Part shown: positions 1 to 57,643 of the stretch, in pieces
Layout: each line of letters opens with the position of its first letter
Numbering within the stretch: position 1 is the first letter of the stretch
Origin: an uncultured Bacteroidota bacterium
GTDB lineage: Bacteria; Bacteroidota; Bacteroidia; Chitinophagales; Chitinophagaceae
Direction: 5' to 3'
DNA: 57,643 nucleotides
NCBI GenBank assembly: GCA_903887005.1
Contig: CAISOH010000192.1
Location: 1-57,643, forward strand
The notes under the pieces: model-generated
What the model was told of the DNA's origin: nothing
Seen by the model: the letters and a program-made list of their open reading frames with translations, nothing else
The model's database searches: none
Made by a program: the position numbers and the translations under genes

Positions 1-132
1 GACCTCAACGCAATATCGCAGGACAGGATAGATAAAGTGCAAGAAAAGCTCAACAACAGGCCTAGAAAAAAGAACAATTTTACCTCACCAATTAAATTGC
101 TAAATTTACATAACGTTGCATTTGCTGCTTGA
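1..132 (+). CDS. IS30-family transposase, C-terminal fragment (runs off window edge)
   Basis: The first frame is open from the window edge to TGA at 130-132 and encodes about 43 residues. The stretch LNNRPRKKNNFTSP is the conserved tail of the DDE integrase domain of IS30-type transposases (family pattern: lN.RPRK...TP after the catalytic Glu). The N-terminal HTH and the catalytic acids lie outside the window. The stop lies just beyond the end of the oppositely oriented NHL gene, whose last codons overlap this frame, so the IS end probably sits between about 132 and 165 and cuts that gene. Identity rests on one short motif, so confidence is moderate. Confidence 0.65.
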   Translation, partial: DLNAISQDRIDKVQEKLNNRPRKKNNFTSPIKLLNLHNVAFAA

Positions 133-1615
133 ATTCAGCAGTTACGGTTGAATTAATAGGGGCACAAGTTTTATTATATGCATAAATATAAGAGGCTTGA
201 TGCTGACCACGTGTAAACACATTAGTTGTTTGTAATCCCAAATCAAACCCTGCTGTAATACACTGAAAGCCCATATTTTTAATAAAATAATTGCCAAAGA
301 GAGACGTAATAGTATCATAAATGACACCGGAAGTAGGACATGAAACTACTAAACCAGCCGGATTATTTATTATTTTAAAAGCGTAAACATCTCCTATTTT
401 TCCCCTCGTATTATAACTGAAACCACTTGTGGTAGAAATAGTATCTATGGAAATTCCATTTGAGTCAACTTCAACGGTTATTGGCAACTGAATATTATTA
501 TCACTAGTATCCATTACGCAATTGTGATTCGCATCAAGATAAAAATTAACATAAATCATTTCTTGTATTTTTCTTATTAGATACCTATTTGGTTCAGAAA
601 GATACATGTTACCCAAACTATCAAAAGCAATATCGGATGCCCAAATTTGAGCAGTTGCTGCAAAACCAAGGTTCCCAATAACTGATCCTCTTCCTGCTAT
701 GGTATAAATTTCCCCATCACTTGAATTAACCCTCCGAATTAATCCATTATCTACAATAAATACATCTCCTTTCATATTAACAGCAACTTTTCTTGGGTAA
801 TTCAATTCTGCCAAAGTAGCTAATCGGCCATCTCCGTTAAACCCAGCTATTCCATTCCCGGCAAAAGTGGATATAATACCACTAGTATTCACTTTACGAA
901 TTCGGTCATTACTCAAATCAACAAAAAATAAATTTCCAGAACCATCAATGGTAATACCGGTAGGGTAACTTAATTTAGCTGCAATTGCCAACCCACCATC
1001 TCCGCTGAACCCAGATATACCGGTACCAGCTATTGTGGTAATTATTCCTCCGGTATTAATCATCCTGATACGTTGGTTATTTGCATCTGCAATATAAATA
1101 TTCCCAATGCCGTCAACAGCAATACTTTGGGGTGTCGCAAAGGTAGCTGCTGTTGCTGGGCCACCATCACCACCATATCCGCCAATGCTACTACCAGCAA
1201 TGGTGTTTATTATTCCGGATGAATTTATCATTCTGATTCGGTTATGATCAGTAATATATATATTCCCTATATTATCAACTGCTATTGAATTTGGCCATTC
1301 CAATTGTGCTGCGGTAGCTGGTCCGCCATCGCCACTAAAAACACGAGTACCATCTCCGGCGATAGTAGTAATGATACCTGACGTGTTCACCATTCGCACC
1401 CTGTAACCATCAATCATATAAAGATTTTCATATTTGTCAAAAACTATTGATTTCGGACTGTCTAATTTTGCTAATAGTGAGGACCCACCATCTCCACTAA
1501 ATCCATTTTTGCCAATACCGGCAAAAGAGGCGATAACTCCATTCTGTGCATTTAAACTAATATTGAATAGAATTGTAGATAAAACTACAACAAGGAAAAA
1601 AGTAAATTTTTTCAT
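92..1615 (-). CDS. Secreted NHL-repeat protein, 3' end probably truncated by the IS30 element
   Basis: 507 residues. A signal peptide covers about residues 1-23 (MKKFTFFLVVVL...LNAQ). From about 25 to 350 there are repeated blocks of the type GIITTIAGxGxxGFSGDGG followed by P.sIavD..GNiYi.D, i.e. NHL beta-propeller repeats, about six in total. After that comes a beta-rich domain starting near VNFYLDANHNCVMD. Extracellular NHL proteins of Bacteroidota usually continue with further beta domains or a sorting domain; here the reading stops soon after CAPINSTVT, and the last residues are coded by DNA that also reads as an IS30 transposase C-terminus in the opposite direction. I infer truncation by insertion. 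The role is likely binding or scaffolding at the cell surface; no enzyme motif is visible. Confidence 0.8.
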   Translation of the reverse strand: MKKFTFFLVVVLSTILFNISLNAQNGVIASFAGIGKNGFSGDGGSSLLAKLDSPKSIVFDKYENLYMIDGYRVRMVNTSGIITTIAGDGTRVFSGDGGPATAAQLEWPNSIAVDNIGNIYITDHNRIRMINSSGIINTIAGSSIGGYGGDGGPATAATFATPQSIAVDGIGNIYIADANNQRIRMINTGGIITTIAGTGISGFSGDGGLAIAAKLSYPTGITIDGSGNLFFVDLSNDRIRKVNTSGIISTFAGNGIAGFNGDGRLATLAELNYPRKVAVNMKGDVFIVDNGLIRRVNSSDGEIYTIAGRGSVIGNLGFAATAQIWASDIAFDSLGNMYLSEPNRYLIRKIQEMIYVNFYLDANHNCVMDTSDNNIQLPITVEVDSNGISIDTISTTSGFSYNTRGKIGDVYAFKIINNPAGLVVSCPTSGVIYDTITSLFGNYFIKNMGFQCITAGFDLGLQTTNVFTRGQHQASYIYAYNKTCAPINSTVTAEFKQQMQRYVNLAI

Positions 1616-1764
1616 AATCAGACGTTTAGTTTGGTGAAACCAAATAATAAGACATACTAAAAAGCAAAATAGTTAGTAGCCGGAATAAATATTTATAAAA
1701 CTACTGCTTTATATTTAATTTAATGTAGAAAGGATTGGAATATTATTGCGGGCATTATGTTCTT

Positions 1765-2655
1765 CTATGGAAAAATCGCTATCCCGAATTTCTTCCATGT
1801 TTTGGTGCTTTTATATAATGGCTCCATGATGTTGTTAGTAGTTTGACCGCCGCCTCTGTTTCCGCCACCGCCCATGCGCATACCCATGCCTCCTCCCATA
1901 CCCATTCCCATACTTGGCCTCATTCCGCCGCCACCACCGCCTCCGTGGTTTCCGCCACTTTGCCCGGCAGGCCTTTTGGAAGCTACCGTTTCAAAACATA
2001 TGCTCATTGGCTTCCCTTTATCCCGTTTATCCACTTCATGTTTCGGATAGAAGGATTTGAACGGCACCACAGCTTCCCATACCAGTTCATTATCTGCGTC
2101 CAGCGCCATGCGCACCATTATGCCGCAGGAGTCTTTTTCCAGCAACGGAAACTGCATATTGCAGGCTTTAAATCCCTGTAGTGAAAATTCTTTTGCGTCG
2201 GGTATTGCTGCCCGCACCTTATCTTCCAGTTCCATGCGTTGTTTATCCTGCCCGCTACCCTGCCCTTGCCCCTTGGCGGGCTTTAGCTTGCCGTCATTCT
2301 CTTCATTGGGATCACCTGGTATTGGGTAATTGATAGCTGTTAATTCATTATTCTCACCTGTCTTATCTATCCAGACAGTAAGCCCGTTTCTTAATATCTT
2401 CAACTGCGTAGCCGGATCGCCGGTTTCCACGGTTATGTACAGATTATCCTTATCATTGGAAACGGCATAACCCAATTGGGCCTTATCGTCATATTCGGGA
2501 TATGGAGATGGCCAGTCTTTATTACTCCCATCAATGGTTATAGGCACCACCTGCCATATACCAGGAAGTTTTTTCGATTTTGAGTGCTTTGAACTGCTAC
2601 AGGAAACTATTGAGATAAATAAGACTAATACTACTAAAAGAAAGGACTTTCGCAT
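1765..2655 (-). CDS. Gly/Met-rich lipoprotein with CBM9/DOMON-like domain
   Basis: The start chosen is the ATG at 2655, which gives a compact lipoprotein signal (MRKSFLL...ISIVSC) with the lipobox Cys at residue 19; an upstream in-frame ATG at 2676 adds seven residues. The mature part begins with a Ser/Lys linker. A domain follows with the pattern PITIDGSNKDWP...Y.V.ND.DNLYI, typical of carbohydrate-binding or cytochrome-like beta-sandwich domains that start with a DG.. .dW motif. Near the C-terminus lies a low-complexity stretch of about 45 residues made almost only of Gly, Met, Arg and Asn (GMGMGGGMGMRMGGGG). The gene stands alone and is divergent from the AsmA-like gene. Function is unknown; the Met-rich tail could bind a metal, which is speculation. 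Confidence 0.72.
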   Translation of the reverse strand: MRKSFLLVVLVLFISIVSCSSSKHSKSKKLPGIWQVVPITIDGSNKDWPSPYPEYDDKAQLGYAVSNDKDNLYITVETGDPATQLKILRNGLTVWIDKTGENNELTAINYPIPGDPNEENDGKLKPAKGQGQGSGQDKQRMELEDKVRAAIPDAKEFSLQGFKACNMQFPLLEKDSCGIMVRMALDADNELVWEAVVPFKSFYPKHEVDKRDKGKPMSICFETVASKRPAGQSGGNHGGGGGGGMRPSMGMGMGGGMGMRMGGGGNRGGGQTTNNIMEPLYKSTKTWKKFGIAIFP

Positions 2656-2751
2656 TAACATGAAATACTTTAACATAAAGATAAAATAGCCTGATTAGCA
2701 GGTTTTGACCGTTAAAAGTAAATGAAGTTTAAATAGAAAAAAGTATTCTTT

Positions 2752-2781
2752 TTTGTTATTAATACTACATGGTTACTTTTG
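2752..2781 (+). promoter_or_regulatory. Bacteroidota-type promoter for the AsmA-like gene
   Basis: TTTG at 2752-2755 and TACTTTTG at 2774-2781 match the -33 (TTTG) and -7 (TAnnTTTG) boxes with an 18-nt gap, about 28 nt before the ATG at 2809. Confidence 0.6.
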
Positions 2782-2808
2782 CAGTTAAATAATAAAGCGC
2801 TTCCAATT

Positions 2809-5478
2809 ATGAAATTGTTCAAACGGATTTTTATAGGTATAGGAATCATTATATTTCTGTTTATCGCAACTGCCATCATTGTCCCCATATTTTTCAAGGA
2901 CAAAATTATGGCGCTCGTGAAAAAAGAAATGAATGATCAGCTGATTGCCACTGCCGATTTTAAGGATGTGGACATCTCACTTATCCACAGCTTTCCCCAC
3001 CTTTCCGTAAGTATAGTTGACCTGAGTATAGTAGGTAAAGAACCCTTCAAAAATGATACGCTCATATCAGCCAAGAGCATAGATGTGTCACTTGATCTTA
3101 TGAAAGCCATCAATGGCACCTACGATATCCTGAACATAGGACTGGTAAGACCGCGCATTCACGCCATTGTGAATGAAAAAGGCGTGGCCAACTGGAATAT
3201 TACCAAACCAACACCGCCCACACCTACAGCGCCATCCAAACCTTTCTCCTTCAAGCTGCGCAAATATTCTATTGAGAATGGCTTCATTGAGTATAACGAT
3301 GAGCAGGGCAAGATGCAAGTAATTATTGAGAACCTTGACCATAAAGGTTCCGGTGATTTCAGCAGTGATGCCTTTACCCTCGCTACCAAAACTACAATCG
3401 ACGCCTTCACTTTCATCAACGGAAATATCGCTTACCTGCATAAGGTAAATACCAAAATAGACCTCGACCTGGAGATAGATAATAAAACTAACAAATATAC
3501 CTTTAACACTGAAAAGATACAACTGAACGGATTGCGCCTGTCAACAAAAGGTTCCGTGCAAATGCCGGATACCAACAATATGATTGTTGATGTTGTGTTC
3601 AGTACACCATCCAATGATTTCAAAGACATATTGTCATTAGTCCCCGGTGTCTATCAAAGCAACTTTAAGGATATTAAAACATCTGGTAAGCTGTCTCTGA
3701 GCGGCTCTGTAAAAGGGAAGTACAATAAAAAACAAATGCCAGCCTATCATCTGAACCTCGGCATACAGGATGGTTCGTTCCAGTACCCCGACCTGCCGCA
3801 GAAAGTATCTAACATACAGGTGAAACTTGATGTAAATAATCCTGACGGAGTTACAGATCACACAGTTGTGAACCTCGAAAAATGCCATATAGACCTTGGT
3901 TCACAGCCATTTGATTTCCGCATGTTGTTAAAGACTCCGGTATCTGATCAATGGATAGATGCTTCTGCGAAAGGTAAGATAGATCTTACCCAAATGCAGA
4001 AATTCATGAAGATGGAATCGGGTACAAAATTGTCAGGCACTGTAAGCGCTGATGTTTCTGTGAAAGGCTCCATTGCCGCAGCACAGAAAAAACAGTTTGA
4101 GAAACTGGATGCATCCGGCACAATAGGCATTAATGATGTCACCTACGCTTCAAAAGATTATCCTGACGGGGTAAACATTTACAGCCTGGTACTAACCTTC
4201 AATCCAAAAAATGTAACAGTATCAAATCTGAAAGGACAGTATCTGAAAACCATATTCAGCGGAGATGGTGGTATCAACAATTTATTGGGCTACTATCTTC
4301 ACAATGAATCCCTGAGTGGTTCTTTCAATTTTGTTGCGGATAAAATTGACGTAAACAAATGGATGGGTACTGCTTCAACAACACCAACAACTACTGCAAC
4401 TCCTGCCTCAACACAACCATTCCTTGTCCCTTCCAACCTGGATATAGAATTACATGCTACAGTAGGAACTGTGAAGTATGACAATATAACCCTTACCAGC
4501 GTGCAGGGCGGAATGGCAGTCCGCAACCAGGCAGTAACATTGCAAAGTGTTAGTGGTAAGGGCCTTGATGGCACTTTAAAAATGAGCGGTAGCTACTCCA
4601 CAAAAAACGATAAGAAAAACCCCGATATATCATTTGACTATAGCGTAGAAGCAGTTGATTTGCAAAAGACATATACCACCTTTAATACGGTGCAGAAAAT
4701 GATGCCCGCCGGTAAGTATATCTCCTCCGGTAAGATCAACTCAAATCTGACCATGACCGGAAAACTAGGCCCTGATATGAGCCCGGTAATGAATTCACTT
4801 TCCGGCAAAGGCGACATGATGTTACTCAATTGTATTTTGAGCAATTTCCCGGTTACTGACCAGCTTGCCGATAAACTTCACTTAACACAGTTTAAAACCA
4901 TTAACCTCAAAGACACAAAAGTGTTTTTCACTTTTGAAAATGGCCGTGTTACCGTGCAGCCATACAAAATGAATATTGGCGGTATTGATGCTGAAATAGC
5001 AGGTAGCCATGGTTTTGACCAGACCATTAATTATGGAGTAAATCTTGTTGTTCCAACCGCTATGATGGGGTCTGCCGGAACTTCAATGGTGAATAGCTTA
5101 GTAAGCCAGGCGGCAAGTAAGGGCATACCCATAAAGGTGGGAGACAAAGTAAACCTTGCAGTAAAAATAACCGGGACTACTACCAATCCGAAAATAGAAA
5201 CGAACCTTAAAAACGTAGCCGGCGATGCGGTAAGCACTATCAAAGAGGAGATTAAAAAAGAAGTAGCGCATAAAGTGGACAGCGTAAAAACAGTAGTGAA
5301 AACTGCTGTGAAAGATACCGTGAAAGCCATAAAAACACAGGCTGTAAACACAGCAAAAGAAGAATTGAAGAAACAAATATTAGGCGGCAATCCAAACGAT
5401 AAAAAACCGGAACCTGTAAAAGATGCAGCGGATAAAGTGAAGGGTGGACTGAATGATTTGTTTCATAAGAAGAAGTAA
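2809..5478 (+). CDS. AsmA-family protein
   Basis: 889 residues from ATG 2809 ([18 protein letters not shown]...). The reading frame extends to TTG at 2779, but that codon overlaps the -7 box, so I prefer 2809. One N-terminal membrane anchor (about residues 5-28) is followed by a long beta-rich periplasmic region with the AsmA hallmark near the start ([20 protein letters not shown]) and an AsmA_2-like C-terminal half ([20 protein letters not shown]...DAEIAGSHG). The last 90 residues are Lys/Val/Ala/Asp-rich amphipathic repeats ([18 protein letters not shown]), probably helical. AsmA-like proteins act in outer-membrane biogenesis and are related to lipid-transfer bridge proteins. rfbA follows 70 nt downstream with its own -7 box, so a shared operon is not certain. 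Confidence 0.88.
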
Positions 5479-5503
5479 ATCATCATTAACAGGATCTGAA
5501 TTA

Positions 5504-5511
5504 TATATTTG
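5504..5511 (+). promoter_or_regulatory. -7 box upstream of rfbA
   Basis: TATATTTG fits TAnnTTTG and lies 38 nt before the rfbA ATG. No TTG is visible at the usual -33 distance, so this is a weak call. Confidence 0.4.
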
Positions 5512-5548
5512 CAGTAAAAAAAATACTTACCATTCACTAATAAAATAT

Positions 5549-6415
5549 ATGAAAGGAATTATTCTTGCCGGAGGCTCTGGAACACGTTTATTTCCGCTTA
5601 CAATAGCAGTAAGCAAACAACTTATGCCGGTTTATGATAAACCTATGGTATATTATCCTTTGTCCACTCTTATGCTGGCCGGTATGAGAGAAATACTTAT
5701 CATTACCACACCCGAAGACCAGCCGGCATTCAGAAAATTGCTGGGCGATGGCAGCCAGATAGGCTGTAGTTTTGAATATGTCATACAACCCCGCCCGGAA
5801 GGACTTGCACAGGCGTTTATTTTAGGCGCTGATTTTATAGGGAAAGATCCTGCGGCATTAGTGCTTGGCGACAATATATTTTATGGCTCAGGTATGGGCA
5901 CCTTGCTTAAGAAAAAATCTAACCCGGACGGGGCTGTGGTTTTCGCATACCAGGTACACGATCCGGAAAGATATGGCGTGGTGGAATTTGATAAAAGTAA
6001 TCGCGTTATAAGCATAGAAGAAAAACCGGAGAAACCTAAGTCAAACTACGCTGTTCCGGGATTATATTTTTATGATAATGATATTGTCGCCATCGCAAAA
6101 GCAATCAAGCCGTCTCATCGTGGCGAACTGGAAATAACCGATGTCAATAAAGTGTATCTGGAAAAGGGAAAACTGGAAGTGGGTGTATTAGACAGGGGTA
6201 CTGCATGGCTGGATACCGGTACTTTTGACTCCCTTATTCAAGCCGGGGATTTTATTGAGGTTATCGAAAAACGACAGGGACTTAAAATAGGCTGCATTGA
6301 GGAAATCGCTTACCGTAATGGATGGATTGACGATGAACAGATGAATAAATTGGCTACGATCTACATGAAAAGCGGCTATGGCGTTTATCTGAAGAAACTG
6401 ATAGGTAGTCTATAA
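5549..6415 (+). CDS. rfbA: Glucose-1-phosphate thymidylyltransferase
   Basis: 288 residues from ATG 5549 ([18 protein letters not shown]), the usual RfbA length; the frame is open upstream into the asmA-like gene but family alignment fixes this start. It condenses dTTP with glucose-1-phosphate to dTDP-glucose, the first step to dTDP-L-rhamnose for cell-surface polysaccharides. Visible are the nucleotide-binding signature [11 protein letters not shown] near the N-terminus, [20 protein letters not shown], the metal site LGDNIFYG, the substrate-binding [14 protein letters not shown], and [11 protein letters not shown]. The other rfb genes (rfbB, C, D) are not next to it, so it appears here as a single gene. 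Confidence 0.96.
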
Positions 6416-6713
6416 TACAATAACTTCAACTGCAAAAAAGTTCTATTTACTATTTCTTTATTTTTTATAAAGTCTGATAATTGTTTTCGTAAACGTTTTT
6501 TAATTCTTCATTTGGTTTTTGAGAATTAGAAAATATTTTCCAAAGCGCAGCTTTTAGTTGTCAACGTTCCTAAGGGTTTTGATAAATCTGCTATGCGTGA
6601 TTTTCTTTCGCATACACCTCCAAACCTGGTCAACTGCATATAGATCATAACATATGGATGTAAAAAGAACATCTCCCGGAAATGGATATTTTTAATTGGC
6701 TAATTTTACTTTT

Positions 6714-8174
6714 ATGATGAACCTCTCTGCTCCTGAATACATCTCCAACTACATAGGCGGCAGCCTGCAAGCCCCCCTGAACGGGAAATACATGGATAAT
6801 ATAAACCCCGCTACAGGCGCGGTATATAGCCATACACCCGATAGTGATATAAAAGATGTGGAGGAAGCTGTGGGAGCTGCAAAAATGGCATTCCCTTTGT
6901 GGAGCACTACGCCTGCCGAAGAGCGTTTTAAGATACTTAACCATATTGCTCAACTCATAGACGATAATCTTGATGCACTGGCGCTTGCAGAGACCAATGA
7001 TAATGGTAAGCCTCTTTGGCTCAGCAAGCGTGTGGATATACCCCGGGCATCCAGCAATTTCCGCTTCTTCGCTACAGGCATCATGCACTTCAGCACGGAG
7101 AGCCACCAGATGGAAGATAAAGCGATTAATTATACGCTTCGCCAGCCAATAGGTATAGTGGGCTGCATCTCTCCCTGGAACCTGCCTCTTTATCTTTTCA
7201 CCTGGAAAATAGCCCCTGCTCTTGCTGCAGGAAACTGCGTGATAGCAAAACCCAGCGAGGTAACACCCATGACCGCATACTTGCTAAGTATTATTTGCAG
7301 GAAAGCCGGACTGCCACCCGGCGTATTGAATATACTTCATGGCACAGGGCCGGGCTGCGGATCTGCTATAGTAGCACATCCCGATATTAAAGCGATATCT
7401 TTTACCGGCAGTACGCGGGCAGGCAGGGATATTGCAGCTACTGCTGCGCCTATGTTCAAAAAAATATCATTGGAACTGGGCGGCAAGAACCCCAACATCA
7501 TTTTTGCTGATTGCGACTGGGACAAGATGATGCGAACTACATTGCAATCTTCTTTCAGCAACCAGGGACAGATATGCCTGTGCGGAAGCCGTGTATTGAT
7601 AGAAGAAAGCATTTATGAAAAATTCAAAACCGAATTTACAGCCCGTGCTAAAAAACTGACTGTCGGCGACCCGCTGGATGATAACAGTAAGCAGGGAGCA
7701 ATAGTAAGTAAAATGCATTTTGATAAAGTACTCGGTTGTATAGAACTGGCCAAAGAGGAAGGTGGCAAAATATTATCCGGCGGTAATGTAATAAAACTCG
7801 CGGGCAGGTGTGAAAATGGCTTGTTTATTGAACCCACCATTATAGAAGGCCTCGGGCCGCATTGCCGTACTAATTTGGAAGAGATATTTGGCCCCGTGGT
7901 TACTTTACAATGCTTCAGTACGGAAGATGAAGCGCTCCAACTCGCCAACAGCAGCGACTATGGCCTCTCCGCCACCATCTGGACACAGGATGTAAGCCGT
8001 GCAAACCGTGTTGCGGGGAAAGTGCATAGCGGCATCATCTGGATAAACTGCTGGCTGCTCCGCGACCTGCGTACTCCTTTCGGCGGTTTTAAAAACAGTG
8101 GTGTAGGCAGGGAAGGCGGATGGGATGCGTTAAGATTTTTTACAGAGCCGAAAAATGTTTGTATAGAGTTGTAA
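6714..8174 (+). CDS. Aldehyde dehydrogenase, 2-aminomuconic/2-hydroxymuconic semialdehyde dehydrogenase-like
   Basis: About 486 residues from the ATG at 6714 (MMNLSAPEYISNYIGG); a TTG at 6696 is possible but less likely. NAD(P)-dependent oxidation of an aldehyde to the acid. ALDH signatures seen: GCISPWNLPLYLFTWK, the nucleotide loop FTGSTRAGR, general-base motif LELGGKNPNIIF, catalytic Cys region FSNQGQICLCGSRV, and EEIFGPVVTLQ. The C-terminus NCWLLRDLRTPFGGFKNSG is characteristic of the ALDH8/aminomuconate semialdehyde group, which works in the kynurenine and aromatic meta-cleavage routes; Bacteroidota often encode it for tryptophan breakdown. No other pathway gene is adjacent. The stop codon abuts a perfect terminator stem. 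Confidence 0.9.
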   Translation: MMNLSAPEYISNYIGGSLQAPLNGKYMDNINPATGAVYSHTPDSDIKDVEEAVGAAKMAFPLWSTTPAEERFKILNHIAQLIDDNLDALALAETNDNGKPLWLSKRVDIPRASSNFRFFATGIMHFSTESHQMEDKAINYTLRQPIGIVGCISPWNLPLYLFTWKIAPALAAGNCVIAKPSEVTPMTAYLLSIICRKAGLPPGVLNILHGTGPGCGSAIVAHPDIKAISFTGSTRAGRDIAATAAPMFKKISLELGGKNPNIIFADCDWDKMMRTTLQSSFSNQGQICLCGSRVLIEESIYEKFKTEFTARAKKLTVGDPLDDNSKQGAIVSKMHFDKVLGCIELAKEEGGKILSGGNVIKLAGRCENGLFIEPTIIEGLGPHCRTNLEEIFGPVVTLQCFSTEDEALQLANSSDYGLSATIWTQDVSRANRVAGKVHSGIIWINCWLLRDLRTPFGGFKNSGVGREGGWDALRFFTEPKNVCIEL

Positions 8175-8218
8175 TGGTTGTCTTCTAAGATAAGACTTAG
8201 AAGACAACCACTATTTTT
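8175..8218 (+). terminator. Strong hairpin after the aldehyde dehydrogenase gene
   Basis: A perfect 15-bp stem (8175-8189 with 8196-8210, loop 6 nt) starts directly after the TAA and is followed by CTATTTTT. It lies between convergent genes and could serve both strands. Confidence 0.85.
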
Positions 8219-8220
8219 GA

Positions 8221-9219
8221 CTATAAACCTAATAGTCGTGCTATAATATCACCTCTCGTTTCAGTTGCCATTGCGGCAGTTATGGATATAGTATTGGCTG
8301 TTGCAATACCCGTTTGAGCAAAGTAATAAAATGTACCATTCTTGTTTGCAATAACAGCAATTTCAATATTTTGTCCCTTAGGTAGTCTTACAGATGAATT
8401 AGTAATTGATGTATTAGCAGAATTATATGTACCATAAAATGTCTGACTGGAATTTATTTTAGGAAACACTATAAATATCTGGGTATTATAAATGGTATAA
8501 CTATTATCAGGAAAATTAATAGTAATGCTTGAATTAATCGTTGAATCGCCAAAAAAATGGTCGCAATTTATCCAGTTAAAAGTTGTACACGAATCGAATA
8601 AATAATAAATGTTCGGCCAATTATCATAATGGCGGGAAGTATCTTTACCATTATTTGTTGTATCATTTTTGATAACACAATAGCTTTTTGTTCCATTTTT
8701 TGTAGTATCGGTAATAGACCAGGTTGTAACGGAATCACTTCCTGTAACTCCTCCATAATATAATTCCATGCGTTTGGATAAAAAACCAGGTTGCTTAAAA
8801 GCTAAACCATATTTATTAGCGAAAACCTCCTGGCCATTCATTGTAGCAAGAATCTTTATTTGCCCGCCACTTTGAATCAATTGTCCATTAGCAGTTGCTG
8901 ACGTCCGGTTGGCAATCATATCTCCGGGTTTATACATTTCCAGCAATTGAATACTAACGGTACCTGATGTAATGATATTGCCATTTTTATCTTTAAAAGA
9001 ATTAGGATAAAAATTAACTACCGTGCTGTCAGTGCCTATAATCGTTTGATTCTTTCCTGCGGTAACTGTAAAATTTTGTGGTGTTGACCGTAAATCAGAG
9101 AATAGCTGATTTATGGGTGGTGAAATTGTACTTACATTATTATTATGCTTTTTGCAGGCTGCCGCAATGATTAATGAAACACAACAAAGTGTCAATAATG
9201 TTTGATAAATAAGTTTCAT
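8221..9219 (-). CDS. Hypothetical lipoprotein
   Basis: 332 residues from ATG 9219 (MKLIYQTLLTLCCVSLIIAAACKKHNNN); the frame is open 13 codons further upstream but the lipoprotein signal fixes this start. Lipobox IAAAC, then KK and an Asn-rich linker. The mature part is beta-rich and contains TSGTVSIQLLEMYKPGDMIANR and VNFYPNSFKDKNGNIITSG, a pattern seen in Bacteroidota surface proteins of unknown function. There are no catalytic residues I recognise. It is monocistronic and convergent with the ALDH gene. Confidence 0.7.
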   Translation of the reverse strand: MKLIYQTLLTLCCVSLIIAAACKKHNNNVSTISPPINQLFSDLRSTPQNFTVTAGKNQTIIGTDSTVVNFYPNSFKDKNGNIITSGTVSIQLLEMYKPGDMIANRTSATANGQLIQSGGQIKILATMNGQEVFANKYGLAFKQPGFLSKRMELYYGGVTGSDSVTTWSITDTTKNGTKSYCVIKNDTTNNGKDTSRHYDNWPNIYYLFDSCTTFNWINCDHFFGDSTINSSITINFPDNSYTIYNTQIFIVFPKINSSQTFYGTYNSANTSITNSSVRLPKGQNIEIAVIANKNGTFYYFAQTGIATANTISITAAMATETRGDIIARLLGL

Positions 9220-9357
9220 AAAATTAGTTTTAGTTAAAGATAGACAGGGAGTTAACAAAATAGGTTGGAATTATACAATCTTTCTTTTACGGTCAACCTG
9301 CTTTATAACATAATCCTGTTTCCCATTTGCCACAAACAACCTATATTTACAAACTCT

Positions 9358-9864
9358 ATGGATTTGAAAAAATTTAGAATCACAGCCGCCCGGAAAAAAA
9401 AATCATTGTCCGGTTTTCTTGATAAACTTGATGAATTAGTTCCAGAAGAAATGCCTGAGCTTGTAGCGGAGGTGGACGCTACGGTATGGCGTGATGTAAA
9501 TTGCATGGAGTGCGCCAACTGCTGCAAAACGATGACGCCCACATTCAACAAAGCCGATGTCAGCCGCATTTCGGCGCACCTGGGTATGAAGCCGAAAGAA
9601 TTTAAAGATAAGTGGCTGCTTAAGGAAGCAGATTCCGGGGATTGGGTAAATACGACACAACCTTGCCAGTTCCTTGTGGATAATAAATGTTCCATTTATG
9701 AAGTTCGGCCTGCAGACTGCGCGGAATTTCCCCACCACAACAAAAAACCATTTGACCTTTACAACGAAACTTTTAAAAACAACCTTATCCACTGCCCCGC
9801 TACGCTCACCTTAATTGACCGGTTGAAGAAAAAGATAGAGAAGGAATATGAATGGCCTGCATAA
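9358..9864 (+). CDS. YkgJ-family cysteine-cluster protein
   Basis: 168 residues from ATG 9358 (MDLKKFRITAARKKK). The conserved cysteines are plain: CMECANCCKTM near residue 50, then CQFLVDNKCSIYEVRPADC with PHH after it, and a last Cys in IHCPATL. This is the UPF0153/YkgJ (CxxCxxCC) family, thought to bind zinc or an Fe-S cluster; the biochemical role is not established. An upstream in-frame ATG at 9265 would add 31 non-conserved residues, so I reject it. A near-consensus -7 box (TATATTTA) precedes the ATG. It stands alone before yifB. Confidence 0.88.
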   Translation: MDLKKFRITAARKKKSLSGFLDKLDELVPEEMPELVAEVDATVWRDVNCMECANCCKTMTPTFNKADVSRISAHLGMKPKEFKDKWLLKEADSGDWVNTTQPCQFLVDNKCSIYEVRPADCAEFPHHNKKPFDLYNETFKNNLIHCPATLTLIDRLKKKIEKEYEWPA

Positions 9865-10025
9865 TGCAAGCTTTTGTAATAATTTGAAACGGAGAATCTG
9901 CGGGGGGAAAATGCAGAAAAATAATGCCCCTTATTCTGGAAAAATCTATCCCCCTTACTTACCGTCTTTACAGCCGAATATCCGGAATATGATAAAATAA
10001 GGACAGCTAATCTTACATTTACATA

Positions 10026-10033
10026 TAAATTTG
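10026..10033 (+). promoter_or_regulatory. -7 box upstream of yifB
   Basis: TAAATTTG fits TAnnTTTG and lies 23 nt before the yifB ATG at 10057. No TTG is seen at -33. Confidence 0.45.
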
Positions 10034-10056
10034 CCTTTAGTTAATTGTAAGAAAGG

Positions 10057-10923
10057 ATGTTAGTAAAATTATTTGGCAGCGCGGTCTATGGAGTGGATGC
10101 AATAACTATCACGATTGAAGTGGACACTCCGGGAGGGGAAGTCGGCGTATATATTGTGGGATTGCCGGATAATGCTGTTAAGGAAAGCAAAGACAGGGTT
10201 ATATCGGCTATTCAGAATACCGGCTTTGATCGCCCGAGGGGGAGAATGGTGGTGAATATGGCCCCTGCGGATATTAAAAAGGCAGGCGCAGCATATGACT
10301 TGCCTATCGCATTAGGGTTCCTCGCCGCTACCGGGCAATTACCTCCCGAACAACTGCATGAATATGTAATAATTGGGGAGCTTTCGCTTGATGGGACAAT
10401 AAAACCCATAAAGGGGGCCCTGCCGATTGCCATCCAGACAAGGGCTGAAAAATTCAAAGGGCTTATAGTGCCCAGGGCCAATGCACGCGAAGCGGGCATG
10501 GTAAACAACCTTGAGGTATATGGTGTGGACAACATTACCGAAGTGATAGGTTTTTTCAACGGGACACAAACTTTAAAAAGAACAGTAGTAAATACCCGCG
10601 AAGAATTTTTTGACGCCCAAAGCACTTTTGAAATTGATTTCAGCGATGTAAAGGGGCAGGAGAATGTGAAGCGCGCATTAGAGATAGCAGCAGCCGGTGG
10701 CCATAACGCTATCCTGATAGGCCCGCCGGGAGCAGGTAAGACCATGCTCGCCAAACGGCTGCCTACCATATTGCCGCCGCTTAGTTTGCATGAAGCTTTA
10801 GAGACCACCAAGATACATTCGGTAGCCGGGAAATTGCCTGTAAATACTTCGCTGATAGCGCAGCGGCCATTCCGAAGTCCCCATCATACCATCTCTGAGA
10901 AAGCACTATTGTTGTTTCAGTAA
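10057..10923 (+). pseudogene. yifB: yifB/comM Mg-chelatase-like ATPase, 5' part (split by insertion)
   Basis: Residues 1-280 are genuine YifB/ComM: the N-terminal Lon-protease-like ChlI domain (MLVKLFGSAVYGVDA, VGLPDNAVKESKDRV), Walker A GPPGAGKT at about 222-229, and RPFRSPHHTIS. After Ser280 the frame runs into inserted DNA, adds eight foreign codons and stops at 10921-10923. The second half is at 16404-17105. Joining the two at the shared GA restores [11 protein letters not shown] and a 513-residue protein, the normal family length. ComM is a hexameric branch-migration helicase that helps natural transformation in Haemophilus; here Walker A and Walker B lie on separate fragments, so activity should be lost while the element is present. 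Confidence 0.95.
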
Positions 10924-10932
10924 GTAAAATAT
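10897..10932. other. attL: GA crossover core plus left 31-bp arm
   Basis: GA core at 10897-10898, spacer GAA 10899-10901, then the arm 10902-10932 (AGCACTATTG...GTAAAATAT). The arm is the exact reverse complement of 16370-16400. The two-base core is the overlap length expected for serine integrases. Confidence 0.85.
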
Positions 10933-10943
10933 ACTTCTTAAAT

Positions 10944-11594
10944 CTAATTTATTATTAACCTTCTCACTTGCTCTGGCCCGAAAGAATTACCTCTTGATGT
11001 CTTAAATCCTGCTTCATTTAATTCAAAACCAATTTGCCTTAATGACTTGCCAGTTTTGATTAGCAGGTTGATTAATTTGCCTGCTTTTTGATTATTTGAA
11101 TTAGATTTTGCTTTTTCAATCATTTTCAATGGTCCCAGTTTTCTAACTTCAATCGTAAAATTTTCAGGGCAACCTAACTTTTTTCCCTTCAACTTCAATT
11201 GTTGTAAAGCATCCGAGGTGCGAACTGCTATTCTTTTTCTTTCCCATTGTGCGAGAGCACCGAAGATGTGTATTGTTAGTTCGTTTGCGTCAGGCATATC
11301 AGCACAAATGAATTTAACTTTCGTATCCATTAATGTTGATACGAAAGTTAAATTTCTTGATAACCGATCTAATTTCGCTATTATTAAAGTAGAGTTTGTT
11401 TGTTTAGCAAGGTCAATTGCTTTAATCAATTGAGGGCGGTTATCGTTCTTTCCTGTTTCAATGTCAGTATATTCAGCAATGAGTGTTCTATTATTCAAAA
11501 ATGATAGCACAGAACTTTTTTGTGCTTCCAAACCTAAACCACTTAATCCCTGCCTTTGAGTGCTACACCTGTAATATGCTATATATTGTTCCAT
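10944..11594 (-). CDS. Small serine recombinase (resolvase/invertase family)
   Basis: 216 residues. N-terminal resolvase domain (about 1-140) with catalytic Ser11 in YYRCSTQRQ, and KLDRLSR (Arg77, Arg80). The helix equivalent to the E-helix is present (GALAQWERKRIAVRTSDAL). The C-terminus is a short HTH-like region (SLRQIGFELNEAGFKTSRG...FGPEQVRRLI), as in resolvases, without the zinc-ribbon/coiled-coil region of large integrases. It ends 12 nt inside the left arm of the element and reads outward towards it. It could resolve dimers of the circular form or act on its own site at 11615-11654. It is a second recombinase in addition to the large one at the other end. Confidence 0.9.
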   Translation of the reverse strand: MEQYIAYYRCSTQRQGLSGLGLEAQKSSVLSFLNNRTLIAEYTDIETGKNDNRPQLIKAIDLAKQTNSTLIIAKLDRLSRNLTFVSTLMDTKVKFICADMPDANELTIHIFGALAQWERKRIAVRTSDALQQLKLKGKKLGCPENFTIEVRKLGPLKMIEKAKSNSNNQKAGKLINLLIKTGKSLRQIGFELNEAGFKTSRGNSFGPEQVRRLIIN

Positions 11595-11614
11595 TTGGCT
11601 AACCTACGGAGGTT

Positions 11615-11654
11615 GTGTCACAAAACGGAATCCCTCGTTAGCATTTTGTGGCAC
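11615..11654. promoter_or_regulatory. Dyad upstream of the small recombinase (possible res site or operator)
   Basis: 11-bp arms 11615-11625 (GTGTCACAAAA) and 11644-11654 (TTTTGTGGCAC) pair with one G-T mismatch around an 18-nt centre. The dyad lies between the recombinase start (11594) and the stop of the next gene (11706). Resolvase-type recombinases usually bind dyads directly upstream of their gene. Confidence 0.45.
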
Positions 11655-11705
11655 TATTTATCCACAAATAAAATTGAACCTTTTTCCAGCCAGCCTATTA
11701 ATAAA

Positions 11706-12557
11706 TTAATCTTCATTATTATCAACAACTTTCTCAGTGAAAGGGGCTAAATTTATCATGGATATTTTATTGTTAATATATTCTAAACTATCCTCCGGTT
11801 TCCCTTTTAGTATTTCGTGTGAATACCCGGTGGTATTGTAAATTATCTGTGCTAACTGATATACCCAATAAGTCATACTCATTTGAATAATATGACCGTT
11901 AATTTCCTTAGCCATCTGCGTTATTCTGCTTCCATCCCCAATTCTATCAACCAAAATTATTGTTGTCATAGTATGCGAAACAGCACCAACAGTCATGTGA
12001 GTTTCAAACCTACTTACTTTGTCAAGAGAGATTTCAGTATTACCCGGACCTATAAATCCAATGTCAAATCTAACCCCAATTCCAGGCTTTATTAAAATTG
12101 TAGCATCACTTTCTCTTTTTGTCTCTCGTTGACTTAACCAAAAAACCATATGAGATTCAACTGAAATAGAATCAACATATTTAAATCCTAAAATAGAAAG
12201 TACTGACCCTAACACTAATTTTTCAAAAAGTTTGCCGTACATACTTTTTTCCGATCCCCTAATCGCCAAAGCCTGTGTACCAATTGCTAAAAATAAATGT
12301 ATTAACGACTTCCATTTAAATGTAACATCCTCAATAGAAAAATGACTATCAATCTCACCATACAATTCTATGTTCTTTTTAGTTGTAGAATCCAGTGTCT
12401 TTTCAAGGTTATCCAAATAGGTATCTAAATTTTCATCTTTTCCCCTCAGGACATTTTGAATACTCTTACTTGTGAGTCCAACAATCCATAATATAAATGC
12501 TTTCTCCTCTGGCGTTAATTTAGATTTTAATTCTCTTTTGACTAATTCTTTCCACAC
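11706..12557 (-). CDS. Putative type II restriction endonuclease (CfrBI-like)
   Basis: 283 residues, no signal peptide or membrane segment. From memory, the middle part resembles the CfrBI restriction endonuclease family (recognition CCWWGG): SMYGKLFEKLVLGSVLSILG (about 105-124), then RESDATILIKPG (148-159) and VRFDIGFIGPGNTEISLDKV (162-181). Asp165, Glu175 and Lys180 could be the acidic/lysine cluster of a PD-(D/E)xK fold, but spacing differs from the strict ExK form. The N-terminus is helical with a conserved-looking LWIVGLTSKSIQNVLRG. CfrBI-type enzymes are normally paired with a divergent cytosine methylase; none is in this element. The call is an inference; it could be another nuclease or an unrelated cargo protein. 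Confidence 0.5.
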   Translation of the reverse strand: MWKELVKRELKSKLTPEEKAFILWIVGLTSKSIQNVLRGKDENLDTYLDNLEKTLDSTTKKNIELYGEIDSHFSIEDVTFKWKSLIHLFLAIGTQALAIRGSEKSMYGKLFEKLVLGSVLSILGFKYVDSISVESHMVFWLSQRETKRESDATILIKPGIGVRFDIGFIGPGNTEISLDKVSRFETHMTVGAVSHTMTTIILVDRIGDGSRITQMAKEINGHIIQMSMTYWVYQLAQIIYNTTGYSHEILKGKPEDSLEYINNKISMINLAPFTEKVVDNNED

Positions 12558-12610
12558 TACAGGCTAAAAATGAAGCTGGGTTTGCAGTTTCATTTTTTTT
12601 GTGTTTCTTT

Positions 12611-12702
12611 GTAGTGTATAAATTGTGCACTACATGGCATTCATTCGTAAAATCAAGAAAGGAGACGCTATATTGGATACTCAATTACAAAAACATAATT
12701 AA
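12611..12702 (+). pseudogene. Remnant of an IS4/IS1634-type transposase start
   Basis: ATG at 12634 opens a 22-codon frame beginning MAFIRKIKKGDAI, the typical first residues of a group of IS4/IS1634-like transposases (MAF(I/V)RKIKK...YLAEVE...), then diverges and stops at 12700-12702. A small dyad GTAGTG/CACTAC (12611-12616, 12628-12633) directly precedes the ATG. Only the beginning is left; the rest overlaps an ORF on the other strand. It suggests that the cargo region of the element was assembled or trimmed by an IS. Confidence 0.4.
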
Positions 12703-12937
12703 TATGTTCCTTGCTGTTTTTATAGTCATTTTTGATACGGTTGAAAAGTCTATTAGTAATTACATGGTTCAATTCTTTTTCGTGCTTACAACCAGTATTA
12801 GTAATCGTTATTGAATAAATAGAATTGCGGCATAGGGCAAATTTCTTTTGAGAAACTAAATAACCACATGCTTCTTTTATATCGTTAATCACAAATTCAG
12901 TTGTTTTAATTCCTCTGGTCTTTTTAAATAGTTCCAT
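12668..12937 (-). CDS. Hypothetical protein of the element
   Basis: 89 residues (MELFKKTRGIKTTEFVINDI...HINYVFVIEYPI), basic, without signal peptide or membrane segment. I do not recognise the family. Its 3' end overlaps the transposase remnant on the other strand, so the C-terminus may not be original. It lies upstream of the putative endonuclease gene in the same direction with a 110-nt gap. Coding is plausible from length and amino-acid make-up but not proven. Confidence 0.4.
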   Translation of the reverse strand: MELFKKTRGIKTTEFVINDIKEACGYLVSQKKFALCRNSIYSITITNTGCKHEKELNHVITNRLFNRIKNDYKNSKEHINYVFVIEYPI

Positions 12938-12966
12938 TGTTATAGGTTAGGTATTATTCAATCACA

Positions 12967-13023
12967 GGGCTATTAAGATAGCCCCATGGGTTGATAAAAT
13001 ATAAGTAATTGCCAGTAATTGCC
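12967..13023. repeat. Small hairpin and 10-bp tandem repeat inside the element
   Basis: A perfect 7-bp stem (12967-12973 with 12978-12984, loop TAAG) lies between two minus-strand genes but has no T-run on either side. Next to it AGTAATTGCC occurs twice in tandem (13004-13013 and 13014-13023). Both may be protein-binding sites; no function is shown. Confidence 0.35.
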
Positions 13024-13072
13024 GTGATAACACTTTTTATTCCAGAGTAGTGAAAACTCATCATTATATTTT

Positions 13073-13213
13073 TTATAGTCTTGTAGGCGTAATAATTCCG
13101 AACACCAACTTATGATACATGAATAGAACATTTTCTGCCGTCACCTCTTTCTTATTCGCTTTCACCATTTCTATTGCCAATTTCAATAATTCCTTCTTAA
13201 ATGCTTCTTTCAT
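13073..13213 (-). CDS. Small hypothetical protein (46 aa) of the element
   Basis: ATG at 13213 opens a 46-residue frame (MKEAFKKELLKLAIEMVKAN...LVFGIITPTRL) ending with TAA at 13073-13075. It overlaps the 3' end of the HTH gene by 17 nt in another frame, the tight packing expected in small mobile-element operons. The peptide is Lys/Glu-rich and predicted helical. No family recognised. Confidence 0.4.
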   Translation of the reverse strand: MKEAFKKELLKLAIEMVKANKKEVTAENVLFMYHKLVFGIITPTRL

Positions 13214-13445
13214 AAACTTTGTTTTTTTGTTTTCCCTGGACCTGCTTTTTAACTAAATAGTCTATAAAATCAATGAGCGGTTCTTCTTTAAAGAGATGTT
13301 TGTTTTTGTATTTGATATAACTTTCCGGTGGGAAATTGTATCCTTTGATTTGGCGTTTTAAAAATGATAGATTTAAACCGAGCAAATCCTTAATCATATT
13401 TATATCGTACAATCTTTCGGTCAGGTTATTATTATATGTTATCAT
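13197..13445 (-). CDS. HTH protein, possible excisionase-like factor
   Basis: 82 residues. The segment YDINMIKDLLGLNLSFLKRQ followed by YNFPPESYIKYKNKHLFKEE reads like the winged-helix of MerR/Xis-type proteins: a helix-turn-helix, then a beta wing with aromatic residues and a Lys-rich tail. Small proteins of this type often act as recombination directionality factors or repressors of integrative elements. It overlaps its neighbours on both sides (14 nt with the 60-aa gene upstream, 17 nt with the 46-aa gene downstream), so the genes are likely co-transcribed and translationally coupled. The assignment is inferred from pattern only. Confidence 0.5.
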   Translation of the reverse strand: MITYNNNLTERLYDINMIKDLLGLNLSFLKRQIKGYNFPPESYIKYKNKHLFKEEPLIDFIDYLVKKQVQGKQKNKVYERSI

Positions 13446-13614
13446 CGCCTCGCATTATTTTGTTGAACTCATCCTGTAATTCCCATATTGAGGGCCATTT
13501 TTTACTTTCTGGCTCAGTTGAACTAATATATTCATTTAGTTCTTTGCTCTCCTTTATTTGTGCTTGTAACCTTTCTCTTACAAACGTTTTGAAATCTGTT
13601 GTTAAATAACTCAT
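13432..13614 (-). CDS. Small hypothetical protein (60 aa) of the element
   Basis: 60 residues (MSYLTTDFKTFVRERLQAQI...WPSIWELQDEFNKIMRGDDNI), charged, probably two or three helices. The stop overlaps the start region of the HTH gene by 14 nt. No family recognised. Its position at the head of a run of overlapping genes, after the terminator at 13705-13725, suggests it starts its own transcript. Confidence 0.45.
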   Translation of the reverse strand: MSYLTTDFKTFVRERLQAQIKESKELNEYISSTEPESKKWPSIWELQDEFNKIMRGDDNI

Positions 13615-13704
13615 TTTTGTTTTTTTGTTTTTATATCAGTTGAACCGATTTGATTTAGTATATATATAAAATCAAATGTCCCCTTTTGATTAAAGCAATA
13701 AAAA

Positions 13705-13725
13705 ACCTCCCGAAATGTGGGAGGT
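13705..13725 (-). terminator. Intrinsic terminator of the 155-aa gene
   Basis: Perfect 7-bp GC-rich stem ACCTCCC/GGGAGGT (13705-13711, 13719-13725). Read on the minus strand it is followed by TTTTTTATTG. It lies 38 nt after the stop of the gene at 13764-14231. Confidence 0.8.
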
Positions 13726-13763
13726 CTATTTTTCAAATCAATTTATGTATAATGGTGAAGGAG

Positions 13764-14231
13764 TTAGGCGGCGACAGGCTTTTTGAATTTACTTTTAAAG
13801 GGATTTGATAAGTCTAGTTCAACCAACCTAATGATTTCAGCGTCAGTATGAGTTTCTTTGCCTTTTAACTCAGCAATTAATTCAACCTTCTCTAAATTCG
13901 TTAGTCTCTCAACTTCGGTATATACTTCACGAAATTTGAGCGGCAAACTAACTGGATTAATAGTTCCGTCTCTCTTAATGACAAGTAGTATTTGTGTCTT
14001 AAAGATTTTGCCGTCACATGCCTCGTCCAAATAATCTTGTATCTGGTTTGTATCAACTATTGGCTCCAATAGCATATTTTTAAAGTGTTCTAATACTTCG
14101 GCTTCTTTTTGAATTTGACGAGCCGCTAATAATTCTAACACCGCCGGATCAGAAATACTGGCTGTTGAAATAATTTCATTACCTGATTTTGTAGTTTTTT
14201 TAGACATATCAATACCATTTTTAAAAGGCAA
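13764..14231 (-). CDS. Hypothetical protein of the element (155 aa)
   Basis: 155 residues from ATG 14231, or 147 from the internal ATG at 14207 (MSKKTTKSGNEI), which leaves more room for the upstream dyads. The N-terminus is Lys/Ser/Thr-rich, then a helical region (LLAARQIQKEAEVLEHFKNM), a beta segment (KTQILLVIKRDGTINPVSLP) and an acidic/helical C-terminal part ending in a basic tail. No family recognised. It is transcribed alone (terminator at 13705-13725) and divergently from the 59-aa gene, with two dyads between them, the arrangement of an autoregulated control gene. Confidence 0.5.
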   Translation of the reverse strand: MPFKNGIDMSKKTTKSGNEIISTASISDPAVLELLAARQIQKEAEVLEHFKNMLLEPIVDTNQIQDYLDEACDGKIFKTQILLVIKRDGTINPVSLPLKFREVYTEVERLTNLEKVELIAELKGKETHTDAEIIRLVELDLSNPFKSKFKKPVAA

Positions 14232-14256
14232 AACAAAAGTAAAACAATCAATCTAT

Positions 14257-14327
14257 ACATATTGTTAAAAATCAATATGTGTTAATCTTATACGACATAA
14301 ACTTAACCAAGATTAAGTTTATGTCGT
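14257..14327. promoter_or_regulatory. Divergent control region with two dyads
   Basis: Between the divergent genes at 14231 (minus) and 14375 (plus) lie two perfect inverted repeats: ACATATTG/CAATATGT (14257-14264, 14273-14280) and a 15-bp repeat ACGACATAAACTTAA/TTAAGTTTATGTCGT (14292-14306, 14313-14327; 6-nt centre). Neither has a T-run in terminator position for a flanking gene, so operators for a control protein are more likely. Confidence 0.6.
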
Positions 14328-14374
14328 CATCAATAAACTTGATTGTTTGAAAGGAAAGCAATTAATTTTGTGAA

Positions 14375-14554
14375 ATGACAAGCGATGAACTAACCTTAAT
14401 TCAAAACCAGATTTATACACAGATACTATTAGGCGAATTCAAACGCCAAAGAAAGGAAGGAGCCAAAGAAAACGCTGACTTTCTTATTGATAAGTATCAA
14501 ATAGATAAAATGACTGCTGAAAAATTAAAAAAGATTTTAGCCGAAAATTACTAA
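14375..14554 (+). CDS. Small hypothetical protein (59 aa) of the element
   Basis: ATG 14375 to TAA 14552-14554, 59 residues (MTSDELTLIQNQIYTQILLG...MTAEKLKKILAENY). The protein is highly helical with a balanced charge pattern. AAGGA occurs about 20 nt before the ATG. It is the only plus-strand gene of the element, sits behind the double dyad, and converges with the large recombinase gene (stop at 14569, 15-nt gap). No family recognised; position suggests a regulator or a directionality factor. Confidence 0.5.
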   Translation: MTSDELTLIQNQIYTQILLGEFKRQRKEGAKENADFLIDKYQIDKMTAEKLKKILAENY

Positions 14555-14568
14555 CCGAACTATTAAAC

Positions 14569-16320
14569 CTAAAAGCCTGTAATAGTTATCCCCTCGCCAT
14601 AATCTTCATTTGAATTTTTCACCTCTTGATGTTTCAAAATAGTAAGTGCTTTTGATTCGGTTCTTATTTTATGCCAATTCTTTTTGTAGATAACATCAAT
14701 CTCACCTTTGAGGTGAAATTGTGTCAATTGATCCAATTTGTAGTAAATGAAAATGTTGTGATGATAGTTATCGGTTTGAGAATTGTCCGACATAATAATA
14801 ATCTTATCCACAAACGCCCTTACATAACTTTGCTTTTCTTCAAACGTCTCAGCAATTTTCATTCCTTTTGTAAATTCCTTCACTACTTGTAGTATTGGTC
14901 TTTTATTGATTACCAAAAAGTTATCGTTCTCAACATCTTTTATCATTCCCTGTTGTTTTTCAATTTCGCCTTCATACTCTTTCATTAGAGAATTATATAC
15001 CGAATCCTTTATCTTCCCTTCATTATAGTTCCTTGCAAGTGATAGGAGATGTTTAGTGTTTTCAGCAATTACGCTTTCACCATGTTCTTTGGTCTTATAG
15101 TACATTTTTACACCCTCTCCACTTTCCATGTATTTGTAAGTATTAATTACCTCTTTTTCAAAATTTAGCAAGTTGTTCCAGACTAAATTCTCCAAATAAT
15201 CTATATCAATGCCTCTATTTCCGCACCACTCCGCTTTATATCTATGACTTAAACACTTATAGGCTTTATCTCTTAAATCAATTCTCTTATGACCGTAAAA
15301 ACTTTTGCCACACTTTCCACACCTAATTAGCCCCTTTAATAGAAATTGATTTACAACCTTTCCCACATTAGTATAAGGTGCTCTTTTGAATTTCATTTTT
15401 TCTTTCATTAGGGTTTGAACAAGGTCAAATTTTTCAGCGTCAATAATAGGCGGAACTGAGATAGTTAATTCAGCCCATTTTTTATCGCCTTTATAAGTTG
15501 TGTTCGTCAATAATGAATATACGACTGAGTCACGCCAAACAAAATCTTTTGCTTTTTTTACTTTATTAACAATCTCTTTTTCTCCTGTTTGCTTATTTGT
15601 AACACTAATTTTAATTGTCATATCACCATCGGAGTTCTTAATCAAATTTCTTTTTGTCGGAATTCCTTTTTCATTTAATAAGCCAGCAATTGTTTGTGCG
15701 CCTTTGCCTTCTATATACCACTTAAAAATCTGTTTGATTACTTTCGCTTGCTCCTTATTTACCACCAATTTCTTATCCACCTTGTCATAGCCATATAGCA
15801 TTAATCCACCTCCGCCTGCTGTGTTGCCAGCCAAAATTGAATTTTTTGCGCCCGCACTTGTTCTTACTTTAATTAAGTTTCTTTCCTGACTGGCAAATAG
15901 TCCTTGAAATCTCATTGCCAATTCAACCGTTTCATTTTTTATATCAACTTCTCCACTTTTATCAAAAATTCTTATCCCAGATTTCTTAAACATGGTAATT
16001 AATACCTGTGGTTCAATATAATCACCATCTCTACTTAACCTATCAATTTGAACTGTATATAAACCACCAATACCACCTTCACCCAATAAGTTTATTAAAC
16101 TTTTAATGCCTGGTCTATCAACCCAGTTAATGTCACCCGATACGCCAGAATCATCAAACACTTTGTAAGTCCAACCTAATTCTTTCGCTTTAACTATGCC
16201 CCTATCCATTTGATCCTGTAATGAGTATCCCTCTTTAACTTGCCTGCCGGTGCTAACACGAATATAAATTGCTAGGTGATTTGGCAGAATTTTCTCTATT
16301 TTGCTTTTCTTTTTACTCAT
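14569..16320 (-). CDS. Large serine recombinase (site-specific integrase)
   Basis: 583 residues. Resolvase catalytic domain at about 15-165 with catalytic Ser23 in YIRVSTGRQ, Arg21, and QIDRLSR (Arg94, Arg97). The Recombinase domain follows (LMLYGYDKVDKKLVV...VVYSLLTNTTYKG), then a zinc ribbon with Cys334/Cys337 (IRCGKCGKSFYG) and Cys356/Cys366, and a long helical/coiled-coil segment at about 380-500. This is the full architecture of phiC31/Bxb1-like integrases. The gene starts 50 nt from the right inverted repeat, the usual int-att order, and is the obvious enzyme for insertion into yifB. On the minus strand TATCTTAG upstream is close to a -7 box. Confidence 0.95.
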   Translation of the reverse strand: MSKKKSKIEKILPNHLAIYIRVSTGRQVKEGYSLQDQMDRGIVKAKELGWTYKVFDDSGVSGDINWVDRPGIKSLINLLGEGGIGGLYTVQIDRLSRDGDYIEPQVLITMFKKSGIRIFDKSGEVDIKNETVELAMRFQGLFASQERNLIKVRTSAGAKNSILAGNTAGGGGLMLYGYDKVDKKLVVNKEQAKVIKQIFKWYIEGKGAQTIAGLLNEKGIPTKRNLIKNSDGDMTIKISVTNKQTGEKEIVNKVKKAKDFVWRDSVVYSLLTNTTYKGDKKWAELTISVPPIIDAEKFDLVQTLMKEKMKFKRAPYTNVGKVVNQFLLKGLIRCGKCGKSFYGHKRIDLRDKAYKCLSHRYKAEWCGNRGIDIDYLENLVWNNLLNFEKEVINTYKYMESGEGVKMYYKTKEHGESVIAENTKHLLSLARNYNEGKIKDSVYNSLMKEYEGEIEKQQGMIKDVENDNFLVINKRPILQVVKEFTKGMKIAETFEEKQSYVRAFVDKIIIMSDNSQTDNYHHNIFIYYKLDQLTQFHLKGEIDVIYKKNWHKIRTESKALTILKHQEVKNSNEDYGEGITITGF

Positions 16321-16369
16321 ATAATTTGCTCTTTGACATATCCAGACATCCGAATACTACTAAGATAGC

Positions 16370-16405
16370 ATATTTTACTTACTGAAACAACAATAGTGCT
16401 CCCGA
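16370..16405. other. attR: right 31-bp arm plus GA crossover core
   Basis: Arm 16370-16400 (ATATTTTAC...CAATAGTGCT), spacer CCC 16401-16403, GA core 16404-16405, after which yifB resumes. In the circular form the joined ends would read arm - CCC GA GAA - arm, i.e. a perfect 31-bp inverted repeat with GA exactly in the middle of an 8-nt centre. Confidence 0.85.
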
Positions 16406-17105
16406 TGCTGCTTTGGTTGGAGGGGGTGGCATACCACAACCCGGTGAAATATCCCTGGCGCATAATGGGGTATTGTTTCTTGATGAACTGCCGGAATTCA
16501 AACGCTCTGCACTGGAAGTAATGCGCCAGCCCATGGAAGAGCGCAAGGTGAGTATTTCACGCGCAAAAGTGAGCATTGAATTCCCTGCAAGTTTTATGCT
16601 GATCGCATCTATGAACCCCTGCCCCTGCGGTTATTTCAACCATCCCGAAAAAGAATGTACCTGCCCCCCGGTAATGGTGCAGAAGTACCTGAATAAAATA
16701 AGCGGCCCGCTCTTAGACCGTATAGACCTGCATGTGGAAGTAACACCTGTCGCGTTCAGCGAACTGTCTTCCACAAAAACCACAGAAGCAAGCACCAGCA
16801 TCCGCGAGCGGGTTCTGAAGGCGCGCGACATACAGGACAAACGTTTTGAAAAAAACGAAGGCGTCTATTGCAACGCACAAATGGGCAGCAAGCTGCTGAA
16901 GGAAATCTGCGTTATCAACCAGGTAGGACAGAACCTCTTAAAAACCGCCATGGACAGGCTTAACTTATCCGCGCGGGCATATGACCGTATCCTGAAAGTA
17001 AGCCGCACTATAGCAGACCTTAGCAATAGCGAAGATATCCGCCCGGAGCATCTTGCAGAAGCTATACAGTACAGGAGTTTAGATAGAGAGGGATGGGCAG
17101 GCTAG
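16404..17105 (+). pseudogene. yifB: yifB/comM Mg-chelatase-like ATPase, 3' part
   Basis: Continues YifB from Asp281: [20 protein letters not shown], Walker [11 protein letters not shown], the sensor region [15 protein letters not shown] with the Cys cluster (CPCGYF...CTCPP), arginine-finger region [11 protein letters not shown], and the C-terminal helical lid ending LDREGWAG. The sequence shows no frameshift or stop, so the half is preserved and the insertion is probably recent or reversible. An internal ATG at 16413 could in theory start a truncated protein, but it would lack Walker A. Confidence 0.94.
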
Positions 17106-17299
17106 TTTGTTTTGGCCCTATTTAACATTATCGAGTAAATTCCGGTCAAAGACTGGCTGAGTCCTTAATGTATGCGTGAAAATTATTGTATTAAATTTAT
17201 GTTGGAATCAAGTTACAATTAACCAAAGTGAAGGATAATATGTAGAAATTAATGAGAAACTTTATATAGTGTAACTTAGATGAATAATAGAGATGAAAA

Positions 17300-18016
17300 T
17301 TGGTACAGACGATTAACAAGATTGTTGCGAAGGTCATAGGTGCAGGGAAAGAATACAAAACAGGCGATACAGTAATAACAGCATTGCAGGCAAGCTCTGT
17401 AGATTTGCGATCTGGCGAACTTACACTTATTATCGGGCCATCCGGTTCCGGTAAAACCACTTTGCTATCTCTGTTAGGCTGTGTCATATACCCTACTTTT
17501 GGTGAGGTATGGATTGATGATGTTAAAGTAAACGAGCTAAGTGAAAAACACCTTGCGCAAATAAGGCTTAAAAAAATAGGCTTTGTTTTTCAGAAATTCA
17601 ACCTGATAGCGCCGCTCACCGCCCTTGAAAATGTAATGATGCCCCTCATTTTGCAGGGAGTTAGCGAAAAAGAAGCTAAAACAATGGCTACTGCTGCACT
17701 GGAAAAAGTAGGCATGGGAGACCGGATGAAAAATCTGAGCAACGACCTGAGCGGTGGCCAGCAACAGCGGGTCGCAATAGCAAGGGCTTTAGTTACAGAC
17801 CCAGAAATGATGCTATGCGATGAACCTACAGCATCGCTTGACATAAAAAGTGTGGGTATTGTAATGAATGAACTGAAACTTCTGGCCACACAGGGCAAGG
17901 CCGTAGCTGTAGTTACGCACGACACCCGCCTCACTCCGTTTGCTGATCGCATAATTTATGTAATAAACGGAGGAATATCAGATAAGCCGATAGAGGAAGA
18001 AATACCTAAAAAATAA
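17300..18016 (+). CDS. ABC transporter ATP-binding protein (DevA/LolD-like)
   Basis: 238 residues. The start appears to be TTG at 17300: an in-frame stop lies six bases upstream and the nearby ATG is out of frame. Walker A GPSGSGKTT (46-54), Q-loop FVFQKFNLIAP, signature LSGGQQQR (150-157), Walker B MLCDEP, H-loop His207. It belongs to the MacB/LolD/DevA class that powers tripartite exporters. It is the first gene of a four-gene unit (ATPase, adaptor, permease, TolC) with gaps of 9, 4 and 16-43 nt, so the products should work as one envelope-spanning complex. The substrate is unknown. Confidence 0.92.
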   Translation: MVQTINKIVAKVIGAGKEYKTGDTVITALQASSVDLRSGELTLIIGPSGSGKTTLLSLLGCVIYPTFGEVWIDDVKVNELSEKHLAQIRLKKIGFVFQKFNLIAPLTALENVMMPLILQGVSEKEAKTMATAALEKVGMGDRMKNLSNDLSGGQQQRVAIARALVTDPEMMLCDEPTASLDIKSVGIVMNELKLLATQGKAVAVVTHDTRLTPFADRIIYVINGGISDKPIEEEIPKK

Positions 18017-18025
18017 ATTTTAATT

Positions 18026-18979
18026 ATGAAACAATTCGTTTGCTTATTAGTGCTATTGTTAATGTTAAGTTCTTGCGGCAATAATGATGTGAAAGAAAAA
18101 GCTGCCGCAAATAAATTAAAGGCTACGGGCACTGTCAATCAAGTAGTAGGCATAGGCAAAATAGAACCAGAAAGTGACATCATCCAATTATCATCCCCGG
18201 TAAACGGGATCGTTCAGAAAATCCTGGCTAAGGAAAATGATTCAGTAGGGGCGGGAACCCCAATACTGGAATTAGATCATAAAATTGAAGATGCAAAAGT
18301 GCGTCAACTCATCAGCGAAGTAAACACTCAGGCAGACCAGATAAAGGCAGACGAAGCCGGCATAGAGGAGTTTGCGGCAAAATATAACAATGCCGTATCT
18401 GAGGTGCAACGGTTGCAGCGGTTACTGGCTAAAGGTGCGGAAACACAGCAGGCAGTGGATGATGCAAATACCAATCTAAAGTCGTTTCAATCGAATCTTA
18501 AACGCTTACAGGCGAATGTTGCAGTGTCAAATAGCCGGTTGTCGGAAACAAAAGCCGGTTTGCAGTTAGCAGAAGTTGAGCGTGACCAGAAAATAATCAA
18601 ATCACCGGTAACCGGAAAAATATTGGAGATAAGCATCCTGATAGGCGGTTCTGTTGATACCCGTCAGTCATTCGCACAAATAAGCCCTGTATCCAAAATA
18701 ATAGCAGTGTGTGAGATTGATGAAATGTATGCAGATAAAGTTTCAGTGGGACAAAAAGCCTGGGTACGTAATGTCGGTTCTCCGGATACACTTTCTGCCG
18801 GTAGTGTTTACTTTGCGTTCTCCTTCCTTAAAAAGAAATCGCTGTTTACAGACCAGTCTGGCGAGAAGGAGGACAGGCGGGTAAGAACAGTTAAAATAAT
18901 GCTTGACCAGCCGGATAAATTACTGCTAAACGCAAGGGTTGAATGCGTGATAGATATTTCAGGTAATCTTAAAAAATGA
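18026..18979 (+). CDS. HlyD/DevB-like membrane-fusion protein (lipoprotein)
   Basis: 317 residues. Lipoprotein signal MKQFVCLLVLLLMLSSCG with Cys17. The biotinyl-lipoyl-like half-domain (VVGIGKIEPESDIIQLSSPV), a long coiled-coil hairpin (about 85-190, with EVQRLQRLLAKGAETQQAVDDA) and the second lipoyl half (IIKSPVTGKILEISILIGG) are in the usual order. It is the periplasmic adaptor between the permease encoded downstream and the TolC protein. Glycolipid or peptide export is possible by analogy with DevBCA, but nothing in the sequence fixes the substrate. Confidence 0.9.
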   Translation: MKQFVCLLVLLLMLSSCGNNDVKEKAAANKLKATGTVNQVVGIGKIEPESDIIQLSSPVNGIVQKILAKENDSVGAGTPILELDHKIEDAKVRQLISEVNTQADQIKADEAGIEEFAAKYNNAVSEVQRLQRLLAKGAETQQAVDDANTNLKSFQSNLKRLQANVAVSNSRLSETKAGLQLAEVERDQKIIKSPVTGKILEISILIGGSVDTRQSFAQISPVSKIIAVCEIDEMYADKVSVGQKAWVRNVGSPDTLSAGSVYFAFSFLKKKSLFTDQSGEKEDRRVRTVKIMLDQPDKLLLNARVECVIDISGNLKK

Positions 18980-18983
18980 AACG

Positions 18984-20111
18984 ATGTTAAAGATTGCATG
19001 GAAGTTCATCAGGTTTGACAAGGCCAAAAGCATAGGGGTAATTGTGGGTATACTTATCAGCACATTCCTGATAGGGCAGCAATTGGGTGTGTTTTTCTTT
19101 CTTTCCGGCCTTATGGGTGCATTAGCCACTGATGTAAAAGCCGATATATGGGTAGTGGACAGCAAAACGAATGATGTCAATCAATTAGGAAGACTCGATG
19201 TAAGAAACCTAAGAGCTGTTCAAGGCATAAATGGTGTAAAAGAAGCTTTCCCGTTACTCATTTCGGGAGCCTCCTGTAACTACAGAAATGGAACCAGCGG
19301 GGCTATTACTTTAATTGGAGTAGACGCAAATCAAGTATATGCGGTGCTAAAACCAAAAAAAATAACTGCCGGTAAAACAACCGATCTGCAATTAGATGGA
19401 GCGGTGAGTGGTGAGTATTTTGAAAAGAAAAATCTGGGTGGTACAATAGATCTTGGTACAGACTTTGAGATCAATGGTAGACGAGCCTTTTTCGCGCTAC
19501 AAACAAAGGGGTTTCGCGGATTTGGCAGCAGCTTTTGTGTCACTACAATTGAAAGAGCCAGATTTTACTCCAATCAGTCTGTAAATACCATCAGTGCTGT
19601 TTTGGTGAATCTGCAACCGGGTGTAAACGTGGATGATATTGTTGCTGATATTAATAGGCATATAACAGGAGTAAGGGCATGGCCAGCTCAACAACTTGCC
19701 GCTTCATCTGTAAAGAAAATACTCTTCAGCAGCGGTATCGCATTGAGTACCGGCACATTGATCATTTTTGCTTTAATAGCTGGATTTTTCATCATCGGTT
19801 TAACCATGTATTCATCTGCATTGGACAGGCTTAAAGATTATGGAACATTAAAAGCCATTGGTGCAGGTAACGGTTACATCAGTCGCCTGATCCTAACGCA
19901 AGCATTGTTATTTTCAATTGTTGGCTTTTTGATCGGGCTGCTGTTGCTTGAGGGTTTCAGGAGAGGCGTTGCCAACTCAGGCCTGATCTTTTCTTTTTCT
20001 CCCATGGTGTTGCTGGGTATGTTTGCAACAATAGGACTAATCTCGCTCGGTGGGGCATCATTTGCTCTAAGCAGAATAAGAAGCGTTGAGCCTGCCGCTG
20101 TTTTTAGATGA
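18984..20111 (+). CDS. ABC transporter permease (FtsX/DevC-like)
   Basis: 375 residues. One membrane helix near the N-terminus (about 15-45), a periplasmic domain of about 210 residues (MacB-PCD type), then three helices in the C-terminal FtsX domain (IALSTGTLIIFALIAGFFII, LILTQALLFSIVGFLIGLLL, MVLLGMFATIGLISLGG). The cytoplasmic coupling motif ALDRLKDYGTLKAIGAG is clear, and the C-terminus SRIRSVEPAAVFR is typical for DevC/MacB permeases. The gene starts 4 nt after the adaptor stop, so translation is probably coupled. Confidence 0.92.
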   Translation: MLKIAWKFIRFDKAKSIGVIVGILISTFLIGQQLGVFFFLSGLMGALATDVKADIWVVDSKTNDVNQLGRLDVRNLRAVQGINGVKEAFPLLISGASCNYRNGTSGAITLIGVDANQVYAVLKPKKITAGKTTDLQLDGAVSGEYFEKKNLGGTIDLGTDFEINGRRAFFALQTKGFRGFGSSFCVTTIERARFYSNQSVNTISAVLVNLQPGVNVDDIVADINRHITGVRAWPAQQLAASSVKKILFSSGIALSTGTLIIFALIAGFFIIGLTMYSSALDRLKDYGTLKAIGAGNGYISRLILTQALLFSIVGFLIGLLLLEGFRRGVANSGLIFSFSPMVLLGMFATIGLISLGGASFALSRIRSVEPAAVFR

Positions 20112-20154
20112 TCTTTAAAATGCTTTTATGTATAATGAACCTTCTTTAAAAAAA

Positions 20155-21513
20155 ATGCTTAAAACAAATCTCTTTTGGTGCATTTCCTTTGCCTTGGTGA
20201 TAGCATTACCTGTTTCTGGCAGAGCTCAAAGAACTTTAACTTTGTCACAGGCGATAAACAATGCGTTTTTAAACAGGAAAAATATACAAGCCGGGAAATC
20301 AGATCAAATAATCCGTAAACTGCAAACAGATGCTTTGTACCGAAAATACTGGCCGCAGGTTAGCGCAGAATATACTTATTTGTACAACCCTATTTTGCAA
20401 ACTTCTATATTGCCAATTGGTGTTTTTAACCCATCTTACCCTGCCGATGCTACCAAAAGTATTCAATTTGGCACAAAATGGTCTCAAACAGCAGGAGTAA
20501 CGCTTAACCAGCCATTAATTGATATATCTGTAAACAGGCAAATCAATGAGGCAAAATTGCAGGAACGTATTGCTGCTGCTTCACAAGCACAAACCGAATA
20601 TGAACTTGCTTATACAATTGCACAGGTGTATATTGATATCAATTTGCAGGAAACTAAAATCAGATCTGCTGTTGCTGACACAAACAGAACATGGGTCAGT
20701 TACCAATTGCTACAGAATAAGTTTGAGCAAAAACGCCTGCTGAAATCAGAGCTCAATAAGGGTAAGATCAATCATAATAATGCAATACAGTTATATGTAA
20801 ATGCAGTATCCCAATTGATAGAAGACAAAGTGTACCTGCTATTTTTAATTGGTCAAACTGACATGGATCATTCCGATATTATTGTTGATACCAGCTTTAT
20901 TAAAACAGAGCATTACAAAATTGCCGACCCTGAGCCTGTATCCGCATCAATGCCAGAATTGCAGCAACTGGTATTAAATGGCGAAATAACAGGAAAACAA
21001 ATGAAAACGGAAAAAGCTAAATACCTCCCGACCCTGAGCCTTAAAGGCTACTTAGGCGCGAATCAATACACTAATAACTTAGACCCGGCAGCAGCTAATT
21101 CATGGTTTGGCCTGAGTTATGTTGGTATTGATTTGAAGTATCCTCTGTTATTTGGGGAAGATAAAAAGAAGAAAATACAGCAACTGCAATTGCAGTCTGC
21201 ACAGTATAATCAGCAAAAAGACGACAGAATCGCTCAATATTATAAGGATGCAGTTATTGCGAAAATTAAGATGCAACAGATTTTATCTGAGTTAAAAACG
21301 CAAGAAGAAAATATCGCACTTAGTACTGAATCGATTGGTATTTTTCAGGACCGGGTATCTGAGGGGCAGGAATCCTCATCAAATCTAAATATCGAAGAGA
21401 CTAATTTACAAAAACTTGATGCTGACTATCAGAGCAACAGAAGGCAGTACTGGTTATTCTTTCTTGACTACCTCAAGGCAACTGGTAATCTAAGTATACT
21501 TTGGAAGCAATAG
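20155..21513 (+). CDS. TolC-family outer-membrane efflux protein
   Basis: About 452 residues from ATG 20155 (MLKTNLFWCISFALVIALPVSGRAQ), which gives a regular signal peptide; ATG at 20128 would add nine residues. The mature protein starts with the OEP hallmark LTLSQAINNAFLNRKNIQAG and has two copies of the helical barrel repeat (LQERIAAASQAQTEYELAYT and QSAQYNQQKDDRIAQYY regions). It closes the tripartite exporter of the operon. No terminator hairpin is evident after the stop; the LysR remnant on the other strand follows within 10 nt. Confidence 0.9.
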   Translation: MLKTNLFWCISFALVIALPVSGRAQRTLTLSQAINNAFLNRKNIQAGKSDQIIRKLQTDALYRKYWPQVSAEYTYLYNPILQTSILPIGVFNPSYPADATKSIQFGTKWSQTAGVTLNQPLIDISVNRQINEAKLQERIAAASQAQTEYELAYTIAQVYIDINLQETKIRSAVADTNRTWVSYQLLQNKFEQKRLLKSELNKGKINHNNAIQLYVNAVSQLIEDKVYLLFLIGQTDMDHSDIIVDTSFIKTEHYKIADPEPVSASMPELQQLVLNGEITGKQMKTEKAKYLPTLSLKGYLGANQYTNNLDPAAANSWFGLSYVGIDLKYPLLFGEDKKKKIQQLQLQSAQYNQQKDDRIAQYYKDAVIAKIKMQQILSELKTQEENIALSTESIGIFQDRVSEGQESSSNLNIEETNLQKLDADYQSNRRQYWLFFLDYLKATGNLSILWKQ

Positions 21514-21520
21514 GGCGATT

Positions 21521-21697
21521 TTAATACTGTTCAAACCAATCAAATTTGTTGTGTATTATATTGTCTTTTTCTTTTTTTACATATTCTAAATAAGCCTTTG
21601 CTGCCGATGAGAATTTTTTATTCTTAAGCCATATCAAATGCCAGCTGGTCTTGATAGGGAATTTCTTTACAGGCACTATTTGCACCACAATTCCAAT
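21521..21697 (-). pseudogene. LysR-type regulator remnant (C-terminal end)
   Basis: On the minus strand about 58 codons ending with TAA at 21521-21523 read VPVKKFPIKTSWHLIWLKNK and ...SSAAKAYLEYVKKEKDNI..., the very C-terminus of a LysR substrate-binding domain. Upstream the frame is interrupted by a stop, and recognisable sequence shifts frame (near 21700), then fades; no HTH domain is left. It may be the decayed regulator of the export operon. About 370 nt between TolC and PadR hold only this remnant and the PadR promoter. Confidence 0.6.
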
Positions 21698-21801
21698 TTT
21701 TCTTCATTTCCGGGTGCTAAAATAATTATCCGGAATCAGATAGTGGCATTATCCACTACCATACGCCATTCATTACCAATTAATGCCCTGTAGTAAAAAT
21801 A

Positions 21802-21847
21802 TTTTAGTACTTGTTATTGCATAGTACTAAAAATATACTTACATTTG
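21802..21847 (+). promoter_or_regulatory. PadR promoter with overlapping perfect operator dyad
   Basis: TTG at 21817-21819 and TACATTTG at 21840-21847 with a 20-nt gap form a consensus Bacteroidota promoter. A perfect 10-bp inverted repeat TTTTAGTACT/AGTACTAAAA (21802-21811, 21823-21832; 11-nt centre) covers the -33 box. This fits autorepression by the PadR protein encoded next. Confidence 0.75.
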
Positions 21848-21888
21848 CTCCCTGTAATCGAACAAATGGCCATAAAAAATGAATTGCT

Positions 21889-22251
21889 ATGAATATTGAA
21901 AACACGCAAAGCCAGATGAGGAGGGGGATACTGGAGTTTTGCATTTTATCCGTTATCCGCCGTGGCGAGGCTTATCCGAGTGATATTGTAGAGGAAATGA
22001 AATCTGCCAAACTATTGGTGCTGGAGGGCACGTTATATCCATTGCTCACGAGGCTTAAAAATGCGGGTATGCTTACATACAGATGGGTAGAAAGCAATTC
22101 GGGGCCGCCACGCAAGTATTTTTCCCTCACTGAAAAAGGCGTCGCTTTTTACAAGGAACTGGAGGATACCTGGAACGAACTAGCCTTCGCCGTAAATGCC
22201 CTGAAAAATAAAGAAGATTCATTACCCCCACTAACAGATACTAACAATTAA
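21889..22251 (+). CDS. PadR-family transcriptional regulator
   Basis: 120 residues. Winged-helix PadR domain: RRGILEFCILSVIRRGEAYP, then the recognition region LLVLEGTLYPLLTRLKNAGM and wing SNSGPPRKYFSLTEKG, with a short C-terminal dimerisation helix. These proteins repress their own operon. The gene sits 22 nt before a PspC-domain membrane protein, a pairing common in Bacteroidota, and behind a perfect dyad over its promoter. Confidence 0.93.
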   Translation: MNIENTQSQMRRGILEFCILSVIRRGEAYPSDIVEEMKSAKLLVLEGTLYPLLTRLKNAGMLTYRWVESNSGPPRKYFSLTEKGVAFYKELEDTWNELAFAVNALKNKEDSLPPLTDTNN

Positions 22252-22273
22252 CCTTTATCCAAACTAAACGAAA

Positions 22274-24121
22274 ATGGAAAAAATAATCAACATAAATTTT
22301 CAGGGAAGGGTAATACCCATAGAAGAGACTGCCTACAATAATCTGAAAAAATATATTGACAGTTTGCGCAGCCACTTTGCCAGTGAAGAAAGCTGCGATG
22401 AGATCATCAATGATATTGAGAACCGTATCGCAGAGCTTTGCAGCGACCGGTTGAAGAGAGGCGCTCCCTGCATCAGCAGCAATGATGTAAACGAAGTCAT
22501 TAACAGCATTGGCCGCCTCGAGGATATTGAAGCAGCCGAGGGCGAAGAAAATAAACAATCCAAAGGCAGTTACAGCCAGCCGGCGGGCGCACCTGTTTTC
22601 AAAGAACGTTTTGCCAGGAATGCCGATGATAAGGTGATTGCGGGCGTTTGCAGCGGCATAGCCAATCGTACCGGCATTGACCCTGTAGTTGTACGCGTGC
22701 TGTTTGTCTTGTTGTTTGGCGCACTGTTTTGGATATATATCCTGCTCTGGATCATAGTGCCGTCTCAAAGCATGCAATCCAGGATTACAAAGCGGCTATA
22801 CCGCAATCCTGACGATAAAGTGATAGGCGGGGTATGCGGCGGGCTTGCGGCTTATTTTCATATAGAAAGCTGGATACCTCGGCTCATCTTTGTGCTGCCG
22901 CTTGTCCTCGGCATTATTTCAGGGGGCATGCATGTCATGTGGTGGCATGGCTACTGGGGTTTTGGCCCGCGTATCTTTACCGGTTCCTTTGGCAGCACTT
23001 TGTTCATCGCTTATATTATTCTGTGGATAGTGTTGCCCTATGCCAGTTCCGCCGCAGATAAATTGGAGATGCGGGGCGAGAAGGTTGACATGAATTCAAT
23101 AAAAGCGGCAACACAGGCAAAAGCAGCCACAGGCGCTTATGCACCAAGGCGCTCCGGTGGTATAGGGCGGGTAATAGGTATCCTGTTCAAGGCCTTGTTC
23201 ATGTTTATTGCAGCAGTCCTGGCGATTACGCTGTTTGGCATACTCATCGGATTAGTCTTTGGCGGCGCGGTGGCGTTTCCGTTCGCAGATTTTCTGCTTG
23301 GCGGATGGGGACAATTTGCACTCGTGTGGGTAGGTATCATTCTTTGCTGCGGAATACCACCACTGGCCTTGATCATCTGGATCATACGTCGCCTGATGGG
23401 TGTACGTTCGCGCTACCATTACCTGGGGTATATTTTTGCAACCCTTTGGTTTATTGGCCTTGCAAGTATGATCATACTAACAGTAGGGCTGATGAGAGAT
23501 TTTAGTTCAAAATCGGTGGTAGAAGAGTCGTACCCGGTTAGTCAGCCTTTTGCAGGTAAACTATACATCAATGTGAATAATGACCAGGCAATGGGATTAA
23601 GCCATCATTACAAATGGCATGAAGACTGGAATATTTATGGCGCGCCTTTCGAGGTCAACAAGGATTCACTACTGCTCAATACAGTAAAAGTTAAGGTAGC
23701 GCAGAGCGCCGACTCGCTCTATCATATGTACGAGGTCAGGATAAGCAGGGGCAATACATCAGAACATGCAAAAGACCTGGCCTCACATATTTATTTCAGC
23801 ATCAGCCAGTCGGACAGTATCATCAGTTTACCAAAAGGATTTGCCATAAGCAATAAGGATAAATTCCGTAACCAGCAGGTAATGGTGGTGGTGGAAGTGC
23901 CCATTGGTAAAAAAATCCAGTTCAACAAAAACATAAAGAGTTATGACTGGTTCGAAATCAATGTAAACAGGAGAAAGAACTTTAATTTCCGGCGCGACTG
24001 GAATTATCGTTACAACAGCAACACAGAATATATTATGACGCCGTCAGGGCTAAAAGATCAGCATGATTCTTCAAGGCTGGAATCAGATAGCGATGATGAG
24101 GATAATGATAATGACAACTAA
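22274..24121 (+). CDS. PspC-domain membrane protein
   Basis: 615 residues. The N-terminal soluble helical region (1-95, EKIININFQGRVIPIEETAY) is followed by two PspC domains: one near 110-165 (RNADDKVIAGVCSGIANRTG) and one near 175-255 (RNPDDKVIGGVCGGLAAYFH), each with membrane segments. Two or three more membrane helices follow (about 300-400), then an extracytoplasmic beta-rich domain and an acidic Asp/Asn tail. PspC proteins are linked to envelope stress sensing. With PadR upstream, the pair probably forms an autoregulated envelope-stress unit; the inducing signal is unknown. Confidence 0.9.
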   Translation: MEKIININFQGRVIPIEETAYNNLKKYIDSLRSHFASEESCDEIINDIENRIAELCSDRLKRGAPCISSNDVNEVINSIGRLEDIEAAEGEENKQSKGSYSQPAGAPVFKERFARNADDKVIAGVCSGIANRTGIDPVVVRVLFVLLFGALFWIYILLWIIVPSQSMQSRITKRLYRNPDDKVIGGVCGGLAAYFHIESWIPRLIFVLPLVLGIISGGMHVMWWHGYWGFGPRIFTGSFGSTLFIAYIILWIVLPYASSAADKLEMRGEKVDMNSIKAATQAKAATGAYAPRRSGGIGRVIGILFKALFMFIAAVLAITLFGILIGLVFGGAVAFPFADFLLGGWGQFALVWVGIILCCGIPPLALIIWIIRRLMGVRSRYHYLGYIFATLWFIGLASMIILTVGLMRDFSSKSVVEESYPVSQPFAGKLYINVNNDQAMGLSHHYKWHEDWNIYGAPFEVNKDSLLLNTVKVKVAQSADSLYHMYEVRISRGNTSEHAKDLASHIYFSISQSDSIISLPKGFAISNKDKFRNQQVMVVVEVPIGKKIQFNKNIKSYDWFEINVNRRKNFNFRRDWNYRYNSNTEYIMTPSGLKDQHDSSRLESDSDDEDNDNDN

Positions 24122-24180
24122 TAGAAATTGGCGGGATTTAGGAAGCACAATGCATTTGACAGTGGGAAAAACAACAAATA

Positions 24181-24211
24181 TTGCCCAATATATACCTTTT
24201 ACATAACTTTG
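24181..24211 (+). promoter_or_regulatory. Consensus promoter directly before the antitoxin ATG
   Basis: TTG at 24181-24183 and TAACTTTG at 24204-24211 with exactly 20 nt between. The ATG at 24217 is only 5 nt after the -7 box, so the transcript would start at or next to the initiation codon (leaderless or nearly so). Confidence 0.65.
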
Positions 24212-24216
24212 CTTTT

Positions 24217-24531
24217 ATGGATACGGGTATAACTGATTCTGGCAGGCTTAATGTTTACAAAGGTCTTTTCTGGGATTTTGATTACGAAAAAATCAATTGG
24301 CAGGCAAGTTACCGTACAATCATTGAAAGAGTAGTAGAACGCGGCGCTCAGGAAGACTGGCAGGAATTAATTCATTTTTACGGGAGAGAAAAAATAATTG
24401 ATACCTTAAAAAACGAAATTAAATATTTGCCTGACTATGCTATTGAAAATGTTTGCAAATACTTCAAACTAAAAAAAGAAGAATTAGCGTGTTACGCAAG
24501 GATGCTGTTGAGAAAGGAACATTGGCTCTGA
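24217..24531 (+). CDS. DUF6922-like antitoxin/partner of AbiEii toxin
   Basis: 104 residues from ATG 24217 (MDTGITDSGRLNVYKGLFWD). Family features seen: LFWDFDYEKINWQASYRTII, ERVVERGAQEDWQELIHFYG, EIKYLPDYAIENVCKYF and the end ARMLLRKEHWL. In Bacteroidota such small proteins precede AbiEii-type nucleotidyltransferase toxins, and here the toxin frame starts inside this gene (GTG 24489), overlapping by 43 nt. The gene itself is intact although the toxin is broken. An upstream start at 24181 is unlikely, since it lies in the -33 box. Confidence 0.75.
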   Translation: MDTGITDSGRLNVYKGLFWDFDYEKINWQASYRTIIERVVERGAQEDWQELIHFYGREKIIDTLKNEIKYLPDYAIENVCKYFKLKKEELACYARMLLRKEHWL

Positions 24532-25181
24532 TACATCGCTTAATGGCAGATGAACAGATAATGGGTTTCAATTTGATAGGCGGCACAGCGCTTGCTTTAT
24601 AAATCGGCCATCGTGCATCAATAGATATTGATTTGTTTACCAACGATAATTTTAATGCCATTAGTGTGGCCGGATATTTATCCTCCAAATTCAATGCTCA
24701 AAGAATTACTACCCTGAAAAACGCCGTATTTTGCTATATTGAAGATATTAAAATTGATTTAATCTCCCATCAATATCCATTAATAAAACCAATTGAATTT
24801 GTTGAGGGTATCAGGATGTTATCGCTGGAAGATATTGGAGCGATGAAATTACATGCTATTGTAAATAATGGCACCCGCCTAAAAGATTTTGTTGATTTTT
24901 ACTTTCTTTTAGAAAGAATGCCTTTACAAAAAATATTGCAGGACTATGAAACAAAATATGCGGAAACCAATACTACTTTAATGGCTAAAACCGCATTGTT
25001 ATACCACAATGATATAGATTTTACCGTGCCGGTAATGCTGATAAATCATAAAATTGAATGGCCGGCAATAAAAGAACGGATTGAGGATGCAATAAAATAT
25101 CCCCTCCGGATTTTCCCAGCATCACCTGGCAATGAAAATATACCAATTCCTCAAAAGAAAAGAAGAAAACCAGGTTTATGA
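24489..25181 (+). pseudogene. AbiEii/AbiGii-type nucleotidyltransferase toxin, interrupted by a nonsense codon
   Basis: From GTG 24489 the frame reads (M)LRKDAVEKGTLALIHRLMAD, then the nucleotidyltransferase motif NLIGGTALAL, a TAA at 24600-24602, and continues in the same frame IGHRASIDIDLFTNDNF to the end. Family members have Gln at the stop position (GGTALALQIGHR), so a single CAA to TAA change explains it. The stop separates the GG motif from the catalytic D-x-D (DID), so no active enzyme can be made without readthrough. The remaining part (LSLEDIGAMKLHAIVNNGTR, KDFVDFYFLLE) is well preserved, implying a recent mutation. AbiEii toxins modify nucleic acid or tRNA in abortive infection. Confidence 0.85.
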
Positions 25182-25327
25182 TTTCTCTTTTTTGAAGTTT
25201 TGAAGCAGGAGCATGTAGTCAGAGACATACGCCGAACTATAATTTTATTTGTATTTTGGAAGATTACGGGCAACAGGAGGCCATGTAAAACATGAAAGGT
25301 AGTTTAACGATTTTATCCAAATTAGAG

Positions 25328-25852
25328 ATGAAAAAGAGTTGGAAAATATGCATTGTTCTGGTTTGTGTATTGCTGTCAGGCGACCTCATTTACAATCTGA
25401 AAGCAGAAGAAAAACTACCTGTTAATGCAACAATTGATAAAATAGTTGTTCTGAAATCTCAAAGAAAACTTGTTGCATATGCCAACGGCCAGATTTTGCA
25501 AACATATACGATTGCTTTAGGCAAGAACCCAGTTGGCGCAAAACAATATGAAGGTGATAAGAAAACACCGGAGGGGACATATTTTATTAATGCCAAAAAC
25601 CCGGAAAGTAAATTTCATAAAAACCTCGGCATTTCTTACCCGAATGAAAATGATTTGAAAAATGCAATACAATGCGGAAAAGCTTCCGGTGGAGATATTA
25701 AGATACATGGGTTACAAAATGGCCTTGGATTTATTGGAAGACCGCATACATTATCTGACTGGACAGCAGGTTGTATAGCGCTAACAAATCAGGAGATCGA
25801 CGATCTGTATTTGCACACACCAGTTGGAACATTGGTTGAAATAGAACCATAA
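25328..25852 (+). CDS. L,D-transpeptidase (YkuD) family protein
   Basis: 174 residues from ATG 25328 (MKKSWKICIVLVCVLLSGDL), giving an N-terminal signal/anchor; ATG 25292 would add 12 residues. The YkuD domain is complete: IDKIVVLKSQRKLVAYANGQ, GDKKTPEGTYFINAKNP, IKIHGLQNG and the catalytic DWTAGCIALTNQEID with Cys in a T-A-G-C motif (canonical S-x-G-C). Such enzymes form 3-3 crosslinks or attach proteins to peptidoglycan in the periplasm; small versions of this type are often of unknown specificity. PBP1A follows 160 nt downstream, so both neighbours act on cell wall. Confidence 0.88.
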   Translation: MKKSWKICIVLVCVLLSGDLIYNLKAEEKLPVNATIDKIVVLKSQRKLVAYANGQILQTYTIALGKNPVGAKQYEGDKKTPEGTYFINAKNPESKFHKNLGISYPNENDLKNAIQCGKASGGDIKIHGLQNGLGFIGRPHTLSDWTAGCIALTNQEIDDLYLHTPVGTLVEIEP

Positions 25853-26016
25853 AATACTTGTTTTGATTAGGGGTTATGTAGTTTCTACAAAAATCTCCCG
25901 GTTTGTTAATCGAAAATATTGTCTGTCGCTATTCAAATTAGTTGTAATTTAACAAGTGGTACCCCCGCCTTCCCGCAAAAAACCAATACTTTTGATAAAA
26001 TATTCTTTTGAAGTAC

Positions 26017-28296
26017 ATGCCCTTGAAAGATCCGGGACCATTAACGGCTGAGCAAAAAATGGAGCGAAGGATACGTATCCTGTGGATCACGTTCGTTTCT
26101 TCGCTGGTTTTTTTTGTGTTATTAATTACCGGCATTAATTACGGCCTCGTTGGTTATATGCCATCCGTTGGCGAACTTGAAAATCCTCAAAGCGCCATAT
26201 CTTCAGAAATATTTGCCGCCGATGGAACCCTGCTGGGGCGCTATTATGTAACGGACAGGTCTAACAGTATATTCTCTGAAATCTCTCCTAATATCATTAG
26301 TGCATTAATTGCACGGGAAGACTACCGCTTTTATGAGCATTCAGGCATTGACGCGGTTGCAACAGCAGCCATCCCGCTGTATATGCTGATTCATAAAAAG
26401 CGCGGCTCTTCCACTATTACCCAGCAGCTTGCCAAAAACCTTTTTCCCCGCAAAAGTGAAAATTTTTTCACCCTGCCTTTTATGAAATTAAAAGAATGGG
26501 TGCTGGCCGTGAAACTGGAACGAAATCTCACCAAGAAAGAAATCATCACCCTGTATCTGAACACAGTGCCGTTCAGCGACAATGTATATGGCATAAAGAA
26601 TGCCTCGCAGACCTTTTTCAACAAGACCCCTGACAAAGTAACTATTGATGAGGCGGCAGTGCTCATCGCCCAGCTGAAGGGCAATACCCTGTACAATCCC
26701 CGCTCACACTCCGCAAAGGCGAAAGAACAGCGGAATGTGGTACTGGACCAGATGCACAAATATGGCTATATCAATGACGCCCAGCTAACTGAACTTAGAG
26801 GAAAAGAAACGCCGCTCGACTATCATAGAATTGATTATAACACCGGATTAGCGCCCTACTTCAGGCAAATTGTGGAGCAACAGGTAAAACTGCAATGCAA
26901 AGGCCTGAAAAAACCTGACGGCACTCCATATGACATTTATAAAGACGGCCTGAAAATATATACCACCCTGGATATGCACATGCAGCGGTATGCCGAAGAA
27001 GCTGTGCAGGAGCACCTCACAGACCTTCAGAAGCAGTTCATGGCGCAGTCGGGCTATAACGATGGAAGTGTATGGAAGAGGGGGAGCGCCCTGAACATAC
27101 TCAATGCAAGTATCAAAGCCAGCGACCGTTACAAGGGGATGATGGATGATGAAATTCCGGAGGTAAAAGCGATGGAGTTGATGAAAAAACCTGTTAAAAT
27201 GCGGTTATTTGCATGGAACAAGGCGCGCTATAAAGATACCGTAATGAGCCCTATAGACTCTATAAAGTATATGAAGTTGTTCCTGCAGTCCGGCTTTATG
27301 GCCATGGACCCTTTTACCGGGGAAGTGAAAGCATGGGTAGGTGGAATTGACCATAAGTCCTTTCAGTATGACCACGTAAACATCAATACCAAAAGGCAGG
27401 TAGGCTCTACTATAAAACCACTGCTGTATTGTTTTGCATTAGAGAAGGGTTTTTCACCATGCGGCATTGTATCCACTGCCCCGCAGGAATTTCCCGGCAT
27501 GAAGAAACCTTATGACGCCAATATGAAAGGAACAACTCCGGAGGATATGTCCCTGAGCCGGGCGCTGGCATTATCTATAAACAATGCGGCGCTATATGTA
27601 TTGAAACAGGTGGGGATGGAAGCATTTGTTGATTTCGCCCATAAATGTGGTATCACCGCCCATATGGATCCTTACCCTTCAGTAGCCCTTGGCGTTTCAG
27701 ACATTTCGCTGTATGAAATGCTTGGGGCGTATAGTATGTTCCCGGCAGGGGGCATACATACCGAGCCTTTCTTCCTGAGTAAAATAGAAGACAAGAATGG
27801 CGTGCTCATCAAAAGCTTCGCTCCTTCACAGAAAGAAATCGTCAACCGGAATACCGCATTCAAGATGGTAAAAATGATGCGTGGCGTAGTCAATGCCGGA
27901 ACGGGTGGGCGGCTTCGGTTCAAATACGGCATACACAATGATATAGCAGGCAAAACCGGTACGACCAATAGCCAGGCGGATGCGTGGTTCATAGGCTATA
28001 CGCCACAACTGATTGCCGGAGTATGGGTGGGTTGCGATGACCGGGTATTCCGTTTCAGGAGCGAGCGCCTCGGGCAGGGCGCTTCCGCCGCTTTACCCAT
28101 CTGGGCCTACTTCATGAAGCGGGTATATGCAGACAGGACTACAGGGATCAATCCGGCAAAGACATTTGATCAGCCCGGCGATTTTGCTGATTGCCAGACT
28201 ATGGATACCACGGGTTTCTATTTCGACAAAACGAAAAAGGACAGTACTGAAGTAGATGAAGATGCAGGGCCACCAGTACAGGATATTAATGAGTAA
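26017..28296 (+). CDS. Penicillin-binding protein 1A (bifunctional transglycosylase/transpeptidase)
   Basis: About 759 residues from ATG 26017 (MPLKDPGPLTAEQ); a TTG three codons upstream is the alternative. Membrane helix near 25-50. GT51 domain with the Glu motif ALIAREDYRFYEHSGID, KKRGSSTITQQLAKNLF and KEIITLYLN. The transpeptidase domain carries the SxxK serine in RQVGSTIKPLLYC, the SxN motif LALSINNAALYV and the KTGTT motif (AGKTGTTNSQADAWF). It polymerises lipid II and crosslinks the strands in the periplasm. All catalytic motifs are intact. Not in an evident operon. Confidence 0.95.
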   Translation: MPLKDPGPLTAEQKMERRIRILWITFVSSLVFFVLLITGINYGLVGYMPSVGELENPQSAISSEIFAADGTLLGRYYVTDRSNSIFSEISPNIISALIAREDYRFYEHSGIDAVATAAIPLYMLIHKKRGSSTITQQLAKNLFPRKSENFFTLPFMKLKEWVLAVKLERNLTKKEIITLYLNTVPFSDNVYGIKNASQTFFNKTPDKVTIDEAAVLIAQLKGNTLYNPRSHSAKAKEQRNVVLDQMHKYGYINDAQLTELRGKETPLDYHRIDYNTGLAPYFRQIVEQQVKLQCKGLKKPDGTPYDIYKDGLKIYTTLDMHMQRYAEEAVQEHLTDLQKQFMAQSGYNDGSVWKRGSALNILNASIKASDRYKGMMDDEIPEVKAMELMKKPVKMRLFAWNKARYKDTVMSPIDSIKYMKLFLQSGFMAMDPFTGEVKAWVGGIDHKSFQYDHVNINTKRQVGSTIKPLLYCFALEKGFSPCGIVSTAPQEFPGMKKPYDANMKGTTPEDMSLSRALALSINNAALYVLKQVGMEAFVDFAHKCGITAHMDPYPSVALGVSDISLYEMLGAYSMFPAGGIHTEPFFLSKIEDKNGVLIKSFAPSQKEIVNRNTAFKMVKMMRGVVNAGTGGRLRFKYGIHNDIAGKTGTTNSQADAWFIGYTPQLIAGVWVGCDDRVFRFRSERLGQGASAALPIWAYFMKRVYADRTTGINPAKTFDQPGDFADCQTMDTTGFYFDKTKKDSTEVDEDAGPPVQDINE

Positions 28297-28546
28297 TACT
28301 CTGGCGTTTTTCAAAACCTGGAGGATTCTGTGCATTGCAAAGAAGGGATAAAAACCTTTAGACAACTTTAGCCTGACTAAACGCTTTCATCAACGATTTT
28401 TTTTTGAACACCCTCGTTACATATGGGCTGTCTCATGTTCCCATCTTAATGTTTTCTGTGCTAAACAAGTGAGGCGCTTCCTGAAGGTATTGTTTCCAGT
28501 CGTTCTCAAATCAAAGAATTTCTCAAAACTTCAAACATCATTATAA

Positions 28547-28617
28547 ATACCGTTAAATAACGGTATCAAATACCGTTGTTTAACGCTTGCGCAACCATAT
28601 ACGGCTTTTTAATTTTG
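28547..28617 (+). promoter_or_regulatory. Promoter with two tandem operator-like boxes
   Basis: TTG 28587-28589 and TAATTTTG 28610-28617 (20-nt gap) form a consensus promoter. Directly upstream are two copies of CGTT-N4-AACG (28551-28562 and 28574-28585), 23 bp apart; the first lies in the near-perfect palindrome ATACCGTTAAATAACGGTAT (28547-28566). The rest of the gap after PBP1A (28297-28546) holds nothing I can identify. Confidence 0.6.
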
Positions 28618-28619
28618 TA

Positions 28620-28750
28620 TTGTAATGGTATAAACACTTTAATACATAATTTTTAAAAAAAGCATAAAGGAGTAGGCTGAAAATCCTAAAACAGAGTAAG
28701 CTCCCGGTAGCCGAAAAGGGTATAGAGTAGGCGATTTTAAATAATAGAAA
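28620..28750 (+). other. Long 5' leader, possibly structured
   Basis: About 125 nt of leader before the ATG at 28751. GGAGT (28669-28673) can pair with GCTCC (28700-28704), and GGCTG (28675-28679) with TAGCC (28708-28712); the two helices interlock as a pseudoknot. GAGTAGGC occurs twice (28670-28677 and 28725-28732). It does not match a riboswitch class that I can name. Confidence 0.35.
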
Positions 28751-29347
28751 ATGAAAAAGAACATTGCGGTCGTTGCATACGACCTGAATCCAGGTTCATC
28801 ATTAACTTCAGATGCTGTTGTAATTCAAAATGATCTGAATGCAGCAGGCTATAATGCCACACTTGTTAATCAGTGGGTATTTAATGAACCGAATGCAGCC
28901 TATTTTAAAAATGCAGCTTACTGGTCAGGATTTGATGGTGTTGTGATCTGCAACTTTTACGGTACCTGGAACTTAAGGGAATTGATTTTATCACAAAAAC
29001 CTGTTATTTGCATCAATTCTGGCTATGTAGATGATTTAGGGCTTGGCGAATATTTAGATGAGCATATTTCTGAGAATACATTTCATGTTATCAACAACAC
29101 GCATCCGGCAATGGGCGGTATGGCATTAGGCACTTTTACCAATCCAGGTGCGATATGGGTCGATTCTATTTCAACCTTCAACCATTTTGTAGACATATTA
29201 GTTACATCCCTGGCAAATCAACCATTATTAGTGGTCCATAAAAGTAAAAAATTAGCCTATTTCGGATGGTACAGGATGTCACAGGCCGGTGCTGGCAGTG
29301 TATTGAACAAACTTTTGGTTAGCACAGCCAAATGGGCTTTCAGTTAA
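28751..29347 (+). CDS. Hypothetical cytoplasmic protein (198 aa)
   Basis: No signal peptide. The pattern of beta strands followed by Gly-rich turns (MKKNIAVVAYDLNPGSS, GFDGVVICNFYGTW, KPVICINSGYVDDLGLG) suggests a Rossmann/flavodoxin-like alpha/beta fold of the class-I amidotransferase/ThuA type, but I see no catalytic Cys-His-Glu set. The second half contains NTHPAMGGMALGTF and the end is KKLAYFGWYRMSQAGAGSVL. It stands alone with its own promoter, operator-like boxes and terminator, so it is probably induced by a specific signal. Function unknown. Confidence 0.65.
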   Translation: MKKNIAVVAYDLNPGSSLTSDAVVIQNDLNAAGYNATLVNQWVFNEPNAAYFKNAAYWSGFDGVVICNFYGTWNLRELILSQKPVICINSGYVDDLGLGEYLDEHISENTFHVINNTHPAMGGMALGTFTNPGAIWVDSISTFNHFVDILVTSLANQPLLVVHKSKKLAYFGWYRMSQAGAGSVLNKLLVSTAKWAFS

Positions 29348-29364
29348 TTTTCTGTGTTCTGTTT

Positions 29365-29420
29365 AATGTGAGTCCGACGGTTTGCAAACACGCAATGCAA
29401 ATAACCATCGAACTCACATT
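29365..29420. terminator. Bidirectional hairpin between convergent genes
   Basis: Outer stem AATGTGAGT/ACTCACATT (29365-29373, 29412-29420) continues with CGA/TCG and GGTT/AACC separated by single mismatches. It lies between the 198-aa gene and the 3' end of the Nudix gene, overlapping its last codons. T-runs are weak, so the role as terminator is likely but not certain. Confidence 0.6.
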
Positions 29421-29869
29421 ACTTTCCCCATCACCTCTTCAATAAATACCACCTGGCTTAAGTTGATTTTTTGTTTTGCAATTTCTGCCGGAAACCATTC
29501 CGCCTTATCTATTTCAGGGTATTCCCGGAATTTGCCTGATTTGGGTGGCCATTCTATTTGAAAGGTATTGCTCCTGAATGGAGTACTATCTAAATCGCAT
29601 TCTACTGCCCAGGCAAATACAGTTTTACCTCCTTTTTGAACAATGGGGCACAATTCAATAAACGTTCCGGTTAAGGGTAACCCGATTTCTTCCGAAAACT
29701 CTCTTTTAGCGGCGCTCAAAGGGTCTTCATCATCAAACTCGCCTTTAGGAACAGACCATGCGCCCAAATCCTTTTTTGAAAAATAGGGCCCACCCGGATG
29801 CACTAACAGAAACTCAGGAATTTTGTTCCTGAAACGGTAAACCAATAAGCCCGCGCTTTTTTTATTCAT
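29414..29869 (-). CDS. Nudix hydrolase
   Basis: 151 residues. The Nudix box is at about 43-63: PKGEFDDEDPLSAAKRE followed by FSEEIG. Compared with the consensus G-x5-E-x7-RE-x2-EE-x-G, one residue is missing between Gly43 and Glu48, while the metal-binding REFSEE part is intact. These enzymes hydrolyse nucleoside diphosphates linked to another moiety; this subgroup (GLLVYR..., LLVHPGGP) is often annotated as an NTP pyrophosphohydrolase or repair enzyme. Substrate unknown. It precedes no clear partner; the deacetylase gene lies 19 nt upstream in the same direction, so the two may be co-transcribed. Confidence 0.9.
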   Translation of the reverse strand: MNKKSAGLLVYRFRNKIPEFLLVHPGGPYFSKKDLGAWSVPKGEFDDEDPLSAAKREFSEEIGLPLTGTFIELCPIVQKGGKTVFAWAVECDLDSTPFRSNTFQIEWPPKSGKFREYPEIDKAEWFPAEIAKQKINLSQVVFIEEVMGKVM

Positions 29870-29887
29870 TTATCAAGGCCCTTTGAA

Positions 29888-30703
29888 TTAAAAATCAGCC
29901 TTCATTTCTCGTATCAGCCGGGGTGCAGTTGCGTTACCATCAGCAATTATTCTTCTGACTGTAAACAGTGGATTTGTTTTATCTGTTTTTTTAGCCAACT
30001 GGAACGCAGCAGTAAAGCCATATTTCTTTATATGCTCCACGGCATTAGTATTCCATAGCCCAAACGGATAGGCAAAATATTTTACCGGCATATTGGTAAT
30101 CTTTTTCAGATCATTCCATGGCTTCTCTATTTGTTTTACCCAGTCGCTTTCTGTGTATTTAGTCACCATATGATGGTCCCAGGTATGGCAACCAATTATG
30201 TGCCCTTTGGCAGCAAGTTCAGCCACCTGCTTTCTATCCATATAGTTTGGCCTGCCCAATACTACAGTCATTATAAAAAAGACGCCTTTAAACCCGTATT
30301 TATTCAGTTCCGGCAACGCATTTGTATATTGTGAAGCATCTGCATCATCAAAAGTAAGCATCACCGGTTTGGAAGGAAGTTTCTCCCCCTTCGTCATATA
30401 GGCGATCAGTTGATCAGGCAAAATGGTATGATAGCCGCTGTCGTGCAGCATTTTCATTTCAGCCTTGAATAAAGCGACAGGTACTATATAAACCTTCTCA
30501 CTCTTGGTATCGCCACTTCTCCAGTCCCGTATGTTGTGATAACAGAGGATCGGAACATCCATTTTGTGCAATCCGCCAACCATATTATTTGCATCCTGGC
30601 GAGTACTTGCTCCCGGATTCCGTTGTGCATAAATTGTGATGGAGCTAAAGAAACACAAAACGAATGCTGACAACAGCTTAAAGCGGTAATTATATTTTTT
30701 CAT
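29888..30703 (-). CDS. Secreted polysaccharide deacetylase (NodB domain)
   Basis: 271 residues from ATG 30703 (MKKYNYRFKLLSAFVLCFFSSITIYAQ), which provides a signal peptide; the open frame continues to 30898 with an unlikely hydrophobic extension. NodB homology domain with VPILCYHNIRDW, the metal/catalytic Asp motif MLTFDDADASQYT, His motif IGCHTWDHHMV and KYFAYPFGLWN. Carbohydrate esterase family 4 enzymes remove N-acetyl groups from chitin, peptidoglycan or surface glycans with a divalent metal. The protein is probably periplasmic. Downstream lies the Nudix gene after 19 nt. Confidence 0.9.
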   Translation of the reverse strand: MKKYNYRFKLLSAFVLCFFSSITIYAQRNPGASTRQDANNMVGGLHKMDVPILCYHNIRDWRSGDTKSEKVYIVPVALFKAEMKMLHDSGYHTILPDQLIAYMTKGEKLPSKPVMLTFDDADASQYTNALPELNKYGFKGVFFIMTVVLGRPNYMDRKQVAELAAKGHIIGCHTWDHHMVTKYTESDWVKQIEKPWNDLKKITNMPVKYFAYPFGLWNTNAVEHIKKYGFTAAFQLAKKTDKTNPLFTVRRIIADGNATAPRLIREMKADF

Positions 30704-30919
30704 AACCGGACAATTTACTAAAGGAATACAATTTACGCAAATTGCTCTTTTTATTAGAATGATAATAATCATTCCATAAATAATTCCTGCAAAAACAAAT
30801 AGAATAATAAAGATAGCTAAAGCGTTTCCGGAAATAAGAAGGGCACACAAATTGCAGCAAAAAAGTAGAATATTCTCTATTTTTACATAAAGTAACAAGA
30901 GCGTTAAATTGTAATGCCT

Positions 30920-31591
30920 ATGAAACAGATTACCGTACTTATCATTTTTCTCGCTTTAATTATCAGCGCCTGTAAGAAAAAAAATAATGGTCCGGCTACT
31001 ATACCAATAAATGCAGGGCTGAAAGCCGACTTTGGTTATAAGCCGGGTAGCTATTGGATTTATAAAGATTCTGTAAGCGGCATGGTTGACAGCGCATATG
31101 TAACCGATAATACAATTATTTACAGGCAATTGGGTTGCGCTATGATTGCAGGGCTTCCTGAATATGAAATAATGGCGATTACAGTAAGAGTATCTGATAT
31201 TAATCCTACAGATAGTGAGCAATGGACTATCACCCTGACAGACAGCGCTTTTTCATTGTCTTTATCAAATAACAAGGATGTGGTGGAATCAGAATTAATT
31301 CTGCAACCGTTTACTTATCCGTTCAGGTTGGGGAATTCCGCACTGTCTGATGGTTGCCTGATGTATCCCGATAGTGCCTGTGTTACAGATATTATTCCAG
31401 TTGTTTCCATAAACAATCAAAATTTCAGCAATACGGTACAATTAAATCATGCAGGCAGGGCCAATATTGCCGCCTATAATGACTGTTTCTACACCAGCCC
31501 GGAAGCTGGCTTTGTAAAAATAGTTTTTGACCACCCGGCAGTTTCAATTCATCGAGTGTTGGAACTTCAACGGTATAAGATTGTCAGGTAA
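30920..31591 (+). CDS. Hypothetical lipoprotein
   Basis: 223 residues from ATG 30920 (MKQITVLIIFLALIISACKKKNNGP), lipobox IISAC followed by the KKK that is common for Bacteroidota lipoproteins. The mature protein starts GLKADFGYKPGSYWIYKDSV, a beginning seen in many small Chitinophagaceae lipoproteins of unknown function, and is beta-rich. ATG 30914 (two residues longer) is equally possible. The gene is divergent from the deacetylase. No enzymatic motif. Confidence 0.7.
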   Translation: MKQITVLIIFLALIISACKKKNNGPATIPINAGLKADFGYKPGSYWIYKDSVSGMVDSAYVTDNTIIYRQLGCAMIAGLPEYEIMAITVRVSDINPTDSEQWTITLTDSAFSLSLSNNKDVVESELILQPFTYPFRLGNSALSDGCLMYPDSACVTDIIPVVSINNQNFSNTVQLNHAGRANIAAYNDCFYTSPEAGFVKIVFDHPAVSIHRVLELQRYKIVR

Positions 31592-31669
31592 AATTGGGAT
31601 GTTCATTTAACTGCTCTTTGTCGATTACAACTTTGGCAGGATACACAAAACATTACGTGTTACCGAGCA

Positions 31670-31786
31670 ATGGAAGCTAAGTTAACAACTAAACCAATGA
31701 CTATTGGGGGCATTATAACCTATGCTGACGCCGATGAAATAGCAGCAGCTAATAAACGATTAGAGAGAATGAATAGAACAAAATAA
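31670..31786 (+). CDS. Small protein (38 aa) followed by a terminator
   Basis: ATG 31670 to TAA 31784-31786 encodes MEAKLTTKPMTIGGIITYAD and then DEIAAANKRLERMNRTK, a soluble charged peptide. A textbook intrinsic terminator starts one base after the stop, which supports a real, separately terminated gene. No family recognised. The preceding 80 nt after the lipoprotein show no clear -7 box. Confidence 0.5.
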   Translation: MEAKLTTKPMTIGGIITYADADEIAAANKRLERMNRTK

Positions 31787-31787
31787 G

Positions 31788-31810
31788 GGCTGCAAATCGC
31801 AGCCTTTTTT
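31788..31810 (+). terminator. Intrinsic terminator
   Basis: Stem GGCTGC/GCAGCC (31788-31793, 31799-31804), loop of 5, followed by TTTTTT (31805-31810). Confidence 0.9.
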
Positions 31811-31843
31811 ATTACCTTTAACTTTCACTTTTTATGTTTAACT

Positions 31844-32101
31844 ATGAGAGTATTATCAATCATTGGAATAGTTTTGTTTTCGTGGCTTTTTATCAATAGA
31901 TGCCAATATTACGGCTTGATTGGAGATTATGCGGGTAAATCATTTACGTATACTGATGACGTTATGAATAGAGCGAAGCACAGCCTTATTCCGCAAATAT
32001 TAGTAAGTGGCTATGCATTAATATTTGCAATAACCGCAATGGTTCGTGCTTTTAAAAATCAAAATATTAAGAACGACCAAAAAAACGAAAATGGTCTTTA
32101 A
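31844..32101 (+). CDS. Small membrane protein
   Basis: 85 residues (MRVLSIIGIVLFSWLFINRC) with two hydrophobic segments, about 3-20 and 50-68 (IPQILVSGYALIFAITAMV), and a Lys/Asn-rich tail (KNQNIKNDQKNENG). No family recognised with confidence. Monocistronic; purN follows after 93 nt with its own -7 box. Confidence 0.6.
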   Translation: MRVLSIIGIVLFSWLFINRCQYYGLIGDYAGKSFTYTDDVMNRAKHSLIPQILVSGYALIFAITAMVRAFKNQNIKNDQKNENGL

Positions 32102-32170
32102 CATTTCAACAACATTCAAATGAGACACTACCGAAAAAAGAGGTTTAGCCGTTAATCCATTCCCTTTAAC

Positions 32171-32178
32171 TAATTTTG
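32171..32178 (+). promoter_or_regulatory. -7 box upstream of purN
   Basis: TAATTTTG fits TAnnTTTG and lies 16 nt before the purN ATG, so the leader would be about 10 nt. Confidence 0.5.
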
Positions 32179-32194
32179 CGGTTCACAATCGCTT

Positions 32195-32758
32195 ATGCAT
32201 TCACTCGTAATATTCGTGTCAGGTACCGGAACAAATGCCGATGCTATTATTCAATACTTTAAAAAGGACCGCAAGGCCCATGTGTCACTTATTGTAAGCA
32301 ATAAAGCGGATGCGGGCGTACTGGAGATTGCAAAAAAAGAAGAGATTCCTTTTCTTATCATCAACAAAAAAACTTTTAATGAAACGCTTCTGGTAGAGCA
32401 AATAAATGACTGCAAACCTTCGCTCATAGTGCTTGCCGGCTTTTTATGGAAAATACCGGAAACATTGATCCATGCATTCCCGGATAAGATAATTAATATC
32501 CATCCCGCATTATTACCGGCTTATGGCGGCAAGGGCATGTACGGACATAAAGTGCATGATGCAGTAATTGAAGCAAAGGACAAGGAGTCCGGCATCACCA
32601 TACACTATGTAAATGAGGCGTATGACGACGGCAACATCATACTACAGGCAAGATGCAAAGTGGAAGAAAAGGACCGCCCTGATGACCTTGCAAAACGCAT
32701 ACATAAACTGGAGCATTTTTATTACCCAAGGGCAATTGATTTTTTGCTGGGAGAATAA
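32195..32758 (+). CDS. purN: Phosphoribosylglycinamide formyltransferase
   Basis: 187 residues, the usual length. Transfers formyl from 10-formyl-THF to GAR in purine synthesis, in the cytoplasm. Visible: the phosphate-binding FVSGTGTNADAI (9-20), LVLAGFLWKIPETLI, the catalytic Asn-x-His in IINIHPALLPAYGGKGMYG, and the Asp in NEAYDDGNIILQA. All key residues are kept; Thr replaces the second Ser of the common SGSGTN/SGRGSN loop. No other pur gene is adjacent. Confidence 0.95.
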   Translation: MHSLVIFVSGTGTNADAIIQYFKKDRKAHVSLIVSNKADAGVLEIAKKEEIPFLIINKKTFNETLLVEQINDCKPSLIVLAGFLWKIPETLIHAFPDKIINIHPALLPAYGGKGMYGHKVHDAVIEAKDKESGITIHYVNEAYDDGNIILQARCKVEEKDRPDDLAKRIHKLEHFYYPRAIDFLLGE

Positions 32759-32825
32759 ACTATTTTATCTTTTATTGGCACAAAAGGTATTATTTTGAAT
32801 CAATAACAATTCTAAATCTAATCAG

Positions 32826-33029
32826 GTGCAAGTTTCTGCAAAATTCAAAAGTACTTTGGTGATTATCATCTTTCTTTTACTGCTTCTTTTGCCGGCGGCT
32901 TATACATTTATCAGGGAATACAGGCTAAAGCAGGAAGAAGTTAAAAAAGTAAGTCCACATACAAGCTTTTTGATTAATACTATATTAAACGTCAAAAATC
33001 TGTACTACTATATACCTTTGCGAGCTTAA
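32826..33029 (+). CDS. Possible small membrane protein
   Basis: 67 codons from GTG 32826 with one strong hydrophobic segment (LVIIIFLLLLLLPAAYTFI) preceded by a basic N-terminus (QVSAKFKST) and followed by a charged helix (REYRLKQEEVKK). The shape is that of a single-span protein with a cytoplasmic N-terminus. The last 25 residues look less coding-like. No family match; low confidence. Confidence 0.3.
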   Translation: MQVSAKFKSTLVIIIFLLLLLLPAAYTFIREYRLKQEEVKKVSPHTSFLINTILNVKNLYYYIPLRA

Positions 33030-33154
33030 AAACGTTAATTGGAAACAGCGGCTTTGCGGCTTTGCGAGAAATTCTTTCGTGCCGTAATTTGATATCCAAT
33101 TGGTAAATAAGGCCATCTGATAAAGTATAAGCTATATCATAAGTATTTCATCTT

Positions 33155-34180
33155 TTATTCCGGCAATGCATTAATCGCCTCAGCAAATGCAAGTATTTCC
33201 TCTTCCTTAGTATCCCATGCGCACATAAGCCTTACTTCGTGGGTACTGTCCTTCCACACATAGAAAGGGTAGTGTTCCTGCAGTGGTGCATACCAGTTGC
33301 GGGGTATCTCTGCGAACACAGCATTGGCCTGTACCGGTTTTGTGATTTTTACATGCCTGTTTTTTGAAATAGACTTACAAAGCAATTCCGCCATTTTGTT
33401 GGCGTGGGTACTCGTTTTACGCCACAATTCATTTTGCAGCATCGCCTCAAATTGTACGGCTATAAAGCGGGTTTTGGAAGCCAGTTGCATTATCTGCTTG
33501 TGTTTATAGGCAATGTGTTTTGATAACTCTTTATTAAACACCACCACTGCTTCGCCAAACATCATGCCCCCTTTCGTACCACCCAATGAAAGTATGTCCA
33601 CACCTGCTTTACCGCTTATATCGCTAAGGCTGCAACCAAGTGATGCGGCGGCATTAAAAAACCGGGAACCATCCATGTGCAGGTACAATCCGTGCTCTTT
33701 GGTTAATGCAGCAATAGCTTTTATTTCCTCCGGTTTGTAAACTGTGCCGTACTCCGTAGTTTGTGTTATGGATAACATCGCTGTTTGCGGATAATGAACA
33801 TCTCCTTTTCTTATCAGCCTTTCGCTGATTGTTTTTATATCCAGTTTACCCTTGTCATTTGCCTGCAATGGGAAAAAACGGCAGCCTGTAAACGTCTCAG
33901 GCGCTGACGATTCATCATTATATATATGGGAAGTATCAGAGCAAAGGACAGCGTTATAAGATTGGGTGGCGCTGCTGATGCTCAGCACATTTGCCCCTGT
34001 GCCGTTGAATACGAAATAGACATCCACATCCGCTTCAAAAATGTCTTTGAATAACGAGGTCACACGTTTGGTAAGTTCATCCGCTCCATAAGAACGGGCA
34101 TGAAGGCTGTTAGCTTTTTGCAGGGCTTCCATTACTTCCGGCAGCACTCCTGCATAATTATCACTGGCAAAACTTTTCAT
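33155..34180 (-). CDS. ltaE: Low-specificity L-threonine aldolase
   Basis: 341 residues. PLP-dependent cleavage of L-threonine/allo-threonine to glycine and acetaldehyde. Family motifs: FASDNYAGVLPEVMEAL, the SYGADELTKRV segment, FVFNGTGANVLSI, HMDGSRFFNAAASLG, and the PLP lysine in LSLGGTKGGMMFGEAVVVF. The C-terminal half is regular to VRLMCAWDTKEEEI. Start at ATG 34180, with AATTTTA-type sequence upstream instead of a clear -7 box. Single gene, divergent from the 168-aa secreted protein. Confidence 0.94.
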   Translation of the reverse strand: MKSFASDNYAGVLPEVMEALQKANSLHARSYGADELTKRVTSLFKDIFEADVDVYFVFNGTGANVLSISSATQSYNAVLCSDTSHIYNDESSAPETFTGCRFFPLQANDKGKLDIKTISERLIRKGDVHYPQTAMLSITQTTEYGTVYKPEEIKAIAALTKEHGLYLHMDGSRFFNAAASLGCSLSDISGKAGVDILSLGGTKGGMMFGEAVVVFNKELSKHIAYKHKQIMQLASKTRFIAVQFEAMLQNELWRKTSTHANKMAELLCKSISKNRHVKITKPVQANAVFAEIPRNWYAPLQEHYPFYVWKDSTHEVRLMCAWDTKEEEILAFAEAINALPE

Positions 34181-34244
34181 TAAAATAGATTTTGGCGTTA
34201 AAATTAGCTGTTTTCATAACTTTAGGCAGTAAAACTTCAGAACA

Positions 34245-34751
34245 ATGAAAAGTATATCGCTTTTATTAGCGGCGTTTTTTCTTTCCTGTTTCACAGTCCC
34301 CCAGCATACAGTACAGATCAGAAACCTTTGGGAAAAGCCACAGGTGCATGTTTTGTTTGAGGGTTATACTATTTCCTTTACTATAAAAGACATAAACAAG
34401 GCATTACAATTGCTGGCAGAAACAGGTGATTCAACTTATGGCCTGGAATCACCTTTTGATACAAACAAGAATTATAATTTCGAGCTATATCCGGGCACGA
34501 GAATGGAATATCATACCCAGGTGCAGCCAATGTTGCAAAATGGAGTTGGCGCGTTTTTGCTTACCGCCGGCCATGCTGAAATAAGAAACGAAAAACAAAA
34601 AAAACTGAAAGAGATTATTGTAAACATCGGAGACCATACTCCGGGTGTAGATGAGGTAGTGATAACGGTTTTTGACCCGAAGAATAATAAGTTGATCTTC
34701 TGGGGTAAAATGAAAAAAGAAATGTATAATAAAGACCTTGGCATTGACTGA
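34245..34751 (+). CDS. Hypothetical secreted protein (168 aa)
   Basis: Signal peptide MKSISLLLAAFFLSCFTVPQ (a Cys at 15 might make it a lipoprotein, but the lipobox is poor). The mature part is mixed alpha/beta (VHVLFEGYTISFTIKDINKA, RMEYHTQVQPMLQNGVGAFL, GVDEVVITVFDPKNNKLIFW). No family recognised. It is separated from typA by 580 nt. Confidence 0.65.
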   Translation: MKSISLLLAAFFLSCFTVPQHTVQIRNLWEKPQVHVLFEGYTISFTIKDINKALQLLAETGDSTYGLESPFDTNKNYNFELYPGTRMEYHTQVQPMLQNGVGAFLLTAGHAEIRNEKQKKLKEIIVNIGDHTPGVDEVVITVFDPKNNKLIFWGKMKKEMYNKDLGID

Positions 34752-35188
34752 ACGCTTTACCTATTATCTTTGTAAGCTATGCCAACCAGCCAATTTGAAC
34801 AATAAACAACATTATAAAAAACAGGCGTTCGGTAAGCTGGTCTAAAATGAACGGCCGGATCATACCTGACGAAACTGTAAACCAGTTGCTGGCGCTTGCC
34901 GATTTTAACATCTGATTTCACTAACTAATTGACTTTCAATATAAGATTGTGCAACAATCACCAAAATAAAAAAATCAAACTGGATTTGCGCAAAACAAAT
35001 TAACCTTTAACCAATTTAACCAATTAACCAATTATATCCATCACATTTTTCACATTCCCTGTCCTCGTGAGTTTTTCGCCGAACGACACATTACCACATT
35101 AATTAAGTCATTCAGCCATTGCGCAATTGAGCCATTATTACAGGTATATCATAAAGTTTTATTAATAGTAATCATGAATTAACCTTAC
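34752..35188. other. Intergenic region with degenerate short repeats
   Basis: No gene is supported here. From 34998 to 35035 the sequence is built of TTAACC/TTAACCAA units, and 35040-35140 of CACATT-type units (ATCACATTTTTCACATT, ACATTACCACATTAA), then CAGCCATTGCGCAATTGAGCC. The same families occur at 45053-45113 and 46954-47100 in the other orientation. Confidence 0.5.
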
Positions 35189-35222
35189 TTGACGGTTGCA
35201 AGGCTTTATTTCCGTACCTTTG
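35189..35222 (+). promoter_or_regulatory. Promoter of the typA leader
   Basis: TACCTTTG (35215-35222) is a perfect -7 box; TTG 35189-35191 is 23 nt upstream, slightly wider than usual. The start would be near 35229. Confidence 0.6.
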
Positions 35223-35238
35223 CACCCTGAAAGAAATA

Positions 35239-35274
35239 GCCCTTCCGGATTTTCTCCACGGGAAGGGCATTTTT
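35239..35274 (+). terminator. Terminator-like hairpin inside the typA leader (attenuator or small-RNA end)
   Basis: Stem GCCCTTCC/GGAAGGGC (35239-35246, 35261-35268) followed by ATTTTTAAG. It starts only about 10 nt after the predicted transcription start and 59 nt before the typA ATG, so it either attenuates typA or ends a short RNA of about 45 nt. Its loop, CCGGATTTTCTCCA, is nearly the same as in the hairpin at 50517-50551. Confidence 0.6.
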
Positions 35275-35332
35275 AAGTAACAAAGATAATAGTTAATAGG
35301 TTAAGGAGATAAAAATTTTCGAGAGGTTTTTT

Positions 35333-37141
35333 ATGGATATTCGCAACATTGCCATTATTGCACACGTTGACCACGGCAAAACAACACTGGTTGATAAAAT
35401 TTTACACGCCACACACGTATTCCGCGACAACCAGGATACTGGTGAACTGATCATGGACAGCAACGACCTGGAACGTGAGCGTGGTATTACCATTTTAGCA
35501 AAAAACGTTTCTGTTACGTATAAAGGCGTAAAAATAAATGTAATTGACACCCCTGGTCACGCCGACTTTGGCGGCGAGGTGGAGCGCGTGCTCAAAATGG
35601 CAGATGGTGTATTGCTGCTGGTGGACGCTTTTGAAGGCCCTATGCCGCAAACACGTTTCGTGCTGCAAAAGGCGCTGAACCTGCACCTGCACCCGATAGT
35701 AGTTATCAATAAGGTGGACAAACCAAACTGCCGCCCGGAAGAAGTGCATGATGCGGTATTTGAATTGTTTTACCAGCTTGACGCTACAGAAGAACAATTG
35801 AATTTCCCTACAATTTACGGTTCTTCAAAACAAGGCTGGTTCAATACAACTATAGAGCCGACTACTGACATTACTATATTACTGGATACTATACTGGAAA
35901 AAGTACCGGCGCCAACCGTAAAGGAAGGCCCTGTGCAGATGCAGGTGACTTCCCTTGATTATTCTTCTTTCCTGGGCCGTATAGCAATAGGTAAAGTGAC
36001 CCGTGGCGTGATGAAGGAAAATCAGCAGGTGATGCTTTGCAAAACCGATGGTACTATGCAGCGCAGCCGTATCAAGGAATTGTACGTATTTGTGGACATG
36101 GGTAAAAAGAAAGTCGCTGAAGTACAATGCGGCGATATTTGCGCCATAGTAGGTATTGAAGGGTTCCAACTCGGTGAAACGATAGCTGATATAGACAAAC
36201 CGGAGGCATTACCCATCGTTCCTATTGACGAGCCTACTATGAATATGCAATTCAGTATCAACAACTCACCATTCTTTGGTAAGGAAGGCAAATTTGTTAC
36301 CAGTCGCCACATACGTGACCGGTTGATGAAGGAGCTGGAAAAAAACCTGGCGATGCGTGTGACAGAAACTGATGATGCCGATAAATTCCTGGTATATGGA
36401 AGAGGTATATTACACCTCAGCATATTAGTGGAGACCATGCGCCGCGAAGGTTATGAACTAACCGTAGGGCAGCCACAGGTAATTACAAAAGAGATTGACG
36501 GCAAGAGATGTGAGCCTTATGAAGTGCTGGTAGTAGATGTTCCTGCCGAGTTCAGCGGCAGAGTGATAGACCTGGTGACACAGCGTAAAGGTGAAATGCA
36601 CGTAATGGAAACAAAAGGGATGATGCAACACCTGGAGTTTGATATTCCGTCCCGCGGATTGATAGGATTGCGTTCACAAATGCTTACTAATACGGCAGGC
36701 GAGGCTGTAATGGCCCACCGCTTTGACCAATACAAGCCATGGAAGGGCTTTATACCAGGTCGGAATAATGGCGTACTGGTGGCCAAAACAGCAGGTAAAG
36801 CAACCGCCTATTCTATTGACAAACTACAGGACAGGGGATCTTTCTTTATTGATCCGGGACAGGAACTGTATGAAGGCCAGATAATTGGCGAGCATATTAA
36901 GCCGGGAGACCTGGTAGTAAATGTTGCTGAAACTAAAAAGCTGACCAATATGCGTTCAAGTGGTACGGACGACACATCAAGGATAACTCCCAAGATAGAT
37001 ATGACGCTCGAGGAGTGTATGGAATACATACAGCAGGATGAGTGCATAGAGGTAACTCCGAAAAATATACGCGTGCGAAAAATACAAATGAATGAAGAGG
37101 ACAGGAAGAAAGCACAGAAGATGTTGAAGTCAGAAGCATAA
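35333..37141 (+). CDS. typA: Translational GTPase TypA/BipA
   Basis: 602 residues, normal length. G1 motif [16 protein letters not shown] (about 9-24), switch II/G3 [16 protein letters not shown]4 INKVDKP, effector segment [11 protein letters not shown]-like domains III and V follow, and the BipA-specific C-terminal domain is present ([29 protein letters not shown]). It binds the ribosome and helps 50S assembly and stress or cold adaptation. Start ATG 35333 after GAGAGG, one of few purine-rich sites here. The leader carries a terminator-like hairpin, and a clear terminator follows the gene. Confidence 0.97.
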
Positions 37142-37159
37142 TATATCATTGACATTATT

Positions 37160-37194
37160 AAACGGGCTGTCTTTTTTAAAGAGATAGCCCGTTT
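37160..37194 (+). terminator. Terminator of typA
   Basis: Stem AAACGGGCT/AGCCCGTTT (37160-37168, 37186-37194) with inner TCTTT/AAAGA pairing, 18 nt after the stop, followed by ATATTTATG. Confidence 0.85.
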
Positions 37195-37415
37195 ATATTT
37201 ATGTCCCCCCCCGATCAATTGAAATCATTTACAAGTTGAAAAGTCCGCTTTGATTAACCCTTTCCATTTAATAACAGGACAAATCGATCATTTTCATTAA
37301 CTTTAGCCAACATACAAATAGCTCCGTTACTATAAAGGATCTATATGAATTCTTAAAACTTATAAACAGTAGTTAGGTATTATTCTCAGATTTCTTATTT
37401 TTACTGTCAATAATC

Positions 37416-37580
37416 ATGATACTCAGGAACCTTTTATATTTTATCGCGATTCTGCTTTTTATTGGCTGGGTGCTTGGCTTTCTGGTATGGCCGCATGAAG
37501 GCCATATGGTTCATTTATTGCTGGGTCTGGCAATAATTTCCCTGGTGTTTGGCCTTACACGGAAAGGAAAGGCTGACTGA
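37416..37580 (+). CDS. Small two-helix membrane protein (lmo0937/DUF5670-like)
   Basis: ATG 37416 to TGA 37578-37580, 54 residues: MILRNLLYFIAILLFIGWVL then a short loop with PHEGH and a second helix (VHLLLGLAIISLVFGL), ending TRKGKAD. This two-helix pattern with a hydrophilic turn is that of the lmo0937/DUF5670 family, common stress-associated small membrane proteins in Bacteroidota. The rest of the 37195-37415 spacer shows no gene. Confidence 0.7.
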   Translation: MILRNLLYFIAILLFIGWVLGFLVWPHEGHMVHLLLGLAIISLVFGLTRKGKAD

Positions 37581-37603
37581 TGCTTCCATTTGGTCAACCT
37601 TCT

Positions 37604-37924
37604 TTACCATTGTAGTTCAGGATCACTATTTTCACTTTTCTTTCTGTGAACGTGCCGGCTTTGTATTTTTTGTAATTGCCTGTCATAAATAAGGCGCGCA
37701 ATTTTATCTGCTACATGTGGATCATGTAATATCGCATTGAGTTTTTTTTCAGAAATATCTAAGCGGTACATCAGTTGGAAAAATGTTTCAGGGCCCTGCT
37801 CCAGTATCTTAACAACCCTGTCAGCCAGCAATTTCAATATCGCATCCTCCGAAAGGGTGTCGGGAAGTACCAGTTCCCAATCATCCTTCAGTGCTATTGC
37901 GGTTTCTTTTAAAAGATTAGCCAT
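37604..37924 (-). CDS. Conserved hypothetical protein (106 aa)
   Basis: Soluble, helical: MANLLKETAIALKDDWELVL, LLADRVVKILEQGPETFFQL, MYRLDISEKKLNAILHDP, ending in a basic segment (RHVHRKKSENSDPELQW). It lies 54 nt downstream of the glycyl-tRNA synthetase gene on the same strand, so probably in one transcript. I do not recognise a domain name; Bacteroidota have similar proteins of unknown role next to housekeeping genes. Confidence 0.6.
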   Translation of the reverse strand: MANLLKETAIALKDDWELVLPDTLSEDAILKLLADRVVKILEQGPETFFQLMYRLDISEKKLNAILHDPHVADKIARLIYDRQLQKIQSRHVHRKKSENSDPELQW

Positions 37925-37978
37925 TATACCAAAATCTGTTTATACTTTTTGATTTTGACTTTTAACTTTTGACTTAGA

Positions 37979-39412
37979 CTATGAAAACATCTGAATCTTA
38001 TCCAGCACCAATTGTTTTACACTTGATAATGATATTCTTTCCTGTAACATGCTGTCACGATAACGGATGGTAACTGTCTGGTCTTCCTTCGTCTGGTGGT
38101 CTATAGTGATGCAGAAAGGTGTGCCGATAGCATCCTGCCTGCGGTAACGCTTGCCTATGCTGTCTTTTTCTTCGTAAAAGCATTTAAATGCAGGCTTGCA
38201 TTGGTCTATTAATTCACGCGCTATTTCAGGCAAGCCATCTTTTTTGGTAAGCGGCAATACGGCTAATTTTATTGGCGCCAGCATAGCGGGAAAGCCAAGC
38301 ACTACGCGGCTATCCTTTTTATCTTCCGTACTTAGGTCTTCCTCCTTGTATGCCTCGCTCAGTACCATCAATATTGTGCGATCCAGGCCTATGGAGGTTT
38401 CTACCACATATGGGATGTAGTGCTGGTTGATGTCCGTATCGAAATAAGTCAGTTTCTTACCGCTGAATTGCTGGTGGTTTTTCAGGTCAAAGTCCGTCCG
38501 GCTGTGAATACCTTCCACTTCTTTAAAGCCCATCGGAAAATCATATTCTATATCACAGGCCATATCGGCATAGTGCGCCAGTTTCACATGGTCGTGAAAA
38601 CGGTATCTGTCCGGCGAAATGCCAAGGCTCAGATGCCATTTCATGCGTGTTTCTTTCCAGTATTCATACCATTCTTTTTGGGTACCGGGCTTTACAAAAA
38701 ACTGCATCTCCATTTGTTCAAACTCACGCATACGGAATATGAAACCCCTTGCTACTATCTCATTACGAAACGCCTTACCGGTCTGGGCAATACCAAACGG
38801 TATTTTCATACGCCCGCTTTTCTGCACATTCAGGAAGTTCACAAAAATACCCTGTGCCGTTTCAGGGCGCAGATACACTACATTTGTTTCTTCCGACAGG
38901 GAGCCCATTTCGGTGGCAAACATGAGGTTAAACTGCCGTACCTCTGTCCAGTTGCAAGTGTTGCTTACTGCACAGCTTATCCTGTTATTTTCAATTAATT
39001 GTTTCAGTCCGTCAAAATCATTTGTTGCCAGCAATGCATCCATTTGTTGCAGCAATGCCTCTCCTTTATCTGTATCAAGCGTTTCAGCAAAACCTTCTAT
39101 CAGGTGATCTACACGATAGCGCTTCTGGCTATCTTTGTTATCTATCATAGGGTCGCTGAAATTGTCCACGTGGCCGCTGGCCTTCCATACGGTCGGGTGC
39201 ATGAAGATTGCAGCGTCTATGCCCACTATATTCTCCTGCATCTGGGTCATGCTACGCCACCAGTAGTCGCGTATGTTTTTCTTTAGTTCAGCGCCAAGTT
39301 GTCCGTAGTCATATACCGCGCTCAGTCCATCATATATTTCACTAGATTGAAACACGAACCCGTACTCTTTACAGTGGGCTATTATATTTTGCAGCTTATT
39401 ATCATTTGCCAT
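37979..39412 (-). CDS. glyS: Glycine--tRNA ligase (single-chain, class II)
   Basis: 477 residues; the alpha2-type GlyRS. Motifs: EYGFVFQSSEIYDGLSAVYD at the start, the class II motif 2 FGIAQTGKAFRNEIVARGF, LRPETAQGIFVNFL, FFVKPGTQKEWYEYW, motif 3 ETSIGLDRTILMVL, and the anticodon-binding domain at the C-terminus (KLAVLPLTKKDGLPEIAREL). It charges tRNA-Gly in the cytoplasm. ATG 39412 fits the family start (MANDNKLQNIIAHCKEYGF). A 106-aa gene follows downstream. Confidence 0.97.
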   Translation of the reverse strand: MANDNKLQNIIAHCKEYGFVFQSSEIYDGLSAVYDYGQLGAELKKNIRDYWWRSMTQMQENIVGIDAAIFMHPTVWKASGHVDNFSDPMIDNKDSQKRYRVDHLIEGFAETLDTDKGEALLQQMDALLATNDFDGLKQLIENNRISCAVSNTCNWTEVRQFNLMFATEMGSLSEETNVVYLRPETAQGIFVNFLNVQKSGRMKIPFGIAQTGKAFRNEIVARGFIFRMREFEQMEMQFFVKPGTQKEWYEYWKETRMKWHLSLGISPDRYRFHDHVKLAHYADMACDIEYDFPMGFKEVEGIHSRTDFDLKNHQQFSGKKLTYFDTDINQHYIPYVVETSIGLDRTILMVLSEAYKEEDLSTEDKKDSRVVLGFPAMLAPIKLAVLPLTKKDGLPEIARELIDQCKPAFKCFYEEKDSIGKRYRRQDAIGTPFCITIDHQTKEDQTVTIRYRDSMLQERISLSSVKQLVLDKIQMFS

Positions 39413-39562
39413 AATGGGCGCAAAAATAGGTTGATTAATTGAATGGTTAATTAGTTGAGCGGTTAATTAGTTAAAAAAGGATAAAGAGTATTACAGGAAG
39501 TTAGCTGATTCCGGACCCAAGGGTAATTATTACCCACGATTTATTGACGTAGTTTTTGGGGT

Positions 39563-40855
39563 TTAACCTTTAACTTTTGACTTAACACCTATATTATACC
39601 GCGACTGCTCTGATAAAATGACAATAGAAATAAAAATGTCTGTTATGTATAAATAGAGATATGGAGCCATAATAAACGCAAGGAATATGCTCAGATAAAT
39701 TTTAAAGGAAGCCATAAGGAAGATCTTATTGTTTATCCTCTTTCTGATGAACCAAAACAATAATCCCATGAGGAATATAATAAGAAAAGTGGCAATAAAA
39801 AGAATGTGTTGAAGCAGGTTAAAACCTGTTTGAAGATCAGTATGAAGATATTTCTCATAAAATAAATAAGCAAATCCTACTCCATAGTATAAATGCCATG
39901 GTAAACTATTGCCATTTAAATTATGCCATTCATTAATTGAAAGGTTTTTATATCCTACGAAGGTGGCATATATAGCAGCATGATCTCTAATAAAAAATGG
40001 GATGATAAATAAAATAGAAACAAAAAATATAATGACCAGAATGGTTTTGAATAATTGTTTTTTACAATCAGATACGAATAAAACAAATGCCCATAACGGC
40101 AGCCACATTGCGACATAATACCTTGATAAAAGACATATACTTATGGTAAGCCCTGTTAAAATAATACTTCTATGATTTAAACCCATTATTAAAAACATAT
40201 AGTATGCAGCAACCATTATTTCAACCGTTACGCCAATAATCCGGGGATATTGCTGCGCTATAAGCCAATACAGGACAGACAGTAATATCAATACAGAAAA
40301 TGATATCCAAAACTTATTATGACGCATACTCTGAAACATTACCGTAAAAGCACCTATGCACCAAATAGCAAAAGACATCGTACGATAATCGAAGTGAAAA
40401 AATTCCGGTATCGTGTATGGGAGCCAATGCATAGTTAAATAAGCCGGAACATTGTTTTCCCCAACAGCCAGATAGCTTTGAATGTTATATGGATCATGGC
40501 CGGATATAAATCTTTTCGTAAGCCATCCGATAGTTGATAGAATATTTGAAATAGGGCCAGGATCAATTGTTTTAATAATATGGATAGTAGTTTCGTTAAG
40601 TATTATGAAAGCAACAGCAAATAATGGGTATAATATATACTTTCCTGTAACCTTCGGTTTTTCTAAAACAGATAATTCAGGAATATTGTAAAACTTAAAT
40701 AATAGTACAAATCCGAATAAAAAGGAGACAATAAAGTATCCTGTAGATGTAAATTCCTGCGTCATATTACATTGCAGGTTAAATACAAATGCAAAAAGGC
40801 CTTCTAAAATAATAAATAAAATAAGGATAATATTATAAATATTGTTTTTAAGCAT
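39563..40855 (-). CDS. Polytopic membrane protein, possibly GT-C-type glycosyltransferase
   Basis: About 430 residues from ATG 40855 (MLKNNIYNIILILFIILEG) with 9-11 hydrophobic segments. The loop GHDPYNIQSYLAVGENNVPA after the third or fourth helix resembles the periplasmic loop of DUF2029/GT-C glycosyltransferases that use polyprenyl donors (acidic residue and YxxP context), but there is no decisive motif. The gene is distinctly AT-rich compared with its neighbours. No operon partners. Call is inferential. Confidence 0.6.
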   Translation of the reverse strand: MLKNNIYNIILILFIILEGLFAFVFNLQCNMTQEFTSTGYFIVSFLFGFVLLFKFYNIPELSVLEKPKVTGKYILYPLFAVAFIILNETTIHIIKTIDPGPISNILSTIGWLTKRFISGHDPYNIQSYLAVGENNVPAYLTMHWLPYTIPEFFHFDYRTMSFAIWCIGAFTVMFQSMRHNKFWISFSVLILLSVLYWLIAQQYPRIIGVTVEIMVAAYYMFLIMGLNHRSIILTGLTISICLLSRYYVAMWLPLWAFVLFVSDCKKQLFKTILVIIFFVSILFIIPFFIRDHAAIYATFVGYKNLSINEWHNLNGNSLPWHLYYGVGFAYLFYEKYLHTDLQTGFNLLQHILFIATFLIIFLMGLLFWFIRKRINNKIFLMASFKIYLSIFLAFIMAPYLYLYITDIFISIVILSEQSRYNIGVKSKVKG

Positions 40856-41018
40856 GGGCATATACAATAGTGCAAATAGAATAATCAGCGTCTTATTATT
40901 GCTGACAAATCAATTCTATAATATTTATAATGGAAAATTTGTTTCAAAAATATACTTTAAAACAGAAGTGTCAAAACTATTTTAAAACTACCCAGCCATT
41001 AAATAATATAAACCTCGA

Positions 41019-41792
41019 CTAAAACCGTTCACCCATCCCCAATCCAAACAATGCATAATCATAGACTGCCGGGTCTTTGGGGTTGAGCGCTCTTAATTGG
41101 TAAGTAAGATGCAGGGCATTGTTCCAGTTAGATTTTATATTTTCAAGCAACCCAAGCCTTTCGGCTACACGGGCCACATGCACATCGAGCGGGCATATCA
41201 ACTGGTGCAGCTTTATTTTTTTCCAGATTCCGAAATCAACACCGGCACTGTCTTTGCGCACCATCCACCGAAGGTACATATTCAGGCGCTTGCAGGCTGA
41301 GTTTCTGTCGGGTGTGGCAATATGTTTTTTTGTCCGCTCCGGATGTTCTATAGAAAAGAAATAGTTGTGAAAATGAATGAGGGCTTCTTCTACAGTATCT
41401 TCCTTATACTGTTTACCCGGAACAAAAGCATCCTCAAGAGAATCATACCGGCTATAATGATGCTGCAAAAATGAGATAAAATACAGCAGGTCGGTAGCAT
41501 TAAAAGTGCGGTGCGCGAAATGAATGAATGGTTTTAAGTCGCTGTCTTTATGATTCAGAATAAAATCGTACGGCTTGTTATCCATCCATCCCATCAGTTT
41601 CCTGCAGTTATTGATGATGGTTGTCCGATTGCCCCATGCGAGCACAGCCGCAAATAATCCGGATATTTCTATATCCTGCTTCTTAGTAAAAGAATGCGGT
41701 ATGCTGATTGGATCCTTTTCTATAAAAGAAGGCTGGTTATATAGTGCAGCTTTGGCATCAAGAAATAGTTTTAAACTGCCGGTATCTTCCAT
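41019..41792 (-). CDS. TIGR02757 (DUF2400) family protein
   Basis: 257 residues, typical length. Conserved pieces: DPISIPHSFTKKQDIEISGL, AVLAWGNRTTIINNCRKLMG, KRLNMYLRWMVRKDSAGVDF, and LICPLDVHVARVAERLGLL. These show a helix-rich fold with a HhH-like segment related to DNA glycosylases (NMYLRWMVR... CPLDVH), widely found in Bacteroidota, biochemical function unknown. Monocistronic. Confidence 0.88.
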   Translation of the reverse strand: MEDTGSLKLFLDAKAALYNQPSFIEKDPISIPHSFTKKQDIEISGLFAAVLAWGNRTTIINNCRKLMGWMDNKPYDFILNHKDSDLKPFIHFAHRTFNATDLLYFISFLQHHYSRYDSLEDAFVPGKQYKEDTVEEALIHFHNYFFSIEHPERTKKHIATPDRNSACKRLNMYLRWMVRKDSAGVDFGIWKKIKLHQLICPLDVHVARVAERLGLLENIKSNWNNALHLTYQLRALNPKDPAVYDYALFGLGMGERF

Positions 41793-41823
41793 TATCTAAT
41801 AAAGTTTGAATTCAAAAGTAACG

Positions 41824-42021
41824 ACCAAAAAGTACAGGCATTGAGAAAGTTAAAAATGAAAAATGAAAACCAAAAAGTACAGGCATTTACCGGGAAAGAA
41901 ATAAGTAAATGTATTCCCTGCTTTTTTAAAAAAAAGTATTCAACTTTTTCTTTTCACTTTTGCCTTTTCACTTCGAAAAAAGCGCTCGACTTTTTTCTTT
42001 TCACTTTTGCCTTTTCACTTC
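41824..42021. repeat. Two pairs of direct repeats in an intergenic spacer
   Basis: ACCAAAAAGTACAGGCATT occurs at 41824-41842 and 41869-41887; a 30-nt pyrimidine-rich unit (TTTTTCTTTTCACTTTTGCC...) occurs at 41945-41974 and 41992-42021. An ORF through this stretch is low complexity and not believable as a gene. Confidence 0.6.
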
Positions 42022-42022
42022 T

Positions 42023-43294
42023 TTAAAATACCTCTCCAAGATTCACAAAAAGACCACCTGAACCCTTTAGGCCAAACCCATAATCAAGCGCTACATTGGT
42101 CCTTGAAAATTTATTCAGTTTCAGCCTTATGCCTGCACCCCAACCCGGGGCTATGGTTTCAAAGTTATTTGATACCTGCTCCGTAAATGTTTGCGCATTA
42201 GCAAAAACCACGCCTCCGAATAAACCATTACTGGTTATTCCAAAACGGTATTCTCCTTCCACATAAGCCATATTATTGCCCCGGAACCTGCCTGGAATAT
42301 ACCCCCTGCCAGTATTGCTGTATGGGTCGCCACCTGTATTAGGCAACATCAGGTAAGGCGCTATACCATTAATGGTAAGCCAGTCATAGCTCCAAAAGGC
42401 CAGCACATTATTGGAATTTGCAGGAAACTTAAAATACTTGCGCAGGTCAACAACTAACGAACGCCAGCTTGCGGTATTTCCAAAAATGGTGAGATTTGGC
42501 CGGTACACTACATTTACAAAATTTCCCTTTTCCGGGTTAATAGAGTTTTTCCTGGTGTCATACAAAAAATTGAACGTAAAGCCGGATGCGAATTCAGTTT
42601 TATTGTATCCGTAATTTTCGAAATCGGTAACTTTGTTTGGCGGTGGATTCAATTCTTTTATGCTCCAGAAATAATCCATGTTATATCCTATGCCTGCATA
42701 CATATCTTCGGCAAGCTCCCTGAGTACCGCCTGGTGAAGACGGATAGTTGAATAAGCTATAAGATAGCCATCGCTTGTATTAGTATAGCCACCGAGGCCA
42801 TATGTATAAGTAGGGAATAGCATGTAGCGCCAATCCACTACTATATTGTACTTATTATTGTTTGTCCAGAAATTTGCCTGAAATGGCAATATGATCTGGT
42901 TGTTTTGCGTATAGGTAAAACTGGTAAGCATGGTAGAAACATTCGCATTCGGCCTGGTGTAGAATGAAGCATTAGCGGTAACAACAACTGCAAGATTTGT
43001 ATTGAGAGAGTACCCGGCCGCCGGAACAGGGCCCGCAACGCGGAGTTTGGATGACTTGGTCTCCCCCGTATCCACCCTTTTGCCTGTCCCTTTATGAATT
43101 ATATTTCTTACTACATCTACCACATCAAGCTGGTTACTGCAATTTTCCGGGCTAACACATACTTTTAAAACGGTATCTCTGCCGGTAGTATCTGTGACAA
43201 CTACAGGTATAGCATGTTTATCAGCCTGGGCCAACATATCAGAAGATGAAAATAGCCACAATAATAATGTGGCTACCTGTATTGTAATTTTCAA
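42023..43294 (-). CDS. BamA/D15-like outer-membrane beta-barrel protein
   Basis: 423 residues. Signal peptide MKITIQVATLLLWLFSSSDMLAQ, then a short periplasmic linker and a barrel of Omp85-related type: FNFLYDTRKNSINPEKGNFV, FRGNNMAYVEGEYRFGIT and the terminal strand VALDYGFGLKGSGGLFVNLG ending in Phe (VF), the sorting signal for the BAM complex. There are no POTRA domains, so it is a barrel-only member of unknown role, possibly transport or adhesion. Its 3' end abuts the direct repeat at 41992-42021. Confidence 0.8.
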   Translation of the reverse strand: MKITIQVATLLLWLFSSSDMLAQADKHAIPVVVTDTTGRDTVLKVCVSPENCSNQLDVVDVVRNIIHKGTGKRVDTGETKSSKLRVAGPVPAAGYSLNTNLAVVVTANASFYTRPNANVSTMLTSFTYTQNNQIILPFQANFWTNNNKYNIVVDWRYMLFPTYTYGLGGYTNTSDGYLIAYSTIRLHQAVLRELAEDMYAGIGYNMDYFWSIKELNPPPNKVTDFENYGYNKTEFASGFTFNFLYDTRKNSINPEKGNFVNVVYRPNLTIFGNTASWRSLVVDLRKYFKFPANSNNVLAFWSYDWLTINGIAPYLMLPNTGGDPYSNTGRGYIPGRFRGNNMAYVEGEYRFGITSNGLFGGVVFANAQTFTEQVSNNFETIAPGWGAGIRLKLNKFSRTNVALDYGFGLKGSGGLFVNLGEVF

Positions 43295-43458
43295 ATAAAC
43301 AGGACTTTTTGATTAGAGTAATACTATTATGCCATCATTGGTTTTCAATTTACATTATAACCTGATTTGACTGTAACTTACAACAAAGGTTAAATTCCAA
43401 AACATAAAATAATCCTAATTCCACATTCAAAAGTCAAGTTGGTTTAGTATATCAAAAC

Positions 43459-43489
43459 AAAAGCCCTCACAATAACTGTAAAGGCTTTT
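43459..43489 (-). terminator. Terminator of the DUF4476 gene
   Basis: Stem AAAAGCC/GGCTTTT (43459-43465, 43483-43489). On the minus strand it is followed by GTTTTGATAT. It lies 20 nt after the stop at 43509. Confidence 0.7.
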
Positions 43490-43508
43490 ATAAATGAATA
43501 ACACTATT

Positions 43509-44453
43509 TTATCTTGCGTGGCTGCTGATATAATTGTTCAGATCGGTTTTGCTGGCGTCAAAATTAAAGACCTGCCCTACTTTAAAATAATTGCCTGGAT
43601 CTGTTGTTTTTGAATAAGCGAATTTCGCGAAATCAAGTTTTGATCCTTCAAAGCCAAATGACTTGCATATTTCCATTACCTGGCCTGTACTCATGCAATT
43701 AGAACTCAGTATCGCTTTAGCTGTAGAGAGTTTAGTATCCTCAAAGCTGGCATTGGTTACAGTTGCTTTTGCCGATCTGAAATCCTGCCCGTTCATGGGG
43801 TAAGTGCATAGTTGCTGTGATGGTTGCTGCTGCGTATTATTATAACCCCCATTATCAGTTGCATTGGTTTGGGAATAACTGGTAGTGGTGGTAGTTGTCT
43901 GTGATACACCGCCATTTACGTTGGGGTCAGAAATATTCACATTCATATTTACACCGCCCATGCCTGTACCAATGGAAATAGATGCGCCGCCATTCATGCC
44001 AGGGTTTGTGGTAGTGGTAACAGTTGTTTGAGTTACCGTGTTTGCAGGCGGTGCAGGCTGGCCATAGTGCATCACATACATATCAGGTGGCGGGTTATAA
44101 TTTACCGGAATCGGCGTTTGACCAAAAACGCGGAGTTTAAGATCGCCATCTTTCGTTTTTTTAATTTTGTAAGTCCATTCCACAAATTGGCCCGTACCTG
44201 CGTCTTTTGTCGGAAGGTTTTTGGAAATTTCCGGTTTGGATGCATCTTCAAAAATAATTTTTCCACTATAAAAATCGTTGGCAAGACCATCAATGCGTAC
44301 GTTTGTTTGCGGCACCGGATTTTGTTTTACACCATTAAGAATAAGGAAAAATTTATCTCCATCTTCCGAAAAAATGGTAATGGCCCCTCCCTGGGCATAA
44401 GTAAATAACGGAGCAATCGCGATAAACAGAAATAACGCAAATTTTAATTTCAT
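43509..44453 (-). CDS. DUF4476-domain secreted protein
   Basis: 314 residues. Signal peptide MKLKFALFLFIAIAPLFTYA. N-terminal beta-rich domain (AITIFSEDGDKFFLILNGVK...VRIDGLANDFYSGKIIFED), a Thr/Asn/Gly-rich low-complexity linker (about 140-215, TVTQTTVTTTTNPGMNGG) and the C-terminal DUF4476 helical domain (DFRSAKATVTNASFEDTKLS, MEICKSFGFEGSKLDFAKFA). The domain architecture is common in Chitinophagaceae; the role is unknown. Confidence 0.85.
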   Translation of the reverse strand: MKLKFALFLFIAIAPLFTYAQGGAITIFSEDGDKFFLILNGVKQNPVPQTNVRIDGLANDFYSGKIIFEDASKPEISKNLPTKDAGTGQFVEWTYKIKKTKDGDLKLRVFGQTPIPVNYNPPPDMYVMHYGQPAPPANTVTQTTVTTTTNPGMNGGASISIGTGMGGVNMNVNISDPNVNGGVSQTTTTTTSYSQTNATDNGGYNNTQQQPSQQLCTYPMNGQDFRSAKATVTNASFEDTKLSTAKAILSSNCMSTGQVMEICKSFGFEGSKLDFAKFAYSKTTDPGNYFKVGQVFNFDASKTDLNNYISSHAR

Positions 44454-44610
44454 AAATGTTTTGTTTTTGTAGTGCGAAAATAATGATTTTTGGGATATAG
44501 TAATTGTGAGATTACCCTATTCTATAGAAATTCATACAAGGCCTAAACTCTTTTTAATATGTATGTCCTGTATTTATAGACTAACTATATACAAACGAGC
44601 TATAAATTCA

Positions 44611-44618
44611 TACTTTTG
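44611..44618 (+). promoter_or_regulatory. -7 box upstream of the B12-binding protein gene
   Basis: TACTTTTG fits TAnnTTTG, 17 nt before the ATG at 44636. No TTG at -33. Confidence 0.45.
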
Positions 44619-44635
44619 CACCCTAATACAAAGTG

Positions 44636-45052
44636 ATGGGCAATGATTTGAAACGTCCGATACGTGTGCTGGTAGCTAAAGTGGGTCTTGACGGGCATGA
44701 CAGGGGCGCAAAAGTAGTGGCTACCGCCCTGCGCGACGCAGGTATGGAAGTTATCTATACCGGGCTGCGGCAAACGCCCGAAATGGTGGTAAACACTGCA
44801 TTGCAGGAAGATGTGGACGCAATAGGCATCAGCATTCTGAGCGGCGCTCACATGACGGTATTCCCTAAGGTGCTGCAACTGATGAAGGAAAAAGGCCTTG
44901 ACGATGTGCTCCTTACTGGCGGCGGCATAATACCTGATGAAGACATGAAGGAACTGAATGAATCGGGTGTGTGCAGATTATTTGCACCCGGTGCGCTTAC
45001 TACTGATATTGCGGATTACATAAAGGGCTGGGTACAGGAACACAGGAGGTAG
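44636..45052 (+). CDS. Cobalamin-binding (B12) subunit of a methylmalonyl/isobutyryl-CoA mutase-type enzyme
   Basis: 138 residues from ATG 44636 ([17 protein letters not shown]); GTG 44633 is an alternative. The B12-binding signature is clear: [20 protein letters not shown] (Asp-x-His-x2-Gly, His being the lower axial cobalt ligand), then [18 protein letters not shown] and [13 protein letters not shown]. It is a stand-alone version, as in the small subunit of split mutases; the large catalytic subunit is not in the window. Enoyl-CoA hydratase lies 140 nt downstream and the cobalamin adenosyltransferase 2 kb away, so it belongs to propionate/branched-chain acyl-CoA metabolism. Confidence 0.92.
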
Positions 45053-45113
45053 GAATGTGGGTAATGTGAAGAATGTGGCAATGTGAAATTGAATGTGGAA
45101 ATTAGTAAATAGT
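45053..45113. repeat. AATGTGR degenerate repeats
   Basis: The spacer is made of units such as AATGTGGGT, AATGTGAAG, AATGTGGC, AATGTGAAATTG, AATGTGGAAATT. See also 46998-47100 and 35040-35110. Confidence 0.6.
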
Positions 45114-45195
45114 TGGCAGTTGACAATTGGCAGTTTGCAAAAATATTTTGAAATAAATTAAACAATCAGAAATAAAAACAATCAAATTACACAAA

Positions 45196-45975
45196 ATGTA
45201 TAAGACATTACTTACAGAAACAGACAGGGGCACTTTAGTTATCACTATAAACCGCCCGGACAAGATGAATGCACTGAACAAGGATGTGATAGAGGACCTG
45301 GGCAAGGCGCTGGATGACGTATATCATAACAATGAAATAAAGACAGCCATTATAACCGGGGCCGGTGAAAAGGCTTTTGTGGCAGGCGCCGATATTTCCG
45401 AGTTCGTAGGATTAGGAAAAGAGGGTGGATCTGAGCTTGCAAGGATGGGACAGGCAAATGTGTTTAATAAGATTGAGAATTGTCCGAAACCTATCATTGC
45501 TGCAGTAAACGGGTTTGCCTTAGGCGGTGGCTGCGAGCTGGCAATGGCCTGCCATTTTCGAATTGCAAGTGCAAATGCGAAATTCGGACAGCCGGAAGTG
45601 AACCTGGGCCTTATACCAGGTTATGGCGGAACACAGCGCCTTACGCAATTAGTGGGCAAAGGCAAAGCTATGGAACTGATGATGACCGCCGATATGACGG
45701 GCGCCGAAGAGGCTAAAAGCTTAGGTTTGGTGAATTATGTAGTATCACTGGAAGAGTTATTGCCAAAGGCAAAAGATATTTTACAAAAAATACATACGAA
45801 GGCTCCTTTAGCTATAGAAAGCATCATAGCTTGTGTGAATGATGCAGCCCGGTGCAACCCTGAGGGTTTTGACAATGAAGTAGAACGTTTTGGCGTTTGT
45901 TTCACTACTGAAGACATGAAAGAAGGGACAGGAGCGTTTTTGGAAAAAAGAAAACCATCGTTTAAAGGAAAATAA
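45196..45975 (+). CDS. Enoyl-CoA hydratase/isomerase family protein
   Basis: 259 residues. Crotonase fold with oxyanion-hole motifs AFVAGADISEFVGLG and IAAVNGFALGGGCELAMACH, and the catalytic-Glu regions (GGGCELAMA and GQPEVNLGLIPGYGGTQRL); both Glu residues are present, so hydratase activity is likely. C-terminal helical region normal (CFTTEDMKEGTGAFLEKRKP). Substrate could be crotonyl- or branched enoyl-CoA. It follows the B12-binding subunit. Confidence 0.93.
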   Translation: MYKTLLTETDRGTLVITINRPDKMNALNKDVIEDLGKALDDVYHNNEIKTAIITGAGEKAFVAGADISEFVGLGKEGGSELARMGQANVFNKIENCPKPIIAAVNGFALGGGCELAMACHFRIASANAKFGQPEVNLGLIPGYGGTQRLTQLVGKGKAMELMMTADMTGAEEAKSLGLVNYVVSLEELLPKAKDILQKIHTKAPLAIESIIACVNDAARCNPEGFDNEVERFGVCFTTEDMKEGTGAFLEKRKPSFKGK

Positions 45976-46005
45976 TTTATATCTTCAACCTCAAATTTTC
46001 TGTAC

Positions 46006-46953
46006 ATGCAGGTCATGTTTAACCGTAACTTATTGGTGTTGTGTATGAGTATGGTGTTGTGCTATACAGCAAATGCACAAAACGCTGCGAGAATCTATAT
46101 CGAACCCAATGGATGGTCTATAGGAACTAATGCCGGATTGAGTGATCTTTGGGGAGATGTCGGAACGCAGTCGGCAATAGATCATTATACCAACAGCAAA
46201 TATATTAAGCGTGTGGCTTTCATGGGAGGCATGTTTGGGCGATATACGATACATCCTGCGATGGGTATCAGGATTGGGCTTAATTATGGCTCGTTATATG
46301 CTTCTGATGACTGGAATTATGACCTTGCTTTAGTAGCTCCAAATCAGGGCGCAGACGCATATCAGCGTTACGCACGCGGACAGAATGCAAGAGACTTTAT
46401 TTTTGAAGGATCATTTCTCCTGGAACTTACACCTTTGCGATTCAACCCCGAAAGCAAAGTAGCACACAGGAGAGGCCAGCCATTTATCGGGTTTGGCTTC
46501 GCTTATTTCCATTATACGCCTTACAGCAGGGTAGGTTTAGGGTCATGGGTAAAAACCTATGATCTTAAGCTTGAAGGACAGGGTTTCGGGGCCGGATTTC
46601 CACCCGCTTATTCATTATGGCAGCCGGCGGTACCACTTGTGATAGGATATCGCTGGGACATGGGTCAGCACCTGAATTTAGGCATTGAATTTATGTACAG
46701 GATGACTTTTACCGATTACTTAGATGGTGTAAGCGGCAAGTACATCAGTTACACCGATTTTAAAAACCATTTCACTTCCCAACAGGCTTTAATTGCCTAT
46801 GAGGTAGCTGACAAGGGGTATTTAAAAGGCTTTGAGCAACCAAATGCCGCAGGAAACATGAGAGGCAATCCCGGAAACAATGATTCTTACTCTACTATTA
46901 CCTTAACCTTTTTTTACAAAGTCGTTACCAATACACATGAATGGTGGCACTGA
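46006..46953 (+). CDS. Outer-membrane beta-barrel protein (DUF6089-like)
   Basis: 315 residues from ATG 46006, or 312 from ATG 46015 (MFNRNLLVLCMSMVLCYTANAQ), which gives a cleaner signal peptide. The mature protein begins with PNGWSIGTNAGLSDLWGDVG, then alternating beta strands (GGMFGRYTIHPAMGIRIGLN, PFIGFGFAYFHYTPYSRVGL, GIEFMYRMTFTDYLDGVSG) as in DUF6089 proteins of Bacteroidota, which are small porin-like barrels. The C-terminus (TLTFFYKVVTNTHEWWH) lacks a terminal Phe. Function unknown. Confidence 0.78.
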   Translation: MQVMFNRNLLVLCMSMVLCYTANAQNAARIYIEPNGWSIGTNAGLSDLWGDVGTQSAIDHYTNSKYIKRVAFMGGMFGRYTIHPAMGIRIGLNYGSLYASDDWNYDLALVAPNQGADAYQRYARGQNARDFIFEGSFLLELTPLRFNPESKVAHRRGQPFIGFGFAYFHYTPYSRVGLGSWVKTYDLKLEGQGFGAGFPPAYSLWQPAVPLVIGYRWDMGQHLNLGIEFMYRMTFTDYLDGVSGKYISYTDFKNHFTSQQALIAYEVADKGYLKGFEQPNAAGNMRGNPGNNDSYSTITLTFFYKVVTNTHEWWH

Positions 46954-47100
46954 TTGATTAATGGCTCAATGGCGTAATTGCTTAATGGCTTAATTAAGAA
47001 TGTAAAAATTAATGTGGAAAAATTGTGGTAGTAATGTGAGGATTAATGTAGAGGTAATGTGGGAATGTCGCATTTATCACATTAGTTTCCACATTGTCTC
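46954..47100. repeat. Intergenic spacer of short degenerate repeats
   Basis: 46955-46998 consists of TTAATGGC/TTAATTGC-type units (GATTAATGGCTCAATGGCG, TTGCTTAATGGCTTAATTAAG); 46998-47068 of AATGTGG/AATGTGAGG units; 47075-47100 carries the opposite orientation (CACATTAGTTTCCACATTG). No gene. Confidence 0.6.
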
Positions 47101-47101
47101 A

Positions 47102-47659
47102 TTAAATCCTTGCTGTCCAGGGTATTTCAGGGGCGTTATTAATGTGGCTTAAATAGCGTGCGAGAACAAAAAGAAAATCTGAAAGCCGGTTGAGATATTG
47201 TATTACCAGGGGCGGAATAACTTCCTGGTGTTCCTGCATGAATACACATATACGCTCTGCCCTGCGGCATACACAACGGGCAACATGGCATGTGGATGAC
47301 GAAAGGTTGCCACCCGGCAGGATGAAAGAACGCATTTCAGGAAGGACTTCATTCATCTCATCAATACGTTGCTCCAGCCAGGTCACATCGGCATCATGCA
47401 GATCGGGCAGTTTCATTTTTATATCCTTATCCGGCGCTGTTGCCAATACAGAACCCACGGTAAATAACCGATCCTGTATCTCGCGGAGCCAACTACCGAT
47501 CTGTTCGTTTTGTGCCATGTCATTCACCATTCCTATGTATGAATTCAGCTCGTCCACAGTGCCATAGCTTTCAATGCGTATGTGACTTTTGGGCACACGC
47601 TCACCACCAATCAGGCTGGTACCGCCCTTATCTCCCGTTTTTGTGTATATTTTGAACAT
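47102..47659 (-). CDS. pduO: Cob(I)alamin adenosyltransferase, PduO type
   Basis: 185 residues. Transfers the adenosyl group from ATP to cob(I)alamin, giving the coenzyme for adenosyl-B12 mutases. Motifs: the N-terminal ATP site YTKTGDKGGTSLIGGERV, SYGTVDELNSYIGM, and RSFILPGGNLSSSTCHVARCVCRRAER (a canonical ATP-binding segment with Arg residues). Complete. It lies near the B12-binding mutase subunit, consistent with a functional link. Confidence 0.94.
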   Translation of the reverse strand: MFKIYTKTGDKGGTSLIGGERVPKSHIRIESYGTVDELNSYIGMVNDMAQNEQIGSWLREIQDRLFTVGSVLATAPDKDIKMKLPDLHDADVTWLEQRIDEMNEVLPEMRSFILPGGNLSSSTCHVARCVCRRAERICVFMQEHQEVIPPLVIQYLNRLSDFLFVLARYLSHINNAPEIPWTARI

Positions 47660-47719
47660 AACCCCTGAACCCCTAAAGGGGAACCCAATTTTAAACTACA
47701 TCAATATTATTGTTGGTAA

Positions 47720-48169
47720 TCAAACAAATTTAGCATTAATTATGGCACTAAGGTAAGTTTGCCAGTTACAAATTACACCAAAGTAATTTGTAGATTTTTT
47801 TGGGTGATTTAAATGGTCCAGGACAAACAGAAATGTGGGGAATTTTTTATGTAGGGATTGATAATTAATATTCACGGGCTCCATGCTGGAGTTACGAACA
47901 CTAATTATTTTGATCTCAGTTGGCAAAATACAATAAGCTACAGGTAAATGATGTTTTTCAAATGCTCTGAAAGTACTGTCATTATTGCGCCTGTACTTAT
48001 CCAAAGGATATTTTTCAGGATGTTGGGCCAAAGCACTTGTACATGTAAAAATATCTTTTCTCACTTTTTGTGCATTCTTCAAAGAATCTCTTTTAATATA
48101 ATTGCATGCTTCTCCAAGTTGTTTTAAAGCAATCTTATCCCAATTAACTAATCTTTTGATTAAAACCAT
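47720..48169 (-). CDS. RelE/ParE-type toxin with an unusual C-terminal extension
   Basis: 149 residues. The first about 100 residues are a normal ParE/RelE fold: NWDKIALKQLGEACNYIKRD, LAQHPEKYPLDKYRRNND, FRAFEKHHLPVAYCILPTEI and the closing IISVRNSSMEPVN, where family members stop. Here the frame continues for about 50 residues (...LHKKFPTFLFVLDHLNHPKK...), with no resemblance to a known domain. I infer loss of the original stop codon. Toxins of this class cleave mRNA on the ribosome or poison gyrase. The antitoxin gene upstream overlaps by 10 nt. Confidence 0.8.
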   Translation of the reverse strand: MVLIKRLVNWDKIALKQLGEACNYIKRDSLKNAQKVRKDIFTCTSALAQHPEKYPLDKYRRNNDSTFRAFEKHHLPVAYCILPTEIKIISVRNSSMEPVNINYQSLHKKFPTFLFVLDHLNHPKKSTNYFGVICNWQTYLSAIINAKFV

Positions 48170-48402
48170 GATTCGGCAATTTTTTTAGCTTCATCCTGGG
48201 TATAAAATTCACCTGCTTCCATACGCGCCACAGCTTCATCAAGTTCTTTATTGTATTGCTCAATTGTCAACCGCTGAGGTTGTTTGAGGGTATTCTTCAG
48301 TTTTAAAAAAGACCTTATCACACTCAGAAGTGATTGTTTTTCTTCACTATCCAATTCAGGTAAATGTTTCTTTATCTCTTTATCTATTGACATTGCTGGC
48401 AT
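48160..48402 (-). CDS. Antitoxin of the RelE/ParE pair
   Basis: 80 residues. N-terminal helices (MPAMSIDKEIKKHLPELDSE) then TIEQYNKELDEAVARMEAGE and the C-terminal toxin-binding end FYTQDEAKKIAESWF, the usual tail of Bacteroidota antitoxins partnered with ParE-like toxins (ARxxxGExxxxEEa...). The stop overlaps the toxin start by 10 nt, so the antitoxin is made first. No dyad that I would call an operator is seen in the short upstream gap. Confidence 0.75.
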   Translation of the reverse strand: MPAMSIDKEIKKHLPELDSEEKQSLLSVIRSFLKLKNTLKQPQRLTIEQYNKELDEAVARMEAGEFYTQDEAKKIAESWF

Positions 48403-48442
48403 AGCATCAACTTTTGTATTGTAAAGTTAGGAAATATTTTAT

Positions 48443-50173
48443 CTACTCAACTCCCATTTCATTCAAAACAGGCGTTACAAAATCAGCCAACTCTTTTATG
48501 TACGCTACAGAGAAATCAAATTTTATACCTGCGGTTGCATATAATTCTTTCAGCGTTTTTGTATATCCTAAGCTCAGTGCTTTCATATAGTTATCAATGG
48601 CCTGTTCTTTGTTCTGGCGATATTGACGCCACATAGCTATAGCACCAAGCTGGGCGATGCCATATTCTATATAGTAAAAGGGCACTTCAAACAGATGCAA
48701 TTGTTTCTGCCAGAAGTTCGTACGATATTCTTCAAAACCACTCCAGTCAGTGATACCTGTAGAAAACTCATTCAGAATAATTAACCACTGCGCTTCGCGT
48801 TCTGCGATGGTATGTCCGGGATGTGTGTACAGCCAATGCTGGTATTTATCTATCGTGGCTATCCAGGGCAGCACACTGATTACCCTTTCCATTTCCTCCA
48901 GTTGCGCACGCTTTAATTCCTGAGTGTCGTTAAAAAATACATCCCAGTGCTCCATAGAGAACAGTTCCATGCTCATGCTGGCAAGCTCGGCAATCTCCAT
49001 GGGGTATTCCTTGAATGCTGATAAGGGTAACGGATGCGATAAGAAAGAATGAACTGCGTGGCCACCCTCGTGCATTATAGTTATCACATCGCTCATAGTG
49101 CCCGCAGCATTCATAAATATGAATGGTACACCTGTTTCAGCAAGCGGGCAGTTATAACCTCCCGGCGCTTTTCCCTTTCGGCTATTTAAATCGAGGCGGT
49201 GCATTTGCTGCATTGTCTGCAGGCATCCGCTGAAATAAGGGCCAAGGTCGTTAAATACTTTTTCCGCCTTATCAATCAGTTCTTTGCCGTCAGCGAATGG
49301 ATGTAATGGCTCTACTCCAACGGGTTCCGCATCGCCATCCCACGGGCGCATGGTATCAAGTCCTAATTTCCGCTGCCTGTTTTTCACCAGCATGGCATGT
49401 AACGGTACAATATGTTCCTTCACGGCATCATGAAATGCAAAGCACTCGGCTACCGAATAATCAAACCGTCCCAGTTCGCGGAACTTATAATCCCTGTAAT
49501 TATCAAAACCTGCATTCAGCGCTACTTGTTGCCGGAGTTTTAAAAGTTTATCAAACAGTTCGTTCAGCTTCTCCTTGTCTTCAAGGCGGCGCCTTGCCAC
49601 CTTTGTAAATACGGTTTCCCTGATACTTCTGTCGGGGCTATGCAGAAATTTTGCAGCCTGCTGCAGCGTGTATTCCTTTCCTTCTACTTCTACAGACATG
49701 GCCCCGGATATGACTCCATATTGCTGCGCCAGCAAATTCATTTCCGCCTGTAATTGTACATTCTCTTCACGGTATAGCTTTGCAGCATTGTCCACACTGC
49801 GCAGGTAGGGGAAGTATAAATCAGTATCCAGCTCTTTTGTAAACGGGCAGGCAAGCAATTTTTTATTCAGCTCAAAACCATATGGCTTCATCTTCGGCTC
49901 TATCTCCATACAGAAATAAGTAAATGCGGCTTCATACTCTTTATTGGTAGTATCGCATGTCATGTTTATTTGCCGCCAGCACGCATCCTCACTAATCACC
50001 GCTTCCAGTTCGCTCACATCCTGCAACCATTTTTCAAGTTGTTGTTTGCTGTTCAGCTCTCTTGTTTTGAGTTCTTCAAAATATGGCAGCAAAGCATCCC
50101 AATCCGTTACTTTAAAATCAGCGGGTAAAAATTGTCTTGCTTTTAGTGTTAGTGGTTCAAATGCTTTGTTCAT
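48443..50173 (-). CDS. pepF: M3-family oligoendopeptidase F
   Basis: 576 residues. Zinc metallopeptidase with HExxH motif as MHEGGHAVHSFL and downstream Glu in MEIAELASMSMELFSMEHW. The helical N-terminal half is typical for the family (NMTCDTTNKEYEAAFTYFCM, LRSVDNAAKLYREENVQLQA). Cytoplasmic degradation of oligopeptides of about 7-17 residues. Complete; start ATG 50173. Monocistronic, with a 600-nt intergenic region upstream. Confidence 0.94.
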   Translation of the reverse strand: MNKAFEPLTLKARQFLPADFKVTDWDALLPYFEELKTRELNSKQQLEKWLQDVSELEAVISEDACWRQINMTCDTTNKEYEAAFTYFCMEIEPKMKPYGFELNKKLLACPFTKELDTDLYFPYLRSVDNAAKLYREENVQLQAEMNLLAQQYGVISGAMSVEVEGKEYTLQQAAKFLHSPDRSIRETVFTKVARRRLEDKEKLNELFDKLLKLRQQVALNAGFDNYRDYKFRELGRFDYSVAECFAFHDAVKEHIVPLHAMLVKNRQRKLGLDTMRPWDGDAEPVGVEPLHPFADGKELIDKAEKVFNDLGPYFSGCLQTMQQMHRLDLNSRKGKAPGGYNCPLAETGVPFIFMNAAGTMSDVITIMHEGGHAVHSFLSHPLPLSAFKEYPMEIAELASMSMELFSMEHWDVFFNDTQELKRAQLEEMERVISVLPWIATIDKYQHWLYTHPGHTIAEREAQWLIILNEFSTGITDWSGFEEYRTNFWQKQLHLFEVPFYYIEYGIAQLGAIAMWRQYRQNKEQAIDNYMKALSLGYTKTLKELYATAGIKFDFSVAYIKELADFVTPVLNEMGVE

Positions 50174-50474
50174 AAACCTGGTTTTTCAGGCTGCAATTTA
50201 CGCTTACTATATAAACGGCAGTTGATTTTTGTTTTATTTTAACCAATAATACATAATAATTAATGCCATTCGTTCATAGAAAAGGAATGATATTAAATAT
50301 TATTAATAATTTAACATTTGACAATTTTACTGATTTGATTCAAATTTGGCATTATAAATATCAAATTTCACTGATTTTCAATGAGTAAAACAATTGAAAT
50401 ATTATTTTACATTATATCTATAAAAGTAATTGCCTTAAATGACAATTCCATTTTTTTCATAAGCCTTCAACCGC

Positions 50475-50552
50475 TACATTTGTACCAAGTTGTGAATTTA
50501 ATGGGTTAGTAAGTGAGAGCTGCCGGATTCCTCCAGCGGCTCTTTTTTTTTA
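50475..50552 (+). ncRNA. Candidate short RNA: promoter plus strong terminator hairpin
   Basis: -7 box TACATTTG (50475-50482), then a start near 50489, and a hairpin at 50517-50542 (GAGCTGCCGG/CCAGCGGCTC, with one wobble and one mismatch) followed by nine T (50543-50551): a transcript of about 60 nt. The loop CCGGATTCCTCCA nearly equals that in the typA leader (35245-35258). The 50174-50474 stretch upstream is AT-rich and holds no gene that I can support. Confidence 0.5.
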
Positions 50553-50556
50553 GCTA

Positions 50557-50770
50557 CTACCACCCCAAACCCCTAAAGAGGCTTCCCCTTAATATCTGTT
50601 TTTACATTCCCGGAACGAATTCTTTTTTGTGAAAATTTCTTGAACTTTCATTTTTTGTTTTATCAGTCCCTTTAAGGTTATGGTTGTATATCTTTGTCCG
50701 TAACTAAAAATACTCACTTTAGGGTCGGGGTTTAAGGCTCCCTTTAGGGTCGGGGTTAAGGGTCGGGGTT
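50557..50770. repeat. CCCCTAAAGGGG-type intergenic repeats before radA
   Basis: AACCCCTAAAGAGGCTTCCCC (50569-50589) and, on the other strand, three units of TAGGGTCGGGGTT (50718-50770) belong to a palindromic family also present at 47668-47690 (AACCCCTAAAGGGGAACCC). A -7 box TATCTTTG at 50689-50696 may start the radA transcript. Confidence 0.5.
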
Positions 50771-50771
50771 T

Positions 50772-52148
50772 ATGGCAAAAACAAAAACTGCTTTCTTCTG
50801 TCAGCAATGCGGATATGAAACACCTAAGTGGACAGGCAAGTGCCCATCGTGCGGCGCATGGAACTCCTTTGTGGAAGAAGTAGTGCAGCGTGATGATAAA
50901 ACAAAACCCGATGCACCAGGTTGGGATGAAGACAATAATAAAGAAAGCAGAAAAGCACACAAGCTGGATGAAGTAATACAAACACAGGAAGCACGGATGC
51001 AGGCGCCAGACAGCGAACTGAACCGTGTGCTTGGTGGTGGTATGGTGCCCGGCTCCGTGATATTGATAGCCGGCGACCCGGGCATTGGCAAGTCAACGTT
51101 GTTCTTACAACTGGCATTGCAATGGAAGAACATAACTACCCTGTATGTATCGGGTGAAGAAAGCGCGCAACAAATAAAACTACGCGCCGACCGCATAGGC
51201 ATAAAAAATAACAACTTATACCTGCTCACGGCTACTGATACTGCCACGCTCTTCCAGGAAGTGAAAAAGGTACGGCCACAATTGCTAATTATTGATTCTA
51301 TACAAACCCTGGAGTCTTCCTTTGTGGAGTCTGCGGCTGGAAGTGTATCTCAGGTGCGGGAGTGCGCTGCTGAGTTGCAGCGTTTTGCAAAAGCCACCAA
51401 CATACCTGTCTGCATCATAGGCCATATAACCAAGGACGGCGCCATTGCCGGCCCGAAGGTTTTAGAGCACATGGTGGATACTGTGTTGCAATTTGAAGGC
51501 GACCGGCATTATGCCTACCGGATATTGCGCACGTTGAAAAACCGATTTGGTTCCACATCTGAGTTGGGCATTTATGAAATGGTAATGCAGGGTATGCGCC
51601 CGGTAAGCAATCCATCTGAAATATTATTGTCGCAGCATGATGAGCCATTGAGCGGCATAGCTATAGCCGCAACCATGGAAGCCTCCCGCCCGTTAATGAT
51701 TGAAGTGCAGGCATTAGTGACACAGGCCGTATATGGTACTCCCCAGCGAACCGTCAGCGGCCTCGACCTCCGCAGATTGCAATTACTACTTGCAGTATTA
51801 GAAAAACGCGGCGGGTTTCATTTTGGCGCAAAGGATGTGTTTGTAAATATTGCCGGTGGTTTAAAGATTGAAGACCCCTCGATAGAACTGGCCCTGGTAT
51901 GTTCCCTGCTCTCTTCTTATGAAGACAAAGCCCTGCCCTCTAATATTTGCCTGGTAGGAGAGATAGGCCTGAGCGGAGAGATACGCGCCGTAAACCGCAT
52001 AGACCAGCGAATAGCCGAAGCTGATAAACTGGGTATGGACGTTATCTTCATTCCCAAAGCAAATGCCAAGGGACTACACGCCAATAATTTCAAGATAAAA
52101 ATTAAGACGGTGAATAAAGTAGAGGATGTGTATAAGCTGCTGTTTTGA
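50772..52148 (+). CDS. radA: DNA repair protein RadA
   Basis: 458 residues, usual length. N-terminal C4 zinc finger (Cys10, Cys13, Cys24, Cys27: FFCQQCGYETPKWTGKCPSC), Walker A GDPGIGKST at 101-109, Walker B LLIIDSIQTL, the RadA-specific KNRFG motif (LKNRFGSTSELGIYEM) and the Lon-like C-terminal domain (VFVNIAGGLKIEDPSIELAL, LVGEIGLSGEIRAVNRIDQR). It is a RecA-like branch-migration motor for recombination intermediates and, in transformation, D-loop extension. Start ATG 50772. Confidence 0.97.
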   Translation: MAKTKTAFFCQQCGYETPKWTGKCPSCGAWNSFVEEVVQRDDKTKPDAPGWDEDNNKESRKAHKLDEVIQTQEARMQAPDSELNRVLGGGMVPGSVILIAGDPGIGKSTLFLQLALQWKNITTLYVSGEESAQQIKLRADRIGIKNNNLYLLTATDTATLFQEVKKVRPQLLIIDSIQTLESSFVESAAGSVSQVRECAAELQRFAKATNIPVCIIGHITKDGAIAGPKVLEHMVDTVLQFEGDRHYAYRILRTLKNRFGSTSELGIYEMVMQGMRPVSNPSEILLSQHDEPLSGIAIAATMEASRPLMIEVQALVTQAVYGTPQRTVSGLDLRRLQLLLAVLEKRGGFHFGAKDVFVNIAGGLKIEDPSIELALVCSLLSSYEDKALPSNICLVGEIGLSGEIRAVNRIDQRIAEADKLGMDVIFIPKANAKGLHANNFKIKIKTVNKVEDVYKLLF

Positions 52149-52155
52149 TAAAATA

Positions 52156-52644
52156 TTATGCATCGCCGTTGACCATTAGATCATAGTATTTATTTTTAGT
52201 TAGGTTAATCTTTAAATTAAAAAAACAATTGCCACCATCTTTTACAGAGACAAGTTGTTTTTTCCAATTAGACCATTGACAACAAAAAAAGTTGATCCAA
52301 ACAACTTTTTCACCTTTTGGAGTCATTACAACAATAAACTGTTGTTTATATTTTCTTAGATCTATGACGAAATATTCCCGCTTAACTTGAGGGTTCTTCA
52401 AATGCAATTTATTGAATACTACTTCTTGTTTAATATTGTATTCATTGATGCATTTATACACTAACTTTTCAGCTTTAATTATGTCATTCTCATTAAGTTC
52501 TACCTTAATTGAGTTTTTAGGAAAATTTTCTCGATAATCAAAAATATTGAAAGGTAAAATAACATATCGAGATGTATCAAGATGTTGAGCATATCCGTTA
52601 AGTGGCCATAAAAAAAACAATAGTAAATAGAATAGCTGTTTCAT
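52156..52644 (-). CDS. Hypothetical secreted protein
   Basis: 162 residues from ATG 52644 (MKQLFYLLLFFLWPLNGYAQ), a normal signal peptide; an ATG at 52662 would overlap the arfB stop. The mature protein has no recognisable domain; it contains a short KREYFVIDLRKYKQQFIVVM and an NFFCCQWSNWKKQ Cys pair. It is AT-rich compared with radA and arfB and could be an acquired gene. Downstream of arfB in the same direction, probably co-transcribed. Confidence 0.6.
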   Translation of the reverse strand: MKQLFYLLLFFLWPLNGYAQHLDTSRYVILPFNIFDYRENFPKNSIKVELNENDIIKAEKLVYKCINEYNIKQEVVFNKLHLKNPQVKREYFVIDLRKYKQQFIVVMTPKGEKVVWINFFCCQWSNWKKQLVSVKDGGNCFFNLKINLTKNKYYDLMVNGDA

Positions 52645-52661
52645 AAAATTTGTATTTGGCA

Positions 52662-53060
52662 TTATGAATCTTTCGGCGCCCTCCTCATCTCCTTCTTCAA
52701 AGACTCCTTCTTCTTGCTCTCCAAGCGTTTTTCTTTGGCTGCTTTAGATGGTTTTGTGGGTTTGCGCTTCTTTGGTTTTATGAGGCTTTTGGCTACCAGC
52801 TCTTCCATTTTATGTTGAGCTATTTGCTTATTCTCTAATTGTGAGCGTGTCACACTGCATTTTACGGCAAGGAAGCCGTCCTTATTTATTTTGTTTTTGA
52901 GTTTCTCCTGTATCAGTTCCTTTTCTTCATCTGTAAAAAAGCGCGACTCCGCTACATTCCATAACGCTTCCGCCTGGGTCTCCACCTTGTTTACGTTTTG
53001 GCCACCACTGCCGCCGCTGCGCGCTGTTTTAAAAAATATTTCAGAAGAAAATCCGTTCAC
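52662..53060 (-). CDS. arfB: Alternative ribosome-rescue factor / peptidyl-tRNA hydrolase ArfB (ICT1-like)
   Basis: 132 residues. The release-factor-like catalytic motif is present (KTARSGGSGGQNVNKVETQA, GGQ at 19-21), followed by AEALWNVAESRFFTDEEKEL and VKCSVTRSQLENKQIA; the C-terminus is a long Lys/Arg-rich tail (KPKKRKPTKPSKAAKEKRLE) that enters the mRNA channel of stalled ribosomes. Hydrolyses peptidyl-tRNA on non-stop complexes. Length and motifs are normal. Confidence 0.92.
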   Translation of the reverse strand: MNGFSSEIFFKTARSGGSGGQNVNKVETQAEALWNVAESRFFTDEEKELIQEKLKNKINKDGFLAVKCSVTRSQLENKQIAQHKMEELVAKSLIKPKKRKPTKPSKAAKEKRLESKKKESLKKEMRRAPKDS

Positions 53061-53116
53061 GCTGTAAAATTAGTTCATCCATACTATTCATTTAATTAAT
53101 TTTATTCACACTAAGT

Positions 53117-54169
53117 ATGGGAACAGGTAACCAGGAATTTCAGACAGTCATTATTACAGCCATCAGAGAGGAAACTCCGAATGTGAAAATATTTACTTGC
53201 GCCGGTGAAAACGGCAGCGCCATTCCTTATGTTGCCGGCCAGTTTATCACTTTTGTTTTTACACATCATGGCAAAGAAGAGCGCCGGTCTTATTCTATAT
53301 CATCATGCCCGGTATTGAAAGAACCGCTTTCATTTACTGTCAAGCGGATAGATAATGGAGCGTACTCGCGCTTATTGATAGACTGGGCTGCGGCAGGTGA
53401 TCAATTGCAAACGACCGGGGCGGCAGGCCTTTTCACAATTCCGGTAAATATGGATGCTTATGAACAGGTTTTTTTCTTTGCTGCGGGTATTGGTATCACA
53501 CCAATTTTTTCTTTGATAAAAACTTTACTGCATACGCAGGCAAATAAACACATTGTGCTTATTTACAGCAACCGATCAAAGGATGAGGTCGTCTTTTATA
53601 ACGAACTGATTACACTGGCCAGACAATTCCCCGACAGGCTCAAAGTAGATTTTTTATTCAGTACGGCTTTCAATCTCGCCAGGGCCAGATTGAGTAAGGG
53701 GCTATTGCCGGTACTGTTGAAAGAGTACTCCCTTGCCCCAAAGGAGAAAATGCTTTTTTACATCTGCGGCCCGTTCCAGTATATGCGCATGGCGATCTAT
53801 TCATTGGAAGAGCAGGGAATACACAACGATCAGATCAAAAAAGAAAATTTTTATACCAACGACCGGCAAATAATAAGGGCCGAACCGCCTGATAAAGCAG
53901 TTCACGACGTAACTATAAAATACAAGGGAAGGGCATATAGTTTTCCGATGCAATATCCTGAAACAATTTTACAGGCAGCAAAAAAGAATGGACTTAATTT
54001 GCCCTATAGTTGTGAAGTGGGCAGGTGCAGCAGTTGTGCAGCCATCTGCACAAAGGGGAAAGTATGGCTTTCTTATAATGAAGTGCTGATGGATGCCGAC
54101 CTGGAACGAGGAAGCATACTCACCTGCGTAGGCTACCCGATTGACGGGGATGTAACAATAGAGATTTAA
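53117..54169 (+). CDS. Flavodoxin/ferredoxin reductase with plant-type [2Fe-2S] domain (PaaE-like)
   Basis: 350 residues. FAD domain (RRSYSISSCPVLKEP), NAD(P) domain (FFFAAGIGITPIFSLIKTLL, ICGPFQYMRMAIYSLEEQG), and the C-terminal ferredoxin domain with Cys ligands in LPYSCEVGRCSSCAAICTKG and LTCVGYP. The order matches PaaE, the reductase of the phenylacetyl-CoA epoxidase, and related reductases (HmpX, Hcr). The paaABCD genes are not in the window, so the partner oxygenase is unknown. Its stop overlaps the 3' end of the membrane-protein gene by 4 nt, convergently. Confidence 0.88.
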   Translation: MGTGNQEFQTVIITAIREETPNVKIFTCAGENGSAIPYVAGQFITFVFTHHGKEERRSYSISSCPVLKEPLSFTVKRIDNGAYSRLLIDWAAAGDQLQTTGAAGLFTIPVNMDAYEQVFFFAAGIGITPIFSLIKTLLHTQANKHIVLIYSNRSKDEVVFYNELITLARQFPDRLKVDFLFSTAFNLARARLSKGLLPVLLKEYSLAPKEKMLFYICGPFQYMRMAIYSLEEQGIHNDQIKKENFYTNDRQIIRAEPPDKAVHDVTIKYKGRAYSFPMQYPETILQAAKKNGLNLPYSCEVGRCSSCAAICTKGKVWLSYNEVLMDADLERGSILTCVGYPIDGDVTIEI

Positions 54170-55875
54170 TCCTGATCTACATTCTTCTTACCCATATCCA
54201 CAATTTTCCATTTATCGCCAACTTCATAAAGCAAAAGATATTGTTCTGTAGGTTTCTTTAATGTAAGCTCATACCAGTGGCCTGCATCAATGACGTTGAG
54301 TTTGTAATCCTTATTTTCATAGTTGTATCCGCCTTTACCTTCGTACCACCACCAGGTGCCCCATTGATTGAGCGTAACATGTATGGTGCTGTCATTAGCA
54401 ACGGTTACATGGGCTCCGTCATCCGGTGTTTGCATATTGTAAGAGAGTACATCATAAACTGTGTTGTCAATCTTTTTATCCGGCAACAAAAGATTATGCA
54501 TCAGTTTATATTCACTCTCTTTTTCAGAGCCTATCATTGGAGTACCATTCAGGCATTCGGGCAGGTTCAGCAGGATAATGGTTTTATTTCCCGCATCGGG
54601 AATATTGTTTAGCAGTTCGTGAATTACTCTGGCAGATTTGCTCCAATACCTGCTTACCATTATTGCAAAACGCAGGTTTATAAGTGTATATACTAAAATG
54701 ATGACTATCCTTACATTTTGTTTTGGAATGGCGCTTATCAGCACAGCAAACAATACATAGAAAAAGGGTGCGGTAAAATAAATATACCGGTCGAACATCA
54801 CTAAAAGCGTTTCCCTGAACCATATAGGTATCAAAAGTGCAAGGGTTATCATTACAAATACAAATAGCAGGCATGCCACCCTCCCTTTTCCACTCATGTT
54901 ACGGAAACGGGCAACAATAATTGCACAGATAACGGTTATAATGCTGTAAAACAGGATGATGCCTAAGGTTGAATCGCAAAAAGAATATACCTGCTGCCTA
55001 ATGTCGTTCGGGAAAAATCTGCCAATGAAAAGTAAATGGAAAAGGTATTTTGCAGGTTTCCCGAAACTTTGAAAATTTATTAAAGTAACTGTCTCTGTTC
55101 CGATGCGGGATACCCAACTGCCATAAAAAATATGGAATGCAGCGAAACGAAGCGCAAACAATGATAACATGGGAATGAAGAAAAACTTCACTACCCTGCT
55201 AAACATCTTCTTATCAAATGAAGGCGTATAACGGTAAAAAATTCCAAGCGTCAGGATAAGCCATGGAGTAACATAAAATACCTCCAACGAGAAAGTGGAC
55301 AGAAAATAAATTACTCCTGCCATCCATGCATACTTCTGGGCTCCGGTATGCACAAATCGTTGTACGAAAAGAAGTATCAGCATTATAAGCAGTAATCCCT
55401 GCAGGAAATGAAAGGAAGGTTCCCATACAATAACCTCAGACAAATAGGGAGAAACACAAAACAACAATACACCAAAAAGGGCAATCATTTTGCCGTTTGC
55501 AACATCCGTATCATCGAGCAGGCACGAGCAAAATATAAAGACAAGGCAGGCATTAATGGAATGCAGGGTGATAAACAGCAAATGCCACAGCCAGGCATTG
55601 ATACCAAATAGTTTGTAAAAGAAATAAGTAACTAATTGAGTGAACTGGTATAAACTGCGGGCATGGAAATTAGTGCGGTTGACATATTCCCAAAAGCCAT
55701 GATTTTTTACCTGGTCGAGCCAGCCGGTGAAGTCGGTTACAAAACCCGCTTTTGCAGCAGGATAATATAAAACAAATAACAAGCACCAAACAATGCAGAA
55801 TAGTAACCCTATATGAATAGGTTTGTCTTTCTGTGGAGCAGTTATGTAATTAAAAAGTTTTGTTTTTGACAGCAA
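54166..55875 (-). CDS. Polytopic membrane protein, GT-C/mannosyltransferase-like
   Basis: 569 residues. Ten or eleven hydrophobic segments between about 20 and 410, and a C-terminal extracytoplasmic region of about 150 residues (IILLNLPECLNGTPMIGSEK, VTVANDSTIHVTLNQWGTWW). The first periplasmic loop contains TDFTGWLDQVKNHGFWEYVN and NFHARSLYQF, a layout typical for GT-C-type sugar transferases and other membrane proteins of unknown function (O-antigen or glycoprotein assembly). Monocistronic. The catalytic acid is not certain. Confidence 0.7.
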   Translation of the reverse strand: MLSKTKLFNYITAPQKDKPIHIGLLFCIVWCLLFVLYYPAAKAGFVTDFTGWLDQVKNHGFWEYVNRTNFHARSLYQFTQLVTYFFYKLFGINAWLWHLLFITLHSINACLVFIFCSCLLDDTDVANGKMIALFGVLLFCVSPYLSEVIVWEPSFHFLQGLLLIMLILLFVQRFVHTGAQKYAWMAGVIYFLSTFSLEVFYVTPWLILTLGIFYRYTPSFDKKMFSRVVKFFFIPMLSLFALRFAAFHIFYGSWVSRIGTETVTLINFQSFGKPAKYLFHLLFIGRFFPNDIRQQVYSFCDSTLGIILFYSIITVICAIIVARFRNMSGKGRVACLLFVFVMITLALLIPIWFRETLLVMFDRYIYFTAPFFYVLFAVLISAIPKQNVRIVIILVYTLINLRFAIMVSRYWSKSARVIHELLNNIPDAGNKTIILLNLPECLNGTPMIGSEKESEYKLMHNLLLPDKKIDNTVYDVLSYNMQTPDDGAHVTVANDSTIHVTLNQWGTWWWYEGKGGYNYENKDYKLNVIDAGHWYELTLKKPTEQYLLLYEVGDKWKIVDMGKKNVDQD

Positions 55876-55997
55876 TGTATTTTAAGATATGTAAACAAAT
55901 ATAGCCTATATATAAAACTACAAAGAAGAAAACTTAAAAAGGATACTTTAATTCATTAACTATTTATCAGTAATTTCATGGCTCGAAATTCATAATT

Positions 55998-56708
55998 ATG
56001 GTAGCTAAATCACACAAAGCGTCATTACTAATTGCAGAAGATGAAGAAAGCCTGCGCGAAGCGCTGAAACTGAATCTTGAATTGGAGGGTTATGAAGTAA
56101 CTACTGTTGACAATGGGCCTGCGGTAATAAAAATGGTAAAAAATGAATACTTCGACCTCATAATACTGGATATTATGCTGCCGGAAATGGATGGCATTAC
56201 GGTATGTGAAACTATAAGGATGCAGCATAATGATGTGCCGATACTGTTCTTATCTGCCCGTAACAGCGGCGCTGATCGGGTAGAAGGGTTGAAAAAAGGC
56301 GGTGATGATTATCTCACAAAACCATTTAACCTCGAAGAGTTGCTGCTTAGAGTGGACAAGCTGATCACTAAAAATAAAAGAATAAAGGAACCGCTTGCCA
56401 TTGGGGATATTTATGAATTTGATGGTTGTAAAATAGATTTCGCGGCGCATGAGTGCACAGACAAAAACAAAGAGCACCAGGAACTAAGCAAAAAGGAAGC
56501 GGCATTACTAAAATTACTGATTGAGCACGAAGGTGAAGTAGTATCGCGGGAACAGATATTGCAGATTGTATGGGGTTATAACGTTTATCCCACTACACGA
56601 ACCATAGACAATTTCATCCTTAATTTCCGTAAATTTTTTGAAAAAGACAGCAGGAATCCGAAACATTTCCATTCTATCCGGGGTATAGGGTATAAGTTTA
56701 CGAAGTAA
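55998..56708 (+). CDS. OmpR/PhoB-family response regulator
   Basis: 236 residues. Receiver domain with acidic pocket (AEDEESLREALKLN), phosphoacceptor Asp58 in DLIILDIMLPEMDG, Thr/Ser switch (FLSARN) and Lys108 (GGDDYLTKPFN). C-terminal winged helix: SKKEAALLKLLIEHEGEVVS, ILQIVWGYNVYPTTRTIDNF, and the wing RGIGYKF. A transcription activator; no histidine kinase is next to it, so its partner is elsewhere or it is an orphan. Both target and signal are unknown. Confidence 0.93.
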   Translation: MVAKSHKASLLIAEDEESLREALKLNLELEGYEVTTVDNGPAVIKMVKNEYFDLIILDIMLPEMDGITVCETIRMQHNDVPILFLSARNSGADRVEGLKKGGDDYLTKPFNLEELLLRVDKLITKNKRIKEPLAIGDIYEFDGCKIDFAAHECTDKNKEHQELSKKEAALLKLLIEHEGEVVSREQILQIVWGYNVYPTTRTIDNFILNFRKFFEKDSRNPKHFHSIRGIGYKFTK

Positions 56709-56718
56709 TTTAAATCAG

Positions 56719-56763
56719 GTAAAAGGTTAAAGGGTTAAAAAGTTAAAAGGTTAAAGGGTTAAG
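56719..56763. repeat. Tandem GGTTAAA repeats after the response-regulator gene
   Basis: AAAGGTTAAAGGGTTAAAAAG and AAAAGGTTAAAGGGTTAAGA follow each other, a 24-nt unit repeated about twice. Similar AACC-type units lie at 34998-35035. Confidence 0.5.
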
Positions 56764-56810
56764 AAAGTGTTCAAGTATAGGGAAACCCCGAATGCTGCAT
56801 AAAAGATTTT

Positions 56811-57350
56811 TCAGTGAGCGTACTGATATATTTCCGAGACACTCACATCACCTTCAAATAACTTTATCAGCTTTTTGTGCTCGTCATATAATGCCAGGTC
56901 TGGCACAACCTTTATTCCGTAAAAAGTGCCGAAGAAAAATTCATAGTCCCTGCCTACCAATTGTATGTTTTTATAATCTGCCAGATGGTATTTTGCGTAA
57001 AAATTGCGAAGATCAGTCATGCTATGTACGGGAGTGACCATGTAAAACTGCACATTTTCAAGGGAATCCATCGCTTTAGTTAAATGCCGCATGAGTGCCT
57101 GGCAGTGTTTACAATCGGTTGAAAAAAATACGATCATTGTCTTTTTCCCGGCAGGTATATTGTAAGTATTAAAAATAGTAACGCTATCCATCATCCTGAT
57201 ATTAAAGGCAGGCAATGTCGGATATTTCTGGTATGGCTTAAGGGTGTCTGTCGCCTGCGCTTTTTTATTTATTGTATCCTTCTTTTCCTGTGCATATATG
57301 CCCGTTGCAAATAAACCAAGCAGCAGCGTTAGCGAAAATATTTTTCTCAT
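56811..57350 (-). CDS. Secreted thioredoxin-like (TlpA/redoxin) protein
   Basis: 179 residues. Signal peptide MRKIFSLTLLLGLFATGIYA; thioredoxin fold with the CxxC motif Cys80-Lys-His-Cys83 in MIVFFSTDCKHCQALM and the cis-Pro region YGIKVVPDLALYDEHKK. Likely a periplasmic disulfide reductase or peroxiredoxin-like redox protein (cytochrome maturation or stress). The remaining window (57351-57643) shows no supported gene; a possible start codon at 57615 reads MLTPQKKYN but runs off the end. Confidence 0.85.
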   Translation of the reverse strand: MRKIFSLTLLLGLFATGIYAQEKKDTINKKAQATDTLKPYQKYPTLPAFNIRMMDSVTIFNTYNIPAGKKTMIVFFSTDCKHCQALMRHLTKAMDSLENVQFYMVTPVHSMTDLRNFYAKYHLADYKNIQLVGRDYEFFFGTFYGIKVVPDLALYDEHKKLIKLFEGDVSVSEIYQYAH

Positions 57351-57643
57351 GATTATAAAATTAGGGAAAAAAACAGGAATTGTTAAGCGCCGTACAAGTG
57401 GTTAATAAAATAGTTCAACTGCATCAAGGTCATTACCGCCGAGTCCGCGAAGGGCGAGACATCGGCGGGGACTGTTTCAATTTTCATCAGAATAATACTA
57501 AATAGTCGTCCATCAAAAAGTCTGGAATCCGCGTCCATTCTATGTTTTGAGAAAAAATCGTTCAAATAAACTACAAGCTATTTGAAAAAGTTGCAAAAAG
57601 CTTGCAATTTAGAGTATGCTTACGCCTCAGAAAAAATATAATC

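Follow-up and report, generated by a model that had tools for sequence, protein, structure and literature searches.

A probable integrative island at codon 281 of yifB

The segment at 10897–16403 is very probably an integrative island that was put into codon 281 of yifB by its own large serine integrase across a GA core. It lies in the window, by which we mean the whole 57,643-nucleotide stretch of DNA that was analysed, and the analysis confirms that the insertion is real, has exact boundaries and is of a kind already known. The yifB/comM gene is interrupted between positions 10896 and 16404, that is, between codons 280 and 281, by an insert of 5.5 kb. Its 5′ part (codons 1–280; 10057–10896, forward strand) matches Pfam ChlI and Mg_chelatase and positions 2–279 of TIGR00368, and its 3′ part (codons 281–513; 16404–17105, forward strand) matches positions 90–205 of Pfam Mg_chelatase as well as Mg_chelatase_C. 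The 5′ part comprises the ChlI domain and the first part of the AAA domain.

When the sequence ending at 10896 is joined to that starting at 16404, with 10897–16403 left out, an 11-residue stretch comes back in frame and the gene reads through 513 codons to a stop, as the original prediction had claimed. One copy of GA forms the core of attL (10897–10898) and the other that of attR (16404–16405, the first two bases of Asp281). Because the bases beside them differ (T-GA-G on the left versus C-GA-T on the right), the core common to both ends is exactly 2 bp, which bears out the predicted cut between the two codons with GA at each end. All three same-genus genomes tested (G097, G171 and G222; 84–86% identical) have an uninterrupted 513-aa yifB with the intact codon that had been predicted for relatives, and in the window’s own genome yifB was found as the two parts only. 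Across insertions at codon 281, GA stands at the start of 11/11 readable left junctions and of 13/13 readable right junctions, although on the right the conserved Asp codon in part dictates this. No structured RNA was found at 10800–16500 at Rfam gathering scores, and no tRNAs anywhere in the window.

The large serine integrase and its relatives

The large serine recombinase predicted beside the right end is a 583-aa protein encoded on the reverse strand at 14569–16320, and its start codon lies 83 bases inward of the right core. It contains the Pfam Resolvase, Recombinase and zinc beta ribbon domains, matches the PHROGs integrase family phrog_95 (2.2e-79), and has sequence matches in the PDB to the TP901-1, A118 and SPbeta integrase chains. 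Among other large serine recombinases, TnpX and TndX belong to Tn4451 and Tn5397, which have GA dinucleotides at their joints and bring with them genes for mobilisation or conjugation. The insertion site of A118 is the competence gene comK; the window’s integrase is about 27% identical to the A118 integrase and has a different target. The Listeria A118/LI integrase described in PMC3783163 has the same domain set, and it is A118 chains that appear among the sequence matches.

The closest integrase relatives are found at yifB codon 281 in G196 (58% identical), G742 (54%) and G089 (33%). A part of yifB adjoins 9 of 19 distinct integrase-like places (21 loci, three of which are one place), counting the window and including these three relatives. 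Since it was the integrase search that brought up the other same-codon cases, they do not tell how frequently an integrase is the cause of such insertions. Together, the enzyme domains, the GA core, the empty site and the related integrases at the same codon support the serine-integrase chemistry that was originally proposed.

In an 18-row tree, the integrases of the window, G196 and G742 form one clade (support 100/99). A single clade for all yifB-281 integrases is not supported: the tree required four changes of label, and 31 of 500 label shuffles were as low, with the label “other” taking in places without a worked-out target. Six of the 24 prepared rows were left out of this tree (five codon-355 rows and G200, whose proteins were not recovered in full). 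Relatives in other collections comprised 117 plasmid and 317 phage records, all below 60% identity, and three distant clostridial loci in the genome_contigs collection; none was found among viral contigs.

Terminal inverted repeats and probable attachment half-sites

The element ends in inverted repeats of 34 nt with 97% identity (10902–10935 and 16367–16400), and a 24-nt probe derived from them found only these two terminal sites in the window’s own genome at up to three mismatches. Counted from the core, the arms agree at 34 of 38 positions, a value not reached by any of 200,000 random pairs from the element interior (best, 24). The left arm lies at 10899–10936 on the forward strand and the right arm at 16366–16403 on the reverse strand. 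In both, GTTTCAG occupies +16 to +22 counted from the core; taken together, the window, G196 and G742 elements have it there in all six of their arms. In the Listeria integrase–attP structure, the zinc-ribbon motif is placed at 16–24 from the central dinucleotide, within 25-bp half-sites (PMC3783163). Because GTTTCAG falls 16–22 bp from the core, where that structure puts the zinc-ribbon motif, the repeats are, by analogy, best read as attP half-sites and GTTTCAG as the presumed motif. The window’s attP is symmetric out to +37, beyond the 25-bp half-sites of the Listeria integrase (PMC3783163). In other elements the arms are symmetric mainly at +9 to +24, a span that matches an integrase half-site in size, and there is little symmetry in 2 of 10 elements (G596 and G745).

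For attB, we matched attP positions 16–24 at 19 offsets, where the predicted 5-bp inward shift corresponds to offset 11. On the right half this offset ranked first (score 0.48), and on the left half it came second (0.39) to offset 8 (0.40).

Other genes of the element

Pfam, NCBIfam and PHROGs scans covered seven element ORFs, and PHROGs alone covered the 59-aa ORF as well, with three ORFs of 52–64 aa outside the scans. In agreement with the original prediction, the scanned ORFs contained no relaxase or coupling protein (Pfam, NCBIfam) and no recognised terminase, portal, tail or other phage gene. No transposition genes were among them either. The 34-bp inverted repeats, a small serine recombinase, a CfrBI-type gene and a conserved 59-aa gene had all escaped the original prediction.

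The small serine recombinase (216 aa; 10944–11594, reverse strand) has a resolvase/invertase N-terminal domain (PF00239, 5.4e-23; phrog_125 DNA invertase, 2.8e-28). Next to it, at 11706–12557 on the reverse strand, is a 283-aa gene for a CfrBI-type Type II restriction endonuclease (PF09516, 7.2e-15, profile 66–242 of 257; PADLOC REase_II, 1e-53, profile 100–341 of 355). In the five other genomes of the family with such an endonuclease, the match begins at profile position 3–5 (in G181, in two pieces), and judging from sequence the window’s gene is apparently 5′-truncated, with its N-terminal part gone. No methyltransferase was found among the scanned element ORFs; of the Type II restriction-modification pair of endonuclease and cognate methyltransferase, only the endonuclease gene was seen.

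The stretch at 12558–13196 holds only an 89-aa ORF (12668–12937, reverse strand) with no convincing relative in family scans or phmmer. We considered whether it was a remnant of an HUH replication protein, and aligned it with three HUH-like proteins; there was no convincing match. HUH-like proteins are present in related compact inserts (L083:4985-5527 and L094:5467-6159, recognised by eye, and L084:2748-3254, with a Pfam match below cut-off). A phmmer hit of the 89-aa ORF to a G218 recombinase (7.8e-5; 4.9e-4 over a larger set) was too weak to believe.

An 82-aa protein (13197–13445, reverse strand) is predicted to have a winged-helix-like fold (AlphaFold pLDDT 79) and has relatives in the G742 and G338 yifB elements (phmmer 1.6e-12 and 1.8e-6). 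No Foldseek match reached E ≤ 0.001; among the weaker ones are RacA (0.09), the TorI excisionase (0.13), the pathogenicity-island packaging protein 6hn7 (0.24) and Tn916 Xis (0.50). The protein is a candidate regulator or directionality factor. A 60-aa ORF (13432–13614, reverse strand) has a weak phmmer match (1.4e-4) to an ORF of the G742 element, which in the gene order of L083 is flanked by the homologue of the 82-aa gene and by the integrase gene. The window’s 60-aa ORF is separated from the integrase by the 155-aa and 59-aa genes.

The 155-aa ORF (13764–14231, reverse strand) had no match in family scans, and tblastn at E ≤ 0.01 in the loci compared returned only itself. Between it and the divergent 59-aa gene is a 36-nt palindrome (14292–14327) with 15-bp perfect arms and a 6-nt loop, possibly an operator; in G196 and G089, the region upstream of the 59-aa homologue yielded no such palindrome. 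The 59-aa gene (14375–14554, forward strand) is convergent with the integrase gene, and the copies of the window element, of the G196 prophage and of the G089 element are 74–79% identical. It occurs in 4 of 234 family genomes (E ≤ 1e-4), with all four copies within yifB insertions, and is a candidate integrase partner. A role as universal partner is not supported, since tblastn did not find the gene in the G742 element, whose integrase is 54% identical. Its PHROGs matches are weak (0.0035 to an unknown family and 0.11 to an excisionase family), its best two-helix model has pLDDT 93 (the other four, 66–71), and no PDB match fell below E 6 (best 6.3).

Codon-281 insertions elsewhere in the phylum

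Insertions at codon 281 occur in many genomes, in several families of the phylum, and the readable related inserts end at the same GA rather than at differing ends. Other inserts there measure 7.2, 10.5 and 11.6 kb. The element had been called unusually compact; at 5.5 kb it is the smallest seen, but the description is tempered by these other inserts and by the small serine recombinase and restriction-endonuclease gene that it carries. G196 has a 35.7-kb prophage at this codon, with terminase, portal and tail genes. Restriction or modification genes and a small serine recombinase are present in 4/4 fully bounded compact yifB-281 islands, a count with no base-rate control.

A yifB survey of the family found eight genomes broken at about codon 281. 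Three of these (the window’s own, G089 and G196) have an integrase of the window type; in the other five (G132, G166, G197, G037 and G057) no such integrase came up at E 1e-15, in some perhaps because their contigs stop at the junction. These five slightly reduce our confidence in the integrase-island reading.

Origin of the island and alternative explanations

The island would have entered yifB, a comM-type AAA+ gene, when a circular attP recombined with the attB of the chromosome over the 2-bp GA core. Integration splits the YifB AAA domain and should inactivate the protein. We infer that the predicted integrase is active, that YifB function is lost and that excision needs an element-encoded factor, for which the 82-aa and 59-aa proteins are candidates; the island’s way of moving between cells is likewise inferred. 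The island belongs to a broader group of yifB-281 serine-integrase elements, among them a prophage and compact islands that carry restriction or modification genes.

It is quite possible, though we lean slightly against it, that what we see is left over from the decay of a yifB prophage or of a once larger restriction-modification island, which is compatible with integrase-driven insertion. The shortened restriction gene, which looks like a remnant, the missing methyltransferase and the stretch around the 89-aa ORF point this way, as does the presence of the 59-aa gene and a related integrase in the G196 prophage. However, the integrase, core and both half-sites appear intact, the 82-aa and 60-aa genes occur in the same order in the compact G742 element, and structural phage genes were not recognised. 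A phage satellite that uses the integrase type and site of yifB prophages and is packaged by them, also compatible with the integrase reading, seems unlikely. Its compact size, the genes common to it and the G196 prophage, the fold match to 6hn7 and the defence genes of related compact inserts are consistent with such a satellite, but no capsid, packaging or replication genes were recognised and the fold matches of the 82-aa protein are all above E 0.001. Of the satellite core genes (AlpA-like regulator, primase, packaging interference), one candidate was seen, the 82-aa winged-helix-like protein. A transposon, in which the terminal inverted repeats would be transposase ends, GA a target duplication of 2 bp and both serine recombinases cargo, is very improbable: repeats at the extreme ends beside a direct 2-bp repeat do resemble transposon ends, but we reject it because no transposase is among the seven ORFs scanned and both codon and integrase recur (nine inserts beside a serine integrase, found via the integrase search), and arm symmetry elsewhere centres on the integrase half-site, with the five of eight genomes that gave no such integrase as our reservation.

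More speculatively, and in our view improbably, the compact 5–12 kb yifB-281 islands may form a distinct class. They would have in common with yifB prophages the means of integration, namely the integrase, the type of attP and, for the window’s island, the 59-aa partner gene, and would carry restriction-modification cargo together with a small serine recombinase. They would spread at the expense of those phages while disabling a gene for DNA processing with which the host could otherwise get rid of them, with the 59-aa or 82-aa protein as directionality factor.

Genes of the yifB kind are an already published integrase hotspot. Of predicted site-specific integrases, 12.4% target Mg-chelatase-like genes, the family to which YifB belongs; integrases only distantly related to each other have converged on such genes, and competence genes are enriched among targets (PMC10083194). 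The case is therefore less surprising than first thought. In the main text of that paper, “yifB” and “Bacteroid” do not occur, and we saw no codon or cargo there for this target. In Acinetobacter baumannii, comM is interrupted by mobile elements including AbaR, and the inserts carry the defence systems CBASS and Zorya (PMC11472951). AbaR is spoken of there as a Tn7-like element, in contrast to the serine integrase and 2-bp core of the window’s island, and the likeness is drawn at the level of the gene.

The island provides base-exact attP and attB sites for a group of integrases whose target, in several families of the phylum, is a single conserved codon, and this pair could serve as an integration tool there. 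As a serine-integrase, restriction-carrying counterpart to the Acinetobacter comM insertions, it bears on why mobile elements target this gene.

Element boundaries and the empty site

The original prediction of an exactly bounded element in yifB was borne out. The element (10897–16403) interrupts the gene ahead of codon 281, between the 5′ part (10057–10896) and the 3′ part (16404–17105) of the gene. Its flanks read CTCT-GA-GAAAGCAC on the left and GTGCTCCC-GA-TGCTGC on the right, with GA the only sequence common to both, and removing 10897–16403 in silico gives a YifB of 513 aa. Comparison with relatives carrying an empty yifB agreed: three genomes of the same genus (G097, G171 and G222; G-numbers denote genomes searched) have uninterrupted 513-aa genes at 84–86% identity. 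The same search of the window's own genome (G000) found the two yifB parts and nothing more. G+C in 500-base windows was 0.29–0.37 within the element versus 0.47–0.50 within the yifB parts. The prediction had overlooked the terminal inverted repeats, a small serine recombinase, an endonuclease and a 59-aa gene.

Related integrases at codon 281

Searched for at E 1e-60, the 583-aa large serine recombinase (14569–16320, reverse strand; hereafter the integrase) turned up in 3 of the 244 family genomes, our own included. In the other two, G196 (58% identical) and G089 (33–34%), it adjoins the yifB 3′ part. A three-sequence alignment search at E 1e-50 found matches in 4 of 395 genomes of the phylum and 5 of 396 of the order, the window's own being counted in each. 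Six of the seven further genomes (G742, G241, G338, G460, G596 and G745) have an integrase next to a yifB part that breaks off at codon 281. The integrase of G719 lies away from its intact yifB, and contig 15 of G745 holds a second one, likewise apart from yifB. A yifB part lay within the examined stretch at 9 of 19 distinct integrase-like places; the ten others were five in the window's own genome, three clostridial loci, G719 and contig 15 of G745.

Where codon-281 junctions could be read, the insert ends agree: 11 of 11 on the left and 13 of 13 on the right begin with GA, a count that omits one "left" row from G166, a spurious match within the 3′ part. On the right, the conserved Asp codon partly dictates the GA, which is not so on the left. 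In G132, one contig ends with the codon-281 GA and another starts there on the reverse strand; in G166, the 3′-part contig begins at the codon-281 GA and the 5′-part contig starts at or next to GA. Such ends would fit integrated and empty forms present together in the sample, other causes being possible. Contigs halting at this GA were seen at the ends of G132:C15 and G132:C6 (loci L088 and L089) and of G166:C52 (L090).

Frequency and position of yifB breaks

A survey of yifB itself is a less biased view than the integrase search. yifB matched in 220 of 234 family genomes at E 1e-20. We inspected 29 genomes with multiple or weak matches, leaving out the remaining single-match genomes and G062, G112 and G141, which have a full-length match plus another. 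Counting three cases known beforehand, eight of the 234 are broken at codon 273–285: G000, G089, G196, G132, G166, G197, G057 and, judging from contig ends, G037. Of these eight, three (our own, G089 and G196) yielded an integrase of this type; at E 1e-15 the search came up empty in G132, G166, G197, G037 and G057. The G132 and G166 contigs stop at the junction, so their assemblies may lack the insert, and the scan of G197 did not reach all of the roughly 19 kb next to the 3′ part. Other integrases may be at work in the codon-281 genomes lacking the window's type.

Codon 350–360 is a second yifB insertion hotspot (loci L110 and L111). At least five genomes (G218, G070, G219, G209 and G082) are broken there with both parts found; G218, G070, G219, G209 and also G015 have a different serine recombinase, about 500 aa long, no more than 1 kb from a yifB part. 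In G218 the insert, of about 20 kb, encodes a VirD4/TraG-like protein, identified by eye. In G089, yifB is also broken near codon 222–224, with the 5′ part on L028 (G089:C25, about 3991–12250) and the codon-281 3′ part on another contig; genes near the 222–224 break, named by eye, include a small serine recombinase and others resembling Type I restriction genes. Extra yifB fragments were seen on G216:C1 (333820–335358, 334637–334888, 340900–341394 and 394567–395055) and G225:C15 (45907–46263 and 67295–67522), both genomes also having a copy spanning codons 1–513, with internal stops in G216. These fragments are possibly tied to codon-355-site elements.

Terminal inverted repeats

The element ends carry 34-nt inverted repeats (97%). 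Counted from the GA core, the two arms agree at 34 of 38 positions, whereas 200,000 pairs drawn at random from within the element never exceeded 24, and a 24-nt repeat probe allowing up to three mismatches found these two sites only in the window's own genome. We compared ten elements with both arms readable (on separate contigs in G338, G745, G197 and G057), omitting G089, G132 and G166, which lack two arms. Symmetry peaks at +9 to +24, with a mean of 12.0 of 16 matches within elements versus 6.7 between elements; eight of the ten have 11–16 matches, G745 has 7 and G596 has 5. The window, G196 and G742 form a clade, and each of their six arms has GTTTCAG at +16 to +22. According to PMC3783163, the zinc-ribbon motif occupies positions 16–24 of a 25-bp half-site in a Listeria integrase structure, and the attB motif is proposed to be shifted 5 bp inward. 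The predicted attB offset of 11 ranks first of 19 offsets in the right half (0.48) and second in the left (0.39 vs 0.40). Given the symmetry, the GTTTCAG position and the Listeria motif, the terminal repeats are best explained as attP half-sites. That reading leaves the window's symmetry to +37 unaccounted for: at +25 to +38 its element matches at 12 of 14 positions, other elements at 2–8, and the cross-element mean is 4.6.

Cargo and kinds of insert

Insert lengths, taken where one contig holds both yifB parts, are about 5.5 kb (window), 7.3 kb (G742), 10.5 kb (G241), 11.7 kb (G460), 35.7 kb (G196) and 39.9 kb (G596). Ten scanned proteins of the G196 insert included terminase large subunit, portal, tape measure and holin matches, marking it as a prophage. 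All four compact inserts have a restriction/modification gene (PADLOC) and a small serine recombinase (Pfam), a count without a base rate for other islands. Both endonuclease and methyltransferase were recognised in two of the four (G742 and G241); the window has an endonuclease alone and G460 methyltransferases alone. Of the inserts recovered incompletely, that of G057 retains a methyltransferase's end close to its right boundary, and scans of two proteins each from G338 and G197 gave no restriction/modification match. G241 additionally has OLD-like and DprA-like (ShosA) proteins. In two yifB-281 elements, similar-looking proteins at L083:4985–5527 (Pfam scan without match) and L094:5467–6159 have an HFH motif followed by YHTKQ, like HUH replication initiators.

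The window's cargo includes a 216-aa small serine recombinase (10944–11594, reverse strand), whose gene contains a perfect 17-nt inverted repeat with a 10-nt spacer (11311–11354), and a 283-aa CfrBI-type restriction endonuclease gene (11706–12557, reverse strand). This family is present in 6 of 234 family genomes, our own included. Matches in the other five start at profile position 3–5 (split in two pieces in G181); the window's protein aligns from position 66 (Pfam) or 100 (PADLOC) onward only. Because the profile start is missing and the scanned ORFs of the element yielded no recognisable methyltransferase, the endonuclease gene is probably a remnant.

The 82-aa ORF (13197–13445, reverse strand) has relatives in G742 and G338. 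Its predicted structure is a winged-helix-like fold (pLDDT 79), with weak matches including the TorI and Tn916 excisionases and a pathogenicity-island protein (E 0.13–0.5). The 59-aa gene (14375–14554, forward strand) is convergent with the integrase gene. Its protein is 74–79% identical among the window, G196 and G089, where the neighbouring integrases are 58% (G196) and 33% (G089) identical to the window's. At E 1e-4, 4 of 234 family genomes have it: these three and G218, whose copy (2.8e-11) sits inside a different yifB insertion, beside an ArdC-like gene (identified by eye) and away from the integrase. It is absent from the G742 element by tblastn, and its best family matches are weak (a PHROG of unknown function, 0.0035; an excisionase PHROG, 0.11). 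At most it is a candidate integrase partner.

Interpretation

The window very probably displays an ordinary mechanism cleanly: a serine-integrase island in a hotspot gene of a known kind. We hold this slightly less firmly because five of the eight codon-281 genomes are without this integrase. The target-gene description in PMC10083194, which finds such genes hit by 12.4% of predicted site-specific integrases, fits the YifB family, so the hotspot is already published in kind. That compact yifB-281 islands with restriction-modification cargo form a distinct class, one that shares its integration machinery with yifB prophages and spreads to their detriment, is improbable, and a little more so since the 59-aa gene is absent from G742 and complete endonuclease–methyltransferase pairs occur in only two of four. 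We found no publication joining at least four of serine integrase, phage satellite, Bacteroid, restriction-modification and chelatase. According to PMC11472951, 22% of A. baumannii strains have an inactivated comM, disrupted by AbaR or by other elements that often carry defence systems; the paper suggests that ComM loss hinders mobile-element removal. The recurrent restriction cargo, the integration genes common to a prophage and the over-long palindromic attP deserve pursuit.
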